From positions 126,314 through 190,313 of the forward strand of contig NZ_CP046204.1 in assembly GCF_012569925.1 (NCBI RefSeq): DNA of 64,000 bases, given 5' to 3'. The translations under genes and the position numbers were made by a program. Below the pieces are notes generated by a model. It was not told where the DNA came from, made no database searches, and worked only from the letters and a program-made list of their open reading frames with translations. Position 1 is the first letter of the stretch. Every line of letters starts with the position of its first letter. Below are positions 1 to 64,000 of the stretch, piece after piece. This DNA comes from Enterobacteriaceae endosymbiont of Donacia cinerea. GTDB taxonomy: Bacteria > Pseudomonadota > Gammaproteobacteria > Enterobacterales > Enterobacteriaceae.

Positions 1-248
1 TTGGTATTGCTAATCCCATTTCAATAATGATAAATACATTTGGTACTGGAAAAGTGTCTAATGAAAAAATAATTACATTTATCCGTGAAATTTTTGATTT
101 AAGACCTTTTAATTTAATTAAAATGTTAGATTTATTAAAACCAATATATAAAGAAACAGCATCTTATGGTCATTTTGGTAGAAATATTTTTTCATGGGAA
201 AAAACAGATAAAGTATATAAATTTAAAGATTTTTTTAAAATTAAATAA
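1..248 (+). CDS. metK: S-adenosylmethionine synthetase (C-terminal part)
   Basis: MetK makes S-adenosylmethionine from methionine and ATP, the methyl donor for the many methyltransferases here (RsmH, RsmA, RsmC, RlmB, PrmB). Only the last 80 or so codons are in the window; the gene enters from the left edge in frame from base 3. The visible part reads like the conserved C-terminal end of enterobacterial MetK, including the FDLRP, MLDLL, PIYKETA.YGHFGR and WEKTDK segments. It converges on gyrA with 19 bp between the stop codons and no hairpin terminator. The identification is secure because the segment matches the family almost residue for residue; the N-terminal catalytic part cannot be assessed. 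Confidence 0.96.
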
Positions 249-267
249 AAAATTTTATGACTATAAA

Positions 268-2802
268 TTAAATTTTTTGAATACTAACAACTTTTTCATT
301 AAGTTTTGTTTTTATTATGATAACTCCTTTAGTATTACGTCCAACAACACAAATTTCAGATATATTAATACGTATTAATGTACCCATATTAGTAATAATC
401 ATTACTTGATCATTATCTTTAACTTTTAAAGCATCTACTAATTTTCCATTTCTATTATTAATTTTCATTGATATAATTCCTTTTGTGGATCTAGATTTTG
501 TAGGAAAAGCTTTATTATTAGTACATTTACCATATCCATTTTCTGTTATAGTAAAAATATTTTTTTGAAAATTACTTTTTATAATTATTAATGAAACTAC
601 ATAATCTTTTTTCTTTTTTAAAAAACTAATGCCTTTTACACCTACTGTATTTCTTCCTATTGATTTAATTTGAGATTCATTAAATTTTACTACTTTACCT
701 AAAGAAGAAAATATCATAATTTTATCATTTTGTTGAATTATAGAGACAGCTATTAAAGTATCATTTTTTTTTAATTTTATTGCAATAATTCCATTATATC
801 TAGGTTTATTAAATTTATTCAAATTTGTTTTTTTTACCTTTCCTTGTGCAGTAACCATAATTAAACTAAAATTATCTTTATAGTTATTTATTACAATAAA
901 AGTGTTAATAATTTCATTATTTTTTAAGGGAATTAAATTTATAATAGGTCTTCCTTTTGCATACCTGTTAGCTTCAGGTATATTATAAACTTTTAACCAA
1001 TATAAATATCCTTTATTAGAAAAACATAAAATATTATCATGAGTATATGCTATTAATATTTTAGATATAAAATCATTATCTTTTAATTTTATAGCTATTT
1101 TACCTTTACCTCCTCTATGTTGTAAATTATATTCAGTAATTTTTTGATATTTAATATATCCTTGATGAGACAAAGTAATAATAACTTTTTCATGATTAAT
1201 TAAATCTTTTTTTTGAATTATAGAATGATTATTTGAAATAATTTCTGTTTTTCTTTTATCTCCAAATTCTTTTTTTATTAATATTAATTCATTATATATT
1301 ACTTTCATTAAATATTCATAATTTTCAATAATTTTAGTTAAATTTGATATTTTGTATATTAAATTTTCATATTCTATACATAATTTTTTATGTTCTAAAT
1401 TTGTTAATTTATTTAATTTTAAATCTAAAATAGCTGTAATTTGTTTATAACTAAAATGATAATTATCATTAAATTTTATTAAATTAGAATTAGTTAAATA
1501 AATATTTAATGTTTTTTTTTCTTGTAAATTAAATATTTGAAATATATTTGGTATTTTCCAAGATTGTAAATAAATTTTATTTTTTAAAGTTTCTGATATT
1601 TTAGAAGAACGTATAATTTTTATAATTTTTTTTATATTTAATAAAGCTACTATTAGTCCTTCTAATATATGTGCTTTAATACGAGATTTTTTTATTTCGT
1701 AATTTGTTCGTCTTATTACTATTTCACGTCTATGAGAAATAAATGCTTTAATTATATTTTTTAAAGACATTAATGTAGGTTTACCTTTATATAAGGAAAC
1801 CATTTTTATACTAAAAGTAGTTTGCAAAGGAGTTAATTTATATAAAGTATTTAAAATTACATTAATAGATGTATCTTTTTTTATTCTAATTAAAATTCTT
1901 ATACCATCTTTATCAGATTCATCTCTTAAAGTTTTAATACCTTGAATTTTTTTTTCTTTTATTAAATTAGCTATTTTTTCTATTAATTTAGATTTATTTA
2001 CTTGATAAGGAAGTTCATAAATTATAATTGTTTTATATTTTTTTTTTTTATCTTTAATTGTTTTAATACGTCCTCTAAGAAATATTTTTCCCTTTCCTGT
2101 AATATATGCATTTTCAATCTCATTAATACCATAAATAATACCTGCAGTAGGAAAATCAGGACCAGGAATATAATTCATTAATTCTTTAATTTTAATATCA
2201 TTATTCTTAATATAAGCTAAACAGGCATTAATTACTTCTATAATATTATGAGGAGGAATATTTGTTGTCATTCCAACTGCTATACCAGAAGACCCATTAA
2301 TTAATAAATTAGGTATTTTTGTGGGCATTATTTCAGGAATTTTTTCTGTTCCATCATAATTAGGTAAAAAATTTACTGTATTTTTTTCTAAATCATTAAT
2401 GATTTCTTGCGAAATTTTAGACATTTTTATTTCAGTATAACGCATAGCTGCAGCTGAATCTCCATCAATAGAACCAAAATTACCTTGCCCATGTATTAAT
2501 GGATATCTTAACGAAAAAGATTGAGCTAATCTTACAATTGTATCATAAACTGCATTATCTCCATGAGGATGATATTTTCCTATAACATCTCCGACTATTC
2601 TTGCTGATTTTTTATAAGATTTATTCCATGTATTTCCTAATATATACATAGCGTATAATATACGTCTATGAACAGGTTTTAATCCATCTCTTACATCCGG
2701 TAAAGCTCTACCTACTATAACTGACATAGCATAATCTATGTAAGAACTTTTTAATTCTTCTTCAATATTAATTAATTTTATTTCTTTAGCAAAAGAATTC
2801 AT
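268..2802 (-). CDS. gyrA: DNA gyrase subunit A
   Basis: GyrA is the DNA-breaking and rejoining subunit of gyrase, which introduces negative supercoils. At 844 residues it is slightly shorter than the E. coli protein (875). The winged-helix catalytic domain is intact, with the active-site tyrosine at residue 122 in AAAMRYTEI and the GKYHPHGD loop before it. The C-terminal domain carries a GyrA box, QHRGGKG, which separates GyrA from ParC. The stretch equivalent to the quinolone-resistance region reads HGDNAVYD: the position equal to E. coli Ser83 is Asn and Asp87 is kept. Numbering is collinear with E. coli through this region, which supports the chosen ATG. gyrB and topoisomerase IV genes are not in the window. 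Confidence 0.98.
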
Positions 2803-2945
2803 GTAAATAAATATCCTTTTAACTCAATTTTATAAGTTATATATTTTTAAATTTATGTTTTAAAAAATAAATATTAATTTTATAATATTAATTTTTATAA
2901 ATTTATGTATATTTTATATATTATTATTTTTTTTAAAAATCTAAT

Positions 2946-5345
2946 TTAATTTTTATAATTTTCTAACTGTTCAATTTTTTTTTTAGCTTTATTAATAACT
3001 TCTTTAGGAATTCCTGCTAAAGATGCTACAAACAAACCATAATTTTTATTAATTGATCCATTCTTAATTTTATGTAAAAAGACAATAGAATTATTAATTT
3101 TTATTGCATCAAAATATATATTTTTTATACATTTATTTTTATCTTTTAATTTTGTTAATTCAATATAATTAGTTGCAAATAAAGTAAGTGATTTATTTTT
3201 TTTTGCAATATATTCTGTACAAGACCAAGCTATAGCTAAACCATCATGTGTAGATGTACCTCTTCCTACTTCATCCATTAATACTAAACTTTTTGAAGTT
3301 GCATTTCTTAAAATATTTGCAGTTTCTATCATTTCAACCATAAAAGTAGATAATCCGGAAGAAATATTATCTGTAGATCCTATTCTTGTAAAAATTCTAT
3401 CTATTGGTCCTATAATAGCTTTATCCGCTGGAACATAACTACCTATATAAGTCATTAAAATAATTAATGCTATTTGTCTCATATAAGTACTTTTACCACC
3501 CATATTAGGACCTGTTATTAACAATATATGATGATTTTTAGTTAATAATACATTATTAGATATAAAAGGTATTTTTACAATATTTTCGACAATAGGATGT
3601 CTTGAATTAGTTAAAGAAATACCTATTTTTTTATTTAAAATAGGACAAGTATAATTTAAAGTTATAGATCTTTCAGCTAAATTACATAATACATCTAATT
3701 CTGATAAATATAATGATAATTTTTGTAAATTTTTTAAAAAAGGATTAATATAATAAAATAATTTGTTATATAAATTTTTTTCTAAATTTAAAAGATTTTC
3801 TTTAGAAGAAAAAATATTTTTTTGATATTTTTGTAATTCTGGAATAATATATCTATTAAAATTTTTTAAAGTTTGAATTTGAATATATTTATTAGGGAGA
3901 TTATATTTATAACTTTTATTAAGTTGGATATAATATCCATGAACTGTGTTGTATCCTATTTTTAATTTTTTTATTTTTAATGAATTACGTTCTTTATTTT
4001 CTAGATAAGATAAATATTTATTTGAATCTTTTGATAATTTTCTTAAATCGTCTAATAATACATTATATCCAGTTGCAATAACATTTCCCTCTTTTAAAGA
4101 GGGAGCTGGTTTTTCTTTTATAGATTTTTTTAATAAATTTTTTAATGAAGTAAATAATCCTAATTTTAAAATTTTAAATTTTATTTCACAATCATTTATA
4201 TTTTGAAAAATATTATGAATATTAGGTAAATAATTTAACGTCTCTCTTAAAGAGACTAAATCATTTGGTTTAGCAGTTCTTAAAGCTAATCTAGCAATAA
4301 TTCTTTCAATATCACCAATTTTTGACAATATTTTTTTAAAATTAAAATAATATTTTTGTAAAATAGAAATATTTTTTTGTCTATTTAAAATAATTTTAAT
4401 ATCACGTATTGGATTATTTAACCATCTTTTTAATAAACGACTACCCATATTTGTAGTAGTATAATCTAATATTTTAACTAAAGTATTATTTTTATCTCCA
4501 GAAATACTATTAATAATTTCTAAATTTTTACGAGTATTTTCATCCATAATAATTTCATTATTATGTCTTTCTAAAAAAATATTGTTAATATGAGGTAGAT
4601 ATACTCTTTGTGTATCTTTAACATATTGTATTAAACATCCTGCGGCTCTAATAGCTAATAATGATTTTTCAATACCAAAACTTTTTAAATTTTTAGTTTT
4701 AAATTGCATATTCAATTGTTGAATAGCTGTATCTATATCAAATTCCCATAATGGTCTACGTCTAATACAGTATCTTTTTTCTAATAAATTTATATCTTTA
4801 AAATTTTCAGAATATAATAATTCTTTAGGATTTGTTCTTTGTAATTCTCCAGCAATAATATTAATATCTTTATTTTCCATAATTCTAAAATCACCAGAAC
4901 TAATATTTAGTGTAGCATAACCAAATCCTAATTTTATATCTTGATATATTGACCCTAATAAATTGTCGATATTATTTTTTAATAAAATATCATCACTAAC
5001 TGTTCCGGGTGTAATAATTCTAACTATTTTTCTATCTAAAATTTTTTTTTTAGATAAAGTTTTTTTATTTTGTATCTGTTCACAAATAGCTATAGATTCT
5101 CCTAACTTAATTAATTTTGATAAATAATTATCTATACTATTAACTGGTATACCTGCCATAGGAACAGGTTTTCCATTTAATTTACCTCTCTTAGTTAAAA
5201 CAATATTTAATAATTTTGATGCTTTTTTTGCATCTTCAAAAAACATTTCATAAAAATCTCCTAATCTATAAAATAATAAAATATTAGGATATTGTTTTTT
5301 TAATTTAAAATATTGATCCATCATAGGTGTTAGTGTTATAGACAT
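2946..5345 (-). CDS. mutS: DNA mismatch repair protein MutS
   Basis: MutS recognises mismatches and small loops and recruits MutL. The 799-residue protein keeps the mismatch-reading DFYEMF motif near residue 32 (Phe-x-Glu wedge), the connector and lever regions, and the C-terminal ABC-type ATPase with Walker [11 protein letters not shown] and the MDEVGRGTS Walker B and signature region. It is shorter than E. coli MutS (853), mainly because the C-terminal tetramerisation tail is missing: the protein ends shortly after the helix-turn-helix. mutL is retained at 49983-51704, so the mismatch-recognition pair is present; mutH is not seen in this window. The gene lies 143 bp upstream of gyrA on the same strand. 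Confidence 0.98.
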
Positions 5346-5459
5346 ATTTTATTACTTTTAATATTAATTATTATAAAATTTATAAATTTTATTTAAATAA
5401 GATTTTTATATAAAAAATAATGAATAATATTTATTATTTTCAATAATAAAATATTAATA

Positions 5460-6191
5460 TTATTTATCGTCATTATTATCATTATTATCAATTAAACGTA
5501 ATATTACAAAAAATAAATTAATAAAATCTAAATATAACATAAGTGCACCTAAAATAGCATATCTTCTTAAATTGTCTTTATCATTTATGTTTAAACTAAT
5601 TTTTTCTGCAATATTTTTTAATTTTTGTGTATCATATGAAACAAGTAATGTAAAAAAAATTACACTAATATAATTTATTATAGAAGAAATTAAATTATTT
5701 TGTATCCATAAATTTATAAGTGAAGCTATAACTATACCAAATATCCCCATTATAATAATATTACCTAAATAACTTAGATCTCTTTTCGTAAAATATCCCC
5801 AAATACACATAGATAAAAAAGTAAATGATGTAGTTATAAATGCTGTAAAAATTGTATTTTGATTATATGCAGAAAATATTCCAGCTGTAGTTAATCCAGT
5901 TAATGAAGAATAAAACATAAACAATGTAGTTAGTGTTTTTCCAGATAATCTATTTAAAAAACTTGAAATAACAAATACTAATATAAATTGTAAAAAACAT
6001 AAACTTAATAAAAAAATTTTATTATTTAATATATAATTTATAACTTGTGGTGTATTAGATACATACCAAGAAATAAATGCTGTTAATAACAAACCACAAG
6101 ACATCCAACTATATACTTTTCTAAAATAAATTTGTATATGATTTTTTTCTTGTTTTAAAGTTGTACTTTTTAAATTTGGATATTCTATCAT
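5460..6191 (-). CDS. ybhL: BI-1 family inner-membrane protein (YbhL-like)
   Basis: This is a seven-helix integral membrane protein of the Bax inhibitor-1 (UPF0005) family. It is closest to E. coli YbhL by the segments YSWM.CGLLLTAF, SLTGLTT, KRDLS, SYDTQKLKN and AILGALMLYLDFINLF. At 243 residues it is about the length of YbhL (234). The conserved aspartates near the C-terminus (YDTQKL and YLDFINLF), which in the family form a pH-sensing pair, are kept. The bacterial role is uncertain: relatives behave as calcium or proton leak channels, and YccA-type members modulate FtsH, but I cannot assign a precise function. It is divergent from rsmH with a 127 bp AT-only spacer. The distinction from YccA rests on sequence resemblance recalled, not on a search. 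Confidence 0.85.
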   Translation of the reverse strand: MIEYPNLKSTTLKQEKNHIQIYFRKVYSWMSCGLLLTAFISWYVSNTPQVINYILNNKIFLLSLCFLQFILVFVISSFLNRLSGKTLTTLFMFYSSLTGLTTAGIFSAYNQNTIFTAFITTSFTFLSMCIWGYFTKRDLSYLGNIIIMGIFGIVIASLINLWIQNNLISSIINYISVIFFTLLVSYDTQKLKNIAEKISLNINDKDNLRRYAILGALMLYLDFINLFFVILRLIDNNDNNDDK

Positions 6192-6318
6192 AATTATACC
6201 TTTTAAAATTAAACCAAATTTTTTAAGAAATATTTTTATTATAAATTTTAATTTATATTTATATTATATAATATAATATATAAATTACATAGTAATTAAT
6301 TTATTTATATATAATATA

Positions 6319-7251
6319 ATGAATCATATACCTGTTTTATTAAAAGAATCCGTTAATAGTTTAAATATTAAAGATAATGGAATATATATAGATGCTACTT
6401 ATGGTTGTGGAGGTCATACAAGATTAATTTTATCTAAATTAGGAAATTATGGCAAAATTTATGCAATAGATTGTGATATAAAAACAATATTAAAATATAA
6501 AATTTTAGATAATAGAATTATTTATATAAATAATAATTTTTCAAATTTAAAAACTATTTTAAATAAAAAAATAGGTAAAATAGATGGAATATTATTTGAT
6601 TTAGGAATTTCTTCTTTTCAATTAAATAATTCTAAAAGAGGTTTTTCTTACATGTTTAATGGACCATTAGATATGCGTATAAATCAAAAAAATAAAATAA
6701 CAGCTTATAATTTATTAAAAAACATAAATGAAAAGAAATTATCTGAAATATTAAAAATATATGGTGAAGAAAAATATCATAAAAAAATAGCATATAATAT
6801 AAAAAAAAACATGTTAAATAACAAATTACATAACACAAAAGATTTATCATATTCAATATGTTCTTCTATTCCTAAAAATAATAAATTTAAACATCCAGCA
6901 AAAAGATCTTTTCAAGCAATAAGAATTTTTTTAAATCAAGAAATAGAAGAATTAAAAAAAGCTTTAAATATTTCATTGGAATTACTAAAAAAAAATGGCA
7001 TTATAGCTACAATTAGTTTTCACTCTATTGAAGATAGAATTATTAAGTATTTTATGAAAAAATATAGTTCTTTAAATAAACAAAATATTCATAATAAATT
7101 ACCTTTAACTGAGAAAGAAATAAATAATTTTTATTATAAAAATAATAAAATAAAATTAAAAATTATTAATAGGATTTTTCCTAGTAAAAAAGAAATTTAT
7201 GAAAATCCAAGATCTCGAAGTGCAATACTACGTATTGCACAAAAAATATAA
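6319..7251 (+). CDS. rsmH: 16S rRNA m4C1402 methyltransferase RsmH (MraW)
   Basis: RsmH methylates N4 of C1402 in the decoding centre of 16S rRNA using S-adenosylmethionine. The 310-residue protein shows the family N-terminus (MNHIPVLL.E), the SAM-binding DATYGCGGHT motif at about residues 25-34, DGILFDLGISS..LN, RGFS and DMR, and the C-terminal ISFHSIEDRI and NPRSRSA.LR motifs. It opens the mur cluster. The usual preceding gene mraZ is absent, and the usual following genes ftsL and ftsI are missing: only 60 bp separate it from murE. No promoter could be assigned with confidence in the purely AT spacer upstream. Confidence 0.97.
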   Translation: MNHIPVLLKESVNSLNIKDNGIYIDATYGCGGHTRLILSKLGNYGKIYAIDCDIKTILKYKILDNRIIYINNNFSNLKTILNKKIGKIDGILFDLGISSFQLNNSKRGFSYMFNGPLDMRINQKNKITAYNLLKNINEKKLSEILKIYGEEKYHKKIAYNIKKNMLNNKLHNTKDLSYSICSSIPKNNKFKHPAKRSFQAIRIFLNQEIEELKKALNISLELLKKNGIIATISFHSIEDRIIKYFMKKYSSLNKQNIHNKLPLTEKEINNFYYKNNKIKLKIINRIFPSKKEIYENPRSRSAILRIAQKI

Positions 7252-7311
7252 AAAGAATAATCTTATTTATTATTTAATTTTAATAAAATATCTTGAATTA
7301 AGGATTTAAAA

Positions 7312-8817
7312 TTGAATGTTTCTTTATTTAGTTTACAAAAATTATTAAATAATTATATAAAAAGTAATTTAATAAAAAATATTTTAATAAATAGAATAGT
7401 TTTAGATAGTAGAAAAGTAAAAGGAAAAAATTGTCTTTTTATAGCAATAAAAGGATATAAAAAAAATGGTAGAGAATTTATAAAACATGCTATATTAAAA
7501 GGAGCTATTGCTATATTAACTTATACAGATGAAAAAACATCATCTTATAATATTATTTTAAAAAAAAATATACCTATTATATATCTACCTAATTTACATA
7601 AATATATTTCACATTTTGCCGGAATATTATATGATCATCCAAGTAAAAAAATACCCGTTATAGGAATTACAGGGACTAATGGAAAAACAAGTATAACTAT
7701 TTTTTTAATGCAATGGATTAAATTATTAGGAGGTAATCCAGCTATTTTAAGTACTATCGGTAATGGGTTTAATAAAAAATTAATTAAAACAAATAATACA
7801 ACAGATTCAGCAATAGAAATACAGTCCACATTAAAAAAATTTATAAATAAAAAAGCAAATATTATAATAATGGAAGTTTCTTCTCATGGATTATCTCAAT
7901 ATAGAATATTTGATATATTTTTTTCTATTGGTATTTTTACAAATTTAACTAGAGATCATTTAGATTATCACATAAATATGAAAAATTATGAATTATCTAA
8001 ATGGAAATTTTTTTCTGACCATAAGATAAAACAAAAAATTATAAATATTGATGATAATACAGGATTAAAATGGTTTAAAAAATTACCTAATGCAATCCCA
8101 ATTACTACTAAAAAAAAATTTTTATATAAATCAAATGTATTTATTTATATAAAAAAAATAACTTATTTATATAATAAAACAATTATTAAGTTTAATTCAA
8201 GTTGGGGTGATGGAAAAATAAAAATAAATCTTATAGGAAAATTTAATGTTATAAATATTATTTTAAGTATGGCTGCATTATTAAAATTAAATTATCCTTT
8301 AAAAAAATTATTGAAAACAGCATCTAAAATAAAATCTGTTAAAGGACGTGTAGAAAAAATTTTTTTTAAAAAAAAATATTCTAATATAATAATTGATTAT
8401 GCTCATACTCCTGATGCATTAAAAAATATATTATTAGCAATAAGATCAAGTACTCAAGGTAAAATATGGTGTATTTTTGGTTGTGGAGGGGAAAGAGATA
8501 TCGGGAAAAGAAAAATAATGGGTTATATAGCTACTAAATATGCTGATATTATAATTTTAACAACTGATAATCCTAGAACAGAAAATATAAATAATATTAT
8601 CAAGGATATAAAAAAAGGATGTATTACATTACATAATGTATTTATTATTTTAAATAGAATTAAAGCTATTAGTTATGCAATATTTAATTTTTCTAAAAAA
8701 GATACTATTTTAGTAGCAGGGAAAGGACATGAAGATTACCAAATTATTAATAATAAAATTTTAAATTATTCAGATTTTGATACTATTCAAAATATATTAA
8801 AAATATTACATGAATAA
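7312..8817 (+). CDS. murE: UDP-MurNAc-tripeptide synthetase MurE
   Basis: MurE adds meso-diaminopimelate to UDP-MurNAc-L-Ala-D-Glu in peptidoglycan precursor synthesis. The 501-residue protein has the Mur ligase ATP loop GITGTNGKTS near residue 120, the EVSSHGL segment, the SRDHLDYH-like TRDHLDYH motif and the C-terminal DNPR motif that marks diaminopimelate (not lysine) specificity. The start is a TTG at 7312, supported by an AAGGA ribosome binding site at 7300-7304 with 7 nt spacing and by alignment of the first residues with E. coli MurE; no in-frame ATG fits. It overlaps murF by 8 bp, implying translational coupling. Confidence 0.96.
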   Translation: MNVSLFSLQKLLNNYIKSNLIKNILINRIVLDSRKVKGKNCLFIAIKGYKKNGREFIKHAILKGAIAILTYTDEKTSSYNIILKKNIPIIYLPNLHKYISHFAGILYDHPSKKIPVIGITGTNGKTSITIFLMQWIKLLGGNPAILSTIGNGFNKKLIKTNNTTDSAIEIQSTLKKFINKKANIIIMEVSSHGLSQYRIFDIFFSIGIFTNLTRDHLDYHINMKNYELSKWKFFSDHKIKQKIINIDDNTGLKWFKKLPNAIPITTKKKFLYKSNVFIYIKKITYLYNKTIIKFNSSWGDGKIKINLIGKFNVINIILSMAALLKLNYPLKKLLKTASKIKSVKGRVEKIFFKKKYSNIIIDYAHTPDALKNILLAIRSSTQGKIWCIFGCGGERDIGKRKIMGYIATKYADIIILTTDNPRTENINNIIKDIKKGCITLHNVFIILNRIKAISYAIFNFSKKDTILVAGKGHEDYQIINNKILNYSDFDTIQNILKILHE

Positions 8818-10183
8818 TTTAATTAGTTTAAAAAAACTATCAAAAATAGTTAATGGAATATTAATTGGAAATAATATTGAAATAATAAATTTTTCAATAA
8901 ATAGTAAAAAAATTAACGAAAAATGTTTATTTATTGCTATTCATGGAAAAAATTTTGATGGACATGATTTTATTAAAGAAGCAATTAATAATGGAGCACT
9001 AGCTATATTAGTAAATAAATTTTGCAATATTAATATTCCTCAAATAATAGTATTTAATACTATCCTAGGATTAGGAAAAATAGGTTTATGGAAAAGAAAT
9101 CAATTCAAAAATAATATAATAGGAATAACAGGTTCATCAGGTAAAACTTCAGTTAAGGAAATGACAGTATCTATATTAAGAAAAAAATATAATATTATTT
9201 ATACTAAGAAAAATATGAATAATCATATAGGTATTCCTCTAACATTATTAAATTTAACAAATTATTATAAATGTGCAGTAATTGAAATAGGAGGTAATCA
9301 AATTAATGATATTTCTTATACTACTAATTTAGTTAAACCTAATATTGCAATAATTAATAATATATCATCATCACATCTAGAAGGTTTTAAATCATTACAA
9401 AATATTATTAAATGTAAAAGTGATATTTTTAATTATTTAACAAATAAAGGAATTGCTATTCTTAATTATGATGATAAAAATCAAAAAAAAATATTAAAAA
9501 AATTAATTAATAATAAAAATATTTTAACTTTTTCGTTACATAATAAAAAAGCTGATTTTTTTACAAAAAAAATAACGATTTTATCAAATAAAATTGAATT
9601 TATTTTAATTTCTCCTATAGGAGAAGTATTAATTCAATTATTTTTAATAGGAGGAGGAATACATAATATTAGTAATGCGTTAGCATCTTCTGCATTATCT
9701 TTTACTATTGGAGCTTCTTTAAAAGATATAGCAATTGGTTTAAAACATTTTAAAGCAATCCAAGGAAGAATGTATCCAATTATTATTGATAATAATAAAT
9801 TAATTATTAATGATGCATATAATGCAAATCCTAATTCTGTAAATATAGCTATAAATATTTTAAAAAATTTTCGTGGTACAAAAATTTTAGTTATTGGAGA
9901 TATGTTAGAATTAGGTATTTATACATTATTTTATCATAAAAAAATAAAAAATTTAATTTTAAAAACTAATATAAATTATATCTTAAGTATCGGAAAATAT
10001 AGTAAATATATTACTGAAAATAATATAAATGCAAAACATTTTTCAAATAAAAATTTATTAATAAATGAATTATTTTTAATAATAAAGAAATTAAAAAATT
10101 ATACAATTTTATTTAAAGGATCACGTAATAATAAAATGGAAATATTAATTGATATTTTATTGGAGAAATTAAAATGTTATTAA
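8810..10183 (+). CDS. murF: UDP-MurNAc-pentapeptide synthetase MurF
   Basis: MurF attaches D-Ala-D-Ala to the UDP-MurNAc tripeptide, finishing the soluble pentapeptide precursor. It has 457 residues, close to E. coli (452). Visible features are the ATP-binding GITGSSGKTSVKEM motif near residue 105, the NNHIGIPLTLL segment, EIGGNQ (family EMGAN), INDAYNANP near residue 340 and the GDMLELG motif. The start overlaps murE by 8 bp and the end overlaps mraY by 10 bp. It uses the dipeptide made by Ddl, encoded at the end of this cluster. Confidence 0.97.
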   Translation: MNNLISLKKLSKIVNGILIGNNIEIINFSINSKKINEKCLFIAIHGKNFDGHDFIKEAINNGALAILVNKFCNINIPQIIVFNTILGLGKIGLWKRNQFKNNIIGITGSSGKTSVKEMTVSILRKKYNIIYTKKNMNNHIGIPLTLLNLTNYYKCAVIEIGGNQINDISYTTNLVKPNIAIINNISSSHLEGFKSLQNIIKCKSDIFNYLTNKGIAILNYDDKNQKKILKKLINNKNILTFSLHNKKADFFTKKITILSNKIEFILISPIGEVLIQLFLIGGGIHNISNALASSALSFTIGASLKDIAIGLKHFKAIQGRMYPIIIDNNKLIINDAYNANPNSVNIAINILKNFRGTKILVIGDMLELGIYTLFYHKKIKNLILKTNINYILSIGKYSKYITENNINAKHFSNKNLLINELFLIIKKLKNYTILFKGSRNNKMEILIDILLEKLKCY

Positions 10184-11259
10184 TATTAATTAAATGTTTA
10201 GCATATTTTTCAAAAAATTTAAATTTTTTTTTTATAAACTTTAAAATTCGTTTAATAATGTCATTATTAACATCTTTTATTATTACTTTTTTTTTAAGTC
10301 CATTTTTTATTAATTATTTAAATAAAAAAAAAATTTCTCAAATTATTAGAAAAGAGGGACCTATAACACATTATTCTAAAAATAATATCCCAACTATGGG
10401 AGGTTTAATTTTATTATTATCTATTTTTATTTCTGTTATTTTTTGGTCTAATTTATTTAATAAATATATCTTTTATGCCTTATTTCTAATGATATTATAT
10501 GCAATAATTGGATTTGTAGATGATTATTATAAAATTATTTTAAATAATTCTACAGGATTATCTCCATATAAAAAACTTTTTTTTCAATCTATTACTACTA
10601 TTTTTATAATAGTATTAATTTATATAAATAATACAGAAAAAATATATATACAATATATTATACCAATCTTTAATTTAAGAATTAAATATAATTTAAATTT
10701 GATTTTATATTTAACATTTTCTTATTTTATAATTATAGGAATAAGTAATTCTGTTAATTTAACTGATGGATTAGATGGTTTAGTTATTATGCCTATAATT
10801 TTTATTTCTTTAGCATTATCTATATTATGTTATTTTTCAGGAGATATATATTTTTCTAAAAATCTTCATTTTATTTATATAAAAAATATAAAAGAACTAA
10901 TAATAATATGTTTATCTATTGTTGGTTCAGGACTAGGATTTTTATGGTATAATACTTATCCAGCTAAAATTTTTATGGGAGATATAGGATCATTATCTTT
11001 AGGTTGCATCATATCTATGATTGCAATATTAATAAGACAAGAATTTTTATTTCTTATAATGTGTGGTGTGTTTATATTAGAAGCAATTTCTGTAATAATT
11101 CAAGTTTTAAGATTTAAATATGACAAAAAACGTTTTTTTTTAATGGCACCTTTACATCATCACTATGAACTAAAAGGAATTGCCGAACCTTGTATTATTA
11201 TTAGATTTTGGATCATTTCATTAATATTAGTATTGTTTTCTTTAATTATAATAGTATAA
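10174..11259 (+). CDS. mraY: Phospho-MurNAc-pentapeptide translocase MraY
   Basis: MraY transfers phospho-MurNAc-pentapeptide from UDP to undecaprenyl phosphate, giving lipid I at the inner membrane. The 361-residue protein has about ten hydrophobic segments and the family signatures PTMGG near residue 70, FVDDYYK with the catalytic aspartates, NLTDGLDGL near residue 195, the FMGDIGSL motif and the MAPLHHHYELKG histidine motif. Length equals E. coli MraY (360), and the first 30 residues align with it, supporting the ATG that overlaps murF by 10 bp. Confidence 0.98.
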   Translation: MLLILIKCLAYFSKNLNFFFINFKIRLIMSLLTSFIITFFLSPFFINYLNKKKISQIIRKEGPITHYSKNNIPTMGGLILLLSIFISVIFWSNLFNKYIFYALFLMILYAIIGFVDDYYKIILNNSTGLSPYKKLFFQSITTIFIIVLIYINNTEKIYIQYIIPIFNLRIKYNLNLILYLTFSYFIIIGISNSVNLTDGLDGLVIMPIIFISLALSILCYFSGDIYFSKNLHFIYIKNIKELIIICLSIVGSGLGFLWYNTYPAKIFMGDIGSLSLGCIISMIAILIRQEFLFLIMCGVFILEAISVIIQVLRFKYDKKRFFLMAPLHHHYELKGIAEPCIIIRFWIISLILVLFSLIIIV

Positions 11260-11270
11260 AAATATTTAAA

Positions 11271-12587
11271 ATGAATAAAAAAATACTTATTATAGGATTA
11301 GGATTAACAGGTATATCATGTTTAAATTTTCTTTTAAAGAAAAATATTATACCTTCCGTTATGGATATATCTAATTATCCCAAATTTATAAAAAAAATAC
11401 CATCTTATGTCCCATGCCATTTAGGTTATTTTAAAAAAGATTGGATATTAAATTCACAATTAATAATTTTAAGCCCCGGTATATCAATATTTAATAATCT
11501 TTTATTAGAAGCAAAAAAAAAAGGCATTGAAATAATAGGAGATATAGAATTATTTGCTCGTTATAATAAAACACCTGTAATAGCGATTACAGGAACTAAT
11601 GGAAAAAGTACTGTTACCAACATGATTGGAAAAATTATGAAAAAAAATAATTTTAATGTTAGTATCGGGGGTAATATCGGATATCCAGTTTTAGATTTAT
11701 TATCTTTTGTTAGAGATTTTTATATTTTAGAAATTTCTAGTTTTCAATTAGAAACTATTAAAAAATTAGATGTGTATATTGCTGTTATTTTAAATATCTC
11801 AGAAGATCATATGGATCGATATCCTCTAGGTATTCAACAATACCGTAATTTTAAACTACATATTTATAAACATGCTTCTATTTGTATATATAATGCTGAT
11901 AATATATTATGTTATCCTAAATATTTTAAAAAAAAAAAAAAATATATAACTTTTGGAGAATTTTCTGGAAAATATACATTATGTTATAATAAAAAAGATG
12001 TATATTTACAAATCAATCATCAAAAAATTTTAAATTTTAATAAAACTAAATTGATTGGAATTCATAATTATTTAAATGCTTTAGCAGTATTGGCTGTAAC
12101 AGATGTATTAAAAATTTCTAAAAAAATTTCTTTACAACAAATAAGTAATTATCTAAATATGGATCATATATTACAAATAATACATATAGAAAATGGAGTA
12201 ACTTGGATTAATGATTCAAAATCTACAAATATTAGTAGTACTAAAGCTGCTTTAAAATATTTACATAAAAAAAAAAGAATTTGGTTATTATTAGGAGGAT
12301 ATGATAAAAATTGTAAATTATATTTATTAAAAAAATATTTACAAAAAAAAAATAATATTAATGTTTATTGTTTTGGAGTATTAAGAAAAAAAATATTATC
12401 TATTTATCCTAAAGCAAAAATAGTAAAAACAATACATCAAGGTATAGAACAAATAATTAAATTAGTAGAATACGGAGATGTTGTATTATTATCACCCGCT
12501 TGTTCTAGTATTGATCAATTTAAAAATTTTAAACATCGTGGACAAGAATTTGTAAGATTAGTTAAAAAATTTCATAATCCTAAATAA
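11271..12587 (+). CDS. murD: UDP-MurNAc-L-alanine:D-glutamate ligase MurD
   Basis: MurD adds D-glutamate to UDP-MurNAc-L-alanine. I start it at the ATG at 11271 (MNKKILIIGLGLTG), giving 438 residues as in E. coli. An upstream in-frame start at 11208 would overlap mraY by 52 bp and add a tail that no family member has. Motifs seen are the N-terminal nucleotide-binding GLGLTG, ATP loop AITGTNGKST near residue 105, EISSFQLE, NISEDHMDR and the C-terminal LLSPACSS.DQF..F..RG. It contains a run of 15 adenines at 11928-11942, read as five lysines in frame. ftsW, which follows murD in the ancestral order, is missing; murG begins 69 bp later. Confidence 0.96.
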   Translation: MNKKILIIGLGLTGISCLNFLLKKNIIPSVMDISNYPKFIKKIPSYVPCHLGYFKKDWILNSQLIILSPGISIFNNLLLEAKKKGIEIIGDIELFARYNKTPVIAITGTNGKSTVTNMIGKIMKKNNFNVSIGGNIGYPVLDLLSFVRDFYILEISSFQLETIKKLDVYIAVILNISEDHMDRYPLGIQQYRNFKLHIYKHASICIYNADNILCYPKYFKKKKKYITFGEFSGKYTLCYNKKDVYLQINHQKILNFNKTKLIGIHNYLNALAVLAVTDVLKISKKISLQQISNYLNMDHILQIIHIENGVTWINDSKSTNISSTKAALKYLHKKKRIWLLLGGYDKNCKLYLLKKYLQKKNNINVYCFGVLRKKILSIYPKAKIVKTIHQGIEQIIKLVEYGDVVLLSPACSSIDQFKNFKHRGQEFVRLVKKFHNPK

Positions 12588-12656
12588 TATATTTTTATAA
12601 AAAAATATTATATAATTTAAAATATTTTAATTTATATTAAATTTTTTTTTAAAAAA

Positions 12657-13721
12657 ATGAAAAAAAAAAAAAAAATTCTTATAGTAGCTGGTGGAACAGG
12701 AGGACACATTTACCCAGCTTTAAATATAGCATATAAATTAATAAAAAAGGGATGGGAAGTTCGCTGGTTAGGATCATTATCTCGAATGGAATCGCAAATT
12801 ATTCCTAAAAAAAACATACATATTTATTTAATAAAATTTTTTAGATTTAAAAATAAAAATATTTTTTCTATAATTATTACTATAATAAAATTATTAATAT
12901 CAACTTATAAATCAATTTTAATTTATAAAAAATATAAACCACATTTAGTTTTAACCATGGGGAGTTATATTTCTGGTCCAAGTGGCTTAGCTGCATGGTT
13001 ATGTAATATACCATTAATAATACATGAACAAAATAGTATTCCTGGTATAACAAATAAAATTTTATCAACAATAGCAACAATAAAAATGCAAGCATATCCT
13101 AGTACATTAAATAATGCAATATTAGTAGGAAATCCTATAAGTAAAAAAATTATTAAATTATCTTTATATAAAAGATCTATTTTAAAAATTCATAAACCAA
13201 TTCGTGTATTTATTACAGGAGGAAGTCAAGGATCAGATATTTTAAATAAAATTGGTATAAAACTAGCTGAAATTTTAAAAAATAAAATATCTATTTTACA
13301 TCAAGTGGGAAAAGGAAATTTAAAAAAAATATTTTATGAATATAAGAAAATTATTATTAATAATTTAGCTTTAAAAGAATATATAAAAAATATAGATAAA
13401 GCATATAAATGGGCTGACATTATTATATGTAGATCAGGAGCAATGACTGTAAGTGAAATTACAGCAATAGGTCTACCTGCTATTTTTATACCTTTCCAAC
13501 ATAAAGATAAACAACAATATTTTAATGCAATTCATTTAGAAAAAATAGGAGCTGCTAAAATTTATGAACAAAATAATTTAAATATTAATAAAATTGTTAA
13601 TACTATATTAACTTTAAACACAAAAAAAATTATATATATGTCAAATAAATCTTATAATTTGTCTATAAAAAATTCAACAGAATTAATTTATCAAGAATTA
13701 AATAAAATAAAAATTAATTAA
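12657..13721 (+). CDS. murG: UDP-GlcNAc lipid I transferase MurG
   Basis: MurG adds GlcNAc to lipid I to make lipid II on the inner face of the membrane. The 354-residue GT28 glycosyltransferase has the glycine-rich loop VAGGTGGHIYPAL near residue 9, the MGSYISGPSGLAA segment, LHEQN-type IHEQNS, TGGSQGSDILN near residue 187, HQVGKG, CRSGAMTVSEI near residue 260 and PFQHKDKQQYFNA. The start codon sits inside homopolymers: nine or ten T, seven A, ATG, then sixteen A (12660-12675), and no Shine-Dalgarno sequence is visible. The five N-terminal lysines are an artefact-prone stretch; the frame as deposited is intact. Confidence 0.96.
   Translation: MKKKKKILIVAGGTGGHIYPALNIAYKLIKKGWEVRWLGSLSRMESQIIPKKNIHIYLIKFFRFKNKNIFSIIITIIKLLISTYKSILIYKKYKPHLVLTMGSYISGPSGLAAWLCNIPLIIHEQNSIPGITNKILSTIATIKMQAYPSTLNNAILVGNPISKKIIKLSLYKRSILKIHKPIRVFITGGSQGSDILNKIGIKLAEILKNKISILHQVGKGNLKKIFYEYKKIIINNLALKEYIKNIDKAYKWADIIICRSGAMTVSEITAIGLPAIFIPFQHKDKQQYFNAIHLEKIGAAKIYEQNNLNINKIVNTILTLNTKKIIYMSNKSYNLSIKNSTELIYQELNKIKIN
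12660..12675 (+). repeat. 16-base poly(A) tract at the start of murG
   Basis: Sixteen consecutive adenines follow the G of the murG start codon, preceded by seven more adenines before the ATG and a T run before those. It is the longest mononucleotide run I noticed inside a gene in the window. Such tracts are known sites of replication and RNA polymerase slippage in AT-rich symbiont genomes, so a mixture of in-frame and frameshifted transcripts is plausible here. Confidence 0.9.
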
Positions 13722-13754
13722 TTTAATTATTATAAATAAGATGAAATTTTAAAT

Positions 13755-15212
13755 ATGCTTAATCAAAAAATATTAAATAATATACCAAAAATGAAAAATA
13801 TTAATTATATATATTTTATTGGTATCGGTGGTTCTGGTATGGGAGGTATTGCAACAATTTTAGCAAAACAAGGATATAAAGTTAGTGGTTCAGATTTATT
13901 TTCTAATTTTATTACAAAAAGTTTAAATTTATTAAATATAAAAATATATTTTCAACATGATGCTAAAAACATTACAAATAATATAGATCTTATTATAGTA
14001 TCTACTGCTATTAATAATAATAATCCAGAATTAATTGCTGCAAAAAAATTAAATATTACTATTCTTAGTAGAGCACAAATATTAGCAGAATTAATGAGAT
14101 TTTCTTATGGTATAACAATTACAGGAACACATGGAAAAACTACGACTACTGCTTTAATATATAAAATATTTAAATTAGCTAAATTAAATCCCACTTTTAT
14201 TAACGGAGGAATTTTAAAATTTTCTAAAGAATATGCTTATTTAGGTTCAGGTAAATATTTTATTACAGAAGCAGATGAAAGTGATAAATCTTTTTTATAT
14301 TTAAATCCTATTGTAAATATAATTACAAATATTGAAAAAGAACATTTAAATTTTTATAAAAATGATATTGAAATTTTAAAAAAAAACTTTTTAAAATTTC
14401 TAAAAAAAATACCATTTTATGGATGTATAATTATTTGTATAGATAATTTTCATAATTATGATTTAATAAAAAAAAATAAAAATATTTTAAAACAAAATAT
14501 TATCACGTATGGTTTTAATAAAAATGCTGATATTCAATTATATAATTACCGACAAAATGGTTACAAATGTAAATTTTCTTTATTAGAAAAAATAAAAAAC
14601 CTTTCTATAGAAATAGATTTAAATATTCCTGGATATCATAATGCTTTAAACGCAACAGCTGCATTTGCAATATCATCTTATATAGGAATAGATTATTCTG
14701 TAATTATAAAATCTTTAAAAAATTTTGAAGGTATTAAAAGAAGATTTGATATTTTAGGTATTTTATTCCCTCATAAAAAAACAAAATGTAAAAAAAATAT
14801 AATTATTATTGATGATTATGGACATCATCCAACTGAAATAAATATGACTATTAAAACAGCACGACAAATATGGCCAAATAAAAAATTAATAATGGTTTTT
14901 CAACCTCATCGTTATTCTAGAACTAAAAATTTATTAACTGAATTTGTAAAAATATTATCTAAAGTTGATAAACTATTTATTCTAGAAGTTTATTCTGCAG
15001 GTGAAATATTAATTGAAAATGCTAATAGTGAATATTTAACTAAAAAAATAAAAAAATTTGGTATAATTATTCCTATTTTAATTAAATCAAAAAATTATTA
15101 TGATATTATAAATAATATATATTTACAATTAAAAGGTAATGAAATATTAATTTTTCAAGGAGCAGGTGATATAAATCATATATCATCATTATTAATAAAT
15201 AATAAATTTTAA
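13755..15212 (+). CDS. murC: UDP-MurNAc:L-alanine ligase MurC
   Basis: MurC performs the first committed ligation, adding L-alanine to UDP-MurNAc. The 485-residue protein aligns with E. coli MurC (491) along its length: FIGIGGSGMGGIA near residue 21, ATP loop ITGTHGKTTTTAL near residue 124, EADESD near residue 175, NIEKEHLNFY, the YHNALNATAA segment and the DDYGHHPTE motif near residue 353, followed by FQPHRYSRT. It starts 33 bp after murG and ends 54 bp before ddl, so co-transcription along the whole cluster is likely. Confidence 0.97.
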   Translation: MLNQKILNNIPKMKNINYIYFIGIGGSGMGGIATILAKQGYKVSGSDLFSNFITKSLNLLNIKIYFQHDAKNITNNIDLIIVSTAINNNNPELIAAKKLNITILSRAQILAELMRFSYGITITGTHGKTTTTALIYKIFKLAKLNPTFINGGILKFSKEYAYLGSGKYFITEADESDKSFLYLNPIVNIITNIEKEHLNFYKNDIEILKKNFLKFLKKIPFYGCIIICIDNFHNYDLIKKNKNILKQNIITYGFNKNADIQLYNYRQNGYKCKFSLLEKIKNLSIEIDLNIPGYHNALNATAAFAISSYIGIDYSVIIKSLKNFEGIKRRFDILGILFPHKKTKCKKNIIIIDDYGHHPTEINMTIKTARQIWPNKKLIMVFQPHRYSRTKNLLTEFVKILSKVDKLFILEVYSAGEILIENANSEYLTKKIKKFGIIIPILIKSKNYYDIINNIYLQLKGNEILIFQGAGDINHISSLLINNKF

Positions 15213-15266
15213 AATTTAAAAAATTAAATAATAATAAATAACTTTAATAACTTTTAATTAAAAATT

Positions 15267-16190
15267 ATGTCTAAAAAAATAGCTGTTTTATTTGGGGGTA
15301 ATTCTCCAGAAAGAGAAATTTCTTTAAAATCTGGTAAAAAAATTTTAAATGCTTTATTAAAATTAGGAATTAATGCTATTGGGATAGATCCAATAAATTT
15401 TCCACTGTTATATTTAAATAAATATGGATTTAAAAAAGTTTTTATATCTTTACATGGAAAAGGAGGAGAAGATGGTACTATTCAAGGAATATTAAATTAT
15501 CTTAATATTCCTTATACTGGAAGTAATTTATTATCTTCTGCAATTACTATGAATAAATTTCTTACAAAAACTATTTGGAATGAATATGGATTACCTGTTA
15601 TTTATCCTCATTATTTATTAAATAAAAAAAATTTTATAAAATTAAATTATTTAAAAATTGAAAAGAAAATTTTAAAATTTAAATTACCTGTATTTATAAA
15701 ACCTAATTGTAATGGATCCAGTTTAGGTATTTCAAAAGTTGAACATTTAGATGATTTATTTAATGCAATAGAAAAATCATTTATATATAGTGATGATATT
15801 TTAATTGAAAAATATATAAAAGGTGAAGAATATACAGTAGGAATTTTAGATAAAAATATTTTACCCCCTATAAAAATAGAATATCCTGATTCTTTTTATA
15901 ATTATCAAGCCAAATATTATTTAAATACTACTAAATATTTCTGTCCTAGTGGATTAAATAAAAACAAAGAAAAAGAACTAAAAAATATAGTTCTAAAAGC
16001 ATGGAATGTAGTAAAATGTAATAAATGGGGGAGAATTGATGTTATTTTAGATGAAAATCAAAAATTTAAATTATTAGAAATTAATACTATACCTGGAATG
16101 ACATCTCATAGTTTATATCCAATAGCAGCAAAAAAAATGGGATTATCTTTTTATGATTTAGTTTTAAAAATTTTAAATTTAAATAAATAA
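15267..16190 (+). CDS. ddlB: D-alanine--D-alanine ligase
   Basis: Ddl joins two D-alanines with ATP, supplying the dipeptide used by MurF. The 307-residue ATP-grasp enzyme has the N-terminal VLFGGNSPEREISL.SG motif, HGKGGEDGTIQG near residue 63, the KPNCNGSSLGISK segment, IEKYIKGEEYTVGIL and the metal-binding end EINTIPGMTSHSL.P. Its place after murC marks it as the DdlB type of the ancestral dcw cluster. After it the ancestral ftsQ, ftsA, ftsZ and lpxC are all missing: a DUF721 gene on the other strand ends 27 bp away. Confidence 0.96.
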   Translation: MSKKIAVLFGGNSPEREISLKSGKKILNALLKLGINAIGIDPINFPLLYLNKYGFKKVFISLHGKGGEDGTIQGILNYLNIPYTGSNLLSSAITMNKFLTKTIWNEYGLPVIYPHYLLNKKNFIKLNYLKIEKKILKFKLPVFIKPNCNGSSLGISKVEHLDDLFNAIEKSFIYSDDILIEKYIKGEEYTVGILDKNILPPIKIEYPDSFYNYQAKYYLNTTKYFCPSGLNKNKEKELKNIVLKAWNVVKCNKWGRIDVILDENQKFKLLEINTIPGMTSHSLYPIAAKKMGLSFYDLVLKILNLNK

Positions 16191-16217
16191 AAAATTTGAT
16201 TTAATTAATTATATTTA

Positions 16218-16712
16218 TTAATTTTTATTAACAATACAATACGTTATTTTAATAAATTTTTTTATTATATACTTTAATTTTTTAGGACTCTGTTCTGCAA
16301 TATTTAATAATAAATTAGCACTATATTTACTTAATATTTTTTTTTTAATTTTATATTTATTGATATTATTAGCAAATTTTTTTTTAAAAAAAATAGGATT
16401 AATTTTGATATCTATTTCTTTTAAAGATGGAATAATGTGTTTTTTTAAATAATATAAAATATTAGATTTTTCAGATAAAAATCTAATCATAGAACTAGCA
16501 TTATATGTTTCTATAATTAAAACATTATTTTTAAAATTTTTAACATTATACCATTTACGTAAATGTATAGGTAAATATTTTTTAAGAAAATTATTAATTT
16601 TTATTAAAACATCTGTATGTATATATATGTTATAAAGTACATCATTATAAGATGAATAATGTTTTTTTTTAAAAATTTTATTAATCAATAATAATTTATT
16701 ATTACGCATCAT
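16218..16712 (-). CDS. DUF721 / DciA-like protein
   Basis: This 164-residue basic protein looks like the DUF721 (DciA) family: a helical start, an LP.HLR.W-type segment near residue 48, then alternating hydrophobic residues (NNVLIIETYNASSMIRFLSEK) typical of the family's KH-like core, and a helix with LKKHIIPSLKEI. It sits between ddl and secA on the opposite strand, where DUF721 genes occur in other gammaproteobacteria next to lpxC and secA. DciA is the ancestral loader or operator of the replicative helicase DnaB in bacteria lacking DnaC. The lysine-rich C-terminal third has no clear match. It is not SecM, which would be on the secA strand with a signal peptide and arrest motif. Function by inference only. 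Confidence 0.62.
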   Translation of the reverse strand: MMRNNKLLLINKIFKKKHYSSYNDVLYNIYIHTDVLIKINNFLKKYLPIHLRKWYNVKNFKNNVLIIETYNASSMIRFLSEKSNILYYLKKHIIPSLKEIDIKINPIFFKKKFANNINKYKIKKKILSKYSANLLLNIAEQSPKKLKYIIKKFIKITYCIVNKN

Positions 16713-16825
16713 TTGATCCTCTTATTTTTTTTATAAAAAATTATATATATTTTTTTTATTTTGTTAAAATAAATATTAATTAATATTTATAATTATACAA
16801 ATATCTTTTTATTAAGAGTATTTAT

Positions 16826-19564
16826 ATGTTAAAAAAAATTTTTACTAAAATTTTTGGTAGTAATAATGATCATGTTTTACGACGTATTCAAAAAACAGTA
16901 AATATTATTAATGAGATGGAAGCAGAATTTGAAAAATTAACTAATTTTGAATTACAAAATAAAACTTTATTTCTAAAAGAAAAATTAGAAAAAAATTTTT
17001 CTTTAGAAGATATTTTACCGGAAGCTTTTGCAACAGTTAGAGAAGCTAGTAAAAGAATATTTGGTATGCGTCATTTTGATGTTCAATTAATAGGAGGTAT
17101 TGTATTAAATAATAATTGTGTTGCGGAGATGAAAACTGGAGAGGGAAAAACATTAACTTCTACATTACCAGCTTACTTGAATGCTCTTACTGGAAAAGGA
17201 GTTCATATTGTTACTGTTAATGATTATTTAGCACAAAGAGATGCTTTAAATAATAGAGTATTATTTAAATTTTTAGGATTAACTGTAGGTATTAATATAT
17301 CTTCTATGTCATTAGAAGAAAAAAAAGATGCTTATCAAGCAGATATTACTTATGGAACTAATAATGAATATGGTTTTGATTTTTTAAAAGATAATATGGT
17401 TTTTGATTATACTCATAAAGTACAACGTGGTTTGCATTATGCTATTATTGATGAAGTTGATTCAATATTAATTGATGAATCTCGTACTCCTTTAATTATT
17501 TCAGGACCGGCAGAAGATAGTTCAGAACTATATGTAAAAATAAATAGTATTATTCCTAAATTAATTTATCAGTCTAAAGAAGATTCTAGTTTTTATAAAG
17601 GTAAAGGACATTATTTTATAGATGAAAAATCTCGTCAAGCATATTTAACAGAAAGAGGTTTAATATATTTAGAAAAAATATTGATAGATGAAAAAATAAT
17701 AAATAAAGGAGAATCTTTATATTCTAGTAAAAATATTATTATTTTACATCATATTATTTCTGCTTTAAGGGCACATAATCTTTTTAAAAAAAATGTAGAT
17801 TATATTTTAAAAAATAATAAAATAATAATAGTAGATGAACATACTGGAAGATTAATGGAAGGTAGAAGATGGTCAGAAGGATTACATCAAGCAATAGAAG
17901 CAAAAGAAAATGTAAAAATTAATAATGAAAATCAAACTTTAGCATCTATTACATTTCAAAATTATTTTAGATTATATCAAAAATTATCAGGTATGACGGG
18001 GACTGCTAGTACAGAATCTTTTGAATTTAAAGAAATTTATAAATTAAACACAATAGTAATTCCAACTAATATGCCTATGGTTAGAAAAGATTTACCTGAT
18101 TTAATTTATTTAACTAAAAAAGAAAAAATAAAAGCCATAATTAAAGACATAAAAGAAAAACATCTTAAGGGTCAACCTATTTTGGTTGGAACTGTTTCAA
18201 TTAAAAAATCAGAATTAATTTCTCAAAAATTAAAAAAAATAGGTATAAAACATAATGTTCTAAATGCTAAATTTCATGCTAGAGAAGCAGAAATTATATC
18301 AAAAGCAGGTATGAAATATGCGGTAACAATCGCAACTAACATGGCTGGTAGAGGTACTGATATTGTTTTAGGTGGTATTTTTATATTAAATAGTAAATTT
18401 AGTTTAGATAAATTAAAAAATTTAAAATTACAATGGAAAGTAAAACATGATGAAATCGTTAAATTAGGTGGTTTATATGTTATTGGAACTGAACGTCATG
18501 AATCTAGAAGAATCGATAATCAATTACGAGGACGTTCAGGAAGACAAGGAGATAAAGGTATGTCAAGATTTTATCTATCAATGGAAGATTCTTTAATGCG
18601 TATTTTTGCACCTAAAAACATGTTATTTTTAATGCAAAAATTAGGAATGAAATATAATGATTATATTGAACATCCTTGGATAACAAAAGCTATATCTAAA
18701 GCACAAAAAAAAGTAGAAAATTATAATTTTGAAATACGTAAACAATTACTTGAATATGATGATGTAATAAATGATCAACGATTATCAATATATTCACAAA
18801 GAAATAAATTACTAAAATCATTAAAAACTAATGAAATAATTAAAAATTTTAGAATCGATGTATTTACAAAATTAATAAATGATTATATAAAATCTGATAA
18901 TTTTATTAAAGAAAAATGGAATTTAAAAGAACTAAAAACTTATTTTTTAAATATTTTAAATTTAAATTTACCATTAAAAAATTGGATAAATATATTTAAA
19001 GAAAAAAATAAAAAAAAAATTAATAAAAATTATTTATTAAAAAAAATTATTGATTTTTCAAAAAAAGAATATTTAAAAAAAATCAATAATTTAAAAATAC
19101 AAGATATAAAAATTTTTGAAAAAAATATTATTTTAAAAATTTTAGATGATTTATGGAAAGAACATCTTGCCTCAATAGAATATTTAAAACAAGGTATACA
19201 TTTAAGAGGTTATGCACAACAAGATCCTAAACAAGAATATAAAAAAGAATCTTTCTATATGTTTAATACAATGTTAGATAATTTAAAAAAAGAAGTAATT
19301 ATTGCTTTAAATAAAGCAGAAAACAAAATAATAAATGATTATTATAAATTTGCCAGTACTTTAAAAAATACTAAAAGTATTAATAATAATATAAAAAATA
19401 ATAATTTATTAATCTTAAAAAAAAGAGTTAATGCTTATATAAATAAAGATAATAAATATTTGAATAACACTAATTTTATCAAAAAAAAAATAGGTAGAAA
19501 TGAAAAATGTCCTTGTTACTCGGGTAAAAAATATAAATTTTGTCATGGTTTAATAATTAAATAA
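16826..19564 (+). CDS. secA: Protein translocase ATPase SecA
   Basis: SecA is the ATPase motor that pushes preproteins through SecYEG. The 912-residue protein matches E. coli SecA (901) over its length: Walker [10 protein letters not shown] near residue 103, the NDYLAQRDA segment, [11 protein letters not shown] near residue 208, GMTGTA near residue 391, [12 protein letters not shown] and the [10 protein letters not shown] motif of the second motor half. The C-terminus keeps the zinc-binding SEC-C motif [14 protein letters not shown] that contacts SecB and lipids. No SecM-type leader precedes it, so the E. coli arrest-peptide control appears to be absent. It shares a strong hairpin terminator with convergent dnaJ. 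Confidence 0.98.
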
Positions 19565-19576
19565 TTAAATAATTTT

Positions 19577-19626
19577 AATAAAAGAGAGTATAAAAAATAA
19601 ACTTATTTTTTATACCCTCTTTTATT
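19577..19626. terminator. Bidirectional hairpin terminator between secA and dnaJ
   Basis: Two 24-base arms (19577-19600 and 19603-19626) are perfect inverted repeats except for one A:C mismatch, with a 2-base formal loop (in practice 4 or more). The core is GAGAGTATAAAA / TTTTATACCCTC, and both ends finish in A or T runs, so it can serve secA (+) and dnaJ (-). It is the most stable hairpin I found in the window. Confidence 0.88.
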
Positions 19627-19627
19627 A

Positions 19628-20731
19628 TTAATTTTTAATGTTGTAAAAAAAGTTTTTAATTATTACTAGAAATTTTCCTATTTTAGGATTATTTTTATAA
19701 CTAAAACCTTTGTTTAATTGACATAAAATATTTTTTTGTTCATTATTTAAATTAATTGGAGTTTCCACTATTATTTTACATAATAAATCACCAAAATTAC
19801 TATTTCTTCTAATAGATTTTATCCCTTTATTACGGATCCTAAGTATTTTACCTGTTTGAGTACCTTCTGGAATTTTTAATTTTACGTAACCATTTAATAT
19901 AGGTATTTTTATATTTCCACCTAATATAGCTGTAATAAAATTAATAGGTAATTCGCAATATAAATTATTACCCTCTCTAACAAAAAGAGAATGTTTTTTA
20001 ATTTTAATTTCTATATATAAATCTCCTGATTGAGCTCCATTATCACCTAATTCTCCTTCACCATTTAATTTAATACGATCTCCGCTATCAATACCACTTG
20101 GTATCTTTACTGATAAAGTTTTATAAGTTTCTAATTTACCTTTACTTTTACAATAAAAACAAGGATTTTTAATAAAATTACCTTTTCCATGACATCTTGG
20201 ACATGTTTGTTGAACAGTAAAAAAACCTTGACTCATTTGTATTTGGCCATAACCATTACATGTATTACATTTTTGTAAAGATCCTTGAGAACCTGTTCCA
20301 TTACAATAATTACAAATTTTTAAAATAGGAATATTTATTTTTTTGGTAATTCCTTTAATTGCTTCTTCTAATGAAATTTCAATTAAATATTTTAAATCAG
20401 ATCCTTTTCTAGATTTCTTTTTATTTCTTGCACTACTTCCAAATATATCTCCAAAAACATCTCCAAAAATATCACCAAAATCAGTTGTACTATTTATATT
20501 TTCTTGTTCAAAAGCTGAATGTCCATATTGATCATAAGCAGCTCTTTTTTTTGAATCACTTAAAATCTCATAAGCTTGTTTAATTTCTTTAAACTTATTT
20601 TCAGCATTTTTATTCCCGGGATTACGATCTGGATGAAATTTTATAGCTAAACGTTTATATGCTCTTTTAATTTCACGATCTTCAGCATTCTTAGTAATAC
20701 CTAAAATATCATAATAATCTTTTTTTGACAT
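19628..20731 (-). CDS. dnaJ: Chaperone DnaJ (Hsp40)
   Basis: DnaJ delivers clients to DnaK and stimulates its ATPase. The 367-residue protein has all class A parts: J domain with HPD (KFHPDRNPG) near residue 33, the glycine/phenylalanine-rich linker with repeated GDIFGD units near residues 76-92, four CxxCxGxG-type zinc repeats ([32 protein letters not shown]) from about residue 140, and the substrate-binding C-terminal domains. The fourth repeat has SKG instead of GxG but keeps both cysteines. It lies 115 bp downstream of dnaK, presumably co-transcribed from the heat-shock promoter. Confidence 0.98.
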
Positions 20732-20846
20732 AATAAATTATTGTCCTAATCTTTAATCCCATAATTTTGTAAATATGTATTATTTATAAAAGATAAATAA
20801 TACTAATAAAATAATTTAATAATTTATTTATAAGATTATTAAATAA

Positions 20847-22757
20847 TTATTTTTTTTTATCTTTAACTTCTTCAAATTCAGCATCAACAACTTCATTTTC
20901 TTGGTTTTCAGTTTTTATATTATCTTTTTCCTCATTAGTATTTTTAGTATTAGTTAAATTCATAATTTTACTAGATACTTCAATTAATTTTTGTAGTTTT
21001 ACTTGTATATCATTTTTATTTTCTCTTTTAAGAGATTCACTTAGTTCATTAATTGAATTTTTGATTAATTTTTTATCTTCATCTTTAATTTGATCATTTA
21101 CTTCTTGTAATTTTTTTTCAGTATTATGTATAAGTTGATCACCTTCATTACGTATTTTTACTAATTCTTCAAAAAGACGATCAGATTCAGTATTAGCTTC
21201 AGCATCTCTTATCATTTTTTCTACTTCATTTTTATTTAAACCTGATGATGCTTGTATTGTAATTTTTTGCTCTTGACCACTTTTTTTATCTTTAGCTGAA
21301 ACATGTAAAATTCCATCTGCATCTATATCAAATGTTACTTCTATCTGAGGTACACCTCGTGGAGCAGGGCTAATACCATCTAAATTAAATTGTCCTAAAG
21401 ATTTATTATCATTTGCTCTTTTACGTTCTCCTTGTAAAACATGAATTGTAACAGAAGATTGATTATTTTCAGCAGTTGAAAATACTTGACTATGTTTAGT
21501 TGGAATAGTAGTGTTTTTATTTATTAATGAAGTCATTACTCCACCAATAGTTTCTATTCCTAAAGATAAAGGAGTTACATCTAATAATAAAACATCTTTA
21601 ACATCTCCTGCTAAAACTCCTCCTTGTACTGCTGCACCAATAGCTACTGCTTCATCGGGGTTAACATCTTTTCTTGGTTCTTTACCAAAAAATAATGCTA
21701 CTTTATTTTGCACCATAGGCATACGAGTTTGTCCACCTACTAAAATAACATCATTAATATCTGAAGAAGAGAGCTTAGCATCTTTTAAAGCTATTTTTAA
21801 AGGTTTTATTGACTGATCTATTAAATCTTCTACTAAAGATTCTAATTTAGCTCTAGTTAATTTAATATTTAAATGTTTTGGTCCTGAAACATTTGCGGTA
21901 ATATATGGTAAATTTACATCTGTTTGTTGTGCAGAAGATAATTCTATTTTAGCTTTTTCTGCTGCTTCTTTTAATCTTTGCATAGCTAAAGGATCATTTT
22001 TTAAATCTATTCCTTGATCTTTTTTAAATTCTGTTACTAAATAATTTATAACTCGACTATCAAAATCTTCTCCTCCTAAATGGGTATCACCATTAGTGGA
22101 TAATACTTCAAAAGTTTTTTCACCATCTACATCATCTATTTCAATTATAGAAATATCAAAAGTTCCACCACCTAAATCATATACAGCTATTATACGATTA
22201 CCTTGTCCTTTATCTAATCCATATGCTAATGCTGCTGCTGTAGGTTCATTAATAATTCTTTTTACTTCTAATCCAGCTATTTTACCAGCATCTTTAGTTG
22301 CTTGACGTTGAGCATCATTAAAATAAGCTGGTACTGTAATAACAGCTTTATTTATTTTAACACCTAAAAAATCTTCAGCTGTTTTTTTCATTTTTTTTAA
22401 AATTTCTGCTGAAATTTGAGGTGGAGCCATTTTTTTTCCTTTAATATCTATCCATGCATCTCCATTATCGGATCTTATAATTTTATAAGGCATTATTTTT
22501 ATATCACGCTGTACTTCTTTATCATTAAATTTCCGACCAATTAATCTTTTAATAGCAAAAAGTGTATTTTGAGGATTTGTAACTGCTTGACGTTTTGCTG
22601 GTTGTCCTACTAAAATTTCACCATCTTGTGTATAAGCAATAACAGAAGGTGTAGTTCTATCTCCTTCAGCATTTTCTAAAACACGAGGCTTATTTCCATC
22701 AATGATGGCTACACAAGAATTTGTTGTTCCTAAATCAATACCAATTATTTTACTCAT
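20847..22757 (-). CDS. dnaK: Chaperone DnaK (Hsp70)
   Basis: DnaK is the ATP-driven Hsp70 chaperone that works with DnaJ and GrpE. At 636 residues it matches E. coli (638). Visible are the phosphate-binding [13 protein letters not shown] near residue 5, the Hsp70 signatures [10 protein letters not shown] near residue 194 and [13 protein letters not shown] near residue 340, the linker [16 protein letters not shown] and the C-terminal EEVKD tail. Its base composition and codon use are less AT-extreme than its neighbours, consistent with strong purifying selection and high expression. An AGGAG ribosome binding site precedes the ATG, and a sigma-32-type promoter lies about 117 bp upstream. Confidence 0.99.
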
Positions 22758-23111
22758 ATAAATTATTAACTCCTATAAGTTAATTAATTTTTTTAAAATA
22801 TAAAACTTATTAAAAAAAATTTGATAATATGTTTTACATGTATTATATAAATTATAGTTTCCTAATTAAGGGGAAATGGGGTCACATATTAATGCATCAA
22901 GGGGGTAATCTAAATTTATTTTTTAAATATAAAAAATTTTACTCATTTAAAATAAAGTTATTTTCTTAAAAATAATATTATATATAAATTATATACATTT
23001 TATTATTTTTAATTAAAAAATTTCATTTATTATTTTTTTATTTTTTAAAATTAATGAAAACTATTAATTTTTATCTAAATTAATTTTATTAATAACTATG
23101 GGAATTATAAC
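22758..23111. other. Divergent intergenic region dnaK / pepA
   Basis: This 354 bp gap is the longest gene-free stretch in the window. It holds the dnaK heat-shock promoter (22874-22905) and the dnaK leader. The pepA-proximal half (about 22911-23111) is almost pure A/T; pepA must have a promoter there but I cannot pick one out. No ORF remnant or RNA gene is recognisable. Confidence 0.7.
22874..22905 (-). promoter_or_regulatory. Sigma-32 (RpoH) type heat-shock promoter of dnaKJ
   Basis: Read on the minus strand, the -35 element is CCCCCTTGATG (22895-22905) and the -10 element is CCCCATTT (22874-22881), 13 nt after CTTGATG. This closely follows the sigma-32 consensus (CTTGAA, 13-15 nt, CCCCATnT) and resembles the E. 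coli dnaK P1 promoter. It stands out as a GC-rich island in an AT-rich spacer. Start of transcription would fall near 22867, giving a leader of about 110 nt. Confidence 0.9.
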
Positions 23112-24605
23112 ATGAAATATACAGCAGAAAAAATAAATATTTCAAACAAAAGTTCGTTTGATTGTATAGTAATCCCTATATTTGAACAATATAAACTTTC
23201 TAAAATTTTGAAAAAAATTAATGATATATCTAATAATTATATATTAAATATTTTAAAAGAAAATAGTATACAAGGAAAAATTAACCAAAATATAATTTTA
23301 TATAAAATTCCTAATTTTTTGTGTAATAAAATAATTATTATTGGTTGTGGTATTGAAAATAAACTTAATAGAGAAAAAAATAAATTAATTTTAAATAATG
23401 TTATTAACATTTTAAAAAAATATTCTATTAAAGAAATTATATGGTATCTTACAGATCTAAAAATAGATAATTATAAATTATATTGGAATATAAGAGATAC
23501 AATTGATATTTTTGAAAAAAATACTTATCTATTTCATAGATTTAAAAAAAATAAATCATATTTTTCATCAAAATTAAAATTTAATATTCATGATAATAAT
23601 AAAGATATTTATTTTTCTGCAATAAAATATGGTAATGCTATTAATTTAGGTATAAAAAAAGCTAAAAACATAGCTAATTTACCTCCTAATATATGTACCC
23701 CTAAATATTTATCTATTAAAGCAAAAAAATTACAAAAAAAATATAAAAATATATCTGTAAAAATTCTTGATGAAAAAATTATGCAAAAAAAAGGTATGAA
23801 TGCTTATTTAGCTGTTAGTAAAGGATCTAAAAATAAACCTTTTATATCTATAATAAAATATAATTTTAATGATAAAAAATCACAACCTATAATACTATTA
23901 GGTAAAGGTATAACTTTTGATTCAGGAGGTATATCTTTAAAACCTAGTAGAAATATGGAAGAAATGAAATATGATATGTGTGGTGCTGCTGCTGTGTATG
24001 GAACTATATATGCAATAGCTGAATTAAAATTACCTATAAATGTTATTGCTATTTTAGCTGGTAGTGAAAATATGCCTAGTTCTAATGCATATAGACCTGG
24101 TGATATTATTAAAACAATGTCTGGTCTTAATGTAGAAATTGTAAATACTGATGCTGAAGGACGTTTAATTTTATGTGATATATTATCATATATTGAAAAA
24201 TATAAACCTAAATATGTAATTGATATTGCTACTTTAACAGGAGCATGTGTTATTGCATTAGGTAATAATATTAGTGGTTTAATGTCAAATAATAATATTT
24301 TATGTAAAAAAATTATAACAGCTTCATTAGAAACAGATGATCGTGTTTGGGAATTACCTATTAATGATAAGAAATATTTTGACAAAATAAAATCTAATAT
24401 TGCTGATTTAGTAAATAGTAGTGATGGTGTTGCTGGTGCAATAACTGCTGCCTGTTTTTTATCTAAATTTACTCAAAAATATAAATGGGCTCATATAGAT
24501 ATTGCTGGAACAGCCTGGTATTATGTTAATCAAAAAGCAATGTCTTCTGGAAGACCTATTAGTATGTTATGTCAATTTTTAATTAATCAAGTATACAATG
24601 ATTAA
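23112..24605 (+). CDS. pepA: Leucyl aminopeptidase A (M17 family)
   Basis: PepA is a hexameric two-metal aminopeptidase that recycles peptides; in E. coli it also binds DNA in Xer recombination and carAB control. The 497-residue protein carries the catalytic core almost unchanged: GKGITFDSGGISLKPS near residue 260, MKYDMCGAAAVYG near residue 287 and the M17 signature NTDAEGRL near residue 345. The N-terminal third, which in E. coli mediates DNA binding, is much more diverged. It is the first gene of pepA-valS-argI, in the order of the E. coli 96-97 minute region but with holC missing between pepA and valS. Confidence 0.97.
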   Translation: MKYTAEKINISNKSSFDCIVIPIFEQYKLSKILKKINDISNNYILNILKENSIQGKINQNIILYKIPNFLCNKIIIIGCGIENKLNREKNKLILNNVINILKKYSIKEIIWYLTDLKIDNYKLYWNIRDTIDIFEKNTYLFHRFKKNKSYFSSKLKFNIHDNNKDIYFSAIKYGNAINLGIKKAKNIANLPPNICTPKYLSIKAKKLQKKYKNISVKILDEKIMQKKGMNAYLAVSKGSKNKPFISIIKYNFNDKKSQPIILLGKGITFDSGGISLKPSRNMEEMKYDMCGAAAVYGTIYAIAELKLPINVIAILAGSENMPSSNAYRPGDIIKTMSGLNVEIVNTDAEGRLILCDILSYIEKYKPKYVIDIATLTGACVIALGNNISGLMSNNNILCKKIITASLETDDRVWELPINDKKYFDKIKSNIADLVNSSDGVAGAITAACFLSKFTQKYKWAHIDIAGTAWYYVNQKAMSSGRPISMLCQFLINQVYND

Positions 24606-24658
24606 TAGTTTTTATAAATTTAATATAAATTTATATTTTATAAGAGATATTTTTTATT

Positions 24659-27433
24659 ATGGATAAAATATATAATCCCAAAATTTTTGAAAAAAAAATT
24701 TATAATTATTGGGAAAATAATAATTTTTTAAAAAATAAATTAGATTATTCAAAAAAATGTTTTTCTATTATGGTCCCACCACCTAATATTACAGGTTCTT
24801 TACATATGGGCCATGCATTACAATATACTCTCATTGATATTTTAGTACGTTATCATCGGATGTTAGATAAAAATATATTATGTCAAGTAGGAATAGATCA
24901 CGCAGGTATTGCTACTCAAAATTTAATAGAACAAAAAATTTTTAATGAAACAGGAAAAACTAAAAATAATTATAATAAAAAATTTTTTTTAGATAATATT
25001 TGGCAATGGAAAAATAAATATTGTAATATTATTTATAACCAAATGAAAAGTTTAGGTTTATCTACAGAATGGAATAAAGCAAGATTTACAATGGATGCTA
25101 AATTTACTAAATCTGTAAGAGATATTTTTATTATCCTTTATAATCAAGGATTAATTTATAAAAAAAAAAGGTTAATACATTGGGATTTAAAACTTAAAAC
25201 TGTAATTTCTGATTTAGAAGTTGAATATAAAAAAAATAAAACAAATTTATGGTATATAAAATATTTTTTTTCAGATCAAATAAAAACTCTTGATAATAAA
25301 AAGTATTTAACTGTTGCTACAACTAGACCAGAAACATTATTAGCAGATAGTGCAATTGCTATAAATCCTTTAGATAAAAGGTATAATTATTTAATTGGTA
25401 AATATGTAATTATACCTATAATTAATCGTAAAATTCCTATTATAGCAGATAATTATGCTAAAATTACAAAAGGAACAGGATGTGTAAAAATTAGTCCTGC
25501 TCATGATTTTAATGATTATCAAATTGCAATTAGACATAATTTACCTTTAATTAATATTTTTGATTTAAAAGGTAATATTTTAGAAAAATGTCAAATTTTT
25601 AATAAAGAACAACAATTTATAAAATTAACTGATAATATTCCAAAATTTTTACAAAAAATAAATTTTTTAAAAGCAAGAAATATTATTCTAAAAAAAATAA
25701 AAAAACAAGGGTTACTAGATAAATATGAAATAAAAAATAGATTAATCCCATTTAGTATTCGTAGTAATACTATCATTATTCCTATGTTAACAAATCAATG
25801 GTATTTAAAAACTAAAATTTTAGCTCAAAATGCAATAAATGCTGTAAAAGAAAAGAAAATAATATTTTTTCCTAAAAAATATGAAAATATGTTTTATTCT
25901 TGGATGAATAATATTGAAGATTGGTGTATATCACGTCAATTATGGTGGGGACATAAAATACCAGTTTGGTATGATAATAAAAATAATATTTATATAGGGA
26001 AAAATAAAAAAGAAATAAAAAAAAAATATAATTTAGATAAAAATTTTTATTTAAAACAAGATTCTGATGTTTTAGATACATGGTTTTCTTCTAGTTTATG
26101 GACTTTTATTACTTTAGATTGGCCTAATAATAAAAACTTTTTTTTTTTTCATCCTACTAATGTTATTATAAGTGGTTTTGATATTATTTTTTTTTGGATA
26201 TCTAGAATGATTATGATGACAATGCATATTGTTAAAAATAAAAATAATATTTCTCAAATACCTTTTAAAAATATTTTAATGACTGGATTAGTAAAAGATG
26301 AAAAAGGAAATAAAATGTCTAAGTCAAAAGGAAATGTTATTAATCCTATGAATTTTATTGAAGGTATTTCTTCTATAAAAAAAGTAAAAAATAATAAAGT
26401 TTATGGAGCTGATGCATTAAGATTTACATTAGCTGCATTATCATCAACAGGTCGTGATATCTATTGGGATATGACTAGATTAGAAGGATATCGTAATTTT
26501 TGTAATAAAATTTGGAATGCTAGTATTTTTATTTTAAAAAATATTAATTATAAATTTACTAATGAAAAAAGAAATCTATCTATTATAGATAGATGGATTT
26601 GGTCTGAATATTATTTAGTTGTAGAATATTATTCTAAAGCATTAAATGAATATCGTTTTGATTTTGCTACTAATATTTTATATAATTTTGTATGGAACAA
26701 ATTTTGTGACTGGTATTTAGAATATAGTAAAATAATTTTTCAGGAAAAAGATCAAACCAAACATATTGGTACACATTATACATTATATCATCTCTTTGAA
26801 TCATTATTAAGATTATCTCATCCAATAATTCCATTTATTACTGAAGTTATATGGCAAAAAATAATTAAAAATGATAAAAAATTTTCTAAAAGTAGTATCA
26901 TGATACAGTCTTTCCCAAAAATTAATAAAATAGAAATAAATAAAAAAATAATAAATATTTTTAATATTTTTATTAAAATTATTACAATTATTCGTAATAA
27001 TAAAATAGAAATGAATATAAAAAATAATAAAAAAATTAATTTATATATAAAAAATATGAATAATGAATTTGATATTTTTTTACAAAATAACAAAAAATTT
27101 TTTAAAAAATTTGTGAATCTTAATAAAATTATTTTTCTTAAAAAGAATATTAATTTTCCGGAAAAAACGTTAGTAAATAAAATAAATTATATTGAATTTG
27201 CTATTCCACTAAATAATAAAATTATTAATCAAAAAAAATTATTAGAAAAAATGAATAATAAATTAAATATTAACCAAAAAATAATAGATTTATTAAACAA
27301 AAATATAATAAATAAAAATTTTTTATCTAAGGCTCCCGAGAATATTATATTAAAAAATTTAGAAAAATTAAAAAATTGTAAAATTTTAAAAAAAGAATTA
27401 TTACAAAAAATTTCTTTAATTAAAAATTTATAA
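24659..27433 (+). CDS. valS: Valyl-tRNA synthetase
   Basis: ValS charges tRNA-Val. The 924-residue class Ia enzyme has the HIGH-type motif PPNITGSLHMGHAL near residue 40, the editing (CP1) domain with TVATTRPETLLAD and the GTGCVKISPAHDFND segment, the WWGHKIPVW motif, the KMSKSKGNV motif near residue 553, and the C-terminal helical arm. The E. coli protein has 951 residues; the shortfall is in the lysine- and asparagine-rich C-terminal coiled region. It begins 53 bp after pepA and ends 43 bp before argI. Confidence 0.98.
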   Translation: MDKIYNPKIFEKKIYNYWENNNFLKNKLDYSKKCFSIMVPPPNITGSLHMGHALQYTLIDILVRYHRMLDKNILCQVGIDHAGIATQNLIEQKIFNETGKTKNNYNKKFFLDNIWQWKNKYCNIIYNQMKSLGLSTEWNKARFTMDAKFTKSVRDIFIILYNQGLIYKKKRLIHWDLKLKTVISDLEVEYKKNKTNLWYIKYFFSDQIKTLDNKKYLTVATTRPETLLADSAIAINPLDKRYNYLIGKYVIIPIINRKIPIIADNYAKITKGTGCVKISPAHDFNDYQIAIRHNLPLINIFDLKGNILEKCQIFNKEQQFIKLTDNIPKFLQKINFLKARNIILKKIKKQGLLDKYEIKNRLIPFSIRSNTIIIPMLTNQWYLKTKILAQNAINAVKEKKIIFFPKKYENMFYSWMNNIEDWCISRQLWWGHKIPVWYDNKNNIYIGKNKKEIKKKYNLDKNFYLKQDSDVLDTWFSSSLWTFITLDWPNNKNFFFFHPTNVIISGFDIIFFWISRMIMMTMHIVKNKNNISQIPFKNILMTGLVKDEKGNKMSKSKGNVINPMNFIEGISSIKKVKNNKVYGADALRFTLAALSSTGRDIYWDMTRLEGYRNFCNKIWNASIFILKNINYKFTNEKRNLSIIDRWIWSEYYLVVEYYSKALNEYRFDFATNILYNFVWNKFCDWYLEYSKIIFQEKDQTKHIGTHYTLYHLFESLLRLSHPIIPFITEVIWQKIIKNDKKFSKSSIMIQSFPKINKIEINKKIINIFNIFIKIITIIRNNKIEMNIKNNKKINLYIKNMNNEFDIFLQNNKKFFKKFVNLNKIIFLKKNINFPEKTLVNKINYIEFAIPLNNKIINQKKLLEKMNNKLNINQKIIDLLNKNIINKNFLSKAPENIILKNLEKLKNCKILKKELLQKISLIKNL

Positions 27434-27476
27434 TATTTCTTTATATTTAAATTATTTTAAAATAAGGATATGTTTT

Positions 27477-28508
27477 ATGAATCAATTTTATAATAAACAT
27501 TTTTTAAAATTATCAGATTTTTCAAAGGAAAATATTTATGAATTAATTAAAATTTCAAAAAAATTAAAATATGAAAAAAAAAATTTTAAAGAAAAAAAAA
27601 AATTAGTTAATAAAAATATTATTCTTATTTTTGAAAAAAATTCAACAAGAACTAGATGTTCTTTTGAAATAGCTTGTTTTGATCAAGGAGCTAATGTAAC
27701 TTATTTAAATATTAAAGATAGCCATATTGGTGTTAAAGAATCTTTAAAAGATTCAGCTAGAATTTTAAATAATATGTATCATGGAATAGAATATAGAGGG
27801 AAACATCAAAAAAATTTAGAAATTTTTGCTAATTATTCAACTATTCCTGTATGGAATGGATTAACAAATGAATTTCATCCTACTCAAATATTAGCTGATT
27901 TATTAACTATTAAAGAAAATATTAAAAATAAAGAAATAGATCAAATTAAATTATCTTATATAGGAGATATTAATAATAATATATCTTATAGTTTAATAGA
28001 AGCAGCAAGTATAATTGGTTTTGAATTATTTCTAATTTCACCACAAAAACTTAATTTTAGTAAAAATATTTATATAAATAATATAATAAAAAAAATTAAT
28101 AATAATGGTAATATTAATATTACCAATAATATTAATTTAGGTATTAAAAATACAGATTTTATTTATACTGATGTTTGGTTATCTATGGGAGAAAAAAAAT
28201 CTTCACAAGCATGGGAAAAAAAAATAGAAAAATTATATACTTATCAAGTTAATAAATTATTGCTTAAAAAAAGTCAAAATAATAATGTTAAAGTTATGCA
28301 TTGTTTACCATCATTACATTTATATAAGCATTATAAAAACTTATTTACTAAAGAAATAATTTCAAAATATAATTTATATAATGGAGTAGAAATAACAGAT
28401 GACATTTTTGAATCTAACAATAGTATTATATTTCAACAAGCAGAAAATAAAATTCATACTATTAAAGCTATAATGATGACTTCTTTATTAAAAGAAGAAA
28501 TATTTTAA
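27477..28508 (+). CDS. argI: Ornithine carbamoyltransferase
   Basis: ArgI converts ornithine and carbamoyl phosphate to citrulline in arginine synthesis. The 343-residue protein has the carbamoyl-phosphate loop STRTRCSFE near residue 56, the EYRG segment, the VWNGLTNEFHPTQILADLLT motif near residue 125, YIGD, the YTDVWLSMGE loop and the HCLPS motif with the catalytic cysteine near residue 275. Its partner carbamoyl-phosphate synthetase large subunit is carB at the right edge. An AAGGA site precedes the ATG. Keeping this gene in so small a gene set suggests the symbiont makes arginine, probably for its host. Confidence 0.96.
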   Translation: MNQFYNKHFLKLSDFSKENIYELIKISKKLKYEKKNFKEKKKLVNKNIILIFEKNSTRTRCSFEIACFDQGANVTYLNIKDSHIGVKESLKDSARILNNMYHGIEYRGKHQKNLEIFANYSTIPVWNGLTNEFHPTQILADLLTIKENIKNKEIDQIKLSYIGDINNNISYSLIEAASIIGFELFLISPQKLNFSKNIYINNIIKKINNNGNINITNNINLGIKNTDFIYTDVWLSMGEKKSSQAWEKKIEKLYTYQVNKLLLKKSQNNNVKVMHCLPSLHLYKHYKNLFTKEIISKYNLYNGVEITDDIFESNNSIIFQQAENKIHTIKAIMMTSLLKEEIF

Positions 28509-28727
28509 TAATAATATTATTATTTTTATAAATAAATCTAAAAAATTTTTATAAAAAATGATAATTAGTTAATTATTAATAAAATTTTTATTGAAAATAT
28601 GTTTATTTTTACAAAATTATATAAATAGAATATTATTTTTTTAAAATATCAATAATCTATATATAACAAGTTTTATTTATAGAAAATATTTTTACAATAT
28701 AAATGATTAATAATAAGGTTTAATAAA

Positions 28728-29789
28728 ATGTTTTTATTTTTTAGATTAATATGTATTATTTTTATAATATTATTTTTACCAATAACAAAAAAATATTTAA
28801 ATTTTACAAAATCTTTTCAAAATACTATTTTTTTTTATAATTGGACAGAATATGTTCCTCAAGAAATTTTAGACCAATTTACTAAAGAAACTGGTATTAA
28901 AATTATCTATTCTACATATGAATCTAATGAAAGTATGTATGCTAAACTAAAAACTTACAAAAAACAATCTTATGATTTAGTTGTACCTTCTACATATTTT
29001 GTAGCAAAAATGAAAAATGAAGGTATGATACAAAAAATAGATAAAAAAAAGATACCTAATTTTGTTAATTTAGATTCTAGATTTTTAAATAAATCTTTTG
29101 ATTTAAATAATGAATATTCTATTCCATATATGTGGGGTGCCACAGCTATAGGAATTAACACTAATATCATAAATCCAGATTCTGTTAATAGTTGGAATGA
29201 TTTATGGAATCCAAAATATTATAAATCTATTTCTTTAATAGATGATGCTAAAGAAGTATTCCAAATGTCACTAATAAAACTCGGTTATCCAGGCAACACA
29301 ACTAATCTTCAGTATATAAAAGAAGCTTTTATTGATTTAAAAAAATTAATGCCTAATATAATTTCATTTAATTCTGATAATCCTGGATATCCCTTTATTG
29401 AAGGTTCTGTAAATATAGGAATGATTTGGAATGGTTCTGCTTATTCTGTTCAACAATTAGGTATCCCTTTAAAATTTATTTGGCCTAAAGAAGGAGGTAT
29501 TTTTTGGATGGATAGTTTTGTTATACCTAGTAATGCTAAAAATATTAAAGGTGCTTTAAAATTAATTAATTTTTTATTAAGACCTGATATTGCATCAAAA
29601 ATAGCTCAAAAAACAGGTTTTTCTACTCCAAATTTACAAGCACAAAAATTATTACCATTAAATATGATTAATAATAATGTTTTATATCCTAATAATCAAA
29701 TAATTAATAAAGGTATATGGCAAAATGATGTTGGTATTAATATAAGTAAAAAATATGAAATTTTTTTTCAAGAATTAAAAAATTTATAA
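28728..29789 (+). CDS. potD: Spermidine/putrescine-binding periplasmic protein PotD
   Basis: PotD is the substrate-binding protein of the PotABCD polyamine importer. The 353-residue protein is very like E. coli PotD (348): FYNWTEYVP, QFTKETGIKIIYSTYESNE, YAKLKTYK, YDLVVPSTYFV and YSIPYMWGATAIGIN. Acidic and aromatic ligand residues such as the Trp of WTEY and the Asp of the VIPSNA-preceding WMDSF segment are present. The N-terminus is hydrophobic but lacks a clear AxA cleavage site, so it may stay as a membrane anchor. potA, potB and potC, which precede potD in E. coli, are absent here: 219 bp of unrecognisable A/T sequence separates it from argI. Confidence 0.95.
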   Translation: MFLFFRLICIIFIILFLPITKKYLNFTKSFQNTIFFYNWTEYVPQEILDQFTKETGIKIIYSTYESNESMYAKLKTYKKQSYDLVVPSTYFVAKMKNEGMIQKIDKKKIPNFVNLDSRFLNKSFDLNNEYSIPYMWGATAIGINTNIINPDSVNSWNDLWNPKYYKSISLIDDAKEVFQMSLIKLGYPGNTTNLQYIKEAFIDLKKLMPNIISFNSDNPGYPFIEGSVNIGMIWNGSAYSVQQLGIPLKFIWPKEGGIFWMDSFVIPSNAKNIKGALKLINFLLRPDIASKIAQKTGFSTPNLQAQKLLPLNMINNNVLYPNNQIINKGIWQNDVGINISKKYEIFFQELKNL

Positions 29790-29886
29790 TATTAAATAAA
29801 AATTTTTTAAAATTTAATATATTTTTTATTTTAAATAATATTATTTAATCACATTATTATCAATTTTTGATAAAAATATAATTTTC

Positions 29887-29916
29887 TTGACATATATATA
29901 ATATATATATTAAAAT
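29887..29916 (+). promoter_or_regulatory. Sigma-70 type promoter of tRNA-Asn
   Basis: A perfect -35 hexamer TTGACA (29887-29892) is followed after 18 nt by TAAAAT (29911-29916). Transcription would begin near 29923, about 27 nt before the tRNA. The same layout precedes the two other tRNA genes of the window. Confidence 0.75.
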
Positions 29917-29949
29917 TACTAACTAATAACTTATAAAAGTTCTCAAAGA

Positions 29950-30022
29950 TCCTCTGTAGTTCAGTTGGTAGAACGGCGGACTGTTAATCCGTATGTCACT
30001 GGTTCGAATCCAGTCAGGGGAG
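29950..30022 (+). tRNA. tRNA-Asn (anticodon GTT)
   Basis: The 73-nt gene folds into a standard cloverleaf: acceptor arms TCCTCTG / CAGGGGA (one G:U pair), D arm GTTC / GAAC, anticodon stem GCGGA / TCCGT with loop CTGTTAA (anticodon at 29983-29985), and T arm ACTGG / CCAGT with TTCGAAT. The discriminator is G. The 3' CCA is not encoded (TTA follows), so a CCA-adding enzyme is needed. It closely matches E. coli tRNA-Asn. Confidence 0.97.
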
Positions 30023-30111
30023 TTAAAATTATTAAAATTTTATATCATAAAATATATTTTTATACTTTTTTATATTATTGAGAAATATTTTATTAAAGGA
30101 CCATATATTAT

Positions 30112-31020
30112 ATGGTAATAAAATTAAAACATTTATTTAATGAAGAAATTATAAATGAACTTTTCTCTATTCAAGATATAATACGCTGGATAACAAGTTG
30201 TTTTAGTATTTCAAATTTATGGTATGGTCATGGTAGTGATAATCCATGGGATGAAGCTTTAAATTTAGTTTTACCTTCATTAGGATTACCTCCTTATTTA
30301 TGGAATAATGTTCGTGAATCTAAACTATCTTTTAAAGAACGTAAACTAATTTATCAATTAGTATTTAAACGTATAAAAAAAAGAATTCCAGTAGCATATT
30401 TAACAAAAAAAACTTGGTTTTGCGGACATGAGTTATATATTGACAATAGAGTATTAATACCTAGATCTCCAATTGCTGAACTAATTAATAATAAATTTAA
30501 ATCCATTATTTTACCACATAGAAAACCTAACTATATATTAGATTTATGTACTGGCAGTGGTTGTATAGCTATTGCCTGTTCATATATTTTTCCAAATGCA
30601 CATATAGATGCAGTAGATATTTCTACTGATGCTATTAATGTAGCAGAATATAATATCCAATTACACGGATTAGAAAATCGTATTACTCCTATATGTAGTA
30701 ATTTATTTCATAAATTAAAAAAATCAACTTATGATTTAATAATAACTAATCCTCCATATGTAGATAAAGAAGATATAAAGTTTTTACCAAAAGAATATTT
30801 ATATGAACCTAAAATAGGATTATTTTGTAAAAATAACGGTATAGCAATTATTGAAAAAATAATATCTCAATCACCTCTTTATCTAAAAAAAAATGGTATT
30901 TTAATTTGCGAAGTAGGAGATAAAATGTTAGATATTATAGAAAAATATCCTAAAATTTGTTTTCAATGGATTAATATAAAAAATGGTGGTATAGGAATAT
31001 TTAAAATAGAAAATATTTAA
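30112..31020 (+). CDS. prmB: Ribosomal protein L3 glutamine methyltransferase PrmB
   Basis: PrmB methylates a glutamine of ribosomal protein L3. The 302-residue protein aligns with E. coli PrmB: an N-terminal helical region with SIQDIIRW and NLWYGHGSDNPWDEA, RIPVAYLT...WFCGHELYID, the SAM-binding LDLCTGSGCIAIA motif near residue 143 and the catalytic NPPY motif near residue 212. The YGHG.DNPWDEA and WFCG segments mark PrmB, not the release-factor enzyme PrmC. An AAAGGA site lies upstream of the ATG. It is followed by aroC, the same neighbour as in E. coli, 49 bp downstream. Confidence 0.96.
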   Translation: MVIKLKHLFNEEIINELFSIQDIIRWITSCFSISNLWYGHGSDNPWDEALNLVLPSLGLPPYLWNNVRESKLSFKERKLIYQLVFKRIKKRIPVAYLTKKTWFCGHELYIDNRVLIPRSPIAELINNKFKSIILPHRKPNYILDLCTGSGCIAIACSYIFPNAHIDAVDISTDAINVAEYNIQLHGLENRITPICSNLFHKLKKSTYDLIITNPPYVDKEDIKFLPKEYLYEPKIGLFCKNNGIAIIEKIISQSPLYLKKNGILICEVGDKMLDIIEKYPKICFQWINIKNGGIGIFKIENI

Positions 31021-31069
31021 TTTATTATTTTATAGAAATAATATTTATAAACTTTGGGAGTAAATGTTT

Positions 31070-32143
31070 ATGGCAGGTAATAGTATTGGAAAATTATTTA
31101 AAGTTACAACTTTTGGGGAATCTCATGGAAAATCTTTAGGATGTATAATAGATGGAGTTCCTCCTCAAATTCCTTTAACAATTAAAGATATACAAAAAGA
31201 TTTAGATAGACGTAAACCAGGATTATCAAAATATACATCTCCTCGTAAAGAATTAGATCAAATACAAATTTTATCAGGTGTATTTAATAATTTTACAACA
31301 GGGACAAGTATTGGATTATTAATTAATAATATTGATATAAGATCTCAAGATTATGATAATATTAAAAATATTTTTCGTCCTGGTCATGCTGATTATACTT
31401 ATGAAAAAAAATATGGGATAAGAGATTATAGAGGTGGTGGACGTTCATCAGCAAGAGAAACAACTATGCGTGTAGCAGCAGGAGCTATTGCTAAAAAATA
31501 TTTATTAATAAAATATAATTTAAAAATTCAGGGATATTTATCTCAAATAGGTGATATAATTTGTGATTTTGATAATTGGGAAGAAGTAAATAAAAATCCC
31601 TTTTTTTGTCCCAATAAACATCAAATAAAATATTTACAAAATATGATAAATGATTTAAAAAAATCTGGTGATTCTATAGGAGCTAAAATTACTATTATTG
31701 CAGAAAATGTACCAGTAGGATTAGGGGAACCAGTATTTGATAAATTAGATGCTGAATTAGCTCATGCAATAATGAGTATTAATGCAGTAAAAGGAATTGA
31801 AATAGGAGATGGTTTTAATTCTGTAAATAAATTAGGAAGTAATTATAGAGATGAAATAAGGAAAAATGGATTTCAAAGTAATAATGCTGGAGGAATATTA
31901 GGAGGTATTAGCACAGGACAAAATATAATTATAAATTTTGTAGTAAAACCAACTTCTAGTATTTCGATGCCGGGAAAAACAATTAATTTATTAGGAAAAG
32001 AAACATATTGTGTTACACAAGGACGACATGATCCTTGTGTAGGTATTAGAGCTGTACCAATAGGAGAATCTATGGTTGCTATAATTTTAATGGATCATTT
32101 ATTACGTTATCGTGCACAATGTATTGATGTTATAAATTTCTAA
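31070..32143 (+). CDS. aroC: Chorismate synthase
   Basis: AroC makes chorismate from EPSP using reduced FMN, the last common step to the aromatic amino acids and folate. The protein shows the family signatures [17 protein letters not shown], the RRKPG segment, [39 protein letters not shown] in outline, NAVKGIEIG and [17 protein letters not shown] begin it at the ATG at 31070 (MAGNSIG), 9 nt after a GGGAG site at 31056-31060, giving 357 residues; an ATG two codons earlier is only 3 nt from that site. It converges on the peroxiredoxin gene with 3 bp between stop codons. Confidence 0.97.
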
Positions 32144-32146
32144 TTA

Positions 32147-32752
32147 TTAATATAATTCATGTATATTATGTGATAAATAATTAATAATTCCTTTAGAAGT
32201 AGGTGCTATACTTTTTTTACCTTTTTCCCATTGTGCAGGACATACATCTCCATATTTTTCATAATGTTTTAAAGCATCAATTATACGAATTATTTCATTT
32301 ATATTTCTTCCAAATTGAAGATCATTTACTAACTGATGTCTTATTATTCCTTTTTTATCTATTAAAAATAAAGCTCTTAAAGCTATACCTAATTGTGGAT
32401 GTTCAATACCATAAGATCTTTGTATATTTTTTGTGATATCAGATATCATTATAAATTTTATATGACCTATTCCTCCTTTATTTATAGGAGTATTTCTCCA
32501 TGCTTGATGTGCAAATTGAGAGTCACATGATATACCTAATAAATTCACATTTCTTTTTTTAAAACTATCAAAATGTTGATTTAAAGATATAATTTCTGTA
32601 GGACAAACGAATGTAAAATCTAAAGGCCAAAAAAATAATACAGTTACCATATTTTTTGAATATTTATATAAATTAAAATTATCAATAATTGATCCATCTG
32701 ATAAAACAGCAGAAGCATTAAAATCAGGAGCTTTTTTAGTTACTAAAATCAT
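32147..32752 (-). CDS. Typical 2-Cys peroxiredoxin (AhpC/TSA family)
   Basis: This thiol peroxidase reduces hydrogen peroxide and organic peroxides. The 201-residue protein has the peroxidatic cysteine in DFTFVCPTEI near residue 51 and the resolving cysteine in GDVCPAQW near residue 172, plus the GGIGH segment (the GGLG insertion of overoxidation-sensitive members) and RALFLIDKKGIIRH. It lacks a YF motif at the C-terminus in recognisable form. The reductant cannot be told; no ahpF lies nearby. It resembles the tsaA-type peroxiredoxins seen in other reduced symbionts more than E. coli AhpC, so I leave the symbol blank. Confidence 0.93.
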   Translation of the reverse strand: MILVTKKAPDFNASAVLSDGSIIDNFNLYKYSKNMVTVLFFWPLDFTFVCPTEIISLNQHFDSFKKRNVNLLGISCDSQFAHQAWRNTPINKGGIGHIKFIMISDITKNIQRSYGIEHPQLGIALRALFLIDKKGIIRHQLVNDLQFGRNINEIIRIIDALKHYEKYGDVCPAQWEKGKKSIAPTSKGIINYLSHNIHELY

Positions 32753-32967
32753 ATTTTTCTCTTTAAATTTATTTATTATAAATATAATAATATTATATAT
32801 AAAATTATTATAAAATATAAAAAAATTTATTAATTAAGATTTTTATTTTAAATAAAATGTAATTTTATTACACAATTTTTATATTTTAATATATTAATTA
32901 ATAAAGTTTATTTTTATTATAAAATAGTTGATAATATTTTTAAATTTATTCAAAATAAATAATTTTT

Positions 32968-34782
32968 ATGTTAAATAAATATAATATTAAACAATATATT
33001 TTTATAATTTCATTATTCTTATTTGGAATAATTTATTCTTTACCAAATATTTATAATGACATTCCAAGTATTAAAATATGTTTGTTAAAAAATAAAAATT
33101 TTAATATTAAAGTTTTTAATAATATTAATAAAATTATAAGAAAAAATAATTTAATTTATATTAAAATATACTTATACAATAAAAGTATGGAAATTATATT
33201 TAACAATATTCAAAATCAATTAAATGCATATAAAATTATAAAAAACAAATTAAATAAAAATAATAGTATAATTTCTATTAATAATAACTTTTTATCTTCA
33301 ATTCCTAAATGGTTACTTTTTATAAAAGCTAAACCAATTATGTTAGGTTTAGATTTAAAAGGAGGAGTGTATTTTTTAATACAAATTAATAATAATTATT
33401 TTTTAAAAAAATTAAAAGAAAAGAATATTGAAGATATAAAAAAAATTATAAATATAAAAAATATTTTTTTTATTAAAAATGAAAAATTAAATAATTTTAA
33501 TTATAAAATTTTTTTTAAAAATCTCTCTTATAGAGATAAAGTTTTTTCTTTTTTAAAAAATCAAAAAAATAATAATATAATTATTAATTATAAAATTATT
33601 AATAATAATGGAATTAGAATATATTTAGATAATAATGAATTAGAAAAAATAAAAAATTCTATTATAGAAAATAGTATTAATGTATTACGTAATAGAGTAA
33701 ACCAAATGGGTATTACTAATGCTATAGTACAAAAAAGGAATTCAAATAATATAATTGTAGAATTACCAGGAACACAAAATATTAAAAAAGCTAAAGATAT
33801 ATTAGGTAGTACATCTACAATAGAATTTCATTTAATTAATGAAGATAATTTTAATAATAAAAAAAATAATTTTTTATTAATAGATAAAGAAATTATAATA
33901 GATGGAACATATATAATAAATGCTAATTATAATAAAAATGAATATAATAAACCTCAGGTAAATGTTTTTTTAAATAATAAAGGAAATAAAATTTTTTCTA
34001 ATTTTACTAAAAAACATATTGGAAAAAATGTAGTTACTTTATTAGTAAGTTATATAAATAATAAAAAGAATATAAAAAATAAATTTTCTGTAATAAAAAA
34101 AATAGAAGTTCTCAATATAGCAAAAATTAAAACACAGATTAAAAATTCTTTTAGCATTATAGGTTTTAAAAATTTACAAGAAGCAAAAAAATTAACACTT
34201 TTATTAAAGTCAGGAAAATTAAATACCCCCATAAACATTATAAAAGAAGAAATTATAGAACCTTTAATTGGAAGAAAAAATATTATGAAAGGAATAAAAG
34301 CTTTTTTTATAAGTATTATTATATGTATTATTTTTATGATTTTATATTATAAAATTTTTGGTGTTATTGCGGTAATAGCATTATTTTTAAATATTTTATT
34401 AATGATTAGTCTTTTTTCTTTATTACCTAATTTTACTTTAACTATGTCAGGTATTGTAGGAATAATATTAACTTTAGCTATAGCAATAAACTATAATATC
34501 ATAATAAATGAACGAATAAAAGAAGAAATTAAAAAAATATTATCTATTCAGAAAATAATTTATTTTGGATATAAAGGTGCTTTATATAGCATTTTAGATT
34601 CAAGTATAATAAATATTATTACTACTGTTATTTTATATATTTTTGGATCTAGAGAAATGCAAGGATTTGCTATTACTACTTTTATTGGTATTATTACGTC
34701 TATATTAACTTCTGTATTTATTACGAAGATAATAATTAATTTTTTATATAAAAATAAAAAAATAAAAAAATTATCTATTTAA
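32968..34782 (+). CDS. secD: Sec translocon accessory protein SecD
   Basis: SecD, with SecF, uses the proton gradient to pull exported proteins into the periplasm. The 604-residue protein (E. coli 615) has an N-terminal membrane helix, a large periplasmic domain starting with the family motif LGLDLKGGVYFLI near residue 125, the RVNQMGITNAIVQ and IVELPGTQN segments, and five C-terminal hydrophobic helices beginning near residue 442 (GMKAFFISI-like GIKAFFIS). The periplasmic head is strongly diverged and lysine/asparagine-rich. yajC, which normally precedes it, is not here. secF begins 14 bp downstream. Confidence 0.96.
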   Translation: MLNKYNIKQYIFIISLFLFGIIYSLPNIYNDIPSIKICLLKNKNFNIKVFNNINKIIRKNNLIYIKIYLYNKSMEIIFNNIQNQLNAYKIIKNKLNKNNSIISINNNFLSSIPKWLLFIKAKPIMLGLDLKGGVYFLIQINNNYFLKKLKEKNIEDIKKIINIKNIFFIKNEKLNNFNYKIFFKNLSYRDKVFSFLKNQKNNNIIINYKIINNNGIRIYLDNNELEKIKNSIIENSINVLRNRVNQMGITNAIVQKRNSNNIIVELPGTQNIKKAKDILGSTSTIEFHLINEDNFNNKKNNFLLIDKEIIIDGTYIINANYNKNEYNKPQVNVFLNNKGNKIFSNFTKKHIGKNVVTLLVSYINNKKNIKNKFSVIKKIEVLNIAKIKTQIKNSFSIIGFKNLQEAKKLTLLLKSGKLNTPINIIKEEIIEPLIGRKNIMKGIKAFFISIIICIIFMILYYKIFGVIAVIALFLNILLMISLFSLLPNFTLTMSGIVGIILTLAIAINYNIIINERIKEEIKKILSIQKIIYFGYKGALYSILDSSIINIITTVILYIFGSREMQGFAITTFIGIITSILTSVFITKIIINFLYKNKKIKKLSI

Positions 34783-34796
34783 AAAAGTTAAATTTT

Positions 34797-35738
34797 ATGT
34801 ATATTTTTAATAAAAAAAAAAATAAATTATTAAAGAATAGAAAATTAGAATATTATAATTTTATGAAGTGGAATAAATATGTTTTTATTATTTCAATAAT
34901 ATTAATTATATTATCTTTTATTATTATTTATTCTAATAAATTTAATTGGAGTTTAGACTTTACAGGAGGAACGAAAATTGAATTAAATATTCATGAACCA
35001 ATAAATAATTTTAATAAAATAAAATTTTTTTTGCAAAAATCATTTTTTTTGAATAAAAAAAATAATATTAATTTTTTTAAAGAAAAAAATATTTTTTTAA
35101 TTAAATTATCAAAAAATCTTATAAAAGATAAATTTATAAAAAAAAAATTATTAAATATATTTAATAATATACTTAAAAAAAAGTATGTAATTAAAAAAAT
35201 AGAATTTTTAGGTCCTAGTGTAGACAATGATTTTATTTTATCTGGAATTACAGCTATTTTCGCTATATTTTTAAGTATATGGTTATATATTGGATTTAGA
35301 TTTGAATGGTATTTAGCATTTAGTACAATAGTATCTTTAATCCATGATATAATAATATCAATGGGAATTATTTCTTTATTACATATTGAGATAGATTTGA
35401 ATATTATTACTTCTATTATATTAATAATAAATTATTCCTTAAATGATAGTATCATAATTTTAGATAGAATAAGAGAGAATTATTCTTGTTTAAAAGATGA
35501 GAATAATTTTAATATTATTAATTTATCTATAAATCAAATAATAAAAAGAAGTATTCTTACTTCATCTATATTATTAACAATGTTATTAAATTTATATTTT
35601 TTTGGAGGTTTATTTCTAAAGAATTTTATATTTATAATGATTATTGGTGTAATAATAGGCACAATTTCTTCAATATATATTATGTCAGCAATAGCGTTAA
35701 TAACAGGAATTAATAAAAAATCACTTATCAATAAATAA
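34797..35738 (+). CDS. secF: Sec translocon accessory protein SecF
   Basis: SecF is the partner of SecD. The 313-residue protein (E. coli 323) has an N-terminal membrane helix, the periplasmic motif WSLDFTGGTKIEL near residue 58, the LGPSVDNDFILSG segment before the membrane domain, and helices carrying FRFEWYLAFSTIVSLIHDIIISMGI and the YSLNDSIIILDRIREN motif near residue 217. In E. coli SecF the corresponding loop reads YSLNDTIVVSDRIREN, so the functional residues are kept. It converges on rsmC with 17 bp between stop codons. Confidence 0.97.
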   Translation: MYIFNKKKNKLLKNRKLEYYNFMKWNKYVFIISIILIILSFIIIYSNKFNWSLDFTGGTKIELNIHEPINNFNKIKFFLQKSFFLNKKNNINFFKEKNIFLIKLSKNLIKDKFIKKKLLNIFNNILKKKYVIKKIEFLGPSVDNDFILSGITAIFAIFLSIWLYIGFRFEWYLAFSTIVSLIHDIIISMGIISLLHIEIDLNIITSIILIINYSLNDSIIILDRIRENYSCLKDENNFNIINLSINQIIKRSILTSSILLTMLLNLYFFGGLFLKNFIFIMIIGVIIGTISSIYIMSAIALITGINKKSLINK

Positions 35739-35755
35739 AAATTTAAATTTAAAAT

Positions 35756-36799
35756 TTATATATTTTTTATTCTATACACTGAAAATTTTTTATTTTTAGA
35801 TAAAATAGAAAATTTTAATGAGAAATTATTAAAAATTTTTTTGTATGATATAAAATTATTAATTACAAATAGTAATTCTCCTTTATAATATGTATTTTTT
35901 CTAAACTTACTTATCATTTTATAAATAAATTTTAAAGAAAAGTTTACATTTTTGTGTATAGGAGGATTAGATATAATAAAATTAAACTTTTCTTTAATAT
36001 CAGAATAAATATTACTAGGAAATACTTTTATATTTTTTATAAAATTTCTGTTTAATGTTTTTTTAGTTGAATAGATTGCTTTTATATCTATATCAGTAGC
36101 ATATATTGAGTATTTTATATTATATTTTTCTAAATTACTATTTATAATAGTAGAAATAATTCCAGAACCACAACCTAAATCTAATATTTTTCCTTTTATT
36201 AAAAAATTACTATTAATAATAGTAGAAATTAATAATTTACTACCATTATCAATTTTATTCCCACTAAATATGCCAGGTAAACTATATATTGGATAATTAT
36301 CATAATAATAATAATTCCAATAATGATTTATATTAAAAAAAATATTTTTAGTTAAAATTCCATGAAAAATAATATGTTTTCTTGCATTAATAATTTTTTT
36401 TAAATTTATTATTTCTAATTCTTGTATATTATTAATTTTTTTTACACCACTATTATTAGAACCAATAATAAATATTTCAACTTTTAAAGACAAAAATGAT
36501 AAAATATTATTTAATATAAATAAAGATTCTTTTTTATTTTTTAACCAAAAAAATATAAGAATATTAAAATTATATTTTTTATATTTATTATTCATTAATC
36601 CATAATAAACATTATTATTCATTTGTTTTTTTAACCATATATAATAATCATAATTATGAGTATTTACGAAACTCATTAGAGTATTTAAATAAATAGGTAT
36701 TTTATCTTTAAAATCTCCAGCAAAAATAACTTTTTTATTTAAAAACTTATTTTTGAATAAGCGTAAAAAATATTTGTTTATTGGTAATAGTGTATACAT
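35756..36799 (-). CDS. rsmC: 16S rRNA m2G1207 methyltransferase RsmC
   Basis: RsmC methylates N2 of G1207 in 16S rRNA. The 347-residue protein has the two-domain build of the family: a diverged N-terminal non-catalytic Rossmann domain (ILFAGD-like VIFAGDFKDKIP near residue 24) and a C-terminal catalytic domain with the SAM motif ILDLGCGSGIIS near residue 204, TDID and the catalytic NPPI motif (family NPPF) near residue 272. LPGIFSGNKIDNGSKLLIST matches the family linker. The start codon lies one base after the apaH stop, so the two are translationally linked; this junction is not the E. coli order and is a product of genome rearrangement. Confidence 0.93.
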   Translation of the reverse strand: MYTLLPINKYFLRLFKNKFLNKKVIFAGDFKDKIPIYLNTLMSFVNTHNYDYYIWLKKQMNNNVYYGLMNNKYKKYNFNILIFFWLKNKKESLFILNNILSFLSLKVEIFIIGSNNSGVKKINNIQELEIINLKKIINARKHIIFHGILTKNIFFNINHYWNYYYYDNYPIYSLPGIFSGNKIDNGSKLLISTIINSNFLIKGKILDLGCGSGIISTIINSNLEKYNIKYSIYATDIDIKAIYSTKKTLNRNFIKNIKVFPSNIYSDIKEKFNFIISNPPIHKNVNFSLKFIYKMISKFRKNTYYKGELLFVINNFISYKKIFNNFSLKFSILSKNKKFSVYRIKNI

Positions 36800-36800
36800 T

Positions 36801-37637
36801 TTAAACTTTACAAATTATACTATAAAATTGTTTTTTCTCCCATGAATAAACAGTTAAATTTTTTCCCCAACAACATCCAGTATCTAAACCTATTATATTT
36901 TTTGGAGTATATCCTCCTCCTTGTAAATCAGACCAATGACCAAAAAATATTGTATATTTATTATATAATATATTTGAAAACCAAAACCATGGTTTTAATG
37001 TTTTATTATTTATATCATTTGGCGCTTTTTTAGTAAACATTTCTAATGTACCATCTAAATAACAATATCTCATTTTAGTTAATGCATTAATAATATAATT
37101 AAAACGTTGAAAACCTATTAATGTATTTTCTTTCCAATTATTTACTTGATATTTTTCATTATTTATATAGTTTAAAAAAAAACTATTTTTTTCTTTTGAA
37201 ATAATTTCTTGTGCTTCATTTGAAGCAGATAAAATAATATTAATATTATCCCATTGAGGAGGGATACCTGCATGTGACATTAAAATTTTTTTATTTTTAT
37301 CATGTTGTACTAAAGGTTGATATTTTAACCAATTATTTACAATAAATAGTATTTTTTTATTTTTTAGTAAATCTAAAATTTTTGGATCATTAATATTATA
37401 ATTATCAGAACTTAAAATTAAAAATATTAAATATAAATCATGATTTCCCAAAACTAATTTTATAGATGTTTTAATAGAATATAAAAAATATAAAACTTTT
37501 ATAGAATCTGGCCCTCTTGCTATAAGATCTCCTGTAATCCAAAGTTTATCATTTTTATAATTAAAATTAATTTTTTTTAATAAGGAAATAAGCTCATTAT
37601 AATAACCATGAATATCTCCAATAAAATAAGTAGTCAT
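36801..37637 (-). CDS. apaH: Diadenosine tetraphosphatase ApaH
   Basis: ApaH splits Ap4A symmetrically into two ADP and also removes Np4 caps from RNA. The 278-residue metallophosphatase (E. coli 280) has the metal-binding motifs GDIHGYYNEL near residue 7, GDLIARGPDS near residue 36, LGNHDLYLI near residue 63 and the later MSHAGIPPQW and FGHWSDLQG motifs. In E. coli the ApaH motif reads GDLVARGPGS, so the active site looks intact. It follows apaG by 25 bp, as in the ancestral surA-pdxA-rsmA-apaG-apaH operon. Confidence 0.97.
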   Translation of the reverse strand: MTTYFIGDIHGYYNELISLLKKINFNYKNDKLWITGDLIARGPDSIKVLYFLYSIKTSIKLVLGNHDLYLIFLILSSDNYNINDPKILDLLKNKKILFIVNNWLKYQPLVQHDKNKKILMSHAGIPPQWDNINIILSASNEAQEIISKEKNSFFLNYINNEKYQVNNWKENTLIGFQRFNYIINALTKMRYCYLDGTLEMFTKKAPNDINNKTLKPWFWFSNILYNKYTIFFGHWSDLQGGGYTPKNIIGLDTGCCWGKNLTVYSWEKKQFYSIICKV

Positions 37638-37662
37638 ATTTTTTATAAATTAGTTATATTAA

Positions 37663-38043
37663 TTAATGAATATAAGTTTTAATTGCTAAACGAAAAATAG
37701 GAATTTCTACATGATAAACGTTATTATTTTCATCTGTTATGATATAATGTCCCTCTATAATTCCAATTGGAGTTTCTAAAATGATTATATTAGTATGATG
37801 AAAATTATTTCCTGGTTTAACATAAGGTTTTTGTCCTATTATTCCCCCATCATATATTTGAATTTTTTTACCATTACCATTAGTTATACTCCAATAACGA
37901 CTAATTAATTGTAAAATTTTTTTTCCTAAATTATGAATAGTAATTGTATATGTAAAAACATAATGATTAGCTGTAGGTATTGATTGTGATTTTATATAAA
38001 TACTACTTCCTTTTATATAAACTTGAGATAACAATGATTTCAT
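37663..38043 (-). CDS. apaG: ApaG protein
   Basis: ApaG is a small beta-sandwich (fibronectin-type III fold) protein of unclear biochemical role, encoded with apaH and rsmA in most proteobacteria. The 126-residue protein has the full family length (E. coli 125) and the motifs YTITIHNLG, LISRYWSITNGNG and GIIGQKPYVKPG, and PIGIIEGHY near the end. It starts 4 bp after rsmA ends, indicating coupled translation. Confidence 0.95.
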   Translation of the reverse strand: MKSLLSQVYIKGSSIYIKSQSIPTANHYVFTYTITIHNLGKKILQLISRYWSITNGNGKKIQIYDGGIIGQKPYVKPGNNFHHTNIIILETPIGIIEGHYIITDENNNVYHVEIPIFRLAIKTYIH

Positions 38044-38047
38044 AAAT

Positions 38048-38848
38048 TTATAACCTTTTGTTATTTAACTCTAACCAATTAGCTAATTGACAATATTCTG
38101 ATATTGAAACATTTTCAGCACGAATTTTATAATCAATACCTAAATAATTTAATTCTTCTATAGAAAATAAATTTACTAAACTATTTCGTAAAATTTTTCT
38201 TCTCATGCTAAAAGCTTGTTTTATAATTTTTTTTAAAAAAAAAATATTATTTAAATTATAAGGATTATTAATATAAGGTCTCATATATACCATATTAGAA
38301 ATAATTTTAGGTTGAGGAAAAAAATTACTTGCTTTAATTTCTATTAAAGATCTTATTTTACAAAATAATTGTGCTATTATACTTAAACAACCATAATTTT
38401 TTCTCCCAGGATAAGCAGTTAAACGATTTACTACTTCTTTTTGCATAATAAAATGCATATCTTTAATATTTTTTAAATGTTTAAATAAATAAAAAATCAC
38501 TTCTATAGAAATATTATACGGTAAACTACCAAATATACGTATTCTTTTTTTATATTTTTTTGTGAAAATGAAAAAGTTAAAATTTAAAATATTATTTAAA
38601 ATAATATTAATATTTGCATTAATTAAAATTTTATTTTTTTTTAAAATATTAACAAATTTTTTATCTATTTCAATAATAGAAAGATTTTTATTATATTTTA
38701 TAATTGGAATAGTTAATGCTCCTAATCCAGGTCCTATTTCAACCATAATTTGATAATATTTAGGATTTATAAAAGAAATAATTTTTTTAATAATTTTTTT
38801 ATTAGTTAATATATGTTGTCCATATTTTTTTTTTAAAATAATTTTCAT
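38048..38848 (-). CDS. rsmA: 16S rRNA dimethyladenosine transferase RsmA (KsgA)
   Basis: RsmA dimethylates A1518 and A1519 of 16S rRNA, a late check in 30S assembly. The 266-residue protein (E. coli 273) has GQHILTNKKIIKKII, the SAM-binding VEIGPGLGALT motif near residue 37, the FGSLPYNIS catalytic motif (family GNLPYNIS) near residue 110, FIMQKEVVNRLTA and the FSMRRKILRNSL segment. The change of the motif's leading residue pair GN to GS is notable because this Asn is the catalytic position in most members; the change should be checked. pdxA, upstream in E. coli, is missing; surA ends 73 bp upstream. Confidence 0.95.
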   Translation of the reverse strand: MKIILKKKYGQHILTNKKIIKKIISFINPKYYQIMVEIGPGLGALTIPIIKYNKNLSIIEIDKKFVNILKKNKILINANINIILNNILNFNFFIFTKKYKKRIRIFGSLPYNISIEVIFYLFKHLKNIKDMHFIMQKEVVNRLTAYPGRKNYGCLSIIAQLFCKIRSLIEIKASNFFPQPKIISNMVYMRPYINNPYNLNNIFFLKKIIKQAFSMRRKILRNSLVNLFSIEELNYLGIDYKIRAENVSISEYCQLANWLELNNKRL

Positions 38849-38921
38849 ATATGATCTTTTTTTTTAAAATTTTTTATTTTATATATAATATTAATTATTA
38901 ATTAAATTAATATTTATATTA

Positions 38922-40211
38922 TTAATTTATATTTTTTATATATATTTGTTTAGCATATTCGTAAATAAAAAGTTCAGATTCTCTTTCTATATTTTCTTGT
39001 AAAATAATTTTATATGCTTCTTTTTTTAAAAATAATTTATTATTTTGAATATTACTTTTATCTAATAATTGTATGATAAAAAAACTATCAGATTCTTGAA
39101 TAGGTAAACTAAACTCATTTATTTTTAATTTTTTTATAATTTTTTGAAATTTTGGAGAAAAATTATTTAATAACATCCAATTTTTATTATTTCCAAATTT
39201 ATTTGTTAATACATCATCAGAAAATAATTGAATTGCTTTTTTAAAAGTAATTTTTTTTTTTAAAAGATTAAAATATATATTTTTAATTTTATTATTAAAA
39301 TCTTTATTACTTAAATTATTTTTTTTTATATAAATAAATTGTAATAAAACTTTCTCATTATCTATATTATCTTTTATAAGAATATTATTTATTTTTATAA
39401 GAAATAATTTTGAATTTGAATATATTGGTCCTATGATATCTTTTTTTTTAGAATTATCTAAATAATTAATAATATCTTTTGGTAATTGATTTTCTCTTTT
39501 ATTTTTTAAGAATTTTCTTTTTATATTAAAATGAGAAATAAATGTTTTTTCATTATATTTTTGAAAATTATTATTTAATTTTTTTTTTTGTAAAAAATAT
39601 ATTAATTGATTTAATAAATAAATTTTATAATTAAATTTATCTTTTAAAGGATTATTATGAATTGTAAAATAAAATATAGTAATATCATAAATTTTATAAT
39701 TTTTTAATTTTAAATATAATTGATTGGTTAATGATTCAACTTCTTCATCATAAATATCAATATCTCTTGGTAAAAATTTATTTTTTAATACATTAATTAA
39801 CATAATATTTTTAAAAATTTTATAAAATTTTTTATAATTAATATTATTAATTATAAAATCTTTTTTTAATATATTTTCATTAATATGACATAATTTATAT
39901 ATTTCTAATATTAGATTATTTAAATCTTCTTCAGATACGGAAAAACCATAATCTTGTATTATTTTTAAAAAAATAAAATATTTTATTACATCCTTTATGT
40001 TTTTAATATTTAAAAAAGAATATAATTTAAAATATTTAATATTATAAATTTTTTGTGTAATAGAGAGAATTTCATTTATATTTTTTTGTAAAATTATATC
40101 ATTATTTAAAATTATTTTAATATTATTAGTATTTTGCATAGACATACATTTAGAAACATTACAAAAATAAAAAGATAATATTAAAATATAAATTATTTTT
40201 TTAATCATCAT
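38922..40211 (-). CDS. surA: Periplasmic chaperone SurA (degenerate)
   Basis: SurA escorts outer-membrane proteins through the periplasm. The 429-residue protein (E. coli 428) keeps the plan of the family: hydrophobic signal sequence, N-terminal chaperone domain (NDIILQKNINEI, LKIIQDYGFSVSEEDLNNLI, LPRDIDIYDEEVESL), two parvulin-like regions and a C-terminal helix (YKIILQENIERESELFIYEYAKQIYIK). The parvulin regions are barely recognisable; where the second has a HARHILL-type motif, this one has VLLQFIYIKK with no histidine, so isomerase activity is probably lost. Position next to rsmA-apaG-apaH fixes the identity. lptD, its upstream neighbour and best-known client, is missing. Confidence 0.85.
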   Translation of the reverse strand: MMIKKIIYILILSFYFCNVSKCMSMQNTNNIKIILNNDIILQKNINEILSITQKIYNIKYFKLYSFLNIKNIKDVIKYFIFLKIIQDYGFSVSEEDLNNLILEIYKLCHINENILKKDFIINNINYKKFYKIFKNIMLINVLKNKFLPRDIDIYDEEVESLTNQLYLKLKNYKIYDITIFYFTIHNNPLKDKFNYKIYLLNQLIYFLQKKKLNNNFQKYNEKTFISHFNIKRKFLKNKRENQLPKDIINYLDNSKKKDIIGPIYSNSKLFLIKINNILIKDNIDNEKVLLQFIYIKKNNLSNKDFNNKIKNIYFNLLKKKITFKKAIQLFSDDVLTNKFGNNKNWMLLNNFSPKFQKIIKKLKINEFSLPIQESDSFFIIQLLDKSNIQNNKLFLKKEAYKIILQENIERESELFIYEYAKQIYIKNIN

Positions 40212-40373
40212 TATTTATCCTATTACTAATTAAATTTATTATTATTAATCATAAAAAATAAAATTTATTAAATAATAAATATTAAAAATATTATTTAATG
40301 ATTGCAAATTTATATAATAAGTAATTATTATAGATAATAAAATTATAGTTTAAATATATTTATTGAGGAATAT

Positions 40374-41270
40374 ATGTTTTCTTATTCACAATTATTATTC
40401 TTTTTAATAAATTTAATTATTAATTATTATATAAATTTTAATTTATTAAATATAATGATAATTATATTAATTAGTTTTTTGATTAATAAAATAATAAAAT
40501 TTTATAACAAAAAATATAATTTTAACTATGTTAATAATATAAAAAAATTATTTCTTCAAATAAATTTTGAAGTTATGGGTTATATTAGTAAATCTAAAGG
40601 ATTTATTAGTAAAAATGATATAAATTTTACTATTAAATTAATGAAAAAAATGAATTTAAATAGTGAAGAGATAATTTTTGTAAAAAAAGCATTTAAAAAT
40701 GGTAAAAAAATAAACTATCCTTTAATTTATAAATTAAATAATTTAAATTATTTAATTTATAAAAACAAAAATTTAATAAATAAATTTTTAGAAATACAAA
40801 TTGAATTATCTTTTATAAATAATTTTTTAAATTTTAAAACTAAAAAAATATTAAATATTATTTTTCAAGAACTTAATATTTCAACTAATGAAATATTATT
40901 TATAATAAAAAAATTAAAATGTAATAATAATTTTATTAATGAAAAAGATTTATTTTTTTATGATTTTTTTCAAGAAAAAAAAAAAAGAGACTATTCTACT
41001 AATAGTACTTATAATTTTTATAAAGAAAAAAATAAATTTCAAAATCAAAAAAATTATAAATCAGAATTAGACAAAGCATATGAATTATTAGGAATAAATT
41101 ATAATGATAATTTATTAACTATAAAAAGAGCATATCATAAATTAATCAGTAAATATCATCCGGATAAATTAGTATCAAAAGGATATTCATCTGAACAATT
41201 AGAAATAGCAAAAATTAAAACACAAAACATACATAGAGCATATAATATAATTAAAAAACATATAACATGA
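40374..41270 (+). CDS. djlA: Membrane-anchored J protein DjlA
   Basis: DjlA is a membrane-bound DnaJ-like co-chaperone that stimulates DnaK at the inner membrane. The 298-residue protein has one or two N-terminal hydrophobic helices (residues about 5-37), a TerB-like central region beginning FFEVMGHI.KAKG-like NFEVMGYISKSKGFISKNDI near residue 64, and a C-terminal J domain with YELLGIN, HKLISKYHPDKL (HPD) and IQNIHRAYNII. The last 45 residues match E. coli DjlA well. It is divergent from surA over 162 bp, with lptD deleted between them, and ends 8 bp from acpS on the other strand. Confidence 0.93.
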   Translation: MFSYSQLLFFLINLIINYYINFNLLNIMIIILISFLINKIIKFYNKKYNFNYVNNIKKLFLQINFEVMGYISKSKGFISKNDINFTIKLMKKMNLNSEEIIFVKKAFKNGKKINYPLIYKLNNLNYLIYKNKNLINKFLEIQIELSFINNFLNFKTKKILNIIFQELNISTNEILFIIKKLKCNNNFINEKDLFFYDFFQEKKKRDYSTNSTYNFYKEKNKFQNQKNYKSELDKAYELLGINYNDNLLTIKRAYHKLISKYHPDKLVSKGYSSEQLEIAKIKTQNIHRAYNIIKKHIT

Positions 41271-41278
41271 ACTAAATC

Positions 41279-41665
41279 TTATTTTTTTTCAATTATAACT
41301 ATTGCACAAGCATATTTTTTTTCATCTGAAAATGAAACATGAATATTGTAATTATATATTTTTTTTTCCAAAAATTTTAATGTTTGATAAAAAAATTTTA
41401 GTTTTGGTTTTCCTGTCCTATAGTTAGACAATTCTATTTGATTAAAGAAAATACCATTAGTAAAACTATTATTTAAAGCTTTAATTGCAGCTTCTTTTAC
41501 TGAAAAAAATTTTGCTAGAATTTTTACTTTATTATTACTTTTTTTATAAATAGATAATTCATATTTAGTAAGTATTTTATATGCAAAACGTTTACCAAAA
41601 CGTATAAAAATTTTTTTAATTCTACTTATTTCTATAATATCAATACCAATACCAATAATTTTCAT
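41279..41665 (-). CDS. acpS: Holo-[acyl-carrier-protein] synthase AcpS
   Basis: AcpS transfers phosphopantetheine from CoA to apo-ACP. I start it at 41665 (MKIIGIGID), giving 128 residues, near E. coli AcpS (126). An upstream in-frame ATG at 41731 would overlap the end of era and add a tail of 22 residues not found in the family. The Mg-binding Asp of GIGIDIIEI and the Glu of KFFSVKEAAIKAL are present, and the family end HVSFSDEKKYACAIVI is clear. It is the last gene of the lepA-lepB-rnc-era-acpS run; recO and pdxJ, which lie between era and acpS in E. coli, are missing. Retention implies fatty acid synthesis is still used. Confidence 0.94.
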   Translation of the reverse strand: MKIIGIGIDIIEISRIKKIFIRFGKRFAYKILTKYELSIYKKSNNKVKILAKFFSVKEAAIKALNNSFTNGIFFNQIELSNYRTGKPKLKFFYQTLKFLEKKIYNYNIHVSFSDEKKYACAIVIIEKK

Positions 41666-41712
41666 ATTTATAACTTTAATTTTAATTTTAATAAATTTAT
41701 ATATAAAAAATA

Positions 41713-42540
41713 TTATTTTACTTTTATCCAAAAATTTATATTTATTTTTTTTTTAAAAAAATTTTTTATATTTTTTTCAGATCTATATTTAATTAATTTT
41801 ATTGTTACAGAATTTTTGCCTATTATTATTTTTTTTTGTCTTATATTTTTAATAAATAAAAAAATATTTATTTTTTCTGGTAAATTATTTAATTTTTTTA
41901 GATAATTTAATTTAATTTTTATAAAATAAGGTAATTCTTGATGAAGATATTTTATAATACTTTCTCTTACAATTTCTTTCAAAATAAATTCTTTTGTTTG
42001 ATTGGTAATATAATTACTAGGATAATTATGTTTTTTTTTAGGTAATTTTTTACAAATTATATGATTAATATCATTAGTATATAATTTATATTTAGCTGAA
42101 ATAATAAATAAATAGATAAATTTAATTCTTTGTTTGAGAAAATTAATATAAGGTAGTAAAATATTTTTATTTTTTATTTTATCAATTTTATTAATAATTA
42201 AAATTATCGGTATATTAATTTTATTTAAAATTTTTACAAATTTTTCTTCTATATAATTCCATTTATTTTTATCTAAAATAAAAAAAACATAATTATATCC
42301 ACTATTTTTTAGTAAATCTAAAATTTTATTATTATAAAATATATCTCCTGGGGTATCAATATATTCTATTTGATAATGATCTTTATTATATATACCTATA
42401 ATATTATAATTAGTAGTATTTATTTTATGAGAAATTATAGATATTTTTTTTCCTATTAAAGTATTTAATAAAGTAGATTTTCCTACATTAGATCGACCTA
42501 TAATTAAAATACTACCATAGTATGTAGATATTTTGTTCAC
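41713..42540 (-). CDS. era: GTPase Era
   Basis: Era is an essential GTPase that binds the 3' end of 16S rRNA during 30S assembly. The 275-residue protein (E. coli 301) has P-loop GRSNVGKSTL near residue 15, the DTPGD G3 motif (family DTPG), and NKID G4. The C-terminal KH domain is worn: the family loop IGNKGAKIK (GxxG) reads IGKNSVTIK, losing the second glycine, and the last 18 or so residues are missing, the protein ending FWIKVK. RNA binding may therefore be weaker. It starts 28 bp after rnc ends. Confidence 0.94.
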   Translation of the reverse strand: MNKISTYYGSILIIGRSNVGKSTLLNTLIGKKISIISHKINTTNYNIIGIYNKDHYQIEYIDTPGDIFYNNKILDLLKNSGYNYVFFILDKNKWNYIEEKFVKILNKINIPIILIINKIDKIKNKNILLPYINFLKQRIKFIYLFIISAKYKLYTNDINHIICKKLPKKKHNYPSNYITNQTKEFILKEIVRESIIKYLHQELPYFIKIKLNYLKKLNNLPEKINIFLFIKNIRQKKIIIGKNSVTIKLIKYRSEKNIKNFFKKKININFWIKVK

Positions 42541-42567
42541 ATAAATAACCTTTATTATTAAAGTAAA

Positions 42568-43248
42568 CTATTCTAAACCAAGTTTTTTTAAAGCTTTTTC
42601 TGCTGCTGATTGTTCAGCTTTTCTACGACTAGATCCTATTCCTATAATTATTGCTGATATACCGCTAATTTTACATTGTATAGTAAATTTTTGATTATGT
42701 ACTTCACCATTTATTTGTATTATAAAATAATAAGGTAAAGGAAGATGTGATCTTTGTAAATATTCTTGTAATCTTGTTTTAGGATCTTTTTGATTATTAC
42801 CAGGTAGTATTTTTTTTAATCTAAACTGATACCATAACAAAATAATTTTTTCTACAACTTTTATATTACTATCTAAACATATACTACCAATTAAAGCTTC
42901 CATTGTATCAGCAAGTATAGATTCTCTATTATATCCCCCATTTTTAAATTCACCAGGACCTAAAAATAAATATTCTCCTAATTTAAACTCTCTCGCAATA
43001 CTTGCTAATGTATTTCCTTTAACTAAAGTAGCGCGCATACGACTCATATTTCCTTCATTTACATCAGGAAATTTATTATATAATGCTTTAGCTATTATAT
43101 AGCTTAATATAGAATCTCCTAAAAATTCTAATCTTTCATTATGTTTACTACTTGCACTTCTATGTGTTAAAGCTTGATATAATAAATCTTGATGATTAAA
43201 CATATAACCTAATCTTTTTTGTAATTGATTAATCATAATAAAATTCAC
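42568..43248 (-). CDS. rnc: Ribonuclease III
   Basis: RNase III cuts double-stranded RNA and processes the rRNA precursor. The 226-residue protein equals E. coli in length and is one of the better conserved here: the signature [18 protein letters not shown] near residue 37 with catalytic Glu and Asp, the [15 protein letters not shown] motif near residue 109, [12 protein letters not shown], and the C-terminal double-stranded RNA-binding domain ending [20 protein letters not shown] in outline. Genes ancestral to this operon (lepB upstream, era downstream) are both kept. Confidence 0.98.
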
Positions 43249-43297
43249 ATAATTATATTTTAATTTATTATATAAAATAAGTAATATTTTTAATAAA

Positions 43298-44095
43298 TTA
43301 ATTAATTTTATGTATTCGATTAAATCTAATTTTTAAAAACCATGAATTTGATTTTTTTTTAATATTTAACCAAACTAATATAGCTTTTCCTAATAAATAT
43401 TTTTTATGTACAAAACCCCAATATCTACTATCAAAACTATAGTCACGATTATCACCCATCACAAAATAACATTTATTTGGAACAATCCATGTATATAATG
43501 GGGTATTTTTCTGTTTATATATATTTAATGATTCATTGTCTAATTCAGGAATAAATAATATTTTATGTGATAATTTATTTATATATTCTGTATATTGAAA
43601 AAATCTTAATTTTTTCAAATTATAATGTTTTTTAAAATTTTCAGAAATGTTAATAAATGATATTTCATCTTTATTTTTAGAAACTTTAATAAAGTTACTT
43701 TTTTTAAGTTTTTTATATATAAAAATATTTTGTTTTATATATTTTTTATTATATAATGTAATTTGTTTATTTTTATAATTATAAACAATAATATCTCCTG
43801 GTAATCCAATAATTCTTTTAATATAATTTATTTTAGTATTTTTAGGATATTTAAAAACGACTATATCCCCTCTTTTAGGTAATTTATTATTAATAATAAT
43901 TCTATTATTTAAAGGATTTTTAATTCCATAAATAAATTTATTTACTAAAATAAAATCACCTTCTAATAAGGTAGGTGCCATAGAACCTGAAGGTATATAA
44001 AAAGATTCATATATAAAAAAACGAACTATAAAAATTAATATAATTATAGGTAATAGAGAGCTTATTTGTTTTATTAAATATTTTTTTTTTAGCAT
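43298..44095 (-). CDS. lepB: Signal peptidase I (single-spanning form)
   Basis: LepB removes signal peptides from exported proteins. The 265-residue protein is about 60 residues shorter than E. coli LepB (324) because the first membrane helix and cytoplasmic loop are absent; one helix remains (residues about 12-29), followed directly by the catalytic [10 protein letters not shown] with Ser38 and by [11 protein letters not shown] with general-base Lys93. The late motif [16 protein letters not shown] is intact. It starts 109 bp after lepA stops, as in the ancestral lepA-lepB-rnc-era order. Confidence 0.97.
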
Positions 44096-44204
44096 ATATT
44101 TTATCTAATTAAGTTAGATATATTTTTTTATAAAAATAAAATAATTTAAAATTTTTATTTTATAAAAAAATATAAATATTATTTAAATTTTATTTTAAAA
44201 TAAA

Positions 44205-45995
44205 TTATTTAGCAGTTTTTAATATAGATAGAAAAACTGAAGGGGGTAATTTTACATTACCAATATTTTTCATTCTTTTTTTCCCTTCTTTTTGTTTTTG
44301 AATTAATTTTTTTTTTCTACTAACATCTCCTCCATAACATTTAGCAATTACATTTTTACGTAATTGTCTAATATTTGCACTAGAAATAATTTTTTTTCCA
44401 ATTGCAGCTTGAATTACAATATTAAATTGTTGTCTTGGAATTAATTTTTGAATTTTTTCTACTAATATTTTACTATAAGAATAAATTTTATTTTTATAAG
44501 TAATTGTTGTTAATGCATCAACACGTTTTTTATTAATTAAAATATTAATACAAACTAAATTAGATTTTTTAAATTTTAAAAAATTATAATCTAATGATCC
44601 ATATCCTTTTGTAATAGATTTTAATTTATCAAAAAAATTTATAATTACTTCAATCATAGGTATTTCAAAAATTAATATAACTTGATTTCCATGATACATT
44701 ATATTTTTTTGTATACCGTTTTTAGTAATACATAATTGAATAATTTTTCCAATATATTTTACTGGAGAAAGTATTTTACATTTTAAAATTGGTTCTCTTA
44801 TTTCTTTTATAAAATGAGATGAAGGAAATTTAGATAAATTATCTATATATAGAATATCTTTATTAATTGTTTCTATTTCATATTTTACAGAAGGTATAGT
44901 TATAATAATATTTATATTATATTCATTTAATAAACGTTGCTGTATAATTTCCATATGTAATAAACCTAAAAAACCACATCTATATCCATAACCCAGTATC
45001 TCTGAATTATCTGGTTCAAAAAATAAAGCAGAATCATTTAAACTTAATTTTTTTAATGCATTACTAAAAATTTTATATTCATCAGATATTATAGGAAATA
45101 AACCAGCAAAAACTTTAGGAACACTTTTTTTAAATCCTGGTAATAGTATATTTGATGGTTCTGTATATGATGTTATAGTAGCCCCTACTGGTACTTCATT
45201 TATATTTTTGATTCCTAATACTATCCAGCCGACATCACCACATTTTAATTTACTTAAATTTATTTTTTTTGGTGTAAAAATACCTATTTTTTCTATAAAA
45301 TATTTTTTTCGAGTATTTAAAATAATTATTTTCATTCCTTTAAAAATTTTACCATTTTTAATACATATTAAAACTATAACTCCTAAATATTTATCAAACC
45401 ATGAATCTATAATAAGAGCTTGTAAAGAAGTATTAATATTTCCTGTAGGTGAAGGAATATTTTTAATTAAATTTTCTATTATATTTTTTATTCCTAATCC
45501 AGTTTTAGCTGAACATTGAAGAAATTTTTTAGATTGAATACCTATAATATTACATATATCTTTTTTTATTTTTTCAATATTTATATTTAATAAATCAATT
45601 TTATTAATAACTGGTAATACTTTTAATCCCATTGTAATAGCAGTATTATAATTAGATAAAGTTTGAGCTTCTATTCCCTGTGAAGCATCTATTAATAATA
45701 AAGCTCCTTCACATGCAGCTAATGATCTTGAAACTTCATAAGAAAAATCTACATGTCCAGGAGTATCAATAAAATTTAATTTATAAAAATTATTATTTTT
45801 TGCTTTATAATTTAAAGAAACACTTTGTGCTTTTATTGTAATACCTCTTTCTTTTTCTAATGACATACTATCTAATACTTGTGATGTCATTTCTCTTTTA
45901 GATAAACCACCACAAATTTCAATTAATCTATCGGCAAATGTTGATTTACCATGATCAATATGAGCAATAATTGAAAAATTTCTTATATTTTTCAT
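44205..45995 (-). CDS. lepA: Elongation factor 4 (LepA)
   Basis: LepA is a ribosome-associated translational GTPase, thought to act in ribosome back-translocation or 30S biogenesis. I start at 45995 ([19 protein letters not shown]), giving 596 residues against 599 in E. coli; the upstream in-frame ATG at 46034 adds 13 residues without family support. G motifs: [37 protein letters not shown]. The C-terminal domain unique to LepA is present with [24 protein letters not shown]. It is the first gene of the lepA-lepB-rnc-era-acpS block. Confidence 0.97.
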
Positions 45996-46058
45996 AAAAT
46001 AATTTTTTAAAAACCTATAAATATAGAAAATCAATTTTTATAAAATAAATATTTTTAA

Positions 46059-48101
46059 TTATATTTCAATCCCTCTTTGTATAAGTAAAGAATTAATATT
46101 TAATTCTTTACCTCTAAATTTTTTAAATAAAATAATAGGATCTGCGGAACTACCTAAAGATAAGACATTATTCAAAAATTTTTTTCCTATTTTTGAATTA
46201 AATAATCCATTTTTTTTAAAGTATAAAAAAGTATCTGCAGCTAATTGTTCTGACCATAAATAACTGTAATATCCAGCAGCATATTCTCCACCAAATATAT
46301 GATTAAATACATTTGTATATTTATACCAACTAGGGATAGGAGATATTGTAATTAAATTTTTTCTTATTTCTTTAATTAAATCTGATATTTGATTATTTTT
46401 TTTAAAATTAAATTCTTTATGTATTCTTATATCAAATAAACTTAATTCTATTTGACGCATAAGAGATAAAGCAGAATTATATTTTTTAGATTCAATTAAT
46501 TTATTCATTATACTTACTGGAAAATTATTTTTTTTTTTATAATGTTGTGAAATTAATTTTAAAGATTCTAATTCCCAACACCAATATTCCATAAATTGAC
46601 TAGGAAATTCTACAATATCTAAAGGTATTCCATTAATTCCTGATATGTTAGGTATATTTATTCTGGAAGTAATATGATGTAAAGCATGTCCAAATTCATG
46701 AAATAAAGTTAAGACTTCATTATGATTAAGTAAAAAAAAATTATTAATAGAAGGAGTAAAATTACAATTAACATAAGCTATTGGATATTGAAGTATCCCA
46801 TTTTCTTTTAATATTCTGGATTGACATATATCCATCCAAGCTCCGCTACGTTTTTCTGAACGTATATATAAATCAAAATAAATACTACCATATAATTCAT
46901 TATTAGAATTAAAAACATCAAAAAACATAACACTATTATGCCAAACTGATACTTTTCTTTTTTTAAAAATTAAACCATATATTTTATTAATAATAATAAA
47001 CATCCCTTTCATTACAATATTAATTGGAAAATAATTACGAATAATATTATCATTTATTCCATATAGATAAAATTTGTATTTTTCTGCAAAAAATGATATA
47101 TCCCATGGATTTATATTGTTTAAATCATATTTTTTTTTAATAAATTTTTTTAAATTTGAAACTTCTTTTTCAGCTTGTTTTTTTGATAATTGTATTAATT
47201 TATATAAAAAAGATAAAACTTTATAAACTTTTTTAGCAGATTTAACCGCTAAAGATTGTTCAGCATAAGAATTATATCCTAATAAATTTGATAATTTTGA
47301 ACGTAATGATAATTCTTCTATTAGAATAGGTTCATTATTAAATTTTGATGAATTAAGATCAAAAGAAGATGCTCTTGTATTATACATATAATATATTTTT
47401 TTTCTTAAAACATGATTTTTACAAAATGTTATAATTGATAAATAAATAGGAATATCTAAAGTAATTAAATACCCTTTCTTATTTTTTAACAAAGCATTTT
47501 TACTCATAATATTTATTATATGATCTGGTATCCCATCTAGTTCTTTTTTATCTAAAATATTTTTTTCTAATTTTTGAGTACTATCAAAAATATTATTATT
47601 AAAAATATTTTGTAATTTTAATAAACGTGTAATAATTTTTGAATATATATTTTTTTTTTCTTTAGATAATAAAATTCCTGAAAGTTTAAAATCACGTATA
47701 ATATTATTAATAGATTTAATTTTTAATTTATCAAAATTTAAATTTTTTTGATTATTTTGTACTTGTATATAAGCATTATATAAATATTTATTTTGTTTAA
47801 ACCATAAACAATAATTAGTTACTATTTTAATAGTAATTTCATAAATTTTTCTTGTTTCATGATTATTACAAACATAATTTAAATGATTTATTGGTGAAAA
47901 AATACGATATAAATTTTCATCTAATTCTAATATTTTTTGACAAAAATTATGCCAATTATAATTATTTTGATGTTTTTTTAAAATTTTATTAATTTTTTCT
48001 TTAGAATTATTAATAGTAATTTTTATTGCAGATAACATGCAATTATTAGTAATTTTATTAAAAGGAGGTAATAGGAAATCAGATAATAACGGATTATTCA
48101 T
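46059..48101 (-). CDS. prlC: Oligopeptidase A (PrlC, M3 family)
   Basis: PrlC is a cytoplasmic zinc metallopeptidase that degrades short peptides, including cleaved signal peptides. It has 680 residues, the same as E. coli PrlC, and the zinc motif HEFGHALHH near residue 465. The following SGINGIPLDIVEFPSQFMEYWCWE-like region (key residues SGI..P.D.VE.PSQFME.WCWE) matches PrlC better than the related dipeptidase Dcp. The N-terminal half is helical and diverged. Gene neighbours (lepA, rlmB) are not its E. coli ones, so its position reflects rearrangement. Confidence 0.93.
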   Translation of the reverse strand: MNNPLLSDFLLPPFNKITNNCMLSAIKITINNSKEKINKILKKHQNNYNWHNFCQKILELDENLYRIFSPINHLNYVCNNHETRKIYEITIKIVTNYCLWFKQNKYLYNAYIQVQNNQKNLNFDKLKIKSINNIIRDFKLSGILLSKEKKNIYSKIITRLLKLQNIFNNNIFDSTQKLEKNILDKKELDGIPDHIINIMSKNALLKNKKGYLITLDIPIYLSIITFCKNHVLRKKIYYMYNTRASSFDLNSSKFNNEPILIEELSLRSKLSNLLGYNSYAEQSLAVKSAKKVYKVLSFLYKLIQLSKKQAEKEVSNLKKFIKKKYDLNNINPWDISFFAEKYKFYLYGINDNIIRNYFPINIVMKGMFIIINKIYGLIFKKRKVSVWHNSVMFFDVFNSNNELYGSIYFDLYIRSEKRSGAWMDICQSRILKENGILQYPIAYVNCNFTPSINNFFLLNHNEVLTLFHEFGHALHHITSRINIPNISGINGIPLDIVEFPSQFMEYWCWELESLKLISQHYKKKNNFPVSIMNKLIESKKYNSALSLMRQIELSLFDIRIHKEFNFKKNNQISDLIKEIRKNLITISPIPSWYKYTNVFNHIFGGEYAAGYYSYLWSEQLAADTFLYFKKNGLFNSKIGKKFLNNVLSLGSSADPIILFKKFRGKELNINSLLIQRGIEI

Positions 48102-48205
48102 AATAAATTTCCAATGTATATATAAATATATGAAAATATTTAATATTTATTAAATAATATATTTATTTAATAAATTATATTTTTCTTAATTAATTAATGA
48201 TAAAA

Positions 48206-48949
48206 TTAAAAAGTATTATTTTGTCTAGTTATTTCAAATAAACAAATTCCAGTAGCTACAGAAACATTTAAAGAATTTAAATTGTTAAACATAGGTATAG
48301 AAACTAATACATCACAATATTTTTTAATAATAAATCTTATCCCTTTATCTTCAGATCCAATAATTAAACATATTGGATATTTTAATTTATTACAATAAAT
48401 AATATTATTTTTTTTATTATTATCAGCTCCAATAATATAAATGTTATTAGATTTTAAAAAATTAATAATATTTATTAAATTTTTTACAAAAATTATAGGT
48501 ATATATTCTGATGTTCCACAAGATATTTTTTTTACTATAGCGTTAATTTTAACAGAATGTCTTTTAGGTAAAATAATCATACTAACACCAAATGCAACAG
48601 CACTTCTAATACATGCCCCAAAATTATGAGTATCTGTAAGACGATCTAAAATAAGAATTAATATTTTTTTAGATTTATTTATAATTTTAAAAATATCTTT
48701 TTCTGTAAAAGATTTTACTATACTTATTTTAGCCATAATTCCTTGATGGATACTATTATTAGTTTTTTTATCTAACCACTTTTTACTTACTTTATATATG
48801 TTAATATTATATTTATTTATATACAAAAATAATTCTTTAATTTTATTAGATTTTTTTTTACTATTTAAAATAAATATTTTTTTTAAACAAAAAGGATTTT
48901 TTTTTAAAATACTAATAACAGAATGTATACCAAAAATAATATCTTTCAT
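48206..48949 (-). CDS. rlmB: 23S rRNA Gm2251 2'-O-methyltransferase RlmB
   Basis: RlmB methylates the ribose of G2251 in the peptidyl-transferase P loop of 23S rRNA. The 247-residue SpoU-family (trefoil-knot) protein has IFGIHSV at the start, the L30e-like substrate domain, then the three SpoU motifs: LDRLTDTHNFGACIRSA near residue 107, IIGSEDKGI near residue 196 and IPMFNNLNSLNVSVATGICLFE at the end. In E. coli rlmB lies near miaA; hfq, hflX, hflK, hflC, purA and rnr that separate them are gone here. Confidence 0.96.
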   Translation of the reverse strand: MKDIIFGIHSVISILKKNPFCLKKIFILNSKKKSNKIKELFLYINKYNINIYKVSKKWLDKKTNNSIHQGIMAKISIVKSFTEKDIFKIINKSKKILILILDRLTDTHNFGACIRSAVAFGVSMIILPKRHSVKINAIVKKISCGTSEYIPIIFVKNLINIINFLKSNNIYIIGADNNKKNNIIYCNKLKYPICLIIGSEDKGIRFIIKKYCDVLVSIPMFNNLNSLNVSVATGICLFEITRQNNTF

Positions 48950-49005
48950 ATTATTTAATCATTAATTTTAATAAATTAAATATATCATAATATAAAAATA
49001 TAATT

Positions 49006-49974
49006 TTAAATTTTTTTATTTAAAATAAACTTATTTTTTTCAATAAATTTTATAATATAATCATAAGCTTTATAAATATGATTACTATCAAACCAATATA
49101 TATTTTTCCAATAACGTAACCAAGTTAATTGTTTTTTTGCCAAATGACGTGTTGCAATAGTAGTTTTTTGTATCATTTCTTTATAATTAATTTTATTTAA
49201 AATATATAAAAACATTTGTTTATATCCAATGCAACGTATTGCAGGAAAGTAAATTTTTAGATATTTGTTTTTAATAAGATTTTTTACCTCGTCTTCAAAA
49301 CCTAATTCTAACATTTTAAAAATTCTATCTTCTATATTTTTATGTAAAATTGTTTTATTAAAATATGTTAATCCAAATTGATATATATTATAAGGAATTT
49401 TATTACCTGGAATTTTTTTTATTTCACTTAAAGTTTTTCCTGTTAAAAAAAATATTTCTAAAGCTCTTAAATTTCTTTGTATATCATTACAATGAATTTT
49501 ATTTGCAGATATAATATCAATTGTTTTTAACATATCATGATATGATTTATATATTTTATTTTTTATTTTATTCATAATAATATTACGTATTTTAAAATTA
49601 GATGCAGGTAATAAAGGAGACATAGTATTAATTAATGTGTTATAATAAAACATGCTTCCTCCAACTAACAATGGTATTTTCCCTTTTTTAGTAATTTTAT
49701 CCATAATACTTAAAACATCATTATAAAATTCCATTACAGAATATGATTGATAAGGTTCTTTAATATCAATTAACCAATGTTTGGTATAAAAAAAATTATC
49801 TTTTTTTGGTTTATCTGTTCCTATATTTAATCTTTTATAAATTAAAGAAGAATCTACACTAATTAATTCAACAGGTAAAACTTTAGCTAGTCTAGTAGCC
49901 AAATAAGTTTTTTTAGAAGCTGTAGTTCCCATTAAAAAAATAGCTGTTGGTAATTTTTTATTTTTTTTATTCAT
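49006..49974 (-). CDS. miaA: tRNA dimethylallyltransferase MiaA (altered P-loop)
   Basis: MiaA adds a dimethylallyl group to A37 of tRNAs reading UNN codons. The 322-residue protein aligns with E. coli MiaA (316) throughout: PTAIFLMGTTAS, VELISVDSSLIYKRLNIGTDKP, LLVGGSMFYYNTLI, QRNLRALEIF, IRCIGYKQM and ATRHLAKKQLTWLR. The family P-loop GPTASGKT reads GTTASKKT: the glycine before the invariant lysine is Lys21 (codon AAA at 49912-49914), and the family Pro is Thr. The rest is well conserved, so the gene is under selection, yet nucleotide binding might be altered. It overlaps nothing and follows mutL by 8 bp. Confidence 0.93.
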   Translation of the reverse strand: MNKKNKKLPTAIFLMGTTASKKTYLATRLAKVLPVELISVDSSLIYKRLNIGTDKPKKDNFFYTKHWLIDIKEPYQSYSVMEFYNDVLSIMDKITKKGKIPLLVGGSMFYYNTLINTMSPLLPASNFKIRNIIMNKIKNKIYKSYHDMLKTIDIISANKIHCNDIQRNLRALEIFFLTGKTLSEIKKIPGNKIPYNIYQFGLTYFNKTILHKNIEDRIFKMLELGFEDEVKNLIKNKYLKIYFPAIRCIGYKQMFLYILNKINYKEMIQKTTIATRHLAKKQLTWLRYWKNIYWFDSNHIYKAYDYIIKFIEKNKFILNKKI

Positions 49975-49982
49975 ATTATGAA

Positions 49983-51704
49983 TTATATATTAATGATATA
50001 AAATAATTTTTTTATTGAAAAATTATTTTTTTCTAATTTTAACAATTCTAACTCCATCAATAAATTTATAATTTTTGAAGAATCCCATTCTTCATTTATA
50101 TTAATTAAATAATTAATTATACATTCTTTAATTTTATTTAAAGAAATTTTTTTTATATTTAAAAAATATTTTAATAAATATAAAAAAAATTTCTTTACAT
50201 CATAAAATGATAAAAAGATAGGTATATATAAAATATATATTATGTTTTTTTTATTTATTTTTAATTTAAAACCTAATTTTATTAAAAAATTTTTTATTTT
50301 ATATAAAATAAAATATTCTTTTTTTTCTATATTTATACAAATATCAGTTTTAATAATATTAATTATATTTTTATTTTCTAAATGTAATTTAAATTTTATC
50401 TTTAATAATAAAGAAAAAAGTTCCTTTATTAAAATAGAATATAAAAGATTATTTTTTTCTATAATAATATAAGTATTTTTAAAAATTGTTAAAAATTTAC
50501 CAAAATTTTTAAAATTAAAAATTGGTAAATTATCTAAATATACTAAGTTTTTTTTTTTAATATTATTAAATAGTAATTGATTTTTTATAGAAAGTGTTTT
50601 TTGAGTAAAAAAACATTCTACATCTTTTGATGTTAATTTATTTTTATTATTATTTTTTATTAAATTAATATTTATATTATTATTAATTTTTTTGATAAAA
50701 TTTTTGTTGTATAATAATTTTGTTATATTATTAAATATAAAATTATATAATTTTGATATATTATAAAAACATATATCATTTTTTTGTGGGTGTATGTTTA
50801 TATCAATTTGATTAGGTGCTATGTTTAAAAAAAAAATAAAAGATAATTTATAATTATTATTAAATTTATTGTACAATATCTCTTTGAGAATACGATAAAT
50901 AAAGTTGGTACGCACTATACGATTATTAACATAAAAATACTTAAATAAATTACTTATTAAACTCTTTTTTTTATATATAATCATCCAACCATATAATTCT
51001 AATTTTTTATTAATACAATTAATTTTTAAAGAATTTTTTAAAAAATTCTTACCACATATTATTTTTATACGATTTATATAAGAAATATTATCTGTTACTT
51101 TTTTAAAATTATAAACTATTTTATCATTATATTTAAATGTAATTCCTATACCAAATCTCATTAAAATAATTTTTTTAATAATATTCTTAATATAAATAAA
51201 TTCTATACTTTCATTAGAAAGAGATAATCTTCTTGCAGGAAAATTATAAAAAAGATCAGATAAAACTATGGTTGTTCCAGTTGGATGTGAAATTGGTTTT
51301 AAATAAATTATTTTTTCATTAAATCCTTCTGTATATAATTGCCAAGCAATTCTCTGTTTTAATGTTTTAGATGTGATAGTCATTCTAGATATAGCTTTTA
51401 TACTAGTTAAAGCTTCACCTCTAAAACCAAAACTTTTAAAAGAATCTAGATCATTTAAACTAAATATTTTACTAGTAGCATGTTTTTTTATACATAAATT
51501 TAAATTTTTTTTATTCATTCCTATTCCATTATCATTAATATAAATATATTTAATTCCTCCTTTTTTTATAAATAAATTTATTTGTGAAGCTTTTGCATCA
51601 ATACTATTTTCGATTAATTCTTTAACTATAGTTGCAGGTCTATCTATAACTTCTCCTGCAGCAATTCTTTTTATAACATCTTTTGGTAAAATTTTAATAT
51701 GCAT
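49983..51704 (-). CDS. mutL: DNA mismatch repair protein MutL
   Basis: MutL couples MutS to downstream repair enzymes. The 573-residue protein (E. coli 615) has a well conserved GHKL ATPase domain: IAAGEVIDRPATIVKELIENSIDA in outline near residue 14, DNGIGM near residue 58, HATSKI, SFGFRGEALTSI and GTTIVLSDLFYNFPAR. The C-terminal dimerisation domain is lysine- and asparagine-rich and only weakly recognisable. The start lies 37 nt downstream of tRNA-Gly on the same strand, so the tRNA promoter may also transcribe mutL and miaA. amiB and tsaE, which precede mutL in E. coli, are missing. Confidence 0.97.
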   Translation of the reverse strand: MHIKILPKDVIKRIAAGEVIDRPATIVKELIENSIDAKASQINLFIKKGGIKYIYINDNGIGMNKKNLNLCIKKHATSKIFSLNDLDSFKSFGFRGEALTSIKAISRMTITSKTLKQRIAWQLYTEGFNEKIIYLKPISHPTGTTIVLSDLFYNFPARRLSLSNESIEFIYIKNIIKKIILMRFGIGITFKYNDKIVYNFKKVTDNISYINRIKIICGKNFLKNSLKINCINKKLELYGWMIIYKKKSLISNLFKYFYVNNRIVRTNFIYRILKEILYNKFNNNYKLSFIFFLNIAPNQIDINIHPQKNDICFYNISKLYNFIFNNITKLLYNKNFIKKINNNININLIKNNNKNKLTSKDVECFFTQKTLSIKNQLLFNNIKKKNLVYLDNLPIFNFKNFGKFLTIFKNTYIIIEKNNLLYSILIKELFSLLLKIKFKLHLENKNIINIIKTDICINIEKKEYFILYKIKNFLIKLGFKLKINKKNIIYILYIPIFLSFYDVKKFFLYLLKYFLNIKKISLNKIKECIINYLININEEWDSSKIINLLMELELLKLEKNNFSIKKLFYIINI

Positions 51705-51741
51705 TATTTATAATATTAATAAAAAAATTTATTTAAAATAG

Positions 51742-51815
51742 AGCGGGAAACGAGATTCGAACTCGCGACCCCAACCATGGCAAGGTTGTGCTCTACCATA
51801 CTGAGCTATTCCCGC
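51742..51815 (-). tRNA. tRNA-Gly (anticodon GCC)
   Basis: The 74-nt gene reads on the minus strand as a full cloverleaf: acceptor GCGGGAA / TTCCCGC, D arm GCTC / GAGC, anticodon stem CAACC / GGTTG with loop TTGCCAT (anticodon at 51779-51781), T arm GCGAG / CTCGT with TTCGAAT, discriminator T. CCA is not encoded. In E. coli a glyV-type GCC tRNA cluster also lies beside orn, so the location is ancestral. Confidence 0.97.
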
Positions 51816-51842
51816 TAAATATAAATATAAATAATTTTATTA

Positions 51843-51872
51843 ATGATATGAAATTTAAGTTTTATTTGTCAA
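51843..51872 (-). promoter_or_regulatory. Sigma-70 type promoter of tRNA-Gly
   Basis: On the minus strand TTGACA (51867-51872) is followed after 18 nt by TATCAT (51843-51848), a perfect -35 and a one-mismatch -10. Transcription would start near 51836, about 20 nt before the tRNA, and may continue into mutL because no terminator follows the tRNA. Confidence 0.72.
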
Positions 51873-51889
51873 TATATTTATTTAAAATA

Positions 51890-52435
51890 TTATTTGTTAT
51901 TAAAAATAAAATTTCTATAAAATTTTAGTTCGTTTATAGATTCATATATATCATAAAAGGCACTATGTTTATTTTTTTTTTTTAATCTAGAATAGATTTG
52001 AGGATTCCATCTTTTAACAAGTTCTTTTATAGAACTAACATCAATATTTCGATAATGAAAATATTTTTCTATTTTAGGCATATAATTATATAGAAATATA
52101 CGATCTTTATAAATACTATTACCACATAAAGGTGTACTTTTAGGTTTAATCCATAATTTTAAAAAATTTAAAATATATATTTCTGCTTTTTTTTCATTAA
52201 ATTTACTATTTTTAATTTTTTTAATTAAACCAGTTTTTTTATGTATATTTTTATTCCATAAATTCATAGTATCTAAAATATTATTTGTTTGATATATTGG
52301 TATAACTATTCCTTTATTTATAACTTCTAAATTAGAGTTAGTTATAACAATTGCAATTTCAATTATACGATCTATCTTAGGATTAAGACCTGTCATTTCT
52401 AAATCTAACCATACTAAACTATCATTGATTTGCAC
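51890..52435 (-). CDS. orn: Oligoribonuclease
   Basis: Orn degrades RNA dinucleotides and other very short RNAs, finishing mRNA turnover. The 181-residue protein has exactly the E. coli length and the DEDDh exonuclease motifs: WLDLEMTGLNP near residue 9, the PLCGNSIYKDR segment with its Asp, and the HSAFYDIYESINEL end with catalytic His and Asp (family HRALDDIRESI). It is placed beside tRNA-Gly as in E. coli. rsgA, normally between orn and psd, is absent. Confidence 0.97.
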   Translation of the reverse strand: MQINDSLVWLDLEMTGLNPKIDRIIEIAIVITNSNLEVINKGIVIPIYQTNNILDTMNLWNKNIHKKTGLIKKIKNSKFNEKKAEIYILNFLKLWIKPKSTPLCGNSIYKDRIFLYNYMPKIEKYFHYRNIDVSSIKELVKRWNPQIYSRLKKKNKHSAFYDIYESINELKFYRNFIFNNK

Positions 52436-52543
52436 AAAATAATATCCTTATATTAAATTTTTTATAAAATTCCAATTTTAAATATTATTATATAATATTT
52501 TTTTGTATTATATTTAAATATAACATAAAAGATTATTTATAAA

Positions 52544-53416
52544 ATGAAAAAAAAAATTTATTTGTATATACAAAATATATTACCACAACTTTTAATTACA
52601 AATTTTTTTAGTTATTTTTCAAAAAAAAAACTTAGTATAATTACTACTTCTTTAATATTTTTATTTATTAAAATATATAAAATAAATATGAAAGAAGTAA
52701 AATATCCTAATATTTTTTATTATAAAACTTTTAATAAATTTTTTATAAGAAAATTAAACATGAATAAAAGACCAATTGATAATAATAAAAACCATATTAT
52801 TCAAAATACAGATGGAATAATTAACGAATTAGGTATTATAAAAAAAAATACACTTTTTCAATTTAAAGGTTGTAATTATTCACTTTATAATCTGATAGGA
52901 CAAAATTCCCAAATAAATAAAATTTTTACTAATGGATTTTTTATAAATGTATATTTATCACCTAAAGATTATCATAGAGTACATATGTCTTGTAATGGTA
53001 CATTATTAAAAATGATATATATTCCTGGAAAATTATTTCCAGTTAATAATATAATATACGAAAATTTATGTAATTTATTCATTTTAAATGAAAGAGTAAT
53101 TTTTGTTTTTAAAACATCTTTTGGATTTATGATAAAAATTTTAATTGGTGCTCAAATAGTTGGAAGTATTTATACTTCTTGGTACGGTTCAGTTATTTCA
53201 TCAAGAAAAAATAATATTAAAATTTGGAATTGGCCATACATAAATAATTTTTATAAAAAAGATTTTATTTATTTAAAGAAAGGTGAAGAAATGGGTTATT
53301 TTAATATAGGATCTACTGTTATTACTTTATTTCCTCCTAAAACAATTAAATTTAATCCAATTTTAAAAAAAGGAATGAAAATTAAAATTGGAGAATTATT
53401 AGCATATATTATTTGA
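52544..53416 (+). CDS. psd: Phosphatidylserine decarboxylase proenzyme
   Basis: Psd converts phosphatidylserine to phosphatidylethanolamine at the inner membrane after cleaving itself to form a pyruvoyl group. The 290-residue protein (E. coli 322) has MKEVKYP, the SADG-like QNTDGIINELG segment, TYLSPRDYHRVHMP-like YLSPKDYHRVHMSCNG, IGAQIVGSIYTSW and the self-cleavage site GST in YFNIGSTVITLF near residue 258 (family LGST, here IGST). Retention means the cell still makes its own phosphatidylethanolamine. It converges on epmA with 19 bp between stop codons. Confidence 0.96.
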   Translation: MKKKIYLYIQNILPQLLITNFFSYFSKKKLSIITTSLIFLFIKIYKINMKEVKYPNIFYYKTFNKFFIRKLNMNKRPIDNNKNHIIQNTDGIINELGIIKKNTLFQFKGCNYSLYNLIGQNSQINKIFTNGFFINVYLSPKDYHRVHMSCNGTLLKMIYIPGKLFPVNNIIYENLCNLFILNERVIFVFKTSFGFMIKILIGAQIVGSIYTSWYGSVISSRKNNIKIWNWPYINNFYKKDFIYLKKGEEMGYFNIGSTVITLFPPKTIKFNPILKKGMKIKIGELLAYII

Positions 53417-53435
53417 AATAAAAAATTATTATATA

Positions 53436-54410
53436 TTAAGAATTTTTTATAGAAAAACTAATAGATTCATGAATAGATTTTTTTTTTAATAAAAACATGA
53501 TAAATCTATCTAAACCTATAGCCATACCTGAATAATTTGGAATACCATATTTCATTGCTTTTAATAAATAATTATCTACCTTTTTAAGGGGTAAACCAAT
53601 TAATTTTCGTTTATTATTATCTTCATTAAACCTCTTTTTTTGTTCTTTATAATTAGTTAATTCATGAAATCCATTACCTAATTCAACACCTTTAAAAAAT
53701 ATTTCAAATCTGTTTGCTATATTTTTATTTTTTTTATTTATAGTTTCAGTAGTTTTTTGTGATGATGGAAAATTATATATTAATATTGGAGATATAAATC
53801 CTAATTTGGGTACAATATATAAATCAAATAATATTTGTAAATAATCATTTTTAATAAAGAGATAATTATTTTTTTTTTCTTTTATAAAACCTATTTTGTG
53901 AATTAAAAATAATAATTTTTTTTGATTTATATTAAAAGGATTTATTTTTAAATATTTTAAAAAAATTTTTTTATATGAATATTTTTTAATTTTATCAAAT
54001 CCAAATTTTACAAAAAAATTATTTACTTCTGACATTAATTGTTTTAAATTATAATTTTTATGATACCATTCTAACATAGTAAATTCTGGATTATGATATT
54101 TACCAAATTCTCCATTACGAAAACTATGACATATTTGATAAATTGAATTATTTATTTTAGATGCTAGTATTCTTTTCATATGGTATTCAGGACTAGTAAT
54201 TAAAAATAATTTTTTTTTTCTTTCAAAATAAATAAAATTTGTATTAAATTGTTGTAAATAAATATTTGTATTTTCAAATTTAGTTAGTATTGGTGTTTCT
54301 ACTTCAATAAAATTTTTTTTATCAAAAAAATTTCTTATTTTTTTTATTATATTAGAACGTTGAATTAAATCATTAATTTTTGCACTAGTTAAGTAATTAA
54401 ATTTTTTCAT
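53436..54410 (-). CDS. epmA: EF-P beta-lysylation ligase EpmA (GenX/PoxA)
   Basis: EpmA is a truncated class II lysyl-tRNA synthetase paralogue that attaches beta-lysine to Lys34 of EF-P. The 324-residue protein (E. coli 325) lacks the tRNA-binding N-terminal domain of LysS and has the catalytic motifs VETPILT, TSPEYHMKRIL, CHSFRNGEFGKYHNPEFTMLEWY in outline, GVELGNGFHELT and GMAIGLDRFIMF. It ends 19 bp upstream of efp reading order, immediately downstream of its substrate gene on the same strand. In E. coli frdABCD and other genes separate the two; their loss brought them together. Confidence 0.96.
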   Translation of the reverse strand: MKKFNYLTSAKINDLIQRSNIIKKIRNFFDKKNFIEVETPILTKFENTNIYLQQFNTNFIYFERKKKLFLITSPEYHMKRILASKINNSIYQICHSFRNGEFGKYHNPEFTMLEWYHKNYNLKQLMSEVNNFFVKFGFDKIKKYSYKKIFLKYLKINPFNINQKKLLFLIHKIGFIKEKKNNYLFIKNDYLQILFDLYIVPKLGFISPILIYNFPSSQKTTETINKKNKNIANRFEIFFKGVELGNGFHELTNYKEQKKRFNEDNNKRKLIGLPLKKVDNYLLKAMKYGIPNYSGMAIGLDRFIMFLLKKKSIHESISFSIKNS

Positions 54411-54428
54411 ATTATTTTAAACTTTTTA

Positions 54429-54995
54429 TTATTTAAATCGAGAAATATATTTTTTTTTTCTTGTATCAATTTTAATTATATCTCCAATCTTAATAAAAGA
54501 TGGAACTTTTATTATTTCTCCATTACTTATTTTAGCTTTTTTATTATTATTAATAATACTTCCTTTTAAAATTATACTTGTATTTATTACTTTTAATTTT
54601 ATAAAATTAGGTAATGTTAAGAATATAGGTAATTGATTCCAAAATGTTATAGTATAATCATACTGAGAAATTAGCCATTTTTTTTTGTTTTTAATAATTT
54701 TATAACTAATAACAGTTTGTTCAAAACTATTTTTATCCATAAAATAATAAAAATAGTTTTTTTCATTATATAAATATTTTAATTTTTTTTCTAAAATATC
54801 TGCGGTATCTAAATTATCAGTTGATTTAAATGTTTTATCAATTAATTTTTCTGTAATTAAATTTCTCATCTTTATTCTTACAAATGCTTGTCCTTTACCA
54901 GGTTTTACAAATTCATTTGATTCTATAATATAGGGTTGATTTAAAAATATAAATTTCATTCCAATCTTAAAATTATTACTATAATAATTAATCAT
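54429..54995 (-). CDS. efp: Elongation factor P
   Basis: EF-P relieves ribosomes stalled on polyproline stretches. The 188-residue protein has the exact E. coli length. Lys34, the site that receives beta-lysine, is kept in FVKPGKGQAF at the tip of domain I, followed by DKTFKSTD. Domains II and III are recognisable through YLYNEKNYFYFM-like residues and the C-terminal GDIIKIDTR..KYISR motif. It is divergent from epmB over a 65 bp spacer, the same arrangement as in E. coli, and precedes epmA. Confidence 0.97.
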   Translation of the reverse strand: MINYYSNNFKIGMKFIFLNQPYIIESNEFVKPGKGQAFVRIKMRNLITEKLIDKTFKSTDNLDTADILEKKLKYLYNEKNYFYYFMDKNSFEQTVISYKIIKNKKKWLISQYDYTITFWNQLPIFLTLPNFIKLKVINTSIILKGSIINNNKKAKISNGEIIKVPSFIKIGDIIKIDTRKKKYISRFK

Positions 54996-55060
54996 GTTTT
55001 CTTTTTTTTGAATAAATATTAATTTATAATTATATTATATTTATAAAATAAAATTATTCT

Positions 55061-56038
55061 ATGAAAGAATTATGGATAAAACAATTATCTAATATTATTA
55101 ATAATAATTATGATCTTATGAATATTATAAAAATTAAAAAAGAAGATAGTTATCATTTTTTATATAAAAAAAAGAATATATTTTTTAAAGTTAAAATACC
55201 TTTAATTTTTATAAAAAGGATAGAAAAAAATAATTATAAAGATCCAATATTATTACAATTTATTTTTAATAAAAAAGAATTAATTAAGTATAAAAAATAT
55301 AATAGTAATCCATTAAATGAACAATTTATTATTCCGGGGATGATACATAAATATAAAAATAGAGTATTAATACTAATAACAGGAATTTGTGCAGTACATT
55401 GTAGATATTGTTTCCGAAAGAATACTAAAAAGATTAATTCAATTAAAATATGTGATTGGAATAAAATAATTTATTATATAAAAAAAAATTTAGAAATTAA
55501 TGAAATTATTTTTTCTGGAGGAGATCCATTAATTTTAAATGATAAGAAAATTAGTTTATTTCTTAATGATATAAAAACAATACCTCATATTAAAATCTTA
55601 AGAATACATACTAGACTAGTAAGTATTCTTCCTGAAAGGATTTCTAGAAATTTATTAAAAATATTTAGTAAATGTAAATTTCATATCGTAATAGTTACTC
55701 ATATTAATCATCCTAATGAAATTAGTGAAGAATTATCTGATAAAATTTATTTTTTAAAAAAAATAGGAATAACTATTTTAAATCAGAGTGTTTTATTAAA
55801 AAATATAAATGATAATCATAAAATTTTAATTAAATTAAGTAATACTTTATTTAATATTGGAATTATTCCTTATTATTTACATCTTTTAGATAAAGTAAAT
55901 GGTAGTAAGCATTTTAATGTTTCTGAAAATAAAGCTAAAAAAATCATGAAAAAAATATTATTATCATTATCAGGATTTTTGGTTCCTAAATTAACTAAAG
56001 ATATTTATGGAAGTAAAAATAAAAAATTTATTATTTAA
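55061..56038 (+). CDS. epmB: EF-P lysine 2,3-aminomutase EpmB
   Basis: EpmB is a radical SAM, PLP-dependent enzyme that turns (S)-alpha-lysine into the (R)-beta-lysine used by EpmA. The 325-residue protein (E. coli 342) has the iron-sulphur motif CAVHCRYCFRK (Cx3Cx2C) near residue 108, the IFSGGDPLIL segment near residue 148, RIHTRLVSILPERIS and the C-terminal PYYLHLLDKVNGS.HF region with the PLP-lysine. With efp and epmA it completes the bacterial EF-P lysylation pathway. It needs iron-sulphur assembly, to which ygfZ nearby also contributes. Confidence 0.97.
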   Translation: MKELWIKQLSNIINNNYDLMNIIKIKKEDSYHFLYKKKNIFFKVKIPLIFIKRIEKNNYKDPILLQFIFNKKELIKYKKYNSNPLNEQFIIPGMIHKYKNRVLILITGICAVHCRYCFRKNTKKINSIKICDWNKIIYYIKKNLEINEIIFSGGDPLILNDKKISLFLNDIKTIPHIKILRIHTRLVSILPERISRNLLKIFSKCKFHIVIVTHINHPNEISEELSDKIYFLKKIGITILNQSVLLKNINDNHKILIKLSNTLFNIGIIPYYLHLLDKVNGSKHFNVSENKAKKIMKKILLSLSGFLVPKLTKDIYGSKNKKFII

Positions 56039-56070
56039 AAAAACAAAAAATTATAATTTTATTATAAAAA

Positions 56071-56096
56071 AAGCTGTGCTATTTAATGCACAGCTT
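56071..56096 (-). terminator. Rho-independent terminator of groESL
   Basis: Inverted arms AAGCTGTGC (56071-56079) and GCACAGCTT (56088-56096) enclose an 8-base loop. On the minus strand the stem is followed by a run of seven T, so it ends groES-groEL transcription; on the plus strand, after epmB, the tail is mixed A/T and less convincing. Confidence 0.88.
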
Positions 56097-56156
56097 ATAT
56101 TAATATATTAATAAAATTATAGTTTTAATAAATTTAAATTTTTTAAACAGCTTAGA

Positions 56157-57812
<1,656 letters not shown>

Positions 57813-57874
57813 TTAAATTCATTTACATAAATTAATAAAATTTTTTAAAAAATTTTATTTAATGACAAATTTTA

Positions 57875-58165
57875 TTATTTAATAATAGCTAAAATATCAC
57901 TTTCAGACATTATAAGAACTTCTTCATCATCAATTTTTTCTGTTTTAACACTATAACCATCATTAAATATAATTGTGTCGCCTTTTTTTACATCTAATGG
58001 TTTTACAACACCATTATCTAATATACGTCCTTTTCCTACTGCTAATACTTCTCCTCTTGTAGATTTTCCTGCAGCAGAACCTGTTAAGACAATTCCACCT
58101 GAAGATTTAGATTCAACTTCTTTTCTTCTTACAATAACACGATCATGTAATGGACGAATATTCAT
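57875..58165 (-). CDS. groES: Co-chaperonin GroES (Hsp10)
   Basis: GroES is the heptameric lid of the GroEL chamber. The 96-residue protein (E. coli 97) has the family start [16 protein letters not shown], the mobile loop [22 protein letters not shown] in outline that touches GroEL, and the [13 protein letters not shown] segment. A strong AAGGAG ribosome binding site lies 8-10 nt before the ATG. Transcription most likely starts at the sigma-32-type promoter at 58239-58267. Confidence 0.99.
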
Positions 58166-58238
58166 TTAATAATTCTCCTTTTAAGAAGTCTAACTATTAT
58201 AAATTAATATTAATTTATTTTGAATAATGTGAACTGAA

Positions 58239-58267
58239 AGATAAGGACATATAGTCTATGTTTCAAG
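58239..58267 (-). promoter_or_regulatory. Sigma-32 (RpoH) type promoter of groESL (partly eroded)
   Basis: On the minus strand a perfect -35 CTTGAAA (58261-58267) is followed after 14 nt by CCTTATCT (58239-58246). Against the sigma-32 -10 consensus CCCCATnT this keeps all positions except two C-to-T changes, the direction expected from AT mutational bias. The transcript would begin near 58232 with a leader of about 65 nt. Confidence 0.75.
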
Positions 58268-58412
58268 TACTATTTTAAAAAATTTTATTTATGAAAAAAT
58301 AAAATTTTAAAAAAAATAAAAAACAATTAATACATTATTATGATGTTATCATAATTAATAATAATTAATCATTTATATAATAATATTATTTAATATTTTT
58401 TAATAAAAAATA

Positions 58413-58442
58413 TTGACGTTTACTTATAAATATTGTCATAAT
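58413..58442 (+). promoter_or_regulatory. Sigma-70 type promoter of tRNA-Phe
   Basis: TTGACG (58413-58418) and CATAAT (58437-58442) are separated by 18 nt, each hexamer one base off consensus. Transcription would start near 58449, about 15 nt upstream of the tRNA. It has the same spacing as the promoters of the other two tRNA genes. Confidence 0.68.
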
Positions 58443-58463
58443 AAAATATATTTTTTTATATAT

Positions 58464-58536
58464 GCCCGAATAGCTCAGTTGGTAGAGCAGTGGACTGAAA
58501 ATCCCCGTGTCGGTGGTTCAATTCCGCCTTCGGGCA
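58464..58536 (+). tRNA. tRNA-Phe (anticodon GAA)
   Basis: The 73-nt gene has acceptor arms GCCCGAA / TTCGGGC, D arm GCTC / GAGC, anticodon loop CTGAAAA (anticodon at 58497-58499) and T arm GGTGG / CCGCC (one T:G pair) with loop TTCAATT. The anticodon stem GTGGA / TCCCC contains a U:C mismatch at the second pair (positions 28 and 42), where E. coli has G:C. Discriminator A; CCA not encoded. Nearness to groES is ancestral. Confidence 0.96.
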
Positions 58537-58584
58537 TTTTAATCTTACTATTCAAATATTTTTTATATTTTTTTATTAAAAATA

Positions 58585-58621
58585 AAAAAATGCAGAAAGA
58601 TTTTTATTTTCTGCATTTTTT
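58585..58621. terminator. Bidirectional hairpin terminator between tRNA-Phe and ompA
   Basis: Arms AAAAAATGCAGAAA (58585-58598) and TTTCTGCATTTTTT (58608-58621) are perfect inverted repeats around a 9-base loop. The flanking A run and T run give a T tail in both directions, so it can end the tRNA-Phe transcript and the convergent ompA transcript. It lies directly after the ompA stop codon. Confidence 0.87.
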
Positions 58622-58630
58622 ATTTTTAAT

Positions 58631-59962
58631 TTATATAAAAAAATTACTTATTATTTTGTTTATTAAATATAAATTTTTTTGTATTTGATATATTTTTTTA
58701 AATTCATTTTTAGGAAAAAAATTGTATTGATAGTTATATTTTTTATATGTAAAAAATTTATTATTACAATTATTATTCATTTGATTATTTAAATAATCAT
58801 CATAATCATAATTATGACCCATTAAAAAATGGTTTTTGCATAACATATTTTTTTGAATAACTTTAGGAATTTTTAAAATTTTTACTTCTACATAACGATC
58901 TATAACTAAACATTTTTTTAAATTATTATAATTTTTTATTTTTTGACAATTTTTATTAATTGATAAATTACTTCCTAATCCTTTAATAATAATTATTTTT
59001 TTTAATAAATTTTCATTTTTTGATGATAAATACTCAGCAATTTTTTGAGCTCTTTTTTGTGATAAAATATAATTATTATCATTATCTTTTTCTAAATAAT
59101 CAGAATGACCTAGAATAACTATTCTAATACTATTATCTTTAGATAAATTTTTATTTTTAATATTTTCATCTAATACTTTATTTAAATTTTTTTTATTTTG
59201 TTTTCCTAAAACACTTTTATTAAAATTAAAATAAACTTTTGTTGTTGATAATAATATGTCATCATTACCATAATTATTATAATAATGATTTTTAGTTTTA
59301 TGTATTAAATTTTTAATTGAAGGAACATGATATTTATCAGTAAATTTATATAATAAACTGATAGTGAACATGGAATTATTTGTTTTTTGTCCTAAATCAT
59401 CAATATCTTTATTTCCTATATGACCTGAGAATTGATATTCTAATCTTGTTGAAAAATGATAATTTATGTTAAATTCTCCTCCTATTACTATTAATGGATA
59501 TATCCCATAAGATATATTATTTATATTTTTTTTATAATAATTATTTTTATTATATTGTTGATTAATTGATTGAGTAAATAAACCACCTAAGCGACTATAT
59601 AAATATATATTTTTGTATATAGGATATCTAAAATTAGATGTTAATTGTAACCCTTTTGATTCAAAAAAATTTGTAATTCCTTTTTCTTCAATATCTTTTT
59701 TAACAGCTCCTAACCAATCAAAACCTATTTCTAAACCTAAAAAATTATTTGATTGATATCCAAAAAATACTCCAGTTCCTATTTTGTTAAAAATATTATA
59801 TTCTTTGTTATCAATATCTTTACCGAATAATTTAATATGATCATAACGTGATAAACCAAATTTAGAACCAAAATACCAATAATCTTGAAAATTAGGTTCA
59901 GCACTTGCAATATTATAAATATTCATGATAATCATCATAAAAATAATAGTTATTTTTTTCAT
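58631..59962 (-). CDS. ompA: Outer membrane protein OmpA with C-terminal extension
   Basis: OmpA is an outer-membrane beta barrel whose periplasmic domain grips peptidoglycan. The 443-residue protein is about 100 longer than E. coli OmpA (346). It has a signal peptide ending ASA, an N-terminal barrel of roughly 180 residues with alternating patterns (YWYFGSKFGLSRYD, LEIGFDWLG, RLEYQFSGHIG), and an OmpA-like domain with VYFNFNKSVL near residue 245. In this domain the peptidoglycan-binding Asp (LGHSDYLE) and Arg (LSQKRAQ) and both disulphide cysteines are kept. After the normal end come about 71 extra residues rich in Asn, Tyr and Lys with two further cysteines. Barrel loops look shortened and diverged. 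Confidence 0.93.
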   Translation of the reverse strand: MKKITIIFMMIIMNIYNIASAEPNFQDYWYFGSKFGLSRYDHIKLFGKDIDNKEYNIFNKIGTGVFFGYQSNNFLGLEIGFDWLGAVKKDIEEKGITNFFESKGLQLTSNFRYPIYKNIYLYSRLGGLFTQSINQQYNKNNYYKKNINNISYGIYPLIVIGGEFNINYHFSTRLEYQFSGHIGNKDIDDLGQKTNNSMFTISLLYKFTDKYHVPSIKNLIHKTKNHYYNNYGNDDILLSTTKVYFNFNKSVLGKQNKKNLNKVLDENIKNKNLSKDNSIRIVILGHSDYLEKDNDNNYILSQKRAQKIAEYLSSKNENLLKKIIIIKGLGSNLSINKNCQKIKNYNNLKKCLVIDRYVEVKILKIPKVIQKNMLCKNHFLMGHNYDYDDYLNNQMNNNCNNKFFTYKKYNYQYNFFPKNEFKKIYQIQKNLYLINKIISNFFI

Positions 59963-60116
59963 TTTTTATATAAACCTTTTATTATTAAATGAATAATATT
60001 CAAATTTATATTTTATATATCTTACTTATTTATTTAAAAATTTATAAATTTAAAAAAATTTTAATATAAGTAAAATTAAAAAAAATATAAAAATTTATAT
60101 CTTTTAAAATATTCTT

Positions 60117-61127
60117 TTAATTATTAAAAATTTTAATAATAGAAAAAATACTTTTTTTATCTTTATTTAGTCTAATCAAAGAATTTTTTAAAATATTATT
60201 TTTTAATATAACTTGTATCCAAATTAAGTTAGACTTAAGTATTAGTGATTTTAAAATAATACTACCTCTTATTATTTGCCATTTTTTGGTTTTATTATTT
60301 TGAATTTCTAATAAATCATTAAATAATGGTAAAAAATTAGTTTTACCTTCTAGTAAGAATAATGTCTTATTTTTGTTGTTTTTAAACTTTAAAGTACTAA
60401 TTATTTCTTGTCCTAAATAACAACCTTTATTAAAATCAATAGCATTAAATGTTTCCATATTACTTTGTTGAGGAAAAAATAAATTACAATTATGATTAAT
60501 ATCAATAATAGGATAACCTATTTTCATGTAAAATTCATTCCAAATATTATTATTTATAGTGTAAATTATTTTTTTAGAATAAAATTCTTGCATAAAAAAT
60601 TTAATATTTTTTTTTGATAAAACTAAAAAATAATAATAATTAGAATAACAAAATTTTAAAAAAATGTCTTTTTTAAAAAAAAATAATGTTTTATTTTTTA
60701 ATAAAACATTATTTTTTTTAAAAATTTCAGAAACAATTTTTTTTAAATTTTTACTTGATAAACCAAAAATTGTTTCTCTTGAATCTAAAAAAATTTTTAT
60801 ATTATATAACGAAGTATATTTTTTAATATTTTTTAAATATATTTCTAATATATTTTTTTGAATAATATATTTATAATAATTATTAGAATTTTTAAAAATA
60901 TGCATATTTGTTAATATTCTTCCTTGAGAATTACAATGTAAAGCATTTAAATAATTATTATTATCTAATTTATTAATATTAATAGTTAATTGATTTTGTA
61001 AAAATATTTTACTATCAGGACCTTTAATATTTAAAATTTGTAAATTATTTAAATTAAAAATTTTTAATGAATTATTTACATTATAATTTTTTTTTTTTAT
61101 ATTTTTTCTTTCTATATTACTTAACAT
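60117..61127 (-). CDS. ygfZ: Folate-binding Fe-S cluster repair protein YgfZ
   Basis: YgfZ is a tetrahydrofolate-binding protein of the GcvT fold that supports assembly or repair of certain iron-sulphur enzymes, including radical SAM enzymes. The 336-residue protein (E. coli 326) is diverged but has the family signature KGCYLGQEIISTLKFKN near residue 235 (E. coli KGCYTGQE), the IKGPDSKIFLQNQLT segment near residue 34 and the ALHCNSQGRILTNM segment. A possible client in this window is EpmB. It lies 64 bp downstream of carB on the same strand. Confidence 0.9.
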   Translation of the reverse strand: MLSNIERKNIKKKNYNVNNSLKIFNLNNLQILNIKGPDSKIFLQNQLTININKLDNNNYLNALHCNSQGRILTNMHIFKNSNNYYKYIIQKNILEIYLKNIKKYTSLYNIKIFLDSRETIFGLSSKNLKKIVSEIFKKNNVLLKNKTLFFFKKDIFLKFCYSNYYYFLVLSKKNIKFFMQEFYSKKIIYTINNNIWNEFYMKIGYPIIDINHNCNLFFPQQSNMETFNAIDFNKGCYLGQEIISTLKFKNNKNKTLFLLEGKTNFLPLFNDLLEIQNNKTKKWQIIRGSIILKSLILKSNLIWIQVILKNNILKNSLIRLNKDKKSIFSIIKIFNN

Positions 61128-61191
61128 ATAATTTTTATAAAAATAATGTTTCTAAAAATTAAAATATTTATTATTAAAATAATAAAATTTT

Positions 61192-64000
61192 TTATTTTAA
61201 TAAATAACTATGTAATTCTTGTAAAGAAAATACTCTTTTTTTTAAATTAGTTTTCATAGCATTTACACTAGCTTTAGCTCCATTAATAGTTGTATTATAA
61301 TAAATATTATTTTTTAAAGCTAAAATTCCAATGTAATTGGAATTTTTAGTACACTGTTTTTTTTCTCTAGTATTTATTATATAAGTATATCTTTTATTTT
61401 TTATAAAGTTAACTATATTTGGTTTTTTTTCATTAAATTTTCTGACTTTTTTCACTAATATATTTAATTTTTGTAAAAATTGAGCAGTACCATTTGTTGC
61501 TTCGATTTTAAATCCATAATTTATTAATTTTTGTACTATTGGTAAAATTAATTTTTTATCTTTGTTTTGTATAGATATTAATATAATGCCTTTTTGTTTT
61601 ATAAAAACTTTAGTTCCTAACATTGCTTTATAAAATGCTTCAGCAAAAGAAAATCCTATACCCATAACTTCTCCCGTAGATTTCATCTCAGGACCTAAAA
61701 TAGGATCTATATTATCAAATTTATTAAAAGGTAACATTACTTCTTTGACGGAAAAATATGGAGGAATAATTTCTTTATTAAGATTTAAATCTAATAAAGT
61801 TTTACCTATCATAACTAATGCACCCATTTTTGCTAATGGTATATTTATTGCTTTAGAAATAAAGGGTATTGTTCTAGATGCTCTAGGATTAACTTCTATT
61901 ATATAAATTTTATTATTTTTTATAGCAAACTGGATATTTATTAATCCACATACATTAATTCTAATAGCTAGTTGTTTAGTTTGAATTTTAATTTTATTTA
62001 AAATATTTTTACTTAAGGTACGTGTAGGAAAAGAACACGCAGAATCTCCAGAATGAACTCCTACATATTCAATGTGTTCCATAATACCTCCTATAAAAAC
62101 ATTTTTTCTATCACAAATAGCATCAACATCAACTTCTATAGCATCTTGTAAAAATTTTTCTAATAAAACAGAAATATTATTTTTTATATTTAATAAATAA
62201 TAATTTTTTAAATTATCTTCATTATATATTATTTCCATAGATCTTCCACCTAAAACATAAGAAGGTCTGACTATAATAGGAAAACCTATAATTTTTGCTT
62301 TTATTAAAGCTTCATTTAAATTATTTACTATATAATTAGGAGATTGTTTTAATTTTAAAGAATTAATAATATATTGAAATTTTTTTCTATCTTCAGCAAG
62401 ATCTATAGATCTTGGGCTAGTACCTAAAATATTAATATTTTCTTTTTTTAATTTTTTAGCTAAATTTAATGGAGTTTGTCCTCCGTATTGTATAATTACT
62501 CCTTGTGGTTTTTCTATTCTAATAATTTCTAATACATGTTCTAATGTAATAGGTTCAAAATATAAACGATCTGAAATATCGTAATCAGTAGAGACAGTTT
62601 CTGGATTACAATTAATCATAATTGTTTCAAAATTATTTTTACGTAATATTACTGATGCATGTACACAACAATAATCAAATTCAATACCTTGTCCTATTCG
62701 ATTAGGACCACTTCCTAAAATTATGACTTTTTTTGTATTTTTACTAGGTTTAGCTTCACATTCTATTTCATATGTTGAATATATATAAGCAGTATCTGTT
62801 TTAAATTCTGCAGAACATGTATCTACTCTTTTATATACTGGATGTATATTTAATTTATATCGTAATTTTCTTATTTTATTTTCAGATATATTTAATAAAT
62901 TTGCTAATCTAGCATCAGAAAATCCTTTTTTTTTTAAATTAAAAAAATTTTCTCTATCATATAAATATTTAATACCTAATATTTTTATTTTATTTTCAAT
63001 ATTAATGAGATCTTTTATTTGTAATAAAAACCATTTATCTATTTTTGAATAATAATAAATATCTTTTATTGATATATTTAATCTTATAGCATCTGCAATA
63101 AACCTGATTCTATCAGGACCTGGTTTTTTTAATTCTTTTATAATTAAATTAAAATTTTTTTTATTTTTAATTATATTAATTTTAGGATTAAAACCATTAA
63201 TTCCTGTTTCTAAACTACATAATGCTTTTTGAAGTGATTCTTGAAAAGATCTACCTATAGACATAACTTCACCTACTGATTTCATTTGTGTTGTTAATCT
63301 ATCATTAACATTATGAAATTTTTCAAAATTAAATCTAGGTATTTTAGTAACTATATAATCGATAGAAGGTTCAAAAGCTGCAGTAATGTGATTACTTGTT
63401 ATATCATTTACTAATTCATCTAATGTATATCCAATAGAAAGTTTAGCTGATATTTTTGCAATTGGGAAACCTGTTGCTTTAGATGCTAATGCTGATGATC
63501 GTGACACACGAGGATTCATTTCAATTACTACTAATTTTCCTGTTATTGGATTAATTGCAAATTGAACATTAGCTCCTCCTGATTTAATACCAATAGAATC
63601 CATAATTAATATGGATGCATTTCTCATTATTTGATATTCTTTATCAGATAAAGTTTGTGCTGGTGCTACTGTAATTGAATCTCCTGTATGAATACCCATA
63701 GGATCTATATTTTCAATAGAACATACAATAATAGAATTACTATTTTGATCTTTGATAACCTCCATTTCATATTCTTTCCACCCAATTAATGATTCATCAA
63801 TAATTAATTCATGATTGGGAGATAAACTTAAGCCATTTTTACAAATTTTTTCAAATTCTGTTATATTATTTGCAATTCCTCCCCCACTACCACCCATAGT
63901 AAATGATGGTCTAATAATACATGGAAAACCAATTTTTTTAATATTATTTAATGCTTCATTAATATTATGAATAATAATAGAATTAGGTATATTAAACCCT
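61192..64000 (-). CDS. carB: Carbamoyl-phosphate synthase large subunit (N-terminus off window)
   Basis: CarB makes carbamoyl phosphate for arginine and pyrimidine synthesis, joined to the glutaminase CarA. The gene runs off the right edge; 34 codons precede the first in-window ATG at 63895-63897, and that ATG is internal (equivalent to the MGGSGGGIA segment near E. coli residue 174). Both ATP-grasp halves are present: the first with [16 protein letters not shown] and [18 protein letters not shown], the second with [43 protein letters not shown] and [16 protein letters not shown] in outline. The C-terminal allosteric domain is short and diverged. It feeds ArgI at 27477-28508; carA would be upstream, outside the window. 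Confidence 0.98.

What the first reader, a model, noticed from the sequence alone, without database searches (positions are those of the whole stretch)
6319..16825. A mur cluster stripped of every cell-division gene
The ancestral dcw order is mraZ-rsmH-ftsL-ftsI-murE-murF-mraY-murD-ftsW-murG-murC-ddlB-ftsQ-ftsA-ftsZ-lpxC-secM-secA. Here all peptidoglycan precursor genes remain in order and intact, while ftsL, ftsI, ftsW, ftsQ, ftsA and ftsZ have each been removed exactly, leaving only 27-69 bp scars (7252-7311, 12588-12656, 16191-16217). Selective loss of the divisome and septal synthase genes with full retention of lipid II synthesis suggests that cell wall is still made but classical FtsZ division is gone or host-driven, or that the genes moved elsewhere.
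Basis: partly seen in the sequence, partly recalled or inferred. Interest (0 to 1): 0.7.

Follow-up and report, generated by a model that had tools for sequence, protein, structure and literature searches.

The report
Reed-beetle symbiont without FtsZ divisome
The bacterial partner of a reed beetle has lost FtsZ and the other core division proteins searched for but still builds a cell wall, and it and many of its sister species keep an intact-looking copy of the system best known for positioning FtsZ.

Summary
Confirmed. The mur cluster is intact; ftsL, ftsI, ftsW, ftsQ, ftsA and ftsZ are gone from their places, leaving 60, 69 and 27 nt. By chromosome and plasmid length the genome is the Donacia cinerea (reed beetle) symbiont. 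MreB, MreC, PBP2 and RodA occur in 24 of 24. FtsZ loss beside a kept Rod complex is known (Chlamydia, Wolbachia J), so that half is a new member of a known kind. The unexpected half lies outside the window: 16 of 24 genomes keep minC and minD (13 with intact minE) without FtsZ, and minD and the MinC C-domain are under stronger purifying selection (omega 0.024, 0.023) than the mur/ddl genes (0.043-0.108). None of 16 other FtsZ-less relatives tested has MinC. By parsimony Min was lost completely at least three times and decays in two more lineages. Most likely: FtsZ-independent proliferation with a Rod-only wall, and a Min system serving something other than a Z ring. How the cells divide is inferred, not shown.

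The parts
6319..7251 (+). rsmH (mraW), 310 aa
   Evidence: NCBIfam TIGR00006 328 bits, cut-off 154
7252..7311 (.). 60-nt junction where ftsL and ftsI stand in the ancestral order; has an AAGGA stretch shortly before murE
   Evidence: same junction 46-135 nt in 24 of 24 genomes; alignable in the nine species pairs compared (0 of 500 single-base shuffles each)
7312..8817 (+). murE, 501 aa (TTG start as listed)
8810..10183 (+). murF, 457 aa
10174..11259 (+). mraY, 361 aa
11268..12587 (+). murD, 439 aa from the likely ATG (the mechanical ORF starts at 11208)
12588..12656 (.). 69-nt junction where ftsW stands in the ancestral order
   Evidence: 12-118 nt in 24 of 24 genomes; alignable in six of six pairs
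12657..13721 (+). murG, 354 aa
13755..15212 (+). murC, 485 aa
15267..16190 (+). ddlB, 307 aa
   Evidence: found in 24 of 24 genomes of the genus
16191..16217 (.). 27-nt junction where ftsQ, ftsA, ftsZ and lpxC stand in the ancestral order
   Evidence: 6-133 nt in 24 of 24 genomes; alignable in three of six pairs, not in two, one not tested because of Ns
16218..16712 (-). probable dciA (DUF721), 164 aa
   Evidence: Pfam PF05258 E 0.0017, 18.9 bits, below the 24-bit cut-off; no NCBIfam hit
16826..19564 (+). secA, 912 aa, closing the ancestral cluster
   Evidence: name from the sequence; not run against a family library

Best explanation
The window holds the remnant dcw cluster of the Donacia cinerea symbiont. 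SHOWN: no FtsZ in 24 of 24 genomes of the genus and no FtsK over the cut-off; one transpeptidase gene per genome; in this genome it is PBP2 and the only SEDS gene is RodA, so FtsI and FtsW are gone; the lipid II genes of the cluster are intact; MreB, MreC, PBP2 and RodA are found in all 24. SHOWN: where it remains (16 of 24) the Min system is under strong purifying selection. INFERRED by parsimony: FtsZ was lost before the genus diversified, the ancestor kept an E. coli-type Min system, and that system was later lost completely at least three times. INFERRED: the cells proliferate without a Z ring. Filaments grow by MreB-guided RodA-PBP2 synthesis, and constriction or budding is either done by the same Rod machinery, as in Chlamydia, or imposed by host tissue. 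INFERRED: MinCDE still makes a membrane pattern, now used for something other than FtsZ, such as placing wall synthesis or other membrane proteins, or helping chromosome segregation in long cells.
For: FtsZ: 0 of 24 genus genomes, found in 33 of the 60 genomes searched and in 13 of 14 controls. One PF00905 gene in each of 24; here it is MrdA (TIGR03423 601 bits, cut-off 455; FtsI model 118 against a cut-off of 737) and the single SEDS gene is RodA (TIGR02210 408 over 337; FtsW model 283 under 338). FtsK: none over cut-off in 24 of 24. mreB, mreC, mrdA, mrdB matched in 24 of 24; mreB omega 0.008. MinC and MinD in 16 of 24, both absent in the same 8. omega over six independent pairs: minD 0.024, MinC C-domain 0.023, MinC N-domain 0.109, minE 0.087 (five pairs), the seven mur/ddl genes and rsmH 0.043-0.108; omega 1 is rejected for each. 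The ftsL-ftsI and ftsW junctions are alignable in all six pairs (0 of 500 shuffles), so those losses very probably predate each pair. MinD residues K11, K16, D40, S148, R151-R155 (R, D, S, D, R) and I159 are identical in all 30 sequences aligned; RSGQ is present in all 16 MinC of the genus. Larval symbionts were filamentous (D. thalassina) or irregular (M. mutica), adult ones round (PMC12508126 section 12).
Against: Nothing here shows how a cell divides. By the tree five lineages without FtsZ have lost or are losing Min, so it is dispensable at least there. In the pair with minE pseudogenes the MinC N-domain omega is 0.42, not distinguishable from 1 (2dlnL 1.4), and minD rises to 0.073. The ddlB-dciA junction, the one that held ftsZ, is too short or too diverged to align in two of six pairs and was not tested in one, so for those the timing of the FtsZ loss rests on parsimony. 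mreD is missing or shortened in 8 of 24 and mrdA lacks its N-terminal ~70 residues in D. clavipes and D. dentata, so the Rod system erodes too. mrdA and mrdB omega are higher in Min-less pairs (0.137, 0.134) than in Min-plus pairs (0.071, 0.080), but so are murD and ddlB (0.111 against 0.043, 0.128 against 0.042), so this is not specific.
Confidence: 0.6

Rival explanations
1. Min is a slowly decaying relic without present function; it outlived FtsZ by chance and is being lost piecemeal.
For: Complete clean loss in Plateumaris, D. tomentosa and D. clavipes/D. dentata; minE pseudogenes in D. proxima and D. piscatrix; MinC N-domain decayed and no minE match in N. nigricornis.
Against: omega 0.023-0.024 for minD and the MinC C-domain, below all seven mur/ddl genes and rsmH; even MinC N and MinE (0.109, 0.087) are far from neutral (2dlnL 70 and 82). 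minD is open over its full length in 16 of 16.
Confidence: 0.2
2. Division is host-driven: Rod only elongates and shapes the cells; host cell division, membrane remodelling, hydrolases or antimicrobial peptides cut the filaments.
For: Shape changes with host life stage (PMC12508126 section 12); FtsZ, FtsI, FtsW and FtsK are gone.
Against: MreB and RodA-PBP2 are kept in 24 of 24, with mreB the most constrained gene measured; there is no direct evidence either way.
Confidence: 0.3
3. The retained Min system works mainly in chromosome segregation, covering for lost partition functions such as FtsK.
For: No FtsK over the cut-off; a review reports segregation defects in E. coli minCDE deletions, with two studies pointing to MinDE oscillation rather than MinC (PMC6803595, passages).
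Against: MinC is also kept, with omega 0.109 (N) and 0.023 (C), which a MinDE-only role does not explain; the same review reports that DNA was not recruited to MinDE waves in vitro; other partition genes were not searched here.
Confidence: 0.25
4. FtsZ was missed: too divergent for the model, on an unassembled replicon, or supplied by another genome.
Confidence: 0.03

Closest known systems
Wolbachia supergroup J (PMC10591338, passages from Tables 1-2 and Conclusion)
   Same: No FtsZ; MreB, RodA, PBP2 and most lipid II genes retained; the review already proposes that the elongasome may stand in for the divisome.
   Different: Its table gives FtsK 100%, FtsQ 50%, MreC 0% and no Min genes in Wolbachia J; here FtsK is not found, MreC is kept and minCDE is kept in part of the clade; Enterobacteriaceae, reed-beetle symbiont.
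Chlamydia (FtsZ-less polarized budding that uses elongasome parts; PMC10591338, passages)
   Same: No FtsZ; MreB, MreC, RodA, PBP2 and lipid II synthesis kept.
   Different: Chlamydia keeps FtsI, FtsW, FtsK and FtsL/B/Q homologues in 99-100% of genomes in that table and has no Min genes; here FtsI, FtsW and FtsK are absent and MinC/MinD are present in 16 of 24.
E. coli MinCDE
   Same: Operon order minC-minD-minE; Walker and MinC/MinE-contact residues of MinD, RSGQ of MinC, the C-terminal MinD tail and the MinE N-terminal region are conserved.
   Different: The known target FtsZ is not in the genome.
Buchnera of Lachninae (PMC10591338, passages)
   Same: Reduced insect symbiont with eroded division genes that keeps minCDE.
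   Different: Buchnera keeps FtsZ and FtsA and, in that table, has no MreB, RodA or PBPs; the reed-beetle symbiont is the reverse.

Membership tests
Canonical dcw cluster / FtsZ divisome | ftsZ, ftsI, ftsW in the genome | tested here: not met
   FtsZ 0 of 24; only MrdA and RodA in this genome; one PF00905 gene in each of 24. SEDS searched genome-wide only in G000.
Canonical dcw cluster / FtsZ divisome | ftsA anywhere in the genome | tested here: inconclusive
   Absent from its place in 24 of 24. No dedicated FtsA search; the MreB model found only MreB and a match inside dnaK in G000.
FtsZ-less, elongasome-retaining obligate symbionts (Chlamydia, Wolbachia J) | No FtsZ, with lipid II genes, MreB, PBP2 and RodA | tested here: met
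   murA, murB and murJ were not searched; PMC12508126 mentions murB and murI in symbionts of the group.
FtsZ-less, elongasome-retaining obligate symbionts (Chlamydia, Wolbachia J) | FtsK retained | tested here: not met
   No match over the cut-off in 24 of 24; 6 of 24 have a sub-cut-off match of 21-46 residues
FtsZ-less, elongasome-retaining obligate symbionts (Chlamydia, Wolbachia J) | Division shown to depend on MreB/PBP2 | not testable with these tools
   needs labelling and inhibitors in living symbionts
E. coli-type MinCDE system | minC, minD, minE with both MinC domains | tested here: met
   G000: MinC_N 44.8, MinC_C 99, MinE 67.1 bits, all over cut-off, MinD ParA-type. Across the genus: both MinC and MinD in 16 of 24; full-length MinC 15 of 16; intact MinE 13 of 16
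E. coli-type MinCDE system | Catalytic and contact residues of MinD; RSGQ of MinC | tested here: met
   invariant in 16 of 16; roles of S148, D154, I159 and RSGQ from PMC6803595 passages, the other positions recalled; numbering follows G024
E. coli-type MinCDE system | FtsZ as target | tested here: not met

The most novel reading that the evidence does not exclude
Reed-beetle symbionts carry a natural FtsZ-free Min oscillator: the MinCDE pattern has a selected function independent of FtsZ, retained since before the diversification of the host subfamily, and MinC, known as an FtsZ inhibitor, acts on another target (for example the Rod machinery) in the lineages where both of its domains are still constrained.
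Probability: 0.5. Interest if true: 0.82.

Novelty: new variant of a known kind. Interest (0 to 1): 0.62.

Why it matters
Whether Min does anything important without FtsZ is an open question that is hard to ask in E. coli because FtsZ effects dominate. This clade is a natural experiment: 24 relatives without FtsZ, 13 with the full Min operon, two with MinC and MinD but a broken minE, one with MinD and the MinC C-domain only, eight with none. It also bears on a published inference: the 2025 transcriptome paper (PMC12508126) cites minCDE as a reason to think that the symbionts regulate their own division, calls MinC the Z-ring positioning protein and suggests that its larval upregulation could reflect inhibited division; but no FtsZ is found in these genomes, and 8 of 24 have neither MinC nor MinD.

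Tried and rejected
Rejected: genes moved elsewhere; assembly artefact (24 of 24 genomes). The named-genome scan with DdlB returned 41 loci at 48% identity or less, no congener. I first thought of Profftella from the genome size; plasmid content and Table 1 of PMC7289800 settled the reed-beetle identity. IQ-TREE codon models did not optimise for the MinC N-domain and minE (they stayed at omega 1, kappa 1), so those two rest on my own pairwise codon likelihood. For genes fitted by both, the GY model of IQ-TREE agrees (minD 0.028-0.029 against 0.024, ddlB 0.060 against 0.043); its MG model gives about twice the values (minD 0.063, MinC C 0.067, ddlB 0.130, murG 0.177) with minD and MinC C still lowest. 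MinC N-domain identity to an enteric reference is only slightly lower in this clade (28-35%) than in reduced relatives with FtsZ (37, 38%), so it gives no clear sign of lost FtsZ binding. A higher omega of mrdA and mrdB in Min-less pairs proved unspecific when mur genes were checked. Literature: a search needing the phrase 'MinC MreB' and one for lost ftsZ with retained minCDE found no paper; one search gave general FtsZ-less papers. Not done, cap reached: FtsA, FtsL, FtsQ, RodZ, amidases, parABS, mukBEF, lpxC, SEDS genus-wide. Rows dropped: D. crassipes from murG (frame broken), D. proxima and D. piscatrix from minE, P. sericea from mrdA omega (script artefact; its frame is open), short mreD frames, N. 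nigricornis from MinC_N; sequences with N.
Full report
Identity. The window is C1:126314-190313 of a genome of 468,015 bases in two contigs, 16-25% GC in 4-kb steps. Chromosome 462,896 and plasmid 5,119 equal the Donacia cinerea symbiont in Table 1 of Reis et al. 2020 (PMC7289800, section 6 read; lengths). The chromosome lengths of the 23 congeners held each equal one line of that table; D. versicolorea and D. semicuprea are not among them. The plasmid encodes part of a PheA-type protein (prephenate dehydratase region, below the NCBIfam cut-offs) and a TrfA-like replication protein, both gene kinds named for these plasmids in that paper (passages).

The observation. All 24 genomes show rsmH-murE-murF-mraY-murD-murG-murC-ddlB, the minus-strand dciA-like ORF, then secA. 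One genome (D. crassipes) has a broken murG frame.

Are the genes elsewhere? FtsZ (PF00091): no candidate in this genome, 0 of 24 in the genus (one of them, G003, only 83% complete), found in 33 of the 60 genomes searched, including two reduced symbionts at E about 1e-50. Transpeptidase (PF00905): exactly one match in each of 24 genomes; here a 633-aa MrdA. SEDS (PF01098): one match in G000, RodA, next to mrdA; not searched genome-wide in the congeners. A class A PBP would carry a second transpeptidase domain, so none is apparent. FtsK: no match over the cut-off in 24 of 24; six genomes have 21-46-residue sub-cut-off matches. FtsA: absent from its place in 24 of 24, not searched on its own.

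What remains. mreB, mreC, mrdA and mrdB were matched in 24 of 24. mreD follows mreC at full size in all 16 Donacia, is short (127-132 aa) in two Macroplea and not recognised there in five Plateumaris and Neohaemonia (one weak 29% match in the P. rustica stretch). mrdA lacks about 70 N-terminal residues in D. clavipes and D. dentata. mreB is the most constrained gene measured (omega 0.008). With the seven cluster genes for lipid II precursors intact, the likely wall synthesis route is RodA-PBP2 alone (inference).

Min without FtsZ. G000 has minC C1:106504-107271, minD 107306-108115 and minE 108117-108401 (domains). MinC and MinD occur together in 16 of 24 genomes and are both absent in the same 8: five Plateumaris, D. 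tomentosa, D. clavipes, D. dentata. In those eight the interval between rnt and tsaB is 135-304 nt, 778 in D. tomentosa, without credible remains; a few weak low-complexity minC matches fell elsewhere. minE is intact in 13 of the 16, a pseudogene with stops in D. proxima and D. piscatrix, and not found in N. nigricornis, whose MinC has also lost its N-domain frame. On a tree of seven cluster proteins the complete losses fall in three separate clades (support for Plateumaris with Donacia 81), so if Min is not regained the common ancestor had it. All 24 lack FtsZ; a single ancestral loss is the simplest reading and fits the published view that erosion preceded diversification (PMC7289800), but independent losses cannot be strictly excluded. 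For the selection test: the ftsL-ftsI and ftsW junctions are alignable in six of six pairs (0 of 500 single-base shuffles reach the score); the junction that held ftsZ is alignable in three, not in two (one partner has only 6 or 11 nt there; 32 and 308 of 500), and was not tested in one that contains Ns. So the losses very probably predate each pair, with the direct sign for ftsZ itself in three of six.

Selection. Codon likelihood over six phylogenetically separate pairs: minD 0.024, MinC C-domain 0.023, MinC N-domain 0.109, minE 0.087 (five pairs); ddlB 0.043, murD 0.047, murE 0.071, murG 0.083 (five pairs), rsmH 0.085, murF 0.088, murC 0.096, mraY 0.108, dciA-like ORF 0.182; Rod genes mreB 0.008, mrdA 0.071, mrdB 0.080, mreC 0.137, mreD 0.157 (five pairs). 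omega 1 is rejected for every gene (2dlnL 69.6 or more). In the D. proxima/D. piscatrix pair, which has lost MinE, MinC N is 0.42 (not different from 1), minD 0.073, MinC C 0.029: relaxation accompanies MinE loss. In Min-less pairs mrdA, mrdB, murD and ddlB all show higher omega than in Min-plus pairs while mreB does not, which I read as unspecific. Motifs for ATP binding, MinC/MinE contact and the MinD tail are kept. So Min is not neutral where it is complete.

How unusual? In the family survey 358 of 392 genomes have FtsZ and 34 do not, so FtsZ loss as such is recurrent. Of these 34, 20 were listed: five belong to this genus and 15 do not. I tested those 15 plus G058 for MinC: 0 of 16; the 14 unlisted were not tested. 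One further genome in that call, G290, has FtsZ and no MinC, so the two genes can be lost in either order. A review of obligate intracellular bacteria finds Min genes only in Buchnera, together with FtsZ (PMC10591338, passages). The same review gives FtsZ-less Chlamydia and Wolbachia J with MreB, PBP2 and RodA, so the Rod-only half is precedented; another FtsZ-less relative here (G029) also carries an mrdA-mrdB pair.

Literature. Reis et al. 2020: no occurrence of 'ftsZ' or 'cell division' in the main text. [quoted passage not shown] mutica could reflect inhibited division; 'ftsZ' does not occur in its main text. It reports filamentous or irregular larval cells and round adult cells in two species. 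No paper in the library (open-licence PubMed Central only) holds both 'Donaciinae' and 'FtsZ'; a search needing three of 'reed beetle', ftsZ, minC and 'cell division' listed 10 of 680 papers, none of the ten holding 'reed beetle'. Supplementary files could not be read, so the absence may be visible in gene tables there.

Mechanism. Shown: Z-ring genes lost; Rod genes and the cluster's lipid II genes kept; Min kept under selection in part of the clade. Inferred: growth as Rod-built filaments, fission by Rod-directed constriction or host action, Min as an FtsZ-independent pattern. The review of MinCDE (PMC6803595, passages) names two roles besides FtsZ, non-specific regulation of membrane proteins (in vitro) and a possible part in chromosome segregation. 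It also states that both MinC domains inhibit FtsZ; the constraint on MinC in cells without FtsZ is the part that neither role explains.

Noticed in passing
L046 (G000:C2) 1-2778: The small plasmid encodes a 925-aa inverse-autotransporter (invasin/intimin-like) protein with Ig-like and adhesion domains; the words intimin, invasin and autotransporter do not occur in the main text of PMC7289800.
   Followed up: partly
L046 (G000:C2) 2831-3511 (-): The plasmid pheA-type ORF (226 aa) matches only residues 97-285 of the 386-residue bifunctional model, so its chorismate mutase part is not in this frame.
   Followed up: no
window 16218-16712 (-): Probable DciA-type gene retained next to secA, fast evolving (omega 0.182), matched in 24 of 24.
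   Followed up: partly
L140 7909-8972: murG frame broken near residue 65-70 in the D. crassipes symbiont while the rest of the cluster is open; could be assembly error or real.
   Followed up: partly
L228, L239: mrdA of D. clavipes and D. dentata lacks the first ~70 residues, where the membrane anchor normally lies.
   Followed up: no
L202-L221 and L245-L247, after mreC: mreD is missing or shortened in 8 of 24 genomes; in four of five Plateumaris a TldD-like ORF follows mreC (name recalled from the sequence).
   Followed up: partly
L149 (G029): Another FtsZ-less genus of the family has an adjacent mrdA-mrdB pair, with mrdB matched in two overlapping pieces.
   Followed up: no
L001 3337-3792 (-): A shortened holA (DNA polymerase III delta, C-terminal part only, 45 bits, under the 80-bit cut-off) sits upstream of mrdA.
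   Followed up: no
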